Shown here: positions 1-38,565 of the stretch, one piece after another
Position numbering within the stretch: the first letter of the stretch is position 1
Layout: the number at the start of each line of letters is the position of its first letter
Source of the DNA: Spirochaetota bacterium
Lineage (GTDB): Bacteria; Spirochaetota; Spirochaetia; ARS1246
Length of the DNA: 38,565 bases
Reading direction: 5' to 3'
NCBI GenBank assembly: GCA_024275515.1
Contig: JAJRYZ010000103.1
Location: 1-38,565, forward strand
Position numbers and translations under genes: made by a program
The notes under the pieces: generated by a model
What the model saw: only the letters and a program-made list of their open reading frames with translations
What the model was told of the DNA's origin: nothing
Databases searched by the model: none

Positions 1-230
1 CCTCGGTTGAATCGACCCGACGCCGGACGATTCCGTCGGCCGATCTCAACGCCAAACTTGTGCCGGTCCGAAATCGCCGGTTTTGGGACAGGCTCTATGT
101 AAGCGCCGAACCACGGAAAAACCGGGCGGTTCACTCGGCGATACCCACCGTCGCGCCCTCGCCGGAAAAGCGGATCCTCGGCAATGCGGTCAACCACGTG
201 AGAGATTTCGGCACGAAACCTTACTCCGAG

Positions 231-255
231 TGCCGCGGGTAACGTCAATTCCCCT
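231..255. repeat. Orphan IS21-family terminal inverted repeat (relic)
   Basis: This 25-bp stretch matches the outer right end of the complete IS21 element in this window (reverse complement of 3822-3846) at 22 of 25 positions by eye, including the core CGCGGGTAACGT. It points into the DNA to its right, but none of the further terminal repeats and no transposase follows. It is therefore probably a remnant of a related insertion. The rest of 1-387 shows no convincing gene; the short frames there have no recognisable motif. Confidence 0.6.
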
Positions 256-387
256 TCACGCCAGAGGTGACCAGCCGGGTCAGAAGCGCATGGATGAGGA
301 GAATCTCGGACCGGCACTGGATCATCGTCGTTTTAGCGTCGCTATGACGGACGACATTCTCTCCCCTTAACGCTTTTGGGTTAACTA

Positions 388-966
388 CTAAAGCCTGTAT
401 CGGACGGATAGTGAGCCTTTCGCATATAGATAACCTGTTATGATAACTTGCCTTCTGGACTGATCATACATGGCAGGAACTATCGCGCCTGCGACTGAAA
501 GAGTGAGATCTCGCAAACGGAGATCAACGCCTAATCCAGCGTCGACGGTCAATCGGCTGCCTTTCAAGGCCGCCCACTCAACATTGCTTAGAGGTGTGAT
601 AAGGTCGGCACCTATCGATAGAAACGGTGCGATCGCTTTGTCCGAACTCCGAAGCAGCAACTTTGCGACTATGCCAATATCAAGGACCACCTGATATTGA
701 CGAATGGTGTGACATTCGCCAATATCAGCATTTAATTGCGCTTTTGGAATCACCCCAAACAGTGCGTTATATCCCACTTCCACTCTTTCGGTGCCATATG
801 CCATTGATACACCATATGCCGGTCTGTATAAGGTCAGATTCTCGGCCAATGCCTGGCCCAGCGGATCCCCGTTGCTAAAAACCATTCCCACTTCGACATC
901 TGAGAAAGCGCCCGCAATGGCAACGAGCAGCAGGAATAGAGCAACACGAATCCTTTTACTTGTCAT
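388..966 (-). CDS. Putative outer-membrane beta-barrel or periplasmic protein, 192 aa
   Basis: The protein starts with a basic residue cluster and a hydrophobic stretch (about residues 5-20) ending near AFS, which is a plausible Sec signal peptide. The rest is rich in alternating polar and hydrophobic segments and ends LSVRYRL, resembling the C-terminal strand of small outer-membrane barrels. No named family is recognised. A GGAG motif lies about 9 nt upstream of the ATG, so the ribosome site is intact. The IS21 element ends only 30 bp upstream, so the native promoter has probably been separated from the gene. The istA-istB genes read towards it and could drive it by read-through. Confidence 0.65.
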   Translation of the reverse strand: MTSKRIRVALFLLLVAIAGAFSDVEVGMVFSNGDPLGQALAENLTLYRPAYGVSMAYGTERVEVGYNALFGVIPKAQLNADIGECHTIRQYQVVLDIGIVAKLLLRSSDKAIAPFLSIGADLITPLSNVEWAALKGSRLTVDAGLGVDLRLRDLTLSVAGAIVPAMYDQSRRQVIITGYLYAKGSLSVRYRL

Positions 967-996
967 AGATTCACTCCCAAGTAACGAATCACCTCA

Positions 997-1041
997 TGTC
1001 GAGGGTAATCATATTCCCCACCAGGGTAATTTCAAGTCCCA
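997..1041. repeat. IS21 left terminal repeats (two copies)
   Basis: Two copies of the motif AGGGTAAT-N-CCCA occur at 1002-1020 and 1023-1041, 21 bp apart, just inside the left end TGTCG. They are inverted relative to the five copies at the right end and are probable transposase binding sites. Confidence 0.8.
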
Positions 1042-1234
1042 CCCCCCTCGATCGGGATTTCTGAATTCTTAATGTATCCGTTTTCCTGATTTGTTGCCAC
1101 CATTTTTCCGTCGATCATTGCGCGCCCTTCTCTTTTGGTCTTGTTCAAAACCACCATTTTCCGGGGGTATCCAACTATCACCTGCGTCGAGAAAACCTCA
1201 CCACGGCAATCCTCGCGCGTCCTTTTTCCCTGCA

Positions 1235-2020
1235 TCATGGTGTTTCATCGTCAAGAGCGGTTTTCTCGGATGCACACGCGAATTTCGGTCCTTCTTTTCG
1301 ATACGATCGTCCTTTTTCAATAATCAGCTTTATTGCCGGAGAAGCGAGTCGGTCGAGGATCGCTCCTCCGATCACCGGGTCAGGAAACACACTGTACCAA
1401 TCCTCGGCGGGCCGATTGGAGGTAAGGATGATCGATCCGGTTCCCAACCGTTCGTCACAGATCGCATACAGCAGTTCCGCTTCTTTGGCGTCGTAGCTAC
1501 GGAACCCGAAATCGTCCAGAATAAGGGCGCTTACCGAACGAAGCCGTTTCCACAAACGTGAGGCCCTGCGCGGGTACTCGCCGTCGGACAATTGCTCGAG
1601 GAGCTTGTGGGTCTTGATGAACAGGGCCTCCGAGCCGCGTCGACATACTTCGTGACTGATTGCCTGGACGACGTGTGACTTGCCGATGCCTGGAGGGCCG
1701 CACAGAATAATATTCGTACTATGAATCAGGAACCGACAGGTTGCCAGGTCGCGTATCGTCTGCGGAGGGAGCACGTGCTCATTGAAGCGGAAGTCGAAGT
1801 TCTCGAAGGTACAGCGATTGCTCAAGTTCGCTGCCTTCAGCCGCTTCGCCGGATTGTTTGCCTCGCGGTTGGCTATTTCGTCTTGTACGAGCAATTGAAA
1901 GAACTCCAGATAGCCGAAGTTGCCTTCGGTCGCTTCGGTAACGCGAAGATCGAGGTTCTCGATCATTCCCGGCATTCTTAAGCGTTTCAAATCGTTGGTC
2001 AGGTGGTATCGTAGTTCCAT
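1235..2020 (-). CDS. istB: IstB, IS21-family helper ATPase, 261 aa
   Basis: IstB is the AAA+ ATPase that helps the IstA transposase choose and capture target DNA. Walker A GPPGIGKS is at residues 108-115 and Walker B LILDD at about 166-170, followed by an arginine-containing SNRPAEDW segment typical of the family. The N-terminal 60 residues match the IstB helical leader (LRMPGMIENL). Length is normal for the family. It follows istA with a 16-bp gap and has a GGAGAA ribosome site. The reading frame is intact. Confidence 0.95.
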   Translation of the reverse strand: MELRYHLTNDLKRLRMPGMIENLDLRVTEATEGNFGYLEFFQLLVQDEIANREANNPAKRLKAANLSNRCTFENFDFRFNEHVLPPQTIRDLATCRFLIHSTNIILCGPPGIGKSHVVQAISHEVCRRGSEALFIKTHKLLEQLSDGEYPRRASRLWKRLRSVSALILDDFGFRSYDAKEAELLYAICDERLGTGSIILTSNRPAEDWYSVFPDPVIGGAILDRLASPAIKLIIEKGRSYRKEGPKFACASEKTALDDETP

Positions 2021-2036
2021 TCGTTTCTCCTTTGCC

Positions 2037-3632
2037 TCAATTGAGATAATCGTGAATATCGCGTGTCATCGCCCGTCCGGCCTCCGAAAGCGGAGGGACG
2101 AACTGCAGCCGTCGTTGTACCAGTTCACCTTCGAACATGCCCTTTACCTGCTTCGGATTGAACACCCGTTTCTCATCCGCTTTGGTGCAGATATTCTGAA
2201 AGAATGGACAGTGACGGTAGGTATCCAGCACCGAAAGCATTCCTTGGGCGACACGAGCCTTCACCCATGCGTGCGGCTTGAGGATCTGCGAGATAAGCCG
2301 CTCTGCCGCGGGTCCAAGAGTGCGAGCGCGGGAAAGCAGGTAGCGCGGGTAGGTCCCCTGCATCAACGCCTCCTGGCTCTCAGGAAAATCACCGGAAAGC
2401 CAGGAAACACGCCGTTCTGTGACCGAATAGGAACGAATCAGACGATAGGAGGCATCGAACACCCTGAGTATTCCACCGCTCTCACGGGCGATAAACGATT
2501 GTCCGCGGCAATACTCGGGCATGGCGTAGCGCTTCTTATCGAAGGTGAAGAATCGATCCGGATGCACCTTTACCGGTTTGTACCTCGGAATCTCAAATCT
2601 CTCCGATGACAACGGCTTGAGCAACCAGCGCTCCTGTTCCTCGAAGAGCGTCATTGGCGCAATACCGGTCGTACCGTGTTTGGCCATTCCGTATTCTTCG
2701 CGGCACCAGCGAAGCGCTTCGGTGTTCAACTCTTCCAGTCTACCGGTCGGGTAGATTGCCTTCAGGCGACGGAACAACTCTCGCGCTTGGGGAATCAACC
2801 GCTCGATTTTTGCTTTATCGGTCGCTTTGGCGACCCGCGTGGTATCGATGAAGGTCCCGTAGTGCTCGGCGAACTCCGCGTACGCTCGGTTGATTTTCGG
2901 GTCCCAGATGTCGGGCTTCAGGACGCCCGATTTCAGATTATCGATTAAAAGACATTCTGTTGCCCCGTCGTAGAATTCGAGCATTGCGATGTTGCTCTCG
3001 ACGAATGATTCTTTTTTTTGTGTGTAGGTGAACTGGATGAACGGAAGACGACTGCAAGAGAGCTTGGCAGCGAAGGCATACACACGCCTCTGCTTCTCGC
3101 TGTGCCGATCGAGCAATGTACCGACGGTGCCCTAGTCTATCTGGGCTTCCCTTCCAGGAGGCGACTCAAGCCGCGTGGGCGTCCGCTTTCTCTTTGCCAC
3201 AAGCCCGATCTCCCGAGCATAGAGCTTGAACGTCTCATAGCTGACCTCCAGATCATATTTCGCCACGAGAATGCGATAAGCAGTCTTCGGCTTCACCGGT
3301 TCCAGTTGATCCGAAGGGTTTTCGTTTCCTTCCGCTGACGCATCCGGGTTCACCAATCGGATCAGTTCCTTCCGGTGTGGGACAAACAGCTCTCTCTTGG
3401 CTCGACCTCTACTGTTCTTCGGAAGGAGTTCCTCCAGAGCAGCGTCGAGTACGTCCTGGTCGACGATCTGCTGCCCGCGTCGGTAGCCCTTGGCTTCAAA
3501 TAGCCTGATGTAATCCCGAATCGTCTTTCGATCGAACCCTTCCTCCTGATGAATCTTGTTGATCGACTGATCATGGATCCATCGTCGGAAAATGGCCATA
3601 AGTACGTGCTTGTCCATTCGTCGGTACCCCAT
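2037..3632 (-). pseudogene. istA: IstA, IS21-family transposase interrupted by one in-frame amber codon
   Basis: The gene reads as one frame of 531 codons with a single TAG at 3132-3134. The first part (166 codons) has an N-terminal helix-turn-helix (about residues 19-50) and ends AQID, where the aspartate is the first residue of the DDE triad. The next codons read GTVGTLLDRHSEKQRRVYAFAA, so the stop falls where family members usually have an aromatic residue, commonly W, as in QVDWG. TGG to TAG is the simplest explanation. The second part continues with the IDNLK segment carrying the second aspartate. A good AGGAGG ribosome site precedes the ATG. Without suppression the product would lack the catalytic core; internal start at TTG 3116 would give only a C-terminal fragment. 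Confidence 0.88.
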
Positions 3633-3691
3633 ATTGTATTCCTCCTGATGCCCGTTTTGAGCAGGAGGATTTTAACCGACCGACAGGGGGT

Positions 3692-3846
3692 GGGGAATAT
3701 GATTACCCTGAACGGGAATCTGTGGGGAATCCTAATTACCCTGGCGTTGATACGCTGGGGAATATGATTACCCTACGGTCGTCCAGAGTGGGGAATTGCG
3801 ATTACCCTGCGATCCTGAAAGTGGGGAATTAACGTTACCCGCGACA
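3692..3846. repeat. IS21 right terminal repeats (five phased copies)
   Basis: Five copies of TGGGGAAT-N-TTACCC occur at 3692-3710, 3724-3743, 3757-3775, 3789-3808 and 3822-3840. Their starts are 32, 33, 32 and 33 bp apart, close to three helical turns, so all lie on one face of the DNA. They precede istA and are probable IstA binding sites; they may also cover its promoter. The regular spacing superficially resembles a CRISPR array, but the inverted copies at the other end and the target duplication show they are IS ends. Confidence 0.85.
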
Positions 3847-3889
3847 CTCAGTCCGCAAAAGCGTACAACCACATGGCAGTTGCATCTAC

Positions 3890-4060
3890 ATGGAACTTGA
3901 TCATGAAGCGATCGAACAAGAACGGCCTTCCGCCGTTAACGGCGACCTGCTCATTGTCAATTGTTACATCGGTTCTTTGCAGGAGATGTATTCAAAGACG
4001 GCGAGTTGGTGGAACAGCCAGCCGCATAAGATGCTATATGAAGGGACAACCATCTACTAA
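3890..4060 (+). CDS. Short ORF of 56 codons, possible gene fragment
   Basis: Next to the IS right flank a frame beginning MELDHEAIEQERPSAVNG runs to a TAA, and it remains open upstream to the IS boundary. The composition (hydrophobic LLIVNCYIGSL segment, WW, acidic start) looks more protein-like than other frames here. No family is recognised and no ribosome site is obvious. It could be the tail of a gene cut by the insertion, or chance. The remainder of 3847-4245 shows nothing else. Confidence 0.2.
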   Translation: MELDHEAIEQERPSAVNGDLLIVNCYIGSLQEMYSKTASWWNSQPHKMLYEGTTIY

Positions 4061-4245
4061 ACTTGACAGTATCCCTCGTTACCGTCACAGAGAACTGATA
4101 GCGTATCTGCCTTCAAGCCGGTAACGGCAAAGGTTCGGTGAGGTTTTTCGTTCGTCCTCGGAGTCCGGCGGATCGACCAAACAAGCGTTCGCGATTAAAG
4201 AAAGGAATCATCGGGGCTGCCCGACGGACGGAATCAGGCACGCTT

Positions 4246-5547
4246 TTAAGCGTCGCCTGCGCGCCTTGGCGCGGCATTTCCTGCTCCGCGCTTCCAGGCG
4301 ACGTAGTCTGCCATGGCGGCATCATACGAGGGTGACCTGACCGGCCCACCCAGCAATGGATCGTTGACCGATTCCATCCAATGCCACAGCAGTGAATCCA
4401 GATTGAGTTGCGTATCTGCATATTCAGGTCGGTCCGCCATATTGTTGAACTCATTCGGATCATTCTTGAGATCGAACAACTCAATCCTCTTGATAACGCG
4501 TCTGTTCAACGCTTCCTCGATACGAACCGGCAGTTTATGAAAATCAGAAGCATTATCAAAATGACGAATCAACTTGAATCGGTCCGTGCGGACGTAGCGC
4601 GTCTGCGTTTTGTGATACAACCCGAATACGGCGTCGCGCACGGAAGAAGGTGTATCGCTTCGGAGTTGCGCCGCCGCGGTAAGTCCTTGCATGTGGTTCG
4701 GTATTTCCAGTCCGGCCAGATTCAGCACGGTCGGCAGATAATCAACATTGCTCAACAAAAGATCGTATTTTTTTCCGCCGGTCAAACCTATCGAAGGTCC
4801 GCGCATGATCAATCCGATGGCGATCCCGGGATCGTAGAGGTGCCATTTCGCCCGCGGCATTTCGATTCCATGGTCCGTCGTAAGTACAACAAGTGAATTA
4901 CCCTCCAGCCCGTTCTCCCGCAGCGCATTCAGGATTACTCCGACTGCGGTGTCCGCCTTACGGATCGCCCCTTGGTATCCGGCCATGGCTTCTCGCGAAG
5001 AAGGGGTGTCGGCAAGGTATGGCGGGATTTCGACGCCCCTCCCCGTGTCGGGCACTGTGTTCCCGCGGAGAAAAGGGGTATGCGTTTCGAAAAACCCGAT
5101 CTGCGCGTAGAACGGCTGTTGCCCCCGGGCTTCGTTCTGCAGAAAGGTAGCCACTTCCGCACTTACTCCCTCGGCGTCGCTTGGATGAGGTCTCGCCAGG
5201 TCGAAATCCAACCGCCCCAAATCATCCACCTCGTGTTGAACTCCAAAGAGTGCGGTGCAATATCCGGCCGACGTGAACAATTGACTTGCGTGCAAAACGT
5301 CATCCCGCATGCGCCAGCCAAAACCGGTCAAGTCCAGCAATCCATGACTCTGCGGATACAGCCCGGTCAGTTGTGAGCAGCGGCTCGCGCTGCAAATGGG
5401 CGCCGCACAGAAGTAGTTGGTGAATTGAATTCCATCGGCTGCGAGGCGGTCGATGACAGGCGTATGTAATGTGGAGTAGCCGTAGCATCCGAAATGGCGC
5501 CCCGAATCATGCGTCGTTATTTGAACGATATTCGGCTTCTCAGGCAT
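4246..5547 (-). CDS. Sulfatase (S1 family, formylglycine type), 433 aa
   Basis: Type I sulfatases hydrolyse sulfate esters or sulfamates with a formylglycine made from Cys or Ser. The N-terminal metal-site segment (NIVQITTHDSGRHFGCYG) and the activation motif C52-S-A-S-R56 are visible. The third motif position is Ala rather than the usual Pro, which formylglycine enzymes can still accept. The downstream metal site TTDHG is at about 223-227 with the basic PRAKW segment after it. It resembles the heparan N-sulfatase-like branch and the second gene at 17091-18437. There is no signal peptide, so it is probably cytoplasmic. An AAGGA site lies about 8 nt before the ATG. It is isolated, with IS remnants on both sides. 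Confidence 0.88.
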   Translation of the reverse strand: MPEKPNIVQITTHDSGRHFGCYGYSTLHTPVIDRLAADGIQFTNYFCAAPICSASRCSQLTGLYPQSHGLLDLTGFGWRMRDDVLHASQLFTSAGYCTALFGVQHEVDDLGRLDFDLARPHPSDAEGVSAEVATFLQNEARGQQPFYAQIGFFETHTPFLRGNTVPDTGRGVEIPPYLADTPSSREAMAGYQGAIRKADTAVGVILNALRENGLEGNSLVVLTTDHGIEMPRAKWHLYDPGIAIGLIMRGPSIGLTGGKKYDLLLSNVDYLPTVLNLAGLEIPNHMQGLTAAAQLRSDTPSSVRDAVFGLYHKTQTRYVRTDRFKLIRHFDNASDFHKLPVRIEEALNRRVIKRIELFDLKNDPNEFNNMADRPEYADTQLNLDSLLWHWMESVNDPLLGGPVRSPSYDAAMADYVAWKRGAGNAAPRRAGDA

Positions 5548-5910
5548 CCTATTCGTCCTTCAACCTTGTACTTGTCTTCCATGATCCGCCGTCTGTCCCA
5601 GTCACTCGCGTTGCAGACGGGGGTGAGCATTGCCCGGCAGCAGTACCCGAATACGACGTTCTCGTGGCGATTCGCCGACACTATTCGACTAAACATCGGA
5701 GAACGGTGAAGCAGACGAATGTTTCAGTCTCAAAACGAGACTACCGAGCGGAGACGGCAACGATGTAGTCGGCTTTGAGCTACGGATCGCGCCCGCGCGG
5801 AAAGGTGTCGGGGTGAGCGATCCGGACCAAGGCCGCGGATAACCAAGTTCACCGTGGCCGACCGCCTGATAGTGCAACCTATTCCCGGCCGTAGATACCG
5901 ACGTCGAACT

Positions 5911-6073
5911 CGGCGCTCTTTGCACAAGCTGTTTCTTCCGCAGCGGAATTTGATTCGGATGTGCCTCATAACTCTTCGATAGTTCCTGGAGAGTCCTCTC
6001 CTCCTTGTAACGCCCCAAGCGCTTCGTTCGCCCCAAAACTCTTGTCGAATCTCTTCCTCTTAACCGATCTCAG
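5911..6073 (-). pseudogene. Decayed IS3-family orfA (transposase HTH) fragment
   Basis: Two minus-strand frames together reproduce the N-terminal part of an IS3-type orfA. The first reads VKRKRFDKSFGANEALGALQ, the second EERTLQELSKSYEAHPNQI followed by KKQL. A frameshift near 6000 joins them and the start codon appears to have become CTG. No orfB is visible. The remaining bases of the 5548-6181 gap show no gene. Confidence 0.65.
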
Positions 6074-6181
6074 TATTCTGTCCTAACCCCATAGCTCAGA
6101 ATAATAATCGGACCGGCGACCGAAGGAAAGGAAGAGGGTGCTCGAATTGGTGACGATGGAACCTCCACGGCTGATTCGGCC

Positions 6182-6724
6182 CTATCCCGATATCACCGAC
6201 GAAAGGGCGCTCAAAAACAGCACGCCGATTCCCAACGCGACATTTACGAGAAGCAACGCCATGCTTATTCGTTCTTTTGCCGACGGAGCGAAAGCATGTG
6301 AATCCCGGGAGGAAGCCCTTGGGATTGCCGGATTACCCGGTTTTTCCCCGGGCATGGCGGGCGGGCCTCCCAAAGCGAGGCTGCGAACCACAGTTGCGGC
6401 AATCATGAGAAGCACCAGCACGTGCTTGAGCGAGAGAACCGTCGAATATCGATTGTCCCAATGGAAGTACCCCTGAAACATCGAGCTTTGTCTGGACATG
6501 AGGATGCCGGTAATGATAAGCCCTCCGATGCTGATATAGACCGGGATGCGAAGCTTTTTTTGAAACCCTGTCATGAACTGTTTCCTTTTTGGCCCGCGTC
6601 CCAACTGTTTCCGCACGGTGGGAAATACCGCAAGTGCGGTAGCCATAAGCCCACCGACCCACACCGCGGTAAACAAATCGTGGAGAAAGGTCATCATTGT
6701 AAATACAATCATCTTAGGTTCCAT
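6182..6724 (-). CDS. CopD-like integral membrane protein, 180 aa
   Basis: Four hydrophobic segments are apparent (about residues 8-35, 58-78, 95-118 and 152-178), with a conserved-looking HDLFTAVWVGGLMAT start characteristic of CopD/DUF4149-type membrane proteins. A proline and charged loop lies between segments three and four. The role in this family is uncertain; some members are linked to copper, others act in unknown envelope functions. A GGAGGAAC ribosome site precedes the ATG. It is transcribed divergently from tetR, and the shared 176-bp intergenic region holds a candidate TetR operator, so it may be under the same control. Confidence 0.65.
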   Translation of the reverse strand: MEPKMIVFTMMTFLHDLFTAVWVGGLMATALAVFPTVRKQLGRGPKRKQFMTGFQKKLRIPVYISIGGLIITGILMSRQSSMFQGYFHWDNRYSTVLSLKHVLVLLMIAATVVRSLALGGPPAMPGEKPGNPAIPRASSRDSHAFAPSAKERISMALLLVNVALGIGVLFLSALSSVISG

Positions 6725-6825
6725 AACTCTCTGTTCCTCCGGTCGTCATTATACAACGTCACGGTTCGCCCTCCTGCCATTTCCTCGGTCTCATACCGGC
6801 CCGTGGAAAAAATGCGAGACGGCTC

Positions 6826-6854
6826 TTGACATCCCCTCGAAAAGCGTGCATATT
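6826..6854 (+). promoter_or_regulatory. Sigma70-type promoter of tetR
   Basis: TTGACA at 6826-6831 and CATATT at 6849-6854 are separated by 17 bp. The predicted start lies just before or within the 20-bp palindromic site at 6863-6882, which fits autorepression by TetR. Confidence 0.65.
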
Positions 6855-6862
6855 GCTTGCTT

Positions 6863-6882
6863 GTTAGTTATCATTCACTAAC
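6863..6882. promoter_or_regulatory. Candidate TetR operator 1
   Basis: GTTAGT-N8-ACTAAC is a perfect 6-bp-armed palindrome at the predicted tetR transcription start. Its reverse complement matches operator 2 at 7524-7543 in 18 of 20 positions, so the same protein probably binds both. Confidence 0.7.
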
Positions 6883-6900
6883 GGATGTTGTCAATAGCTT

Positions 6901-7494
6901 ATGCAGGAAACTACGGCACGGCAACGCGAGATCGTGGAGAAGTCCATTGCGCTGATCGCCCGTCGAGGTATCCAGGAACTGACAATCAGGAACCTCGCCG
7001 CGGCCATTGGGATTTCCGAGCCCGCGATTTACCGCCACTTTGCAGGCAAGACCGATATTCTTCTCGGCGTACTCGATGTATTAGAGCGGGAAATCCCGGC
7101 CCGGACAGGTATTGACCGAACCGACCGCACTTCGACCACCATCGGAAACTATTTCAGCGGGTTGTTCAACCATCTTGAAGCGGCGCCCGATCTTGCGGCG
7201 GTTATCTTCGCGGATGAGGTATTCCTTAACGACGAACGCCTAGCCGCGCGCGTGCGCGAGCTCATGGAACGTAGCCTTCTCAACGTTGAGGCGCTTATTT
7301 CGGAAGGTCAGAAAAAGGGAGAGTTTCGCACCGATGTTTCGGCCTCCGATCTCGCCTCCATGCTCGTCGGTACGATTCGGTTGATCGTTCGGCGCTGGCA
7401 TCTTTCAGGATTCGCGTTTGAGCTTTCCCCGCGAGGTATGCGAGCGGTTGAATCGTTTCAGACGGTGGCTGCACTCGGCGGTAATAGAGAGTGA
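6901..7494 (+). CDS. TetR/AcrR-family transcriptional regulator, 197 aa
   Basis: The N-terminal DNA-binding domain is clear: IVEKSIALIARRG, then LTIRNLAAAIGISEPAIYRHF with the recognition helix at about residues 40-50, then KTDILLGVL. The remaining 140 residues are a helical ligand-binding domain. As usual for the family it is probably a repressor released by a small ligand. It sits directly before an RND transporter operon and has candidate operators on both sides of itself, so it likely controls its own gene, the transporter operon and perhaps the divergent membrane protein. Confidence 0.9.
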   Translation: MQETTARQREIVEKSIALIARRGIQELTIRNLAAAIGISEPAIYRHFAGKTDILLGVLDVLEREIPARTGIDRTDRTSTTIGNYFSGLFNHLEAAPDLAAVIFADEVFLNDERLAARVRELMERSLLNVEALISEGQKKGEFRTDVSASDLASMLVGTIRLIVRRWHLSGFAFELSPRGMRAVESFQTVAALGGNRE

Positions 7495-7523
7495 CAGGGC
7501 CGCAGATTTTTTTTCAGGCGCAA

Positions 7524-7543
7524 GTTAGTGAACGATAACAAAC
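7524..7543. promoter_or_regulatory. Candidate TetR operator 2, before the RND gene
   Basis: GTTAGTGAACGATAACAAAC matches the reverse complement of operator 1 at 18 of 20 positions. It lies 20 bp before the chosen ATG of the RND gene and overlaps an upstream in-frame GTG (7528), which argues that the GTG is not the real start. No clear promoter lies between tetR and this site, so it may block transcription through from tetR. Confidence 0.65.
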
Positions 7544-7563
7544 ATTGGTGCAGGAGCCGATAC

Positions 7564-9897
7564 ATGAGAACGTTTTTCTCGACGGTGAGTCGCAGGCCGG
7601 TTACAACGATCCTGATTGTGGTTGCAATAACTATCGGCTTCGTGATCCTCACGGCAAATGGTTTCCGGATTGAGGCCGATCTGGATGAGTATATGCCCGG
7701 CAACCATCCCGCCTTTGTTTTCAGCGAGGAAGCCGAAAAATGGTTTGGAATCGCCGATGGTGTCCTGATCGCTATTTCCCATCCCGACGGTGTTTTCCGG
7801 CCGGAGACCCTGGGAAAGATAATCGCCATAGGGGAGGCGTTGGGGGAGATCGAAGGAATCGATCCCGAGGAGGTCGTCTCGCTCGCCACCGCCAACAACA
7901 TTACAGGAAGTGATTGGGGCCTCGAGGTCACGCCTTTTTTTCGCTCCGTTCCGACTACGAAATCCGGGCTGACCGCGCTGGAGGAGGCGGTCCGCGCCAA
8001 CCCGATGATCTGGGGGCGACTGGTCTCAACCGACGGTACTGCGGCCCTGGTGGTTGCCCAGCTTTCGGAGGAAGGCCTCTCCCGGGAGACCTATGCGGAG
8101 ATAAAGGAGATTGAACGCTTCTTTGAAGGGCCCGAGCGAATTTACGTTGCCGGGCGACCAATCGTCGAAGGAGCGCTGGCCGAGCTGGGGCCGTCGGATA
8201 TGAAACGGATGGGTCCCATCGTTCTCATTGCAATCTCTTTTGTCCTGTTCATCCTTCTGCGCAGTATTCGCTATACGATCCTAAGCATGATTGTTGTCGG
8301 ATTCAGCGCTATATGGACCTTTGGATTGATGGCGCTCCTTGGCATACCGGTCTACGCCGTGTCGACCATGATTCCTGTAATGCTCGTTGCTATTGGAGTG
8401 GCATACTCGATCCATATCATCAATAGCGCAACCGTCTACCGTGAAACCAACCCCGATTCAACCGCTCGGGAACTTGCCGATCACGCAATAACCACGATTA
8501 CACGACCGGTTGTGATGACGGCACTCACCACCATTGTTGGATTTCTCTCTCTTTTAACCTCGGCGGTACTCCCGGTTCGTTATTTTGGATTGTTTACCGC
8601 GTTCGGCGTTTTTTCGGCCATGCTCCTCTCTCTCACATTGATCCCTGCGAGCTTTCTGCTCTTCGGTGTCCCAAAATCCTCCCGCGCAACAAAGAAGCAA
8701 GGCGGACCGGACCATGTGGCGCAGCGAATAGCCCGGATGATCGGTAAAAGATGGAAACCTATACTGCTATCCGCGGGAGTCTTTGTGCTTGTGTTGGGAG
8801 CGGCGATACCTCGTGTCTGGATTGATTCGAGTTTTATCTCCAACTTCACCAGGGACTCGGATATTGTTCTCACCGACGCTTTTGTAAACGATCATTTCGC
8901 AGGCACCTCGACGCTCAACATCGTGCTCGAGGCGGACAGCCCGGACACCTTCAAACAACCTGAAATTCTTGCCCTCATCGACCGGCTTCAAATCCAGCTC
9001 GAAAAAAGCGATGCGGTGGGCGACACTCTGTCGGTCGCCGACTATCTCAAACGAATGCACCAAGTCATGCACGCCGATGAAGCCGCGTACTACGTAGTTC
9101 CCGATTCTCGGGATTTGATTGCACAGTATCTGCTGCTCTACGAAATGTCCGCCGAGCCGGGAAGCCTTGAACAGAGTGTTGACTACGAGTATAGACGCGC
9201 GAATATTACCGTACAGTTAAAGAGCGACAGTTCCCGGACTTTAAGCTCCATTGTCGAACAAGCCGACACTTTCAGCCCCCTCTTTGATGAATACGGTGTT
9301 ACTCTTCGCTACGCCGGGTCAGGTTATCGGGCACTTGTATTCGCCGAGCTGATCCTGACGGGTCAGATAAAAAGCCTGGCGCTCTCGCTTCTCATCGTCG
9401 TTGCACTACTGTCAATCATGTTCCGAAGCCTCAAAATCGGTCTCATCGGATCGGTCCCGATACTTCTCACCGCGATAGCCAATTTTGGAGTGATGGGACT
9501 TCTTGGAGTGCCTTTGAGTATATCCACTGCATTGATATCAAGTATCGCCGTCGGCATCGGCATCGACTATGCGATCCATTTTATAGAGCGTTATAAACAG
9601 TATATGACGCAGTTTCGAAATCGCGACCAGGCTTCCGAGTTCACGATGCATCACAGCGGCAGAGCGATCCTCTACAACGCGACGGTCGTGGCAATTGGAT
9701 TTGCGGTGCTTCTGTTTTCGGTCTTTCCCCCGAACCAACAGGTTGGCGGCTTGATCTCCCTGAATATGGTTGTAAGTTTTCTCGGTACGGTAACCGTACT
9801 CTATCTGTTGCTTTACCGAGGGAGAATCTTCGCCACATCTCAATCTCAATTAATTACCCAGGAGGAGGTGCACCATGATGCACAAACGCAGGAATAG
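7564..9897 (+). CDS. RND/MMPL-type transporter permease, 777 aa
   Basis: The protein has the two-fold repeated RND architecture: one N-terminal membrane helix (about 12-30), a large periplasmic loop, five helices (about 205-360), another helix near 400, a second loop, then five C-terminal helices. Sequences such as VAIGVAYSIHIINS and its duplicate VGIGIDYAIHFIERY are typical of the MMPL/HpnN-like branch that exports lipids or other hydrophobic compounds. ATG at 7564 is preferred because AGGAG lies 7 nt before it and the GTG at 7528 overlaps an operator. It overlaps the next gene by 23 nt, so the three genes form a coupled operon. Confidence 0.88.
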   Translation: MRTFFSTVSRRPVTTILIVVAITIGFVILTANGFRIEADLDEYMPGNHPAFVFSEEAEKWFGIADGVLIAISHPDGVFRPETLGKIIAIGEALGEIEGIDPEEVVSLATANNITGSDWGLEVTPFFRSVPTTKSGLTALEEAVRANPMIWGRLVSTDGTAALVVAQLSEEGLSRETYAEIKEIERFFEGPERIYVAGRPIVEGALAELGPSDMKRMGPIVLIAISFVLFILLRSIRYTILSMIVVGFSAIWTFGLMALLGIPVYAVSTMIPVMLVAIGVAYSIHIINSATVYRETNPDSTARELADHAITTITRPVVMTALTTIVGFLSLLTSAVLPVRYFGLFTAFGVFSAMLLSLTLIPASFLLFGVPKSSRATKKQGGPDHVAQRIARMIGKRWKPILLSAGVFVLVLGAAIPRVWIDSSFISNFTRDSDIVLTDAFVNDHFAGTSTLNIVLEADSPDTFKQPEILALIDRLQIQLEKSDAVGDTLSVADYLKRMHQVMHADEAAYYVVPDSRDLIAQYLLLYEMSAEPGSLEQSVDYEYRRANITVQLKSDSSRTLSSIVEQADTFSPLFDEYGVTLRYAGSGYRALVFAELILTGQIKSLALSLLIVVALLSIMFRSLKIGLIGSVPILLTAIANFGVMGLLGVPLSISTALISSIAVGIGIDYAIHFIERYKQYMTQFRNRDQASEFTMHHSGRAILYNATVVAIGFAVLLFSVFPPNQQVGGLISLNMVVSFLGTVTVLYLLLYRGRIFATSQSQLITQEEVHHDAQTQE

Positions 9898-10678
9898 TTT
9901 TCGCGCAATCGCACTGCTTACGGTCTTGTTCGCGGCAGGCAAAGCCTCGCCGTTCCCACAGCCAAATCTGAGCGGGCTGCAGGTCATGACCAACGTCTAC
10001 GAACGACCGCAGCCGCACGATCTGCAGGGTTCATTGACGATGACACTCGAAAACGCAAGAGGGGAACAACGGATCAGGAGTATCAGGCAGTATATCGGCC
10101 GGTTTGGTGATGTCGAAAAAAAGTTGTTGTTTTTCTCGTCGCCGGCGGACGTACGTGATACCTCGTTTATGAGTTGGAGTTATGACAACCCCAACCGGCC
10201 CGACGATCAGTGGATATATCTTCCCGCGCTGCGGCGGGTACGACGTATCTCCGCGGAGAAGAAAAACGACAGCTTCATGGGATCCGATTTTGAATATGAG
10301 GATCTGAGCCGGCGTCACCCCGAGCTCGATGTCCATCGCGTGTTACGTACGGAGTCGTTCAATGGGCACATGAGCTATGTCGTGGAAAGCATTCCCGAAT
10401 CGAATGACTCAAAGTATGGGCGGACGGTGACATGGATTAACGAGGGCGCCTGGATTGGTTTGAGAAAAGAATTCTACGACAGGAAAGGCAATCTGGTCAA
10501 GACACTCATAATCGACGAGTACAGCCAAATAGACTCGTTCTGGACGATTACAAAAATGACCATGACCGACGTTCGGACCGGTCACTCAACGGTTATGGAA
10601 CTGTCGGATCTTGATTTGAACACGGGAATTCCCGAACAGAGCTTCAGCGAACGAAGTATGACGAGAGGAATTCGATAA
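9875..10678 (+). CDS. LolA-like periplasmic (outer-membrane lipoprotein-sorting type) protein, 267 aa
   Basis: A signal peptide (about residues 1-25, ending near GKASP) precedes a LolA-like half-barrel domain. The stretch IYLPALRRVRRISAEKK followed by FMGSDFEYEDLS is the typical signature of the LolA-like family that accompanies MMPL/RND transporters. It probably carries the hydrophobic cargo of the RND pump across the periplasm. An AGGAGGTG ribosome site lies inside the end of the RND gene. The stop overlaps the next start codon (TAATG). Confidence 0.85.
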   Translation: MMHKRRNSFRAIALLTVLFAAGKASPFPQPNLSGLQVMTNVYERPQPHDLQGSLTMTLENARGEQRIRSIRQYIGRFGDVEKKLLFFSSPADVRDTSFMSWSYDNPNRPDDQWIYLPALRRVRRISAEKKNDSFMGSDFEYEDLSRRHPELDVHRVLRTESFNGHMSYVVESIPESNDSKYGRTVTWINEGAWIGLRKEFYDRKGNLVKTLIIDEYSQIDSFWTITKMTMTDVRTGHSTVMELSDLDLNTGIPEQSFSERSMTRGIR

Positions 10679-11907
10679 TGCGCACAAAGATATACATAGC
10701 GGCTTTCATTACTCTTCTCGTCGTCGCGGCAACTGCGACGACAGAAGAGCCATCTCTTCATGGAACCGTCCGGTATCAACTTGCCGTACGATACCTTGAA
10801 CCGGACTTTACCCGCGGCACAGTGACAGCCGAGACCGAGCTTGATGTGCGCGGATACAGCGCCGGTCTATATATCGCCCCGGTCTTCGAGACCGGAGTTG
10901 ATTCTTCGGCGACTGTCGATGTACGTGAAGCCTATATGGACCTGTTTTTTCCCGCGGCCGACCTCCGGGTCGGCAAGCAGATTGTAATCTGGGGAAAATC
11001 AGACGGCGTCGCAATTACGGACATCGTCAGCCCCAGGAATCTGACCAATTTTCTTGTCCCAGATATCCGGGACCTGCGCCTTGGAGTAACAGCGCTGAAG
11101 GCAGACTGCTACATTGGCCCCGCGCAGTTGGAACTCGTCTACATTCCGCTCTTCTCCCCTTCGCGCCTCCCTGCGCCGGATTCCATCTGGTTTGTAACAC
11201 CCGAAGCTCCCGTCACTCCACTCTACCTCGCCCCTGCCTCGGTCGGCGGGCGACCGGCGGACGGTGAGTACTACGGGCGGTTGGGTCTGCGAGGTAGCAT
11301 AATCGATCTCGAGCTTGCCGCGGGCTACTTCTGGTCAAACGAGCCGGCGCCTTCGGTGACCAAGACCTTTTCATCCTCGGGGGCGCTGTCGAGTCTGATC
11401 ATCCAACCGGAGTTCTACCGCCGGACCATGTTCGGCGGCAGCCTCGGCGCCTCGGCAGGACCATTCATACTCCGGGGAGAGAGTGCTTTCTTTGCTCCAA
11501 AAAGGTTTCTTACCACCGACATGGCCGATGTCGACGGATATGTGGAGCACAACTATCTCCACTCCCTTGTGGGTGTCGACACAGTTCTGGCCGGAGTCGA
11601 CCTCTCCGCTCAAATCGTACATCAGTACATATTATCTTATACTTCAGACCTTTTGCAGGAGAAACACAGTTTTACGGCGACTCTTCGGGCAAGGGAATCG
11701 TTTTTTCACGAATCACTTACGGTAAATCTATTGTCATTCGTCGAACTCAATAATCCAAATGCCGTTATTAAGGCCGGTCTTTCCTATGCTTTCACAGACG
11801 CTCTGGCAATCGGCATCGAAGGGATATTTTTCCTTGGCGAATCCGGGCAGTTCGGTCAGTTTGCGGGTAACGATCTTGCCGTTGTAACCGCCGCATACAA
11901 GTATTGA
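10678..11907 (+). CDS. DUF1302-like outer-membrane beta-barrel protein, 409 aa
   Basis: A signal peptide (about 1-21) is followed by many amphipathic strands and a C-terminal aromatic-type end (VTAAYKY). The segment VREAYMDLFFPAADLRVGKQIVIWGKSDG with VSPRNLTNF after it resembles the conserved part of DUF1302 proteins, which are often encoded with RND transporters and LolA-like partners. It is probably the outer-membrane partner of this export module. Translation is coupled to the previous gene by TAATG overlap. A hairpin follows 18 bp after the stop. Confidence 0.75.
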   Translation: MRTKIYIAAFITLLVVAATATTEEPSLHGTVRYQLAVRYLEPDFTRGTVTAETELDVRGYSAGLYIAPVFETGVDSSATVDVREAYMDLFFPAADLRVGKQIVIWGKSDGVAITDIVSPRNLTNFLVPDIRDLRLGVTALKADCYIGPAQLELVYIPLFSPSRLPAPDSIWFVTPEAPVTPLYLAPASVGGRPADGEYYGRLGLRGSIIDLELAAGYFWSNEPAPSVTKTFSSSGALSSLIIQPEFYRRTMFGGSLGASAGPFILRGESAFFAPKRFLTTDMADVDGYVEHNYLHSLVGVDTVLAGVDLSAQIVHQYILSYTSDLLQEKHSFTATLRARESFFHESLTVNLLSFVELNNPNAVIKAGLSYAFTDALAIGIEGIFFLGESGQFGQFAGNDLAVVTAAYKY

Positions 11908-11915
11908 CTCCCCTG

Positions 11916-11944
11916 AAAAAAGGCACGCCTGACCCTATCAGGCG
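11916..11944 (-). terminator. Hairpin terminator between convergent genes
   Basis: CGCCTGA (11926-11932) pairs with TCAGGCG (11938-11944) around a 5-nt loop. Read on the minus strand the stem is followed by TGCC and six T residues, so it is a good terminator for the oxidoreductase gene ending at 11965. On the plus strand the T tract is poor, though it may still help end the RND operon. Confidence 0.7.
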
Positions 11945-11964
11945 GCGTTTGGAGCCGGCGCCTC

Positions 11965-13158
11965 TCAGCGTGGCGCGTCGCCGAAATCGGGCACCTCCAG
12001 AAGCTCCCCGCCTTTCAACGCCGACTTGTGCGCCATGACGCCCATCACCATGTACCGCACCGCTTCCCATATGTTGATCGCCGGCTGTCTCTCCTCGGCG
12101 ACCGCGGTAACGAACTCGTGTACCAGGTAGGCGTGCGAACCGCCGTGCCCGCCGAGAAAATCCTCGCGTTCCTGATCGCTCAGCGTCGCGACGTCGACCC
12201 CGCCGTAGTGTTCGACGGAAAAAGCGTCGGTTACTTCCTCCGGCAGCGCGTCGCGCATCTCACCCTCGCTCAGGTCCGTTAGATCGTACTTGTCCTGCCA
12301 GGTATCGTTTTCGAAGGAGCCCTGATTGCCGTAGACCCGGAATATCTCGCGACTCCTGTGTCCTATCTCCCGATACTCGCAAATTCGCACGTGCGCACCG
12401 TTAGACATTTCGAACAAGGCGGTCTCGTTGGCCGCGTCGATGCCGTGCCACGGCTCGCCGGTACTACTGTAGTAGGCGAACGCGCTGACCTTTTTCGCGT
12501 GCGCTTTCATGACGCACACCGGTCCGGAAGTCGAGTGCGTCGGATAGTGCATTGGGCCGGAAACGACGCCTGAGTATTTTTCTTTTGCCAACTCTACCCA
12601 CCGCTTTCCCGATTTCGAGCCCTCGCGTCTGCTTTTGACTTCGCGCAGTCCGTGGTCGACGTCGTGAAAGTACTCGCCTTCGGCGTAGACGAACCTGCCG
12701 AAAGCGCCTTCGGCGGCCCGGCGACGACAGTACATCGCCTGAGGCCTGTAATAGGTGGTTTCACCGAGCATGTAGTAGTGCCCGGTGCGTCTACTGGTCT
12801 CGATGAGTTTGTCGCACCAGTAAAGAATCTCATCGCCATCGGGCAACGAGACGATCGGTACGGCGCTGTATACATGTTTGCCGCTTTCCATCGCCTGCGC
12901 GGCTTGCGCCGCGTGAAAAAACGGTTGCGTGATAACAACCAGCGCATCGAGATCGGCGCCGCAGATGTCGTCGAAATCGTCAAATACGGCGTTTCTGTCG
13001 AGCTTGTCCTGAAACGACTCGCGATTCGCCCATTTTTCGAGTCGGTCGGGCTCCATGTCGCAAAGCGCGATCCTGTCCACGAGCGGATGACTTTTGAAAA
13101 GCGGCGCAAACGCAGATCCGAATGCGCCGAGACCGACGAGTCCAACCGATATTCCCAT
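11965..13158 (-). CDS. Gfo/Idh/MocA-family oxidoreductase, 397 aa
   Basis: The N-terminal Rossmann fold has GLVGLGAFGSA (residues 6-16), a dinucleotide-binding glycine motif. The C-terminal substrate domain contains GEYFHDVDHG and GPMHYPTHSTSGP, patterns seen in sugar-active members of this family. The usual EKP catalytic lysine motif after GKHVY is replaced by SAVP, so the chemistry may differ from simple dehydrogenation; some family members act as NAD-dependent glycosidases. A GGAGGAG site precedes the ATG. It is divergent from the sulfatase at 13393 across 234 bp. It probably acts on a sugar in the same pathway as the plus-strand cluster. Confidence 0.88.
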   Translation of the reverse strand: MGISVGLVGLGAFGSAFAPLFKSHPLVDRIALCDMEPDRLEKWANRESFQDKLDRNAVFDDFDDICGADLDALVVITQPFFHAAQAAQAMESGKHVYSAVPIVSLPDGDEILYWCDKLIETSRRTGHYYMLGETTYYRPQAMYCRRRAAEGAFGRFVYAEGEYFHDVDHGLREVKSRREGSKSGKRWVELAKEKYSGVVSGPMHYPTHSTSGPVCVMKAHAKKVSAFAYYSSTGEPWHGIDAANETALFEMSNGAHVRICEYREIGHRSREIFRVYGNQGSFENDTWQDKYDLTDLSEGEMRDALPEEVTDAFSVEHYGGVDVATLSDQEREDFLGGHGGSHAYLVHEFVTAVAEERQPAINIWEAVRYMVMGVMAHKSALKGGELLEVPDFGDAPR

Positions 13159-13392
13159 GCGGCTCCTCCCTTATCGCGGTGTCGCGTGCACAGCGTCGCA
13201 GATCGACCGCGCCCCTGTCAACAAGACGAACCGGTTCGGAACCATTGCGCGCGACGGTGAAAGCAACACGGCGGACGTCGGCCGCCCCGCCGCCCGGGAT
13301 ACGCGTTGCCGACCACGCGTCCGATCTGCGAGTGCGCCTTTCGCTCCGGCGTCTCGTTCTTCTCCGAAGGACGTGATAGCGTTACCGGCATC

Positions 13393-14832
13393 ATGAGAAA
13401 ACCGAACGTACTATGGTTCCAGGCCGACGAGCAGCGGCCCGACTCTCTCTCCTGCTACGGTTCTTCGTGGGCACGGACTCCGAACATCGATCGAATCGCC
13501 TCGCGCGGAACGGTGCTGCAAAGCGCCGTATGCGCATCTCCTGTCTGCCTACCGTCGCGTTCGGCCCAGCTCTCGGGTCGGTACCCGCACGAGTTCGGCT
13601 GCCTGAACAACATGCTCTTAGACGGTGGTCGCCGATTCCCCGCCGGATACACGACGTTTCCTGAAGTTCTCGCGACGCTCGGGTACGAGACGGTGAACTT
13701 CGGCCGCTTTCATTGTCTCTCCGAGACGACGTTTCAGACGAATCTGACGACCCCCGACTGTCTACCCGAATACACCGGTTATTGCGATTTGGCGCCGGCG
13801 TACGACGAGGAAGAGCACAATGTTCTCAAACGCCCCGGCATCGACCATCGCCCCCTTATCGTTGCCGGTTCCTACCCGGGGCGGCGGAACCCGTGCGCAA
13901 TCAGCTCGGACCGCGCCATCGAGTTCCTGCATGCCCGGCGCGCCGGCGATCGTCCGTTCTTGTTACGGGTGGGGTACAACTGGCCGCATACGCCGACGCT
14001 TGCCGTGCCGCCGTTCGACACGCTCTACGATCCGCGCAACCTTCCCGTACGGTATTTCGATGCGAAAGCACGCGACGGCAGATCGCGTTTCGATCGTTGC
14101 TATGCCTATCTGCACCGAATGTGGGAGTTTTCCGATGAACAGTACGACCGGATATGGAAGGACTACATGGGCTGTTGCGCGTACGTGGATTTCGAGGTGG
14201 GGCGCGTCCCCGCCGCCCTCGACGCCACCGGACTCGCCGGAGACACGATCATCTTCTACTCGGTCGATCACGGAAAGTCGCTCGGAGAGTGGGGCGCCGG
14301 CGAAAAATGCACTTTCGATCGGGAAGTGTGGCGGGTACCGTTCATCTGGAGCTTCCCGGGAACGATAGCTGAAGGAAGAGTCGTCGACCGTCCGTGCGAG
14401 ACCATCGATACGGCGCGAACACGCTTTGCGATCCTCGGCCTCGACGACCGGCTGCCGGAGCAGTTTCGAGGCCGCAATGTGCTCGCTTCCGACGGCGACG
14501 GCGACGACGACGGTGTGGCTTTCGGCGTGACGCGACCGCCGATCGACGATGATCCGGCGTACGACCCGAGGCTCATGCGCGTCGCCGTTCGAACCCCCTC
14601 AACTCGCATGGACGTGTCGTGGCGCACCGACGGCGCGCGACCGTTGGTCGAGAAGCTCGACGGCAATCTGTTCGATCTCGGCGCCGACCCGTATGAAACT
14701 CGCAACCTTTTCAACGACACGACCCACGAACAAACGGTCGAACGACATCTTCAACTCATCGAGCGGTGGATGGCTCGATGCCCGCCGCATTCGCTGCTCG
14801 CCGACCCGGACAACGCCGGCCGGCTCTTCTGA
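13393..14832 (+). CDS. Sulfatase (S1 family), 479 aa
   Basis: The start at 13393 is chosen because MRKPNVLWFQADEQRPDSL is the normal sulfatase N-terminus with its metal-binding aspartate; a longer frame from 13306 lacks homology. The formylglycine motif C52-L-P-S-R56 is canonical, and SVDHGKSLGEWG supplies the second metal-binding segment. A Phe-Tyr-rich C-terminal subdomain ends with LFDLGADPYETRNL, typical of this class. No signal peptide is visible, suggesting intracellular desulfation after uptake. There is no good Shine-Dalgarno sequence close to the ATG. It is the first gene of the plus-strand cluster. Confidence 0.9.
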   Translation: MRKPNVLWFQADEQRPDSLSCYGSSWARTPNIDRIASRGTVLQSAVCASPVCLPSRSAQLSGRYPHEFGCLNNMLLDGGRRFPAGYTTFPEVLATLGYETVNFGRFHCLSETTFQTNLTTPDCLPEYTGYCDLAPAYDEEEHNVLKRPGIDHRPLIVAGSYPGRRNPCAISSDRAIEFLHARRAGDRPFLLRVGYNWPHTPTLAVPPFDTLYDPRNLPVRYFDAKARDGRSRFDRCYAYLHRMWEFSDEQYDRIWKDYMGCCAYVDFEVGRVPAALDATGLAGDTIIFYSVDHGKSLGEWGAGEKCTFDREVWRVPFIWSFPGTIAEGRVVDRPCETIDTARTRFAILGLDDRLPEQFRGRNVLASDGDGDDDGVAFGVTRPPIDDDPAYDPRLMRVAVRTPSTRMDVSWRTDGARPLVEKLDGNLFDLGADPYETRNLFNDTTHEQTVERHLQLIERWMARCPPHSLLADPDNAGRLF

Positions 14833-14892
14833 TCCGGGCGATTGCGAGCGCCGGCGGGCGTGTTGAGCGCTCACGTTTCGATTCGCCGGGTG

Positions 14893-14921
14893 TTGTGGTG
14901 CGCGTAGCTGAATGTTACCAT
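14893..14921 (+). promoter_or_regulatory. Possible promoter close to the aldo/keto reductase start
   Basis: TTGTGG (14893-14898) and TACCAT (14916-14921) are 17 bp apart. The -10 element ends only 9 nt before the ATG at 14931 and no Shine-Dalgarno is present, so a leaderless or nearly leaderless transcript is possible. Confidence 0.35.
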
Positions 14922-14930
14922 GCGCCCTCA

Positions 14931-15899
14931 ATGAGCACTGTCATGCAAACGCGATTTCTGGGTAACACCGGCGAAGAGCTGTCGGTGATCGGCTTCGGCG
15001 CCGCCGCGATCGGAGGAGGAAGGGACTACGCCTTCGCCGCCCGCGACGAGGCGGAATCCGTCGCGACGGTCATTCGCGCGCTCGAATCCGGAATCAACTG
15101 GATAGACACCGCGCCCAAATACGCGGACGGTTACTCCGAAGAGCTGGTCGGCAAGGCGTTGGCCGAATGGGGCGGAAAGGTCTTCGTCGCGACAAAGTGC
15201 GGCTACCCGTTCGACGAGGACGCGCGCCGCCCGGCGCCGAATCTGAAAGCGAAAACAATCTATCGGGAGATCGATGAGAGCTTGCGGCGACTTCGGGTCG
15301 AACGCGTCGACCTCTATCAGATTCACTGGCCCAAACCCGAGGAAGACATAGAGGAGGCGTACGGCGCGGTCGCGAATTTGGTGGATCGGGGCAAAGTGCG
15401 GTTCGCCGGCGTGTCCAACTTCTCGGTCGACCAGATGGAGCGCATTGTTGGGATCCACCCGCTTGCCTCACTCCAACCGCCCTATAGCATGCTCCGGAGG
15501 GACATCGAAGACGACATCCTTCCTTACTGTATGCGTCGAAAGATCGGCGTGCTTATCTACAGCCCGATGCAGTCGGGGCTGCTCTCCGGCTCGTTTTCCC
15601 GCCGGCGCATCGAGTCGCTTCCCGACGGAGACTGGCGCAAGCATAACGCGAGTTTTATCGAACCGCGCCTCTCGCTAAACCTGAGGCTCATCGATTCCCT
15701 GCGTGCGCTTGGTCGCGAGGCGGGACTGACTCTTCCCCAACTGGCGATCGCGTGGACGCTCCGCGACCCGGTGGTGACCTCGGCGATCGTCGGCGCCCGC
15801 ACGCCGGACCAGATCGAAGCAAGCGCGTCGGCCGGGAAGATCGCTCTTGACGCCGAACTTATCTCGCGAATCGAAGCACTACTTGCGGAGGAGGCATGA
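14931..15899 (+). CDS. Aldo/keto reductase, 322 aa
   Basis: The family catalytic tetrad can be placed: D59 and Y64 in NWIDTAPKYADG, K89 in VATKCG and H132 in YQIHWP. The N-terminus RFLGNTGEELSVIGFGAAAIGG and the C-terminal IVGARTPDQIE are typical. It probably interconverts a sugar aldehyde or ketone with NAD(P)H. The start at 14931 gives the normal N-terminus; ATG 14943 is also possible, while the longer frame from 14766 overlaps the sulfatase and has no homology. Its stop overlaps the next ATG (ATGA), so it is translationally coupled to the oxidoreductase that follows. Confidence 0.92.
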   Translation: MSTVMQTRFLGNTGEELSVIGFGAAAIGGGRDYAFAARDEAESVATVIRALESGINWIDTAPKYADGYSEELVGKALAEWGGKVFVATKCGYPFDEDARRPAPNLKAKTIYREIDESLRRLRVERVDLYQIHWPKPEEDIEEAYGAVANLVDRGKVRFAGVSNFSVDQMERIVGIHPLASLQPPYSMLRRDIEDDILPYCMRRKIGVLIYSPMQSGLLSGSFSRRRIESLPDGDWRKHNASFIEPRLSLNLRLIDSLRALGREAGLTLPQLAIAWTLRDPVVTSAIVGARTPDQIEASASAGKIALDAELISRIEALLAEEA

Positions 15900-16999
15900 T
15901 GGAAACGATACGAATCGGTTTTGTCGGCGTGGGGCAAATCGCAAAACACCATCTCAGGCAATACGCGGAGATAGACGAAGCGAAGGTTGTCGCGGCCTGC
16001 GATCTCGACGAAGACGAGCTGGAATCGGTATGCGAGACTTTCGGTATCGAGCATCGTTATACCGACCTTCATAAGATGCTCGAGCGCGACGATTTGGATG
16101 CGATCGACGTGTGCCTGCACAACAATTTGCACGCGCCGGCAACGATCGCCGCACTCGAGGCGGGAAAACACGTCTACTGCGAAAAGCCGATCGCCGGGTC
16201 GTACACCGACGGTGCAACGATGCTCGACGCGGCGCGCTCTACGGGAAAACACCTGCATATTCAGCTCGCCACGCTCTACGCGTCGGAGACGCGCGCGGCA
16301 AAAGAACTGATCGATTCGGGTGCTCTCGGGAATCTCTATCACGCTCGGTCCACCGGTTTCAGACGACGCGGAAGGCCTTTCGTCGACGGGTACGGTTCGC
16401 CCTCGTTCGTCCGGAAAAGCATTGCCGCCGGCGGCGCGCTGTTCGACATGGGCGTCTACCACATAGCGCAGGTGCTCTACCTGATAGGGAACCCTGAAGT
16501 GGAGCGTGTCTGCGGGCGTACCTATCAAGAAACGGCGATGGACGAAGCGCGACGCGCAAAAAGCGGCTACGACGTCGAAGAGCTTGGCCTCGGATTCGTT
16601 CGATGCGCGGGCGGGCTTTCGATCGACATTATCGAAGCGTGGGCGGTCCAGCTCAACGCGTTCGAAGGTTCGAGTATCGTCGGCGCCAAAGGCGGCATCC
16701 GGCTCGATCCGTTCGGCTATTACTCGACCATCGCGGACATGAACGCGACGACCACCTTCGACCTCGACTATTTCGATTACCGGCGACACCAACTGCGCCC
16801 GAACGAAGACGCCTACGACAGCTCGCAGAAACATTGGATCGCTGCGCTCCAGGGGCGCGTTCCGCTGCTCAATACCGCCGAGGTGGCGCTCCGTACGATG
16901 CTGATCCAAGAGGGGATTTATCTTTCCGATTCGCTCGGCAGGGAAGTGACCGCCGAAGAGATTATCGAACTCGGCAACAGCACGGCGAAGACGCTGTAG
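15896..16999 (+). CDS. Gfo/Idh/MocA-family oxidoreductase, 367 aa
   Basis: The Rossmann motif GFVGVGQIAKHH is at residues 8-19, the conserved EKP at 96-98 and the GGALFDMGVYHI segment (D184, H189) supplies the expected acid/histidine pair. All features are consistent with an active NAD(P)-dependent sugar dehydrogenase. A GGAGGAGG site precedes two adjacent ATG codons, and the start overlaps the aldo/keto reductase stop. The pair AKR plus Gfo/Idh suggests stepwise oxidation or epimerisation of a sugar released by the sulfatases and hydrolase. Confidence 0.92.
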   Translation: MMETIRIGFVGVGQIAKHHLRQYAEIDEAKVVAACDLDEDELESVCETFGIEHRYTDLHKMLERDDLDAIDVCLHNNLHAPATIAALEAGKHVYCEKPIAGSYTDGATMLDAARSTGKHLHIQLATLYASETRAAKELIDSGALGNLYHARSTGFRRRGRPFVDGYGSPSFVRKSIAAGGALFDMGVYHIAQVLYLIGNPEVERVCGRTYQETAMDEARRAKSGYDVEELGLGFVRCAGGLSIDIIEAWAVQLNAFEGSSIVGAKGGIRLDPFGYYSTIADMNATTTFDLDYFDYRRHQLRPNEDAYDSSQKHWIAALQGRVPLLNTAEVALRTMLIQEGIYLSDSLGREVTAEEIIELGNSTAKTL

Positions 17000-17090
17000 C
17001 GGCGCCTGCGATGGGCCCTGCGACGGGCCCTCCCGCCGACCGTCGGTCCGGCGATTCGCGCGGCCCCGCCGGGCGGGTCGTGGAGGCACG

Positions 17091-18437
17091 ATGCACCGAC
17101 CGAACATACTGCTCTTCATCCCTCACGACCTGGGCGACTATCTCGGCTGCTATCGCCACCGGGATGTGAAAACTCCGAATCTCGACGCGCTCGCCGAAGA
17201 GGGCGTCAGATTCGAAAACTATTTCGCTGCGGCGCCCGAGTGCACGCCGAGCCGCGCGGGGATGATGACCGGGCTGTACACGCATCAAAACGGGTTGATG
17301 GGGCTGTGCCATCGCGGGTGGGAGTTTTTCCCCCATACGACGCACCTCGCGGAGCGGATGCGTCGGGCGGGCTACCGCACGATGCTCTTCGGTCTCCAGC
17401 ACGAAACGGCGGGCGACCCGAGGCGTCTCGGCTATCAATCGACACACTCGCCGGACCGGTGCGACGCGCCGTCGGTGTGCGACTCGCTGAACGAATTCTT
17501 ATCGAGCGAGGACGCGCGTATGGGTCCCTGGTTCGCTCAGGCCGGGTTTTCCCACGTACATCGCCCGTGGCCGGAGCGGACGGGGTTCGCTCCCGCGGAC
17601 GTCGAGCTTCCGGCTTATCTTCCGGACATCGACACGGTGCGCGCCGACTACGCGCGTTTCTACGAAAACATTCGGGAGTTGGACGAATCGATAGGAACCT
17701 CGTTACGGAGCCTCGATCGGGCCGGCCTTACCGAAGAGACCCTGGTCGTTTTCACGACCGACCACGGCTCTCCGTTTCCGCGGGCCAAGAGCACCTATTA
17801 CGATCCGGGGATACGCATCCCTTTGATTATGCGTCATCCGCGCATCGCCGCCGAAGGCCGGGTGATACCCGCGCTCGTTTCCAACATCGATTTCACCCCC
17901 ACGTTGCTCGACCTCGTTCACGCCGATACGTCGGGACCGTTCGAAGGGCGAAGTTTTTCCTCGCTTCTCACCGGCGGCGAGTGCAGGGAGCGCGAGGCGG
18001 TCTACGGCGCGCTCTACTACGACGCATTCTACGATCCGATGCACTGCGTGCGAACGAAGCGCTACAAATACATCCGTTCTTTCGCGGTCGCACCCGAGGA
18101 ATCGAAGGGCGCCGACCCGGAAGTGCTCGCCGAACATCGTACAGGATGCTGGATCCGCGCGGACGACACGGACGTACAGAGCTCCGACACCTGGCGGGAA
18201 CTCGAAAAAGAGTCGTGGGCGCCGCCCCCGCCGGAAGAGCTGTACGATCTCCACGTCGACCCGCTCGAGATGCGGAACCTGCTCGTCGAGCGCCCGAATG
18301 ACCCGGCGGTGCGGGAAGCGGCCGAAAACATGCGGACTCTGCTGTCGCGGATGATGGAGCGCACCCGTTCTCCGCTGCTCCGCGGCCATGTCTCGCCCGC
18401 GTTGTCGAGCACCCGGAACAGGCGGATAGGCGGCTGA
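17091..18437 (+). CDS. Sulfatase (S1 family, heparan N-sulfatase-like), 448 aa
   Basis: The N-terminus RPNILLFIPHDLGDYLGCY carries the first metal site, C51-T-P-S-R55 is a canonical formylglycine motif, and TTDHGSPFPRAKSTYYDPG carries the second metal site and substrate-binding lysine. PHDLGD and the LQHE segment resemble sulfamidase-type sulfatases, and the gene at 4246-5547 has the same features. There is no signal peptide. A GGAGG site precedes the ATG by 4 nt. It lies 91 bp after the oxidoreductase on the same strand and probably belongs to the same transcript. Confidence 0.9.
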   Translation: MHRPNILLFIPHDLGDYLGCYRHRDVKTPNLDALAEEGVRFENYFAAAPECTPSRAGMMTGLYTHQNGLMGLCHRGWEFFPHTTHLAERMRRAGYRTMLFGLQHETAGDPRRLGYQSTHSPDRCDAPSVCDSLNEFLSSEDARMGPWFAQAGFSHVHRPWPERTGFAPADVELPAYLPDIDTVRADYARFYENIRELDESIGTSLRSLDRAGLTEETLVVFTTDHGSPFPRAKSTYYDPGIRIPLIMRHPRIAAEGRVIPALVSNIDFTPTLLDLVHADTSGPFEGRSFSSLLTGGECREREAVYGALYYDAFYDPMHCVRTKRYKYIRSFAVAPEESKGADPEVLAEHRTGCWIRADDTDVQSSDTWRELEKESWAPPPPEELYDLHVDPLEMRNLLVERPNDPAVREAAENMRTLLSRMMERTRSPLLRGHVSPALSSTRNRRIGG

Positions 18438-18501
18438 ACGGCGCCGGTAAAAAGCGACGCACCGATCCCGCTTCGACTTCGGAACCGCCGGCCGACGTGG
18501 A

Positions 18502-18537
18502 GCAAATCGAAATCCGGTAATCCGGATTTCGATTTGC
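18502..18537. repeat. Perfect 16-bp inverted repeat with 4-nt loop
   Basis: The left arm 18502-18517 (GCAAATCGAAATCCGG) is exactly complementary to 18522-18537 around TAAT. No T tract follows on either strand, so it is not a standard intrinsic terminator. Its right arm overlaps a possible -35 element of the next gene, so it is a candidate operator; as RNA it would form a very stable hairpin between the sulfatase and hydrolase genes. Confidence 0.8.
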
Positions 18538-18562
18538 CGCCGAGAACGATCACTGTTATGCT
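18534..18562 (+). promoter_or_regulatory. Possible promoter of the glycoside hydrolase gene
   Basis: TTGCCG (18534-18539) and TATGCT (18557-18562) are 17 bp apart. The -10 element ends 8 nt before the ATG at 18571, and no ribosome site is visible, again suggesting a leaderless message. The -35 overlaps the right arm of the 16-bp palindrome. Confidence 0.4.
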
Positions 18563-18570
18563 TAAGCGCT

Positions 18571-20772
18571 ATGAAAGATCAACCGATCGAGTGGTGGCAA
18601 AAGCCGCTCCGCATCATCAGGTACGATCCGCTCAACGACTTCTCGTCGTTTCTCAACGGCGATGACGCCGAACACGCGCGTGAAATCAGGCAGGTCTGTC
18701 ACGCCAACTGCGAATGGATCATGGCCAACGGCGGGAGCTCTCCGGGGACGGCACCGATCGTCAACTTCGATTCTCCGCATTTCGAAAAGAATCCGACCGT
18801 GGGCGACCGCGACATCCTCCGCGACTACCTTCCGCACGCACGTCGGGAAGGGATTCGCGTCGTCGCCTACATCAACCTCCATTGGTTCTCTTACGAGTTC
18901 GCCGATGCGCACCCCGGATGGGAGCAGCGACTCGCCGACGGTCGGTCGTACGGTCGGGTCAACCCACTGTACGGAAACGGAACCACGATGTGCGTAAACA
19001 CGCCCTGGCGCGACTGGGCGTTTCTGCTCATTCGGGAGGCGACGGCGACGGGAATCGACGGCGTCTTCCTCGACGGTCCGGTGGTCTACCCGGGCGCCTG
19101 TTACTGCCCCGTCTGCCGCGACGGGTACGCCTCCGACGCCGGCGGCCTCGCGGCGCCGGAGGCCGAAGACTGGAGCGAAGAGTGGATGGCGTGGATCGAT
19201 TTCAGGGAGCGGTCGATGATGCGGTTCCTCTCCGAAGCGCGGAAGGCGGTTCGATCGGTCAACCCCGAAGGGATCGTCTATCTCAACGCCGGCGGGTACC
19301 GGCTTTCGACCCGAACGGCTCGCCATCCCTGGCGGCTTGAATCGCATCAGGACATGACCGGCGCGGAGGTGTTCGTTCACTTCGGCGTGTCGGGAGAGGA
19401 CTGGCTCGACACGGCGGTGATGGCGAAGTTCCTCTCGGCGGGCGAGAATCCGGCGATCGTGTTCTCCGATCATGCGCTCGGCGGGTGGCACTACACGGGA
19501 ATGACCGGGGAAGAACTCCACCGCGAGTTCTATCAGACGGTCGCCGGCGGCGCCTCCCCGTGGATCGCCGTTTTCACCCCCGCGCTCGAACATCAGAAAG
19601 AGAAGACCCTCGATCCGGTCCGGTCCGGCTGGGAAAAACTCGAATCTCTCGATCCTTATCTGACCGGCGATGAGCCTGCGGCGCGAGTTGCGGTGCTGCG
19701 ATCGGACGCCACCGCATTCGCGTATCGCTCCGATCTCGACGTGCTCAGGATCCGATCCGGAGCGGCCAAAGAAGAGGACCTCGTCGCCGCAGGCGACGAA
19801 CAGAGAATCGACGACCCGATCCTGCTCAAGCGCTTCTGCGAAGAGATCTCGGTCGAGGAGTTTCGCGGGTGGTGCTACATGCTCACCCGTGGTCATGTGC
19901 CGTACTCGATCATCCGCGACCGGGATTGCGTCTCGGATGTGCTCGACCGGTTCGACTGCCTGATTCTTCCCGGCGCCGCGTGCCTGTCCGCCGACGCGCT
20001 CGCGGCGATAGAGCGATTCATCGAGCGCGGGGGGACGGTGGTGTCGACCTTCGAGACCGGATGGTACGACGAACGCGGGAAACGCCGCCCCGGCGGCCGC
20101 GGTGGAGTCGGCGCCGCGACGCCTGTGAAGTTGGAGGCTTTTGCGCCTGCCAACTTCGAGGAATACGCACTCATCGATGCCGAGCTCGGGCCGCTTTCTC
20201 CGGGCGAGCTCATCCCACGCCCCGAATACGCGATCAAGATCGAGCCTCCCGAAGGCTCGGAGACCGGGGTACGCTATCTCGAGCCCATCGGCTATCGGTA
20301 TCGGCCCCCGCGGGGAGTCACCTCGTATCCGATGTTACTTCGCGCCGACAGAGGCACGGGTCGATGGATATACTTTTCGTGTCTCCCGGGGCGCGAGTGG
20401 CGCAGATACCGCATACCCGCGTGGGAGACCCTCGCGGTAGAATCGGTTCGGGAGGCGCTCGGAGAGAAAGTGCAGATTCGAACCGACGCCCCGCCGACGG
20501 TTCAGATCGAGCTTCGCCGTCAGATCCGGCTTGCGCGGACGCTTGTGCACATCATCAATAACTCGGGCGACAATCACTTCCCGCCCTCCTCGATCGTTCC
20601 GGCCGGGGCCGCCCGGCTTTCCATCCGTTCCGACCGGCCGACACGGGTATACGACGCGGAGACAGGAACCGACCTCGATTTCGTCTATCGTGCGGGGCGG
20701 GTCGAAGTTCACCTCGAATTAACCGCGCAGTACCGCGTGCTCGCGCTGTCGGGAAAGGAAGCGCCGGGGTGA
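18571..20772 (+). CDS. Putative glycoside hydrolase, barrel plus GATase-like trimerisation domain, 733 aa
   Basis: Residues 1 to about 330 look like a TIM-barrel of the GHL6/GH29-like type: RIVVAYINLHW at 95-105, TGIDGVFLDGP at 160-170 with candidate catalytic D168, and a cysteine cluster CYCPVC at 177-182. Residues of about 340-560 resemble the class I GATase-like domain of GH42 beta-galactosidases (DCLILPGAACLSADALAAIERFIERGG). The C-terminal part is a beta-sandwich. No signal peptide is present. The exact substrate cannot be told, but the context points to an oligosaccharide desulfated by the neighbouring enzymes. The stop overlaps the GTG start of the next gene. Confidence 0.7.
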   Translation: MKDQPIEWWQKPLRIIRYDPLNDFSSFLNGDDAEHAREIRQVCHANCEWIMANGGSSPGTAPIVNFDSPHFEKNPTVGDRDILRDYLPHARREGIRVVAYINLHWFSYEFADAHPGWEQRLADGRSYGRVNPLYGNGTTMCVNTPWRDWAFLLIREATATGIDGVFLDGPVVYPGACYCPVCRDGYASDAGGLAAPEAEDWSEEWMAWIDFRERSMMRFLSEARKAVRSVNPEGIVYLNAGGYRLSTRTARHPWRLESHQDMTGAEVFVHFGVSGEDWLDTAVMAKFLSAGENPAIVFSDHALGGWHYTGMTGEELHREFYQTVAGGASPWIAVFTPALEHQKEKTLDPVRSGWEKLESLDPYLTGDEPAARVAVLRSDATAFAYRSDLDVLRIRSGAAKEEDLVAAGDEQRIDDPILLKRFCEEISVEEFRGWCYMLTRGHVPYSIIRDRDCVSDVLDRFDCLILPGAACLSADALAAIERFIERGGTVVSTFETGWYDERGKRRPGGRGGVGAATPVKLEAFAPANFEEYALIDAELGPLSPGELIPRPEYAIKIEPPEGSETGVRYLEPIGYRYRPPRGVTSYPMLLRADRGTGRWIYFSCLPGREWRRYRIPAWETLAVESVREALGEKVQIRTDAPPTVQIELRRQIRLARTLVHIINNSGDNHFPPSSIVPAGAARLSIRSDRPTRVYDAETGTDLDFVYRAGRVEVHLELTAQYRVLALSGKEAPG

Positions 20773-21827
20773 CGTCCCGCGAGCGTGTCCGGGCGGCCTT
20801 CGCCCATGAGCAACCCGATCACACCCCGTTGGACTATTTCGCCACACCGGAGATAGAAACGGCTCTTGAACGGCGTTTCGGAGTGTCCGATGAGAACGGC
20901 GTTCGCAAAGCGCTCGGCGTCGACATCCGCTACGTCAACCCGCCGTATACCGGCCCCGCGCTCCCGCGATGGGACGACGGATCGGAAATGAACTTGTGGG
21001 GCGTAATAAAAAAGCCGATGCCGAACGAGTACGGCGATTACAAGGAATCGGTCAACTCGCCGTATGCCGCGTGGACCACCGTGGAGGAGGCGGAGGCCTT
21101 CGACTGGCCGAGCCCGGACTGGTACGATTACGGGGCTATTCCATCGCTCATCGATGAGCATCCGGGCAAAGCGATATTCACGGGCAGCTTCGGAGTCCAG
21201 GATTTTATCAACAACATCGCCTACGGTCGCGGCGTGGAGCAAGTGCTCATCGACATCGCATCGGAAGACCCGGTCTATCTGTACATCGTGGAAAAACGAC
21301 ACGCGTTCTACATGGAGCAGGTGGAACGTATTCTCGAAGCCGGCGGAGGCCGTATCGATGCGGTGCTGTGCGGCGACGATTTCGGCACGCAGCGAGGTCT
21401 TCTTATCTCCCCCGAGAGTTTCGAACGAATCTTCGCCGCGAAGAAGCGCGAGTTGTTCGACCTCGTCCACTCCTACGGCGCGCGGATCAGCCACCACAGT
21501 TGCGGCTCCACGACAGACCTCATTCCACGTTTCATTGAACTCGGCATGGACGCGCTTCAGACCATACAACCCCGGGCCGACCGGATGGATCCGTACCTTC
21601 TCAAACGCGAGTTCGGCGATGCTCTGCTTCTTCACGGAGCGGTGGACGTCCAGGGGTGGCTTCAGCGCGCCTCGGTGGAGGAAATCGAAGCGGAAATCGA
21701 TCGGCTGATGGAGGTGATCGGACGTGACGGAGGATACATCATGTCGCCGTCCCACAATATTCAGCCCGACACACCGCTGGACCACGTACTCGCCTTCTAC
21801 CGGGCCGCTACGCGGAGGCGGAAATGA
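20769..21827 (+). CDS. Uroporphyrinogen decarboxylase (URO-D)-like protein, 352 aa
   Basis: The N-terminus TSRERVRAAFAHEQPDHTP and the later DDFGTQ (203-208), SHHSCGS (241-247) and HNIQP segments are typical of the broad URO-D superfamily, which also includes MtaA/CmuA-type methyltransferases. H243 and C245 resemble the zinc-binding residues of the methyltransferase branch. It is unlikely to be a haem enzyme here: it is embedded in a sugar catabolic operon and begins at a GTG overlapping the hydrolase stop (GTGA). Such URO-D-like genes often occur in carbohydrate clusters with unproven function; sugar demethylation is one possibility. Confidence 0.8.
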   Translation: MTSRERVRAAFAHEQPDHTPLDYFATPEIETALERRFGVSDENGVRKALGVDIRYVNPPYTGPALPRWDDGSEMNLWGVIKKPMPNEYGDYKESVNSPYAAWTTVEEAEAFDWPSPDWYDYGAIPSLIDEHPGKAIFTGSFGVQDFINNIAYGRGVEQVLIDIASEDPVYLYIVEKRHAFYMEQVERILEAGGGRIDAVLCGDDFGTQRGLLISPESFERIFAAKKRELFDLVHSYGARISHHSCGSTTDLIPRFIELGMDALQTIQPRADRMDPYLLKREFGDALLLHGAVDVQGWLQRASVEEIEAEIDRLMEVIGRDGGYIMSPSHNIQPDTPLDHVLAFYRAATRRRK

Positions 21828-21884
21828 TCAACGATTGCGTCGAGAGACGCGCCGACGCCGCTTTGCGCCGGAAAGGAAACACGC

Positions 21885-23081
21885 ATGCACACGAATCGCT
21901 TCTTTGATCGAAAGTTCCTCGCACCGGCGGTTTTGGCGATCTTGACATTGCTCGCCGGATGCACAACGGTCCCCTTCGTTCCGGTGACGCAGCCGCCCCC
22001 GCCGCCCCCGCCGCAGCCCGATCGGGCTTCCGTCAAGGAGACGCCTCTTCCGCCGCTCAGGCTCGAGGGGCTTACCGATGATGAGAAGAACACCGTCATA
22101 TTGTACCGGGCGCTCAATCGCGGCGTGGTCAACGTGACCTCGGTGGGGGCAACGTACATGTGGATGTCGCAGAGCTACCCGACGGGCGGGATGGGCTCGG
22201 GATCGATTATCGACGAAGACGGTCTGGTGCTCACGAACTATCATGTCATAAGCAGCGCGGAGCACGTCACGGTCATTCTCTACGACGGGCTTGCTTATCC
22301 GGCACAGATCGTCGGCGTCGATCCGGAGAACGACCTGGCTCTTGTCCGTTTCCGACCCGAAGGCAGAAAGCTTACCGTCATCCCCCTCGGCAGCTCGGAT
22401 GGCCTCCAGGTGGGTCAGAAAGTGCTCGCGCTCGGGAATCCCTACGGCCTCGAACGTACGCTTACCACCGGAGTCATATCGGGTCTCAAACGCCCGCTCC
22501 AGACCGAGCAAGGCTTCGTCGCGCAGGACCACATCCAAACCGATGCATCGATCAATCCGGGAAACTCGGGCGGACCGCTTCTCGATTCCGAAGGGAAGAT
22601 GATCGGTATCAATACGATGATCCTTTCGCCGTCGGGGGGGTCGGTCGGAATAGGGTTCGCCGTGCCGGTCAACGTCGCCAAACGGGTGATACCCGACCTC
22701 AAGGCCTACGGTCGGGTCAATCGCGGGTGGATCGACATCATACCGGTTCCGATCACCGAGTCGCTTGCCCGCCACGCAGGACTGCGAGTGACCGCCGGCG
22801 TTCTCGTGTCCGAAGTCAAGCCCGGCAGTCTCGCCGAAGAGGCGGGCATCCGCGGCGGGCAGGAAGGACACGCTCTCAACCGGGGCAGGGCAAGCATCTA
22901 TCTTGGAGGCGACATCATCGTCGCCGTCAACGGAGAACCGGTCACAGGGCTCGCCGACTACTTCGGGGCTCTGGAATCGACCGAGCCGGGAGACGAGGTC
23001 GTCGTCGAGGTGCTGCGCGGCGACATGAAAATCAAACTAAGCGTCGTTCTTGCCGAACGTCCGGAATCGATGCGCTGGTGA
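21885..23081 (+). CDS. HtrA/DegP-type serine protease, lipoprotein, 398 aa
   Basis: An N-terminal signal with lipobox LTLLAGC puts the lipid-bearing cysteine at residue 26. A proline-rich tether (QPPPPPPPQP, about 36-45) follows. The trypsin-like domain has the full triad: H120 in TNYHV, D150 in ENDLALV and S228 in GNSGGP. A single PDZ domain occupies about 285-390. It probably acts in periplasmic protein quality control or regulated proteolysis, anchored to a membrane. Its place between two sugar catabolic genes is unusual. A GGAAAGGAAA site precedes the ATG. Confidence 0.93.
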   Translation: MHTNRFFDRKFLAPAVLAILTLLAGCTTVPFVPVTQPPPPPPPQPDRASVKETPLPPLRLEGLTDDEKNTVILYRALNRGVVNVTSVGATYMWMSQSYPTGGMGSGSIIDEDGLVLTNYHVISSAEHVTVILYDGLAYPAQIVGVDPENDLALVRFRPEGRKLTVIPLGSSDGLQVGQKVLALGNPYGLERTLTTGVISGLKRPLQTEQGFVAQDHIQTDASINPGNSGGPLLDSEGKMIGINTMILSPSGGSVGIGFAVPVNVAKRVIPDLKAYGRVNRGWIDIIPVPITESLARHAGLRVTAGVLVSEVKPGSLAEEAGIRGGQEGHALNRGRASIYLGGDIIVAVNGEPVTGLADYFGALESTEPGDEVVVEVLRGDMKIKLSVVLAERPESMRW

Positions 23082-23085
23082 ACGC

Positions 23086-23997
23086 ATGAACGGCCTGATT
23101 CCGGTCATGCTTACCGCGTTCTCCGATGATCGCTCGGTCGATATGGAAGGAGTCGACGCACTCGTCGACTTCTACCTCGAGCGCGGCGCCGGCGGTCTTT
23201 TTACCGTGTGCCTATCGAGCGAGATGTACGATCTCCAACCGGCGGAGCGGCTTGCGCTCGCGCACCGCGTCGTGAGGCGCGCCGAATCGACGGGTTCCCG
23301 CGTCCCGGTTCTTGCGACCGGAACGTTCGGCGGCACGATCCCCGAACAGGCGGAGTTCGTCCGAAAGATGGCCGATACGGGAGTCGACGTCGTCGTCGTT
23401 CTTCCCAACCAGCTCGCGTCCGAGGACGAAACAGACGCCGCGCTCGAAGAGAGACTTGACCGCCTGCTCGATGCAACCGCCGGCGTGGAACTCGGATTGT
23501 ATGAGTGTCCGAAGCCTTATCATCGGCTGCTCAGTCTTCAAACGGTTTCCCGCTACGCGCGGTCGGGGAGGTTTCGCTATCTCAAGGAGACAAGCCGCGA
23601 TTTCGCCGCAGCGGTCGGAAAAGTCGACGCGGCCGGCGGGTCACCTCTTCGCGTTTTCAACGCCTATCAACCCGATCTTCTCGAATTCTTGAGAGCAGGG
23701 GGCCACGGTGTATCACCGATCATGGCGAATCTTGCACCTGAGCTTTTTTCGCGTCTGTGCTCCGCGTTCGGAGACGAAGATTCCTGCGCCGGCTCGCTAC
23801 AGGCGGCGATCAACGAACTGGTCGACGTGGGTGGATTCCGATATCCGCTCGGCGCGAAATGGTATCTGAAGTCGCTCGGGCTGCCGATCGACGCAATCTG
23901 TCGATCGGTCGACGACGAAATCGATCGATCGGATGCCGCCGCTTTCGCCGCGATGACCGTCGCGGTCGGCCGAATACTCGAAGAGGCGCCGCTTTGA
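23086..23997 (+). CDS. DapA-family (dihydrodipicolinate synthase-like) lyase or aldolase, 303 aa
   Basis: A TIM-barrel of the class I aldolase group. K167 in YLKETS is the Schiff-base lysine and Y139 in LYECPKP the partner tyrosine. The N-terminus NGLIPVMLTAFSDDRSVD is typical, and the ATG at 23086 is chosen because it starts this sequence 4 nt after the HtrA stop (the longer frame from 23050 lies inside htrA). Given the neighbours it more likely cleaves a 2-keto-3-deoxy sugar acid than makes dihydrodipicolinate. It ends 26 bp from a convergent gene. Confidence 0.9.
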   Translation: MNGLIPVMLTAFSDDRSVDMEGVDALVDFYLERGAGGLFTVCLSSEMYDLQPAERLALAHRVVRRAESTGSRVPVLATGTFGGTIPEQAEFVRKMADTGVDVVVVLPNQLASEDETDAALEERLDRLLDATAGVELGLYECPKPYHRLLSLQTVSRYARSGRFRYLKETSRDFAAAVGKVDAAGGSPLRVFNAYQPDLLEFLRAGGHGVSPIMANLAPELFSRLCSAFGDEDSCAGSLQAAINELVDVGGFRYPLGAKWYLKSLGLPIDAICRSVDDEIDRSDAAAFAAMTVAVGRILEEAPL

Positions 23998-24023
23998 GTC
24001 TGTTCGGCGTGGGCGACGGCGCG

Positions 24024-25976
24024 TCACCTGTCGTGCACAATCTCTACCGGGCCGTATCGCCCGATTCCGGTTTCGCCGCCGGCAAACACGCGCTCGAGCG
24101 CACCGTCGTCGTCGATGTCGAGAAAGCGCTGATGCAGTCTGAAGTCGGGAACGTAGGCGCCGGAATAGACGAGCCCCCCGCCGTCCGGCGCGACACGGTA
24201 GATGCGCCCTTTCCATCCGTCGTCCGGCGTCGCGATAACCGCCTCCTTCTCGCCGTCTCCGTCGATGTCGACGGTCTGAATATGCGGGTTTTGGTTCATT
24301 CGCACCGACGGGACGAATCCTTCGAAGCGAATCGACACGGGGGGACGGAGCAGGGGCAGACCGTCGCGCAAACCGTCGTGCGCGCATACGTAGAATCCCG
24401 CGCCGGGGTTCGGGTCGGGAGCAATCCCCATCTGGTAGTTCGTCCCGACGAGCAACAGATCCTCGGCGCCCGACCGGCGGTAGTCGATCGGCGCGGGAAA
24501 AACCCGGTTGTGAATCTTTATCACCGTGCCCGCGGTGTCCCGAAGAGGCCCCATCCGCTCGTAGGCGGCGGGCCCATGGGCCGATGCGATGAGCAGATAG
24601 AGGTGCCCCGTGTCGACGCCGACGATCAGGTCCCGGCGTTCAACGCGGGCGGGGTCGAACCGCCAACGCACCGCGCGGTGCACGCCCCACTCCGGCGCGC
24701 TTCGAACATCGGTAACCCCCTCGGGTTTTAGAACGCCCTCCCGATCGCGAATCTCGAGATAATCATATCCCACGCGAAGATGGTCCGACGCGCCGCGCAA
24801 CGGATACATACGAAACGTTCCCGGGTTGTCCAGCAGGAAGCGTGCGCCGTCTTCGCCGCGGAGTATTTCGGTAACACCGTAAAGCGCGGCGGGGACGTCG
24901 TATCCGAACACGTAGCGGTCGAGCCGGTAGCGGAGGCGATCGTCCCGCGAGCGCGACACGCGGCGCAGAAGGGCGAGTCCCGACGAAGTGGCGAGAAGCA
25001 TGGTCCTTCCGCCGTCGTGCGGGGTGAGCATGATCGGGCTGTGAAACCCGACGGTCTTCGGGTCGAAGAGCTCCAGCTCGACCGGCCCCCGGTTGTCGAA
25101 CACCGGAGCGCCCATCCGGTCGGTCCCGACGCGGGCGAGATGAAGGATTTCGGCGGTTCGGCCGGTCGTCAGGACCAGAAGGTCGGCGTCGCCTCCGCCG
25201 TCCGACGGCAAAACCACCGGTTTGCAGTTGCCTCCCCGTTCGTCGCGGTAGCCTTCGAACGCCTCTCCGAGCAGGATCGGCGCCCCCGACGGCGCGTGGA
25301 GCTTGTGGGCCGGTTTGACGAAGGTCGTTCCGTACCGCCGGCGGTAACGCCCGCCGTAGCTCATCGATTTTCCGGTCTTCTCGTACGCAACGCCGGTGTA
25401 TCGGACCTCGCCGGCGCCCGCCGATTCGTCTCTGAGCCACCAGAGATTCCCGGCGGCGTCCCCGAGTATAAGATGGAACCCTGGGTCTCCGGCGAGACGG
25501 TAGAGCTGCGGATAGACGTAGCAGAAGAAGTCGGGGTCGAGGTATCCCCCCTGGTCGTCCGGAGCGGAATAGTTGGGGTTTTCGAAAGGGACGTTGAAAA
25601 CCAGCCCGGACTCATGATCGCGAAGCGGTTCCGCCGTGGGAAACGAGATATCCGGGTACGAGCCGCGCCGCTCGGCACGATAGAGGAAGCCGGGACGGTC
25701 GGTCAGCAGCAGATCGTCGCTTCCGTCGCGATTCCAGTCGATCGGATAAGCCCGCGTCAGATACACCAGGTTGTCGCACACCTTGATCGGCTCTCCGCAC
25801 AATTCGGAGTCCGAAAGCGATCTTGACCGGTAGAGGTAGACGCCGCGCCAACAGCGCGAAAGCAATAGGTCGAGCGACGAGTCCGCCGACCACGACACGA
25901 CGGCGCCGGCCACCAGGTTACCGAAAGAGATCGGGCCGTGATCCCACTTGAGAGTCTGCGGTGTGGAAGAGATCAT
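24024..25976 (-). CDS. FG-GAP/VCBS-like beta-propeller protein, 650 aa
   Basis: Repeated calcium-loop-like motifs are visible: DWNRDGSDDLLL (about 98-109), DYRRSGAEDLLLVG, DIDGDGEKEAVIAT and DIDDDGALERVF. These match FG-GAP or VCBS propeller blades with D-x-D-x-D-G loops. No signal peptide or membrane segment is visible, which is unusual because such proteins are mostly exported. It may bind polysaccharide or be a carbohydrate enzyme of propeller type, but no catalytic signature is clear. It is convergent with the DapA-family gene and could be a separate transcription unit. Confidence 0.6.
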   Translation of the reverse strand: MISSTPQTLKWDHGPISFGNLVAGAVVSWSADSSLDLLLSRCWRGVYLYRSRSLSDSELCGEPIKVCDNLVYLTRAYPIDWNRDGSDDLLLTDRPGFLYRAERRGSYPDISFPTAEPLRDHESGLVFNVPFENPNYSAPDDQGGYLDPDFFCYVYPQLYRLAGDPGFHLILGDAAGNLWWLRDESAGAGEVRYTGVAYEKTGKSMSYGGRYRRRYGTTFVKPAHKLHAPSGAPILLGEAFEGYRDERGGNCKPVVLPSDGGGDADLLVLTTGRTAEILHLARVGTDRMGAPVFDNRGPVELELFDPKTVGFHSPIMLTPHDGGRTMLLATSSGLALLRRVSRSRDDRLRYRLDRYVFGYDVPAALYGVTEILRGEDGARFLLDNPGTFRMYPLRGASDHLRVGYDYLEIRDREGVLKPEGVTDVRSAPEWGVHRAVRWRFDPARVERRDLIVGVDTGHLYLLIASAHGPAAYERMGPLRDTAGTVIKIHNRVFPAPIDYRRSGAEDLLLVGTNYQMGIAPDPNPGAGFYVCAHDGLRDGLPLLRPPVSIRFEGFVPSVRMNQNPHIQTVDIDGDGEKEAVIATPDDGWKGRIYRVAPDGGGLVYSGAYVPDFRLHQRFLDIDDDGALERVFAGGETGIGRYGPVEIVHDR

Positions 25977-25984
25977 GTTCTTAT

Positions 25985-25990
25985 AGTATA
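25985..25990 (-). promoter_or_regulatory. Possible -10 element of the propeller gene
   Basis: TATACT on the minus strand lies 8 nt before the ATG, with a second TATAAG overlapping it. No Shine-Dalgarno and no clear -35 is seen. This is another gene whose -10-like box is almost at the start codon. Confidence 0.35.
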
Positions 25991-26105
25991 GACCGTCTCC
26001 GAAAAGTGCGCGTCCGACCCGATCGAGTATGCGTGGCGTCGTGTGAGCGCATCTCCCGTGTCATGCCGGATCAACACGAGACCATCCACGGGCCACGCGG
26101 GGGTT

Positions 26106-26756
26106 TCAATCTATCCCGTGCCGCCGAGCCCACATGATCGCCTCACCCCGTGAACGGACGCCGATGATGTCGTAGATCAGCGACACGTAGTTGCGCACCG
26201 TTCGCTCGCTGATACAGAGGATGTCGGCGATCTCATTGTTGCGCTTTCCCTGCGCGATCAGATGCAACACCTCCTGCCGACGAATGGTCAACGAATTGAC
26301 GATGGCCTGCGCGTTGTCGATGACCGAAGCGCTCGTGTCCGATTCGTAGAGCGTGTGCAGCGCCGGCTCCGATATGTAGCGGTGACCCTCGGTAACCCGC
26401 CGGATCGCTTCGATGATCTCGCTGACCGGTGCGTCCTTCAAAAGCAGGCCCTCGGCGCCCGATGCAAGGCACGTTCGAATCGTCGTCGCGTCCCCGAAGG
26501 TTGTAAGGATCAGCGTTCGTACCGAAGGGTATCGTTCTCGGATGGTGCGGACCGTTGACGGGCCGTCGGATACCGGCATGCGCGCGTCCAGAACGGCAAC
26601 GTCCGCGACGTTCGTCTCGAGGAACTTGAGCACGTCCGCGCCGTCGGCGCACGCGGCGACCACCGACACGTCCGCCGACTCACTCTCCAGCAGCATGCGC
26701 AGACCGCGCTGGAAAACCGGATGGTCGTCCGCCAACACTATTCTGATTTTTTCCAT
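26106..26756 (-). CDS. NarL/FixJ-type response regulator, 216 aa
   Basis: The receiver domain has the acidic pair D10-D11, the phosphorylation site D57 in VAVLDARMP, a Thr in ILTTF and the conserved Lys in LLLKDA. The C-terminal LuxR-type HTH spans about 155-205 (LTIRRQEVLHLIAQGKRNNE, then ISERTVRNY). It is the partner of the kinase whose gene overlaps its start by 77 nt. It probably regulates the ABC importer operon upstream and perhaps the sugar cluster. Confidence 0.93.
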   Translation of the reverse strand: MEKIRIVLADDHPVFQRGLRMLLESESADVSVVAACADGADVLKFLETNVADVAVLDARMPVSDGPSTVRTIRERYPSVRTLILTTFGDATTIRTCLASGAEGLLLKDAPVSEIIEAIRRVTEGHRYISEPALHTLYESDTSASVIDNAQAIVNSLTIRRQEVLHLIAQGKRNNEIADILCISERTVRNYVSLIYDIIGVRSRGEAIMWARRHGID

Positions 26757-28002
26757 TTGCCGTTTCTCCGAGCGGCAGACTGACGCCGATATCGAATCCC
26801 TTGCCGGGAAGGGTCATCCACGATATCTCGCCGCGCAGTTCTCTAACCCGTTCCTGTATCCCGGAAAGTCCGTTTCCCGGCGTCGTCTTCTTTGCGCCGA
26901 CACCGTTGTCGGAGATCCTGATGTAGAGCAGGCCGAGTTCCGTCTTGTGCACGGTGGTTACGTCCACAGTCGTGGCTTTGCCGTGCCGTATCGCGTTCGT
27001 CAGGGCTTCCTGCATGATACGAAACACCGCCAATCCGATGTCGTTTGGAAGGTCGACCTCAAGGTCCGGGATGTTGATGATAACTCGTACGCCCGTCGAT
27101 TCCGCGAAATTACGGCACAGACTCCGCCATCGTATTACCCAGTTGATCTGCACGGCCGAGGTCTCGCGAAGCTTTGAGACCTCGTGTCGCACGTCTGCGA
27201 TCGTCGCGGTCAAGGCCTGCTCAATGGCGTCCACTTCGGCCGCCGCCCCATCCGATTTGGGGGCGAAGGACCGGATGAGAAACCTGAGCATGCGAACCCG
27301 CATGAGAATCGCTGTAAGCGAATGTCCCACGGTGTCGTGGATTTCCCGGGCCAGACGTTCACGTTCGCTCCGTCGACCCTTTTCGTTGCTCATCGCGGCG
27401 CTGTACTGCAGTTTCGCGTTTGCACGGACGAATTCCGTCGCCGACCAGAAGGCCTTTTCGCTTCGGTCCGAGAGTTCGAAATATCGGCGTTCGTATAAGT
27501 GCAGAACCGAGAGCGCCAAAACCGCCGACGCCCAGTACAGAAGAAGGACGAGAACGACGGGGAGTCGATCCTGGATCGCGGCGACGGCGACCAACGCACC
27601 GCACAGCGCCGAAATGACGGCGATCTTGTGCGGATGACGGTATCTTTCAACGGCGATGACCGACCCTGTCAGCAGCAATACCAGGTAGACCGTGAACGAA
27701 TCATAGAGGTATGCGAGCGCGGCGATGCCCACGACGACGAAGACGCCGGAGGGCAGATCGGCCCCGGTCTCCCGGTCTTCCGCCGATGCGTCCCGCAGCA
27801 GCCGCACGACGAGGTACAGACCGTAGAAGGCATGAAGCGTCGCCATCGTGGGGAGCGGCCTGAGGACATAGAGAAACCGCTCTTGATTCACCTCTACGCG
27901 GGACGTCGCAATGAGGTACAGCATCACCGCCTGGACCGCCAGAGCCACGCTGCAGGCGGCGATGCGATAAGGTCTTTCGAAGTCGACCGGTACGCCGGCC
28001 AT
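26680..28002 (-). CDS. Membrane sensor histidine kinase (HisKA_3 type), 440 aa
   Basis: Five or six membrane segments occupy about residues 12-170, with little periplasmic sequence, so it probably senses a signal within or near the membrane. The dimerisation/phosphoacceptor helix LAREIHDTVGHSLTAI carries H222. The ATPase domain has the N box (EALTNAIRHG), the G1 box DNGVGA and a G2 box GNGLSGIQERV, as in NarX/DesK-type kinases. A GGAGGA site precedes the ATG. The last 25 codons lie over the start of the response regulator gene. Confidence 0.92.
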   Translation of the reverse strand: MAGVPVDFERPYRIAACSVALAVQAVMLYLIATSRVEVNQERFLYVLRPLPTMATLHAFYGLYLVVRLLRDASAEDRETGADLPSGVFVVVGIAALAYLYDSFTVYLVLLLTGSVIAVERYRHPHKIAVISALCGALVAVAAIQDRLPVVLVLLLYWASAVLALSVLHLYERRYFELSDRSEKAFWSATEFVRANAKLQYSAAMSNEKGRRSERERLAREIHDTVGHSLTAILMRVRMLRFLIRSFAPKSDGAAAEVDAIEQALTATIADVRHEVSKLRETSAVQINWVIRWRSLCRNFAESTGVRVIINIPDLEVDLPNDIGLAVFRIMQEALTNAIRHGKATTVDVTTVHKTELGLLYIRISDNGVGAKKTTPGNGLSGIQERVRELRGEISWMTLPGKGFDIGVSLPLGETANGKNQNSVGGRPSGFPARSAHAAGE

Positions 28003-28050
28003 AGCGGAAATCCTCCGCGTTACTGTACCTCAATATCGAGCGGTTTCCCA

Positions 28051-28081
28051 GCGGCAACGTGGTGGGGAGCCACGCTGCCGC
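28051..28081 (-). repeat. Intercistronic hairpin after the solute-binding protein gene
   Basis: Arms 28051-28062 and 28070-28081 pair over 12 bp with a single G-T mismatch around a 7-nt loop. No T tract follows. It starts 9 nt after the solute-binding protein stop, a position where stem-loops often stabilise the abundant binding-protein mRNA and reduce expression of genes further down. Confidence 0.65.
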
Positions 28082-28090
28082 CGCCGTCGA

Positions 28091-29647
28091 TCACTTTTTG
28101 TTCGCGTCGTACCAGCGCTGGTACGCGGCGCGCACCTTCTCGACGCCGCCGTCCTTAAGCGCCTGCTGAAGCTGCATCCAGCCGGTCTCCAAATCGACCG
28201 TCCCCAGGACGATCTTCATCGTGTGCTCGAGCTTGATCGACCCCAAGTCGGCGTAGGTGCTCTCCTCTTCAAGGACCGGCTTCCCGAGCCAATCCGTGTT
28301 GACCGGCAGATTGTACTTCGCGTTGACCTTGTACGCCGCCACGGCCCTCTCGCCCCAGTGGAAGGAGAGGATCTCGTCGTCGATCGGCCACTTGGATTCG
28401 AGGAATACGAGTCCCCGAACCTGGTGGAGCCGCTCGTCTTTTTTTGCCTCCGGGTTGAGCACCTTCTTTCCGTTCACGACGAGATGGTCCGGTCCTTCCA
28501 GGCCGTACTTCGCAAACTCGATGAGCTCCGGATCGGTGTAGGCATGGACAAAGTACTCGAACGTACGCTCCGGGTCTTTGACGTTGGTCGTGAAAAGATT
28601 CCCGCCCCCTGCGCGAAAACCGTTCATGGGTCCGCCGTGGCCGTCCGGTCCGAGCGGCGGAATAAGGAAATCAAGCTCTATGCCGCGCTCCTCCCAATCA
28701 GGATTGGCCTTCTTCATATTGGTCATAAAGTACTCGTCGATGCGGGTGGATGAATGAAACCACATGCCGGCGACGGAGCCGAACATCTCCTGCTTCCACT
28801 GGTCGCTCGTGTTGAACAACGCGTTCGGCGTCGTCACTTTATCCTCGTATACAAGGGTTCGCATGTACCGCAGAAAGTCCTTGTATTTCTCCTGCGTGGC
28901 CTGGACGACGACGGTCCCGTCCTGCACCTCGTACACTATCGATCCGGGCGAGCCCCACAGCCCGAACGCGCCCATGAAACCCTGGGGCAGGTACGAGAAG
29001 TTCGTTCGCCCGGTGATTCCGTACGTGTCGTCCTTTCCGTTGCCGTCGGGGTCGTCATAGGTGAACCCGTCAAGCACCTCGCGGTAACCCTCGAGCGTCT
29101 GCGGCTTTTCGAGGCCAAGCTTGTCCAGCCAGTCTTTCCGGAACATGAATCCTTGATGCGCGTCGTTGAACGCCCTCAGAGCGGGAATGGCGTACGCTTT
29201 CCCGGCGACGTAGTACGGCAGAAAGTCGTCGGAGTCGAGTCGGCTTTTCTCGACCAGTACATTTCCCATCGGTCCTTCGATGAGCGACGTCATGTCCATG
29301 ACGCCGCCGGTGTCGACGAGTTGGGACAGGAAACCCGGACTGATCGATCCGACGACGTCGGGAAGATCGCCGGAGGCGAAATACAGATTCACCTTTTCGC
29401 TGTAGTTCGAGTGCGGCGGCGTGATGTAGGTGAGATCGGTATTTGTGAGTTTCTCCCACATCTTGAGCTCTTCGCTTTCGTTGATATCGCGATTGGCCTT
29501 CGTCCAGGTGATCCCGTCGTAGAGGATCGTCAGTTCAAGCGGCCCTTCCGAGGCGGCCGCGGTTTCTCCCTGGCCGCCGGCGAATGCTCCCGCTGAGACG
29601 CACAGCAGTAGGACGGCTGCGCAGACGAGCGCGATCTGTTTTTTCAT
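28091..29647 (-). CDS. ABC importer extracellular solute-binding protein (family 1, LplA-like), 518 aa
   Basis: A signal peptide (MKKQIALVCAAVLLLC, cleavage near AFA-GG at about 23-24) is followed by GQGETAAAS, a leader typical of spirochaete binding proteins. The mature part shows LPDVVGSISPGFLSQLV and the tryptophan-rich ligand site region of large sugar-binding proteins associated with LplB/LplC permeases. It delivers an oligosaccharide to the two permeases encoded just upstream. No ATPase gene is in the window, as is usual for this class, which shares a multi-use MsmK-type ATPase. Confidence 0.92.
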   Translation of the reverse strand: MKKQIALVCAAVLLLCVSAGAFAGGQGETAAASEGPLELTILYDGITWTKANRDINESEELKMWEKLTNTDLTYITPPHSNYSEKVNLYFASGDLPDVVGSISPGFLSQLVDTGGVMDMTSLIEGPMGNVLVEKSRLDSDDFLPYYVAGKAYAIPALRAFNDAHQGFMFRKDWLDKLGLEKPQTLEGYREVLDGFTYDDPDGNGKDDTYGITGRTNFSYLPQGFMGAFGLWGSPGSIVYEVQDGTVVVQATQEKYKDFLRYMRTLVYEDKVTTPNALFNTSDQWKQEMFGSVAGMWFHSSTRIDEYFMTNMKKANPDWEERGIELDFLIPPLGPDGHGGPMNGFRAGGGNLFTTNVKDPERTFEYFVHAYTDPELIEFAKYGLEGPDHLVVNGKKVLNPEAKKDERLHQVRGLVFLESKWPIDDEILSFHWGERAVAAYKVNAKYNLPVNTDWLGKPVLEEESTYADLGSIKLEHTMKIVLGTVDLETGWMQLQQALKDGGVEKVRAAYQRWYDANKK

Positions 29648-29687
29648 ACATCTACTCCTTGTTTGGTATTCGTATGCTGATGCCCCT

Positions 29688-30560
29688 TCAACCCTTGATG
29701 GAGCCTACAACAACCCCGCTGATGAAATACCGCTGCAGGAAAGGATATACGGCGAGAATCGGCACGACCGAGAAGAAGATCGCCGCAGCCTTTTTCGTCT
29801 CCGGAGGCATGTCGAGCACCGCGTCCGATGTCGCGCTGCCGATTGCCTCGTCGAGCAGAATGATCTGTCGGAGCATCACCTGAAGCGGGTATTTTTTCAT
29901 ATCGTTTATGTACATGATTGCCTGAAAGAAGATGTTCCACTTCGCGACCGCGTAGAACAGAGCCTGTGTGGCCACCGCGTGCATGGAGAGCGGTATGAAG
30001 ATCCAGAACAGGATCTGAAAGTCGGTCATCCCGTCCATGATGCCCGCCTCCTCCAACTCCTTCGGTACCGCCTTGAAAAAGTTGACCATGATGATGAGGT
30101 TGTACGCGCTCACCGCTCCCGGAAGCATGAGCGCCCAGTACGTGTCGAGCAGGCCCAGATTCCTAACGAGTATGTAGTTTGGGATCATTCCGCCGTTGAA
30201 CAGCATGGTGAAAAGTACGAATTTCAGAACCGCGCCCTTCACCCTGACGTACTCTCGCGAGAGCGGGTACGCGAAGGTGAGCGTCATCACCAAGCTGATG
30301 ACGGTTCCCACCACCGTGATGTAGACGGTGTTGACCATCGTTCGCATCATCTCGTTGGCGTTGATCAGCACTTGATAGGTCCTCAGCGTGAACCCCTTCG
30401 GCACCAGGTTCACAGTCCCTTTGAGCACCTCACCGGGGCTGCTGAGCGAGATAGCGAGCAGGTTGAGGAACGGATAGACCATGGTAGCCGCGGTGAAAAG
30501 CAGAATCGCGTAGTTGAAGAAGGTGAACATCCGGTATGACGGGGTCTTTCGGTAGGTCAT
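29688..30560 (-). CDS. ABC importer permease, LplC/YtcP type, 290 aa
   Basis: Six hydrophobic segments are seen, and the cytoplasmic EAA loop is EEAGIMDGMTDFQILFWIFI followed by PLS at about residues 190-212. The ending YFISGVVVGSIKG is the standard C-terminus of this permease class. It forms a heterodimeric channel with the product of the previous gene. It lies 10 bp after that gene and 40 bp before the binding-protein gene. Confidence 0.93.
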   Translation of the reverse strand: MTYRKTPSYRMFTFFNYAILLFTAATMVYPFLNLLAISLSSPGEVLKGTVNLVPKGFTLRTYQVLINANEMMRTMVNTVYITVVGTVISLVMTLTFAYPLSREYVRVKGAVLKFVLFTMLFNGGMIPNYILVRNLGLLDTYWALMLPGAVSAYNLIIMVNFFKAVPKELEEAGIMDGMTDFQILFWIFIPLSMHAVATQALFYAVAKWNIFFQAIMYINDMKKYPLQVMLRQIILLDEAIGSATSDAVLDMPPETKKAAAIFFSVVPILAVYPFLQRYFISGVVVGSIKG

Positions 30561-30570
30561 GGCCGCGTTC

Positions 30571-31527
30571 TCACCAGATCCCTCTGCCGCCGAAACGGTT
30601 CGCCAATCTGTTGGCGACGTAGATCAGCACCAGGGACACGACCGACTGAAACATTCCGACGGCGGTGGAGTAGCTGAAACGTCCGGTCAGAAGCCCGGTG
30701 CGGTAGATGTAGGTACCGAAGACGTCGGCCACTTCGTAGACCAGCGGATTGTAGAGGATGAAAATCTGCTCGAAACCGATCGTCATCATGCTTCCGATTC
30801 GCAAAACAAGAAGAACCGCAAACGTGCTCGCGATCCCCGGGAGCGAAACGTACATCGTCTGCTGCCTACGGTTTGCGCCGTCTACATACGCCGCGTCGTA
30901 CAGTGTGGGATCGATGGCGCACAGCGCGGCGAGATAGAGTATCGTTCCCCATCCGGCCTCCTTCCAGATCGCCGATGCCACAAGAATGCTGCGGAACCAC
31001 CGGACGTCGGTGAGAAATGATATCTGTTCGCCGCCGAGACGCTCGATAATCGCGTTGATAACCCCGTCGTAACCCAACACCTTGTACACGATCCCACCCA
31101 CGACGACCCAGGAGAGAAAGTGAGGGAAATACACCACGGTCTGAATCGCGCGTTTCACGAAGCGCCGATTGAGCTCATTGATGAGCAACGCCATGACGAC
31201 CGGTACCGGAAAGAAGTACACGAGCTTGTAGAAGTTGATGAGAAGCGTATTCCGGAAGATCCGGAAGAAGTCCTTGGAGTGGAAAAGCACGTCGAAATGT
31301 TTGAATCCGACCCAGGGACTTCCGATGATTCCGAGCGATCCCTTGAAGTCCTTGAAGGAGATTATGAGTCCATACATCGGGTAGTAATGGAAAAGGACGA
31401 AGTAGGCGATTCCGGGAATCAGCATCAGATACGCCATGCGGTGTCTTCTGAAACTCGATCTGAGCAATGCGAGTTTGTTCGCTTTTTTGCTGATAAGCGG
31501 CTCGATCTCCCGCAACACCGACGACAT
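30571..31527 (-). CDS. ABC importer permease, LplB/YteP type, 318 aa
   Basis: The sequence HRMAYLMLIPGIAYFVLFHYYPMYG is the typical first membrane segment, and DAAYVDGANRRQQTMYVSLP is the EAA loop that contacts the ATPase. Six membrane segments are expected. The ATG at 31527 is preferred over 31539 because GGAGGG lies 4 nt before it. This is the first gene of the ABC-kinase-regulator operon. Confidence 0.93.
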   Translation of the reverse strand: MSSVLREIEPLISKKANKLALLRSSFRRHRMAYLMLIPGIAYFVLFHYYPMYGLIISFKDFKGSLGIIGSPWVGFKHFDVLFHSKDFFRIFRNTLLINFYKLVYFFPVPVVMALLINELNRRFVKRAIQTVVYFPHFLSWVVVGGIVYKVLGYDGVINAIIERLGGEQISFLTDVRWFRSILVASAIWKEAGWGTILYLAALCAIDPTLYDAAYVDGANRRQQTMYVSLPGIASTFAVLLVLRIGSMMTIGFEQIFILYNPLVYEVADVFGTYIYRTGLLTGRFSYSTAVGMFQSVVSLVLIYVANRLANRFGGRGIW

Positions 31528-31551
31528 GCGTCCCTCCATGCTCGCTGTAAA

Positions 31552-31557
31552 ATGATA
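31552..31557 (-). promoter_or_regulatory. Possible -10 element of the ABC operon
   Basis: TATCAT on the minus strand lies about 25 nt before the chosen start of the permease gene. The matching -35 position (31575-31580) is poor and falls inside a palindrome, so the promoter probably needs an activator. Confidence 0.4.
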
Positions 31558-31561
31558 GGTT

Positions 31562-31583
31562 CACTGTCGAGCGCGCGACAGTG
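31562..31583. promoter_or_regulatory. Palindromic candidate operator of the ABC operon
   Basis: CACTGTCG and CGACAGTG are perfect 8-bp inverted arms separated by 6 bp. The site covers the spacer and -35 position of the predicted promoter, as a repressor operator would. Confidence 0.6.
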
Positions 31584-31589
31584 GCAGAA

Positions 31590-31616
31590 GTCACTGAAAT
31601 GTCACATTTTTGTCAC
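31590..31616 (-). promoter_or_regulatory. Three GTGAC direct repeats at 11-bp intervals
   Basis: GTGAC occurs on the minus strand at 31616-31612, 31605-31601 and 31594-31590, exactly 11 bp apart, so on one face of the helix and immediately upstream of the predicted -35. This is the layout of an activator site, possibly for the operon's own response regulator. The rest of 31617-31990 shows no convincing gene. Confidence 0.5.
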
Positions 31617-31993
31617 GGATCGACCGGGCGTGCGGAGGCGGCGAGACGATCTACACGCCGCATCCGGGCCGCAGAACCGACCGATGACGCCAAGCGGAGA
31701 ATCGGCACTCCCCGCGGCGCGTTCAAACACGGATCGGCAAAGACACACAGCCGGACGACGAGCGGTACATTCAACTTTCCATGCGCCGCGAAACGGCTAC
31801 GGAGGAGCGGCTCCTTTCTGCTCTTGTGTCGATCGTTCAAACTCAACACACTCTTTCGCGGGATCTTCCCTCAAGTCGGCACAAAGAGGTGATTCCGTTT
31901 GTCGTTGATGGAATTGGTCCGTCGGTATGTATTATGTTCTGCTTTCGTTGGTCTTAATGGCCATTCGACCGACAACCGGCAAAGAGGAACGAA

Positions 31994-32068
31994 ATGACGG
32001 CTGAAGAACGACGGGTCGGGGCCGGTGAGACCGGCAGCCCGTCCACCTCAGACAAAGAAAACCGATGA
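31994..32068 (+). CDS. Micro-ORF of 24 codons, possible leader peptide
   Basis: It starts MTAEERRVGAG after an AAGAGGA ribosome-like site and its stop overlaps the ATG of a second small ORF (ATGA). No family is recognised. It may be chance or the relic edge of the defence island. Confidence 0.2.
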   Translation: MTAEERRVGAGETGSPSTSDKENR

Positions 32069-32196
32069 CCAAACGAGCGCATAAACCAAAACAAGCTGCA
32101 GGATCAGCCAAAGCCAAGATCGAGACCGGCTTGGGCGGAAGGGGCGAGATCGGAGCACCGCCTGATTGTATTGCTTCAATCCGAAACTACTTTTAA
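32065..32196 (+). CDS. Micro-ORF of 43 codons, coupled to the previous one
   Basis: It starts MTKRAHKPKQAAGSAKAK, basic at the N-terminus, and ends RNYF. Start and previous stop overlap in ATGA. It overlaps the start of the brxC-like relic in another frame, which makes it less likely to be real. Confidence 0.18.
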   Translation: MTKRAHKPKQAAGSAKAKIETGLGGRGEIGAPPDCIASIRNYF

Positions 32197-32515
32197 GTCA
32201 ATGGCGGAAATCGATTCGGCGGCTCAGGAAATCGTGACCTCATACCATATTCTCTATGAAAAGATCCACACCGAACGTTCCGGGCAATACCAGGACGCGG
32301 TGGAAAAGACTAAAGGCCGGCCGAAGTGAGAGCAGGTGCCCGAATCCATGCGGGACGAGGTGCTCTCCTCTCTTGCGTCGCGTGTGTGCGCGCAGATCGA
32401 TTCTCCGGACCTGTCTGCCGTGCAGGGCACGGCGCAGGCCGGTACGAGCCTCACCTGCAATACATGTCGCGCCGGTCTGAACCAGATGAAGTCGGACATT
32501 GAGACTCTTGGATGA
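32150..32515 (+). pseudogene. 3'-terminal relic of a BrxC/DUF6079-like BREX ATPase gene
   Basis: One frame reads EHRLIVLLQSETTFKSMAEI, then AAQEIVTSYHILYEKIHTER and DAVEKTKGRPK, meets TGA at 32327-32329, and continues EQVPESMRDEVLSSLASRVC to SLTCNTCRAGLNQMKSDIETLG and a normal stop. The pattern of a helical HAER-type segment, an IKGRPEW-like motif and a terminal CxxC resembles the end of large DUF6079/BrxC-like proteins of BREX loci (from memory of the family). The stop falls where GRPEW would have its tryptophan, within about one codon. The N-terminal bulk of the gene (normally over 1000 residues) is gone. The assignment is likely but needs a profile search. Confidence 0.5.
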
Positions 32516-32538
32516 TTTATGCGAATTGGAGGTGTATC

Positions 32539-32883
32539 GTGAGCAATGAGGAACATAAACTGAACCCCGAGCAGAGCATTTTGGAAGAATTGGTTCAGCG
32601 GCTGTCCGGAATGGCCGGTATTGTGCGGATTATTCTGTTCGGTTCCGCAGCGCAAGGCCGCATGGGACCCGACAGCGACTTGGATCTGCTGGTTATCGTC
32701 AAAGACGGGCTTCACCGCAGGCGTACCGCTCAGTCCATTTACAAGAGGCTTTCAGGACTTGGAACATCCAAGGACATCGTAGTCGTCACGGAAAGCGACG
32801 TTCGCAAGTATAAGGACAATCCGTCGCTCGTCATATTTCCCGCGCTGGCGTCAGGCAAGGAGCTTTACCATGCCGCAGGATAG
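32539..32883 (+). CDS. MNT-type nucleotidyltransferase, antitoxin-like, 114 aa
   Basis: The minimal nucleotidyltransferase motif LFGSAAQGR (33-41) with D47 and D49 in SDLDLLV is clear. In MNT/HEPN pairs this protein modifies the HEPN toxin, usually by adding AMP to a tyrosine, and so neutralises it. GTG at 32539 is chosen because GGAGG lies 6 nt before it; an upstream ATG at 32512 has no ribosome site. Its end overlaps the HEPN start by 14 nt. Such pairs often lie inside BREX loci next to brxC-like genes, which fits here. Confidence 0.88.
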   Translation: MSNEEHKLNPEQSILEELVQRLSGMAGIVRIILFGSAAQGRMGPDSDLDLLVIVKDGLHRRRTAQSIYKRLSGLGTSKDIVVVTESDVRKYKDNPSLVIFPALASGKELYHAAG

Positions 32884-33268
32884 GCGAGGACCAGGCACTG
32901 CAGAGGATTGGTTGAGCAGGGCCAAAGGGGATCTTGCCCTGGCCAAAGCGCCGCTTCCCGAAGGCGCCTTCTATGAGGACCTTTGCTTTCATGCGCACCA
33001 AGCGGCTGAAAAAGCGATCAAGGCAGTTTACCTCAGCTGCGGATATGCTTTCCGGTACACGCACGATCTGGACGAACTCCTCGACGGCCTGGAGCAAGTC
33101 GGTTTGGTCATTTCGAGGCCGTTGAAAGACTCCATCGTTCTCACCAGCTATGCGTGGGAAGCCCGCTATCCGGGATTAGGTGAGCCGATAGCTGAAGCGG
33201 AGTACAGGGAGGCGGTGGATATGGCGGAACGGGTGGTTCAATGGGCACAAGAGGCGATTCCTTCATGA
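32870..33268 (+). CDS. HEPN-domain protein, toxin-like, 132 aa
   Basis: The HEPN fold is shown by AEDWLSRAKGDLALAK, then HAHQAAEKAIKAVYLSCG (41-58) and FRYTHDLDELLDGL (61-74), the classic order for pfam05168-type proteins. RYTH may belong to the Rx-H RNase/modification motif. With the MNT partner it forms a probable toxin-antitoxin module. It is intact while the flanking BREX genes are broken. The stop lies at 33266-33268, and the truncated pglZ follows 13 bp later. Confidence 0.85.
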   Translation: MPQDRRGPGTAEDWLSRAKGDLALAKAPLPEGAFYEDLCFHAHQAAEKAIKAVYLSCGYAFRYTHDLDELLDGLEQVGLVISRPLKDSIVLTSYAWEARYPGLGEPIAEAEYREAVDMAERVVQWAQEAIPS

Positions 33269-33281
33269 GGATACTGCTCGA

Positions 33282-34592
33282 ATGGGAAAGGTCGTGGAGT
33301 GCATTATCGAAAACAATAAAGTCCCAACTGCAAAAGCACCGCCCGGCAAGAGCGTTGTGCGGCAACGCGATATCTTTGAAAGCCACGTCAAGCCGTCCCT
33401 CGGCAACGGCAAGATCGCCTACGTGTGGGTCGACGCGCTTCGGTTCGAGATGGGCAGGGAGCTTGCGCGTTTGCTCAAGGAGGACGTCGAAGTCGAGCTT
33501 CATGTTGCTCCGGCAGCGGTTCCGACCGTCACCGAGATCGGCATGGCGGCGCTTCTGCCCGGAGCGCATGCCGATGCCAAGGTGGTCACCGCGGGCGGAG
33601 GGCAATTGGCTCTGGAGATCAACGGAACGGTCGTCAAGGACCGTAAGGACCGCGTGGATTTCCTGAAAAAACACGCCGGCGTCGCAGTTTTCGACGCCAA
33701 GCTTGACGACCTTTTACCCAAGCCGTCGAAAAAGGTCCGAGAGGGCATCGCGAATGCCGAATTGATTCTCGTGACCTCACAAGGAATTGATGAACTCTGC
33801 GAAAAAGACAACATCACGCAGGCGAGAAGACAGATGGATGGTGTCCTGAACCACCTTCGGCGAGGCCTTCGTGCGCTTCTGGACCTGGATGTTCAACGCA
33901 TCGTTCCGGCGGCTGACCATGGTCATCTTTTCGGCGAGGAACTGAGTAAGGACATGAAGGTGGGCGCCCCCGGTGGAGAGACCGTCGACCTGCACCGCCG
34001 CGTCTGGGTGGGTCATGGAGGCAGGGCGGATGACGCATTCCCGCGCATGCACCTGAGCACTCTGGATATGCAGGGCGCGTTCGACTTGGCTACACCGTGG
34101 ACCTTTGCCTGCTTCAAGTGCAAAGGTGGTGCACGCGCTTTCTTCCACGGAGGGCTTTCGCCACAGGAGCTACTCATTCCGGTCATGACGATAGACTCGT
34201 CGGCAAAACTCACATCCGGGTCTCCTGTCGGAATCACATGGACAATCACTCCAGGGAGCAAAAAGCTCTCCACCCGGTTCTTCTCGGTGCAGATTGCCGG
34301 CGTTAACTCATAGCTATTCGACATTGTCCCGTCAAAAGTTCACGTTGAGCTGCGAGCCAAACGCAAGACCATTTCACGTGCTGTCAGCGCTTCGTACGGA
34401 TTCGAGGTAGCTACCGGCGATGTAGCGCTTCGAAACGATGAAGAGAACACCAAGAATATTGCCGCCAACACGGTCACACTGATGGTTGTTGAAGAGCCCG
34501 GTCAGAAGTACGTCGGGCTCTACTTGCTTGACGCGGAGACAGGTGCTGAATTGTCACGACTGGAGAAGATCGAAGTAGCCATCGCAATGTAA
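33282..34592 (+). pseudogene. pglZ: 5'-truncated pglZ with one in-frame stop
   Basis: PglZ is an alkaline-phosphatase-fold BREX protein. The fragment contains the domain core: AYVWVDALRFEMGREL (D51), APAAVPTVTEIGMAALLPGA and VPAADHGHLF (D212, H213). TAG at 34311-34313 interrupts the frame, but it continues LFDIVPSKVHVELRAK, then ASYGFEVATGDVALR and ends AIAM at 34592, ten bases before brxL. The N-terminal half (several hundred residues in full PglZ) is missing. The first codons after the HEPN stop do not obviously belong to PglZ, so a deletion junction lies near 33269-33345. pglX, normally nearby, is absent. Confidence 0.85.
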
Positions 34593-34602
34593 TGGATGAA
34601 GA

Positions 34603-35997
34603 ATGCCGGAACTTGATCGAAAAGCCACAAGAGTTTTCGCCGGAAAGGTAGTCCGAAAGGACCTGGTCCGGAAGGTGAAGGTCGGAGCGAACGTGCCGGT
34701 CTTCGTTTTGGAGTATCTTCTCGGCAAGTACTGTGCCACCGACGACGCGACCGCCATCGACGCGGGCCTTCGCGTCGTAAACACCACGATCAGCTCCAAT
34801 TTCGTTCGCCCCGATGAAGCGAAAAAAGCGCAATCGATGGTCAAGGACAAAGGCAAGCACACCCTGATCGACAAAGTGAAGGTGCGTTACCTTTCCGACG
34901 ACGACAAACACTGGGCGGAGTTGGTTAACTTCGGGCATAAGTATGTTCATGTGCCGGAGCACTTCCTGCGTGAATATGACCGCCTCCTTATGGGAGGCAT
35001 TTGGGCTCAGATTGACATCAGGCATCAATACGATGAGGACGCCAGGGGTAAACGGAGTCCGTTCTGGATCGATAGTCTTAAGCCGATCCAGATCGCAACT
35101 TTTGACTTGGAGGAGTTCCGGGAGTGCCGCAGGAACTTCACTACTGATGAGTGGCTCGATCTTTTACTACGCACTATCGGCCTTGAGCCACGGAGCTTCG
35201 CCCGGCGTTTGAAGATGCTGTTCCTGGTTCGCATGATTCCTCTTTGTGAACACAATTACAATCTCGTTGAGCTTGGACCTCGCGGAACGGGAAAAAGCTA
35301 TGCATACCGGGAGCTCTCGCCATATACGATTCTGTTAACCGGTCCGACCACGGTCGCCAATCTATTCTACAACATGGCGACCGGGGAAATGGGCTTGGTG
35401 GGCATTTGGGAGGCCATCGGCTTCGATGAAGTGGCCGATCTTCAGAAGATGTCCAAGGATGTGGTGACGACCCTGAAAACGTACTGTGAGTCCGGCTCCT
35501 TCGCCCGCGGCAAGGATGCGTTATCAGGCGTGGCCTCCATCGCGATGTTTGGGAACACAAACCAGCCGGTCGAGGTGATGGTTCGATCTTCTCATCTCTT
35601 CATGCCCATGCCGGACATTATTCGCGAGGACATGGCGTTTCTGGACCGAATCCATTTCTATATTCCCGGATGGGAACTCCCCAAAATGCGAGTCGAGTTC
35701 TTTACCGACCATTACGGGTTCGTCATCGTCGCGGTGTATTCCGCCATCAAAAAGCAATCCATCCTGGCGGGACTCTTGATCCTTGGAGATACGAGCATTC
35801 AAGGGAACATCAAGTCGTTGCGTTCGCCGGCAGAGCCGCTCCAGGTCGGTATGGATAATGGTGCACGACGGGCCCTGGTTCCTTTGGAGAACAAGCGGAA
35901 CTTCCTGGATGTGTCGGGCGACATCGTCGAGCGAGTTGATCCGATCTTTTTCTCGGACCCCATGATGGCAGCGATGAAGGCTCTGGGTATGACGTAG
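34603..35997 (+). CDS. brxL: BrxL, Lon-like AAA+ BREX protein with internal in-frame deletion, 464 aa
   Basis: The N-terminal region (LDRKATRVFAGKVVRKDLVR) and AAA+ core are normal: Walker A GPRGTGKS at 225-232, Walker B FDE at about 274-276, sensor segment FGNTNQPVEV at 316-325 and LDRIHFYIPGWELPKM at 347-362. After YGFV (371-374) the sequence jumps to AVYSAIKKQSILAGLLILGD and SIQGNIKSLR, which belong to the end of the C-terminal Lon-like domain. Full-length BrxL is usually about 650-690 residues, so roughly 200 residues appear lost without breaking the frame. The ATPase part could still be folded; the Lon-like domain could not be complete. Confidence 0.85.
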   Translation: MPELDRKATRVFAGKVVRKDLVRKVKVGANVPVFVLEYLLGKYCATDDATAIDAGLRVVNTTISSNFVRPDEAKKAQSMVKDKGKHTLIDKVKVRYLSDDDKHWAELVNFGHKYVHVPEHFLREYDRLLMGGIWAQIDIRHQYDEDARGKRSPFWIDSLKPIQIATFDLEEFRECRRNFTTDEWLDLLLRTIGLEPRSFARRLKMLFLVRMIPLCEHNYNLVELGPRGTGKSYAYRELSPYTILLTGPTTVANLFYNMATGEMGLVGIWEAIGFDEVADLQKMSKDVVTTLKTYCESGSFARGKDALSGVASIAMFGNTNQPVEVMVRSSHLFMPMPDIIREDMAFLDRIHFYIPGWELPKMRVEFFTDHYGFVIVAVYSAIKKQSILAGLLILGDTSIQGNIKSLRSPAEPLQVGMDNGARRALVPLENKRNFLDVSGDIVERVDPIFFSDPMMAAMKALGMT

Positions 35998-36251
35998 GAG
36001 ATTACATGGATACGTTGACGTGAGCACACAGCCGCCGGCGGAGTTTCTGGAGGTGGATGCGGACCTGGCGGCGGGCGCCGGAACGGGCGGCCCGGCGGCT
36101 CAGAGCGACGAAATTTCGGGAAAGGACATGGACGGGTGGATCGACGGTTCGCCCCGAGATGGGGGTAAAGGCGGTCCTGAGACAATTCCTGGAAGGCAAA
36201 GGGCGGCAGGCGGAATGAACGCTTATGAGCCGGTTCGCGGCGCGGAGGAGC

Positions 36252-36486
36252 ATGTCGCAAGGTTTTCCCAAGGCCCGGGAGTCGGTTACGATGACTGTTG
36301 CGCGCAGATCGGACCGGGTCTATAACGAGGCTTGTCGCACCCTTGTGGATATCTTCGAAGCCTATACACTCCAGGGGAAGGCAAAGCGCTTTTGAGGAGA
36401 TAATGAAAGAATTTATGGCCGACGACATGCCGCGCCAGGCGTTGATTCAACGTCTCGTGAAGGCCGATCACTGGGATGTCGAATAG
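36252..36486 (+). pseudogene. Small frameshifted gene of unknown function
   Basis: One frame reads SQGFPKARESVTMTVARRSD, then ACRTLVDIFEAYTLQGK, and another continues QSAFEEIMKEFMADDMPRQ to KADHWDVE and stop. A one-base insertion near 36381 would join them into a protein of about 77 residues. Upstream (36000-36251) the same frame carries another stop near 36216, and no gene can be supported there; an arginine- and glycine-rich 101-codon frame at 36020-36325 looks random. The family is unknown. It ends 2 bp before the next gene, so it was probably part of the same operon. Confidence 0.45.
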
Positions 36487-36488
36487 AT

Positions 36489-37724
36489 ATGAACCCGCAC
36501 AATCCTAAAGCCGGCGACGAATTCGACGCTTTGGACGAAATGATTGCCGAGATCACGATCGACGCATATGGAAATGACCAACAGCTCCGGGCTTTTCGAC
36601 AGGCCTTCGAGGACAACGTCGAACCGCCGGTCGATGCGTTCGTGGTCGGGGAACCGGTTTCGGTGATTGAAGTGGACTACGACGGCAACGAACGACGCGG
36701 GCTGACGGCAAAATGCCGACGCGAAGACGGCGCCGAATATGTCGTTGCGGTTTCCGAAATCGTGTTTCCCCAGTCTTCAGCGGCGGCACGACATGTCGCC
36801 GCCTATCGCAAGTGGCTCTGCCTCGATCCCTTCCCCGCGGAGGGGCGCGTCCCTTCCCGACGTAAGCGGCAACACAAGACCACCGACGACGACCTGGGCC
36901 TGAGCAAACCGGTAGAACTCGTGGCCCTTGCGGTTAAGGAACGTGCCGTCCGGTGCCGTCTGTTGGGACGCGACCGGCGCATTACCCTGCGCGCGAGTCG
37001 CCTTTGGGACGTCGTGCCCGGCGCGATCGTCACGGTCATGCCACGAAAACAGTGGCGTTATGCCGGTCATCCGCATCTTTCCGGCGAGATACGGTCGATC
37101 CGAATCGACGTGAGGTCGCTCAATCTGGTGCCCTTGGGGCTTGAAGATATGGGCATGTGGGACCCCAAAGAACAGTATTGGGGAGAGGAAGGCGAACCCG
37201 TCGAAGAATGGGCCAAACCGATTATCGCCGGTGGACCCCGCCCCATATTCGAGATGGAGCAGGTGCTGCCCGGTGAGGACCCTGACGATCCCTTTAGTGA
37301 TCCCATCACGCAATCCAACGACCTCAAAAACGCCGGCGAGCGGGCGGAGGCCGTAAAGATCTTGATGGAGTTGTGCGAGGCGGATCTGCGCTGCCTCGAT
37401 GCCCATTCGCATCTGGGCAATTTCGTCTTTGATCACAATCCGCAAGAGGCCGTTCGACATTATGAAGTCGGGCTTCGCATCGGCGAACTCTCCCTGGGAG
37501 ACGACTTTTCCGGCGTATTGCCGTGGGGTCTTATCGACAACCGCCCGTTTCTGCGCTGCATGCACGCCTATGGATTGTGTCTGTGGCGTCTTGGGCGCTT
37601 TGAAGAGGCGGCGCATATTTTCCACAGGATGCTATGGCTAAATCCGTCGGACAACCAAGGCGTGCGGTTCTTCATTGATGAGGTGAAAGCAAAAACAGCA
37701 TGGGGGCATCGTGGAAACGAATAG
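36489..37724 (+). CDS. TPR/ST7-like protein, 411 aa
   Basis: The N-terminal part (GDEFDALDEMIAEITIDAYG, then FVVGEPVSVIEVDYDGNERR) forms a conserved-looking domain of unknown role. A basic linker (PSRRKRQHK) follows at about 120. The C-terminal 150 residues are helical repeats, with YGLCLWRLGRFEEAAHIFHR and MLWLNPSDNQGVRF, the latter typical of bacterial ST7-like TPR proteins. It is cytoplasmic with no catalytic motif. It overlaps the next gene by 14 nt, so the two are translated together. Confidence 0.65.
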   Translation: MNPHNPKAGDEFDALDEMIAEITIDAYGNDQQLRAFRQAFEDNVEPPVDAFVVGEPVSVIEVDYDGNERRGLTAKCRREDGAEYVVAVSEIVFPQSSAAARHVAAYRKWLCLDPFPAEGRVPSRRKRQHKTTDDDLGLSKPVELVALAVKERAVRCRLLGRDRRITLRASRLWDVVPGAIVTVMPRKQWRYAGHPHLSGEIRSIRIDVRSLNLVPLGLEDMGMWDPKEQYWGEEGEPVEEWAKPIIAGGPRPIFEMEQVLPGEDPDDPFSDPITQSNDLKNAGERAEAVKILMELCEADLRCLDAHSHLGNFVFDHNPQEAVRHYEVGLRIGELSLGDDFSGVLPWGLIDNRPFLRCMHAYGLCLWRLGRFEEAAHIFHRMLWLNPSDNQGVRFFIDEVKAKTAWGHRGNE

Positions 37725-38565
37725 GAATCAAAGGAGCAACGTGGGTCCCGGCAAGAGAAAGCAGATCGATCCGCTCGAGAGGGCCATAGAAACGACACTG
37801 TGTCCCGGGAGCTTCATCCCCTACAGCGCGGCCTGGTCGTTTGTGGATGATCTTCAGGACGTTGCGAACAGCATTGACGAAATCATCCAAAAAGAGCCGG
37901 AACGAGCTGCAAACCTGTTCGAGACTTTCATCGCCGCTTGCCACGAAAAAGCCGATGAGATCGACGACTCGAGCGGCAGTTTCGCCATTCTGATTGAATA
38001 CCTTTTTTGCGACTGGATTAATGCTCGACAGACCGCGAATGGCGATCCGGATGAGACCGCGCGACGCCTGGTTTCCTGGATGGAGGACGATCCCTACGGA
38101 TTCTGCCATGACCTTGACCGCGAGGTCGTCAAGGTGCTCAACAAGAAGGGGCTGGATGCGTTCATTCAGCAAGTTCGCTCCAGGTTCGAATCCTCACCGA
38201 CCGTGGATGAGACGGAGAAGCGCTCTCACGAATACGCGCGCCGGAGGTGGGGCGAGGCGCTGAAGACCCTGCTCGCGGCCCAGCGTAACGTTGACGCTTA
38301 CATCACGCTTTGCGAGCAGACCGAACTCGAACCTAAGGACTGCAAAGCCATCGCCGAAATATGCAGGCGCCGGAGACGCCCTGAAGACGCGCTGTCCTGG
38401 GTCGAGCGAGGCTTGATAATCGGACGGACCGACGGACGAACATCCCGTGAAGAGTTCGAATTGGGCGAGTTGAAACGGGCGCTGCTGAGCAAGATCGGTC
38501 GGCCGCAGGATGCGCTTCAATTAGCCTGATCCGAGTTTGAGTCATACCCCTCCACGTTCACATAC
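37711..38565 (+). pseudogene. DUF6880-like protein, broken by a stop and cut by the window end
   Basis: The visible sequence (AWSFVDDLQDVANSIDEIIQ, DDSSGSFAILIEYLFCDWIN, DDPYGFCHDLDREVVKVL, YARRRWGEALKTLLAAQRNV) resembles DUF6880 helical-repeat proteins. TGA at 38527-38529 ends the 272-codon frame, but in the same frame the last 36 bases read SEFESYPSTFTY, which matches how family members continue after an ALxxAW segment. The stop therefore probably replaces a TGG codon. It may alternatively be the true end if downstream similarity is chance. It overlaps the TPR gene by 14 nt. Confidence 0.6.

Follow-up and report, generated by a model that had tools for sequence, protein, structure and literature searches.

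Type-1 BrxL proteins (TIGR02653) include the structurally solved Acinetobacter protein (PDB 8emc/8emh), in which an AAA+ domain (residues ~170-469) is followed by a linker (469-497) and a C-terminal domain (498-679) (PMC10164562). Loss of the Walker-B glutamate alone is equivalent to loss of BrxL in the Acinetobacter system, and restriction is abolished (PMC10164562). Type-4 BrxL proteins (TIGR02688, 449 positions) naturally lack the Lon-like domain but keep the entire ATPase (PMC12839542). An Antarctic cyanobacterium has been described as carrying incomplete BREX sets in which brxL or pglX is truncated (PMC9716671).

In this study, we analyzed a 38,565-nucleotide stretch of DNA from a Spirochaetota bacterium (the whole stretch is referred to as the window), which carries a shortened brxL gene. 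Like Type-1 BrxL of Acinetobacter, its product has the N-terminal domain, the P-loop half of the ATPase and the last 90 residues, but it lacks residues 380-589 (Acinetobacter numbering). It resembles Type-4 BrxL in length and in having no complete Lon-like domain; in contrast to Type-4 proteins, its ATPase is cut short (the TIGR02688 match stops at position 367 of 449) and half of a Lon-like domain is retained. Assignment to Type-4 was ruled out on these two grounds, and we class the protein as a degenerate Type-1 BrxL. We consider it very probable that a Type-1-like BREX operon, of which the window contains the tail, is undergoing decay chiefly through deletions, and that the short brxL is an inactive leftover.

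The brxL gene and its internal deletion

The features of the gene, all on the plus strand, are as follows.

34603..35997, +, brxL with an in-frame internal deletion, 464 aa (ORF call, HMM, PDB match, alignment to the closest relative)
35275..35298, +, Walker A motif GPRGTGKS, codons 225-232, intact (invariant columns)
35422..35430, +, Walker B motif FDE, codons 274-276 (PDB alignment, invariant columns, PMC10164562)
35722..35727, +, deletion junction, codon 374 joined to codon 586 of relatives (633 bp absent compared with relatives)
35725..35994, +, last 90 codons, the C-terminal half of the Lon-like domain (HMM, PDB match, DNA alignment)

The open reading frame was called as BrxL by NCBIfam, Pfam and PADLOC. 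Its TIGR02653 match scored 723 bits, with a first part covering profile positions 3-374 of 675, and the protein aligned to BrxL 8emc over two colinear segments (residues 3-376 with chain residues 8-379, then 375-463 with 590-678). Both matches break at residue 374-376 and pick up ~211 residues further on. The closest BrxL relatives are 675 aa long, and the nearest are 87-89% identical to the window protein. We used the closest of all, from a Deltaproteobacteria MAG (L031, DNYO01000233.1), as the reference for DNA alignment. Window position 35723 pairs with position 7121 of this locus and, at the same base, with position 7754; thus, 633 bp, or 211 codons, are absent and the reading frame is retained. 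The join lies at 35724|35725, i.e., V374|I375 of the short protein, and dozens of relatives place the break at the same position. An earlier note, made from the sequence alone, had proposed an in-frame loss of about 200 residues and a product of 464 residues, and both agree with these data. A deletion preserves the frame by chance in one of three cases.

Because the gene lies in a fragmented assembly (329 contigs, 94.8% complete, 6.5% contamination), the missing 633 bp could in principle have been dropped in assembly or binning from a genome that has a full-length brxL. For an assembler to drop a unique stretch of this size, a long word must recur at both of its ends. The longest word common to the two break regions in 11 relatives is at most 8 nt, and only a few bases are identical in register, which makes an assembly collapse unlikely; no direct repeats were found at the join. 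No second brxL copy was detected in the genome, and the neighboring genes have decayed independently. An artefact is therefore highly improbable.

In Acinetobacter numbering, the loss removes ~90 C-terminal residues of the AAA+ domain, the hinge at 469-497, and residues 498-589 of the C-terminal domain. The earlier note placed the junction between the end of the AAA+ part and the last part of the Lon-like domain; the latter is indeed retained, but the AAA+ domain is not complete. Domain searches gave the same picture. The N-terminal domain PF20442 is present (149 bits, residues 11-140), only positions 1-222 of 313 of the AAA+ profile PF13337 are matched, and the Lon-like C-terminal domain is represented by chain residues 590-678 of 8emc only. 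Both Walker motifs are intact, with E276 of the short protein equivalent to E280 in the Acinetobacter structure. The rest of the gene, which had been described as undamaged, has neither stop nor frameshift, and its product departs from one of 89 near-invariant columns (D270E), a number not above that of complete relatives.

Conservation is as high in the lost AAA+ piece as in the retained part (mean modal fraction 0.76 vs 0.74 in 81 full-length BrxL proteins). Fourteen of its columns are invariant in at least 95% of these 81 sequences, and R407, D408, K410, R413 and R445-R447/K449-L452 are invariant in a 36-sequence alignment. We take this segment to be the C-terminal lid subdomain, judging from AAA+ proteins in general. 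Such lid subdomains normally contribute to binding of ATP and to contacts between subunits. The suggestion that the deletion might leave a working ATPase is unsupported, because well-conserved helices at the C-terminal end of AAA+ are gone, as are the linker and one half of the Lon-like domain. Judged from these losses, the 464-aa product should neither form an ATP-driven ring nor restrict phage.

In the AlphaFold model of a full-length control, the removed segment corresponds to helices 375-385, 391-396, 406-423 and 431-454 and most strands of the C-terminal domain. From the control to the short model, pLDDT of the C-terminal remnant fell from ~88 to ~65, pTM from 0.54 to 0.34, and the Foldseek TM score against solved BrxL from ~0.65 to 0.33. 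The control itself has a pLDDT of only 25-47 over residues 218-351, i.e., the AAA+ core is poorly modelled in both cases, so the models do not decide the fate of the ATPase core and were dropped as proof of a broken ATPase.

Remains of the BREX operon and its partners

Upstream of brxL, the following features were identified.

32159..32500, +, C-terminal scrap of brxC, 27% identical to residues 956-1059 of a BrxC-like protein (tblastn, E 4e-10)
32512..32883, +, MNT nucleotidyltransferase, probable antitoxin of a HEPN-MNT pair (PF01909/PF18765; NF047752 MntA below cut-off; relative in the same place before pglZ in locus L060)
32870..33268, +, HEPN-domain protein, probable toxin partner (PF05168, E 2e-26; relative after the MNT gene in L060)
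33333..34592, +, 3' part of pglZ, codons 454-872 of 872, no indel (tblastn, 76% identical to PglZ of L031; PF08665 PglZ domain)
34311..34313, +, in-frame TAG stop in pglZ (tblastn, stop located)

In relatives, brxC or pglX, followed in some by accessory genes, precedes pglZ (~870 aa), with brxL close behind. The brxC scrap was recognized with a 1127-aa BrxC-like ORF from a locus that also bears brxL (L061) and is no longer recognizable just before the MNT gene. Codons 1-453 of pglZ are gone; after the TAG, coding sequence runs on without indel to the normal end. The stops that had been noted in the neighbors were located at this TAG and at a TGA in the brxC scrap (32327-32329). Just after brxL, at 36290-36486, the short frames MTVARRSDRVYNEACRTLVDIFEAYTLQGKAKRF and EEIMKEFMADDMPRQALIQRLVKADHWDVE resemble one small gene split by a frameshift. 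In the L031 genome, the full pglZ-brxL genes are followed by a '6A-MBL' anti-phage gene pair (8313-11743).

The MNT-HEPN pair of the window is intact, while the BREX genes on either side are broken. Since L060, a complete-looking operon, has a related pair in the interval from pglX to pglZ, the window pair probably belonged to the BREX operon. Such pairs are thus embedded among BREX genes in two unrelated genomes (window 32512-33268; L060 2870-3352). Toxin-antitoxin addiction may have kept this stretch from being lost.

In the rest of the genome, we found no second PglZ, and the only copy is not intact, consisting of codons 454-872 with a stop inside. PglX (NF033452) had no match; with the genome ~95% complete, its absence is likely, not certain. 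No BrxC match exceeded the 400-bit cut-off in the genome, the only traces being the scrap at 32159-32500 and a weak 55-bit match on another contig. That contig encodes a 1649-aa protein (L130, 6669-11618; contig C103 of genome G000) with weak BrxC/PglY and SspC matches in its N-terminal part and a RecD-like helicase adjoining it. The two are possibly another defence system.

Could the remaining genes form a reduced, working BREX-like system composed of the MNT-HEPN pair, a mini-PglZ and a mini-BrxL? Each of the four genes has an open frame, and L060 likewise carries MNT-HEPN before pglZ-brxL. The longest ORF within the pglZ remnant (33282-34313) would encode a 343-aa mini-PglZ that keeps PF08665, and GAGGA before its ATG at 33282 is a plausible ribosome site. 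This protein would nevertheless lack the last 93 residues of PglZ, and the perfectly aligned coding sequence beyond the stop points to a fresh nonsense mutation. With BrxC and PglX absent, and with this arrangement found nowhere else, we regard a reduced system as extremely unlikely.

Short and broken BrxL genes in other genomes

No BrxL homologue with the junction of the window gene was found in 74 genome loci, 3 viral loci, 60 of 317 plasmid records (an even sample), 198 relatives and 393 genomes of the phylum, and the exact junction DNA was not found in viral contigs. Among 103 BrxL-bearing loci, a large internal shortfall was seen in the window, L103 and L115 only. The earlier note had proposed a search for other short homologues with this junction; the sole other in-frame short BrxL found, in L103, differs at the left breakpoint. 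This 259-aa protein (JAFCZI010000168.1, positions 675-1454, from a Deltaproteobacteria MAG) lost 1254 bp, from ~codon 169 to 585/586, including the whole ATPase, with ~4 nt of common sequence at the join. It resembles the window gene in having an in-frame internal deletion, the right breakpoint at codon 585/586, and the lack of a preceding pglZ on its contig.

The chance that two right breakpoints agree within ~6 nt is ~1% if breakpoints are uniform over the last 300 codons, a figure that applies to two cases noticed post hoc. No third case with this right breakpoint was found in the loci or in the viral, plasmid, relative and phylum searches. It is very doubtful that in-frame short BrxL genes keep arising with their right end fixed at codon 585/586, either from a deletion hot spot or from selection on the N-terminal DNA-binding part together with the last 90 residues. 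The right breakpoint that the two genes have in common is a minor puzzle and the only finding here that merits a follow-up scan.

Further broken BrxL copies occur in L115 and L101. In the latter (5747-6700), BrxL ends at ~residue 211 in an in-frame fusion to unrelated sequence. A brxL query matches 692 of 5,426 E. coli genomes, with most of the query covered in only 344 of them. The partial copies that were sampled are 3'-end relics of 30-110 codons, and both of those inspected adjoin IS elements or a restriction gene. Many complete E. coli genomes have no more of brxL than such a 3' end, for example L133 6001-6330 and L134 6001-6180, and the annotation given is 'S16 family serine protease', 'peptidase' or 'hypothetical protein'. 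Like the window gene, these relics are remains of the last gene of a BREX operon after deletion or replacement; unlike it, they contain the 3' end only, with no in-frame fusion to the 5' end. Because partial brxL matches are frequent in E. coli genomes, BREX loss that leaves brxL remains is common in high-quality genomes.

The open frame and the fate of the short BrxL

We further asked what the open frame says about function. About 3.4% of random single changes in the pglZ remnant or brxL create a stop. The pglZ remnant contains one stop and no indels in 1.26 kb, and one stop per 2.65 kb for this remnant and brxL together corresponds to a neutral change of ~0.011 per site after inactivation. 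The expected number of stops in brxL is then ~0.55, and the Poisson probability of finding none is ~0.58; accordingly, the undamaged state of the rest of brxL proves little. Branch omega for brxL is 0.019 in the window vs 0.021 in relatives, and that for the pglZ part 0.108 vs 0.066 (2dlnL 2.3, not significant); the window branch in this test probably predates the deletion for the most part and is too long to date it.

Expression of the gene in the window is doubtful, because the upstream pglZ has a premature stop and, in Salmonella, a mutant pglZ is polar on brxL and lowers its transcription (PMC9009780). A consensus scan found no promoter directly before brxL, which is weak evidence.

These data bear on the alternative that the short BrxL is expressed and maintained, for example as a DNA-binding or dominant-negative form acting without the ATPase cycle. 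Its frame, start, stop and catalytic motifs are kept, near-invariant columns are respected apart from the single departure, and omega is not raised. The ring-dimer contact residues T658/Q661 fall within the retained C-terminal part, and a C-terminal brxL fragment has been tied to global transcription effects in Salmonella (PMC9009780). Against this, the genome is without BREX partners, the early end of pglZ may be polar, the form is shared with no relative searched, and an absence of stops is expected more often than not in any case. We therefore consider a maintained short form very unlikely; most likely, the short brxL is a recent relic without function and not a shortened enzyme that still works.

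The decay of the operon may be pictured as follows, although the number and order of events are inferred. Most of brxC and pglX would have gone by deletion, codons 1-453 of pglZ by another, and the 633 bp inside brxL by yet another that happened to preserve the frame. The embedded MNT-HEPN pair would have stayed intact between the eroded BREX genes. If made, the 464-aa product would still have the N-terminal domain, which binds DNA, and the half of the ATPase that carries the P-loop. Missing from it would be the C-terminal subdomain of AAA+, the hinge and one half of the dimerising domain.

Should the short form prove functional, it would separate the DNA-binding role of BrxL from its ATPase cycle. 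As a decaying operon, the locus illustrates a route by which BREX operons may die, in which a few large deletions run ahead of point decay and leave open frames behind. Such leftover frames would be automatically annotated as BrxL and PglZ, and reliance on an N-terminal match alone would overcount BREX components.
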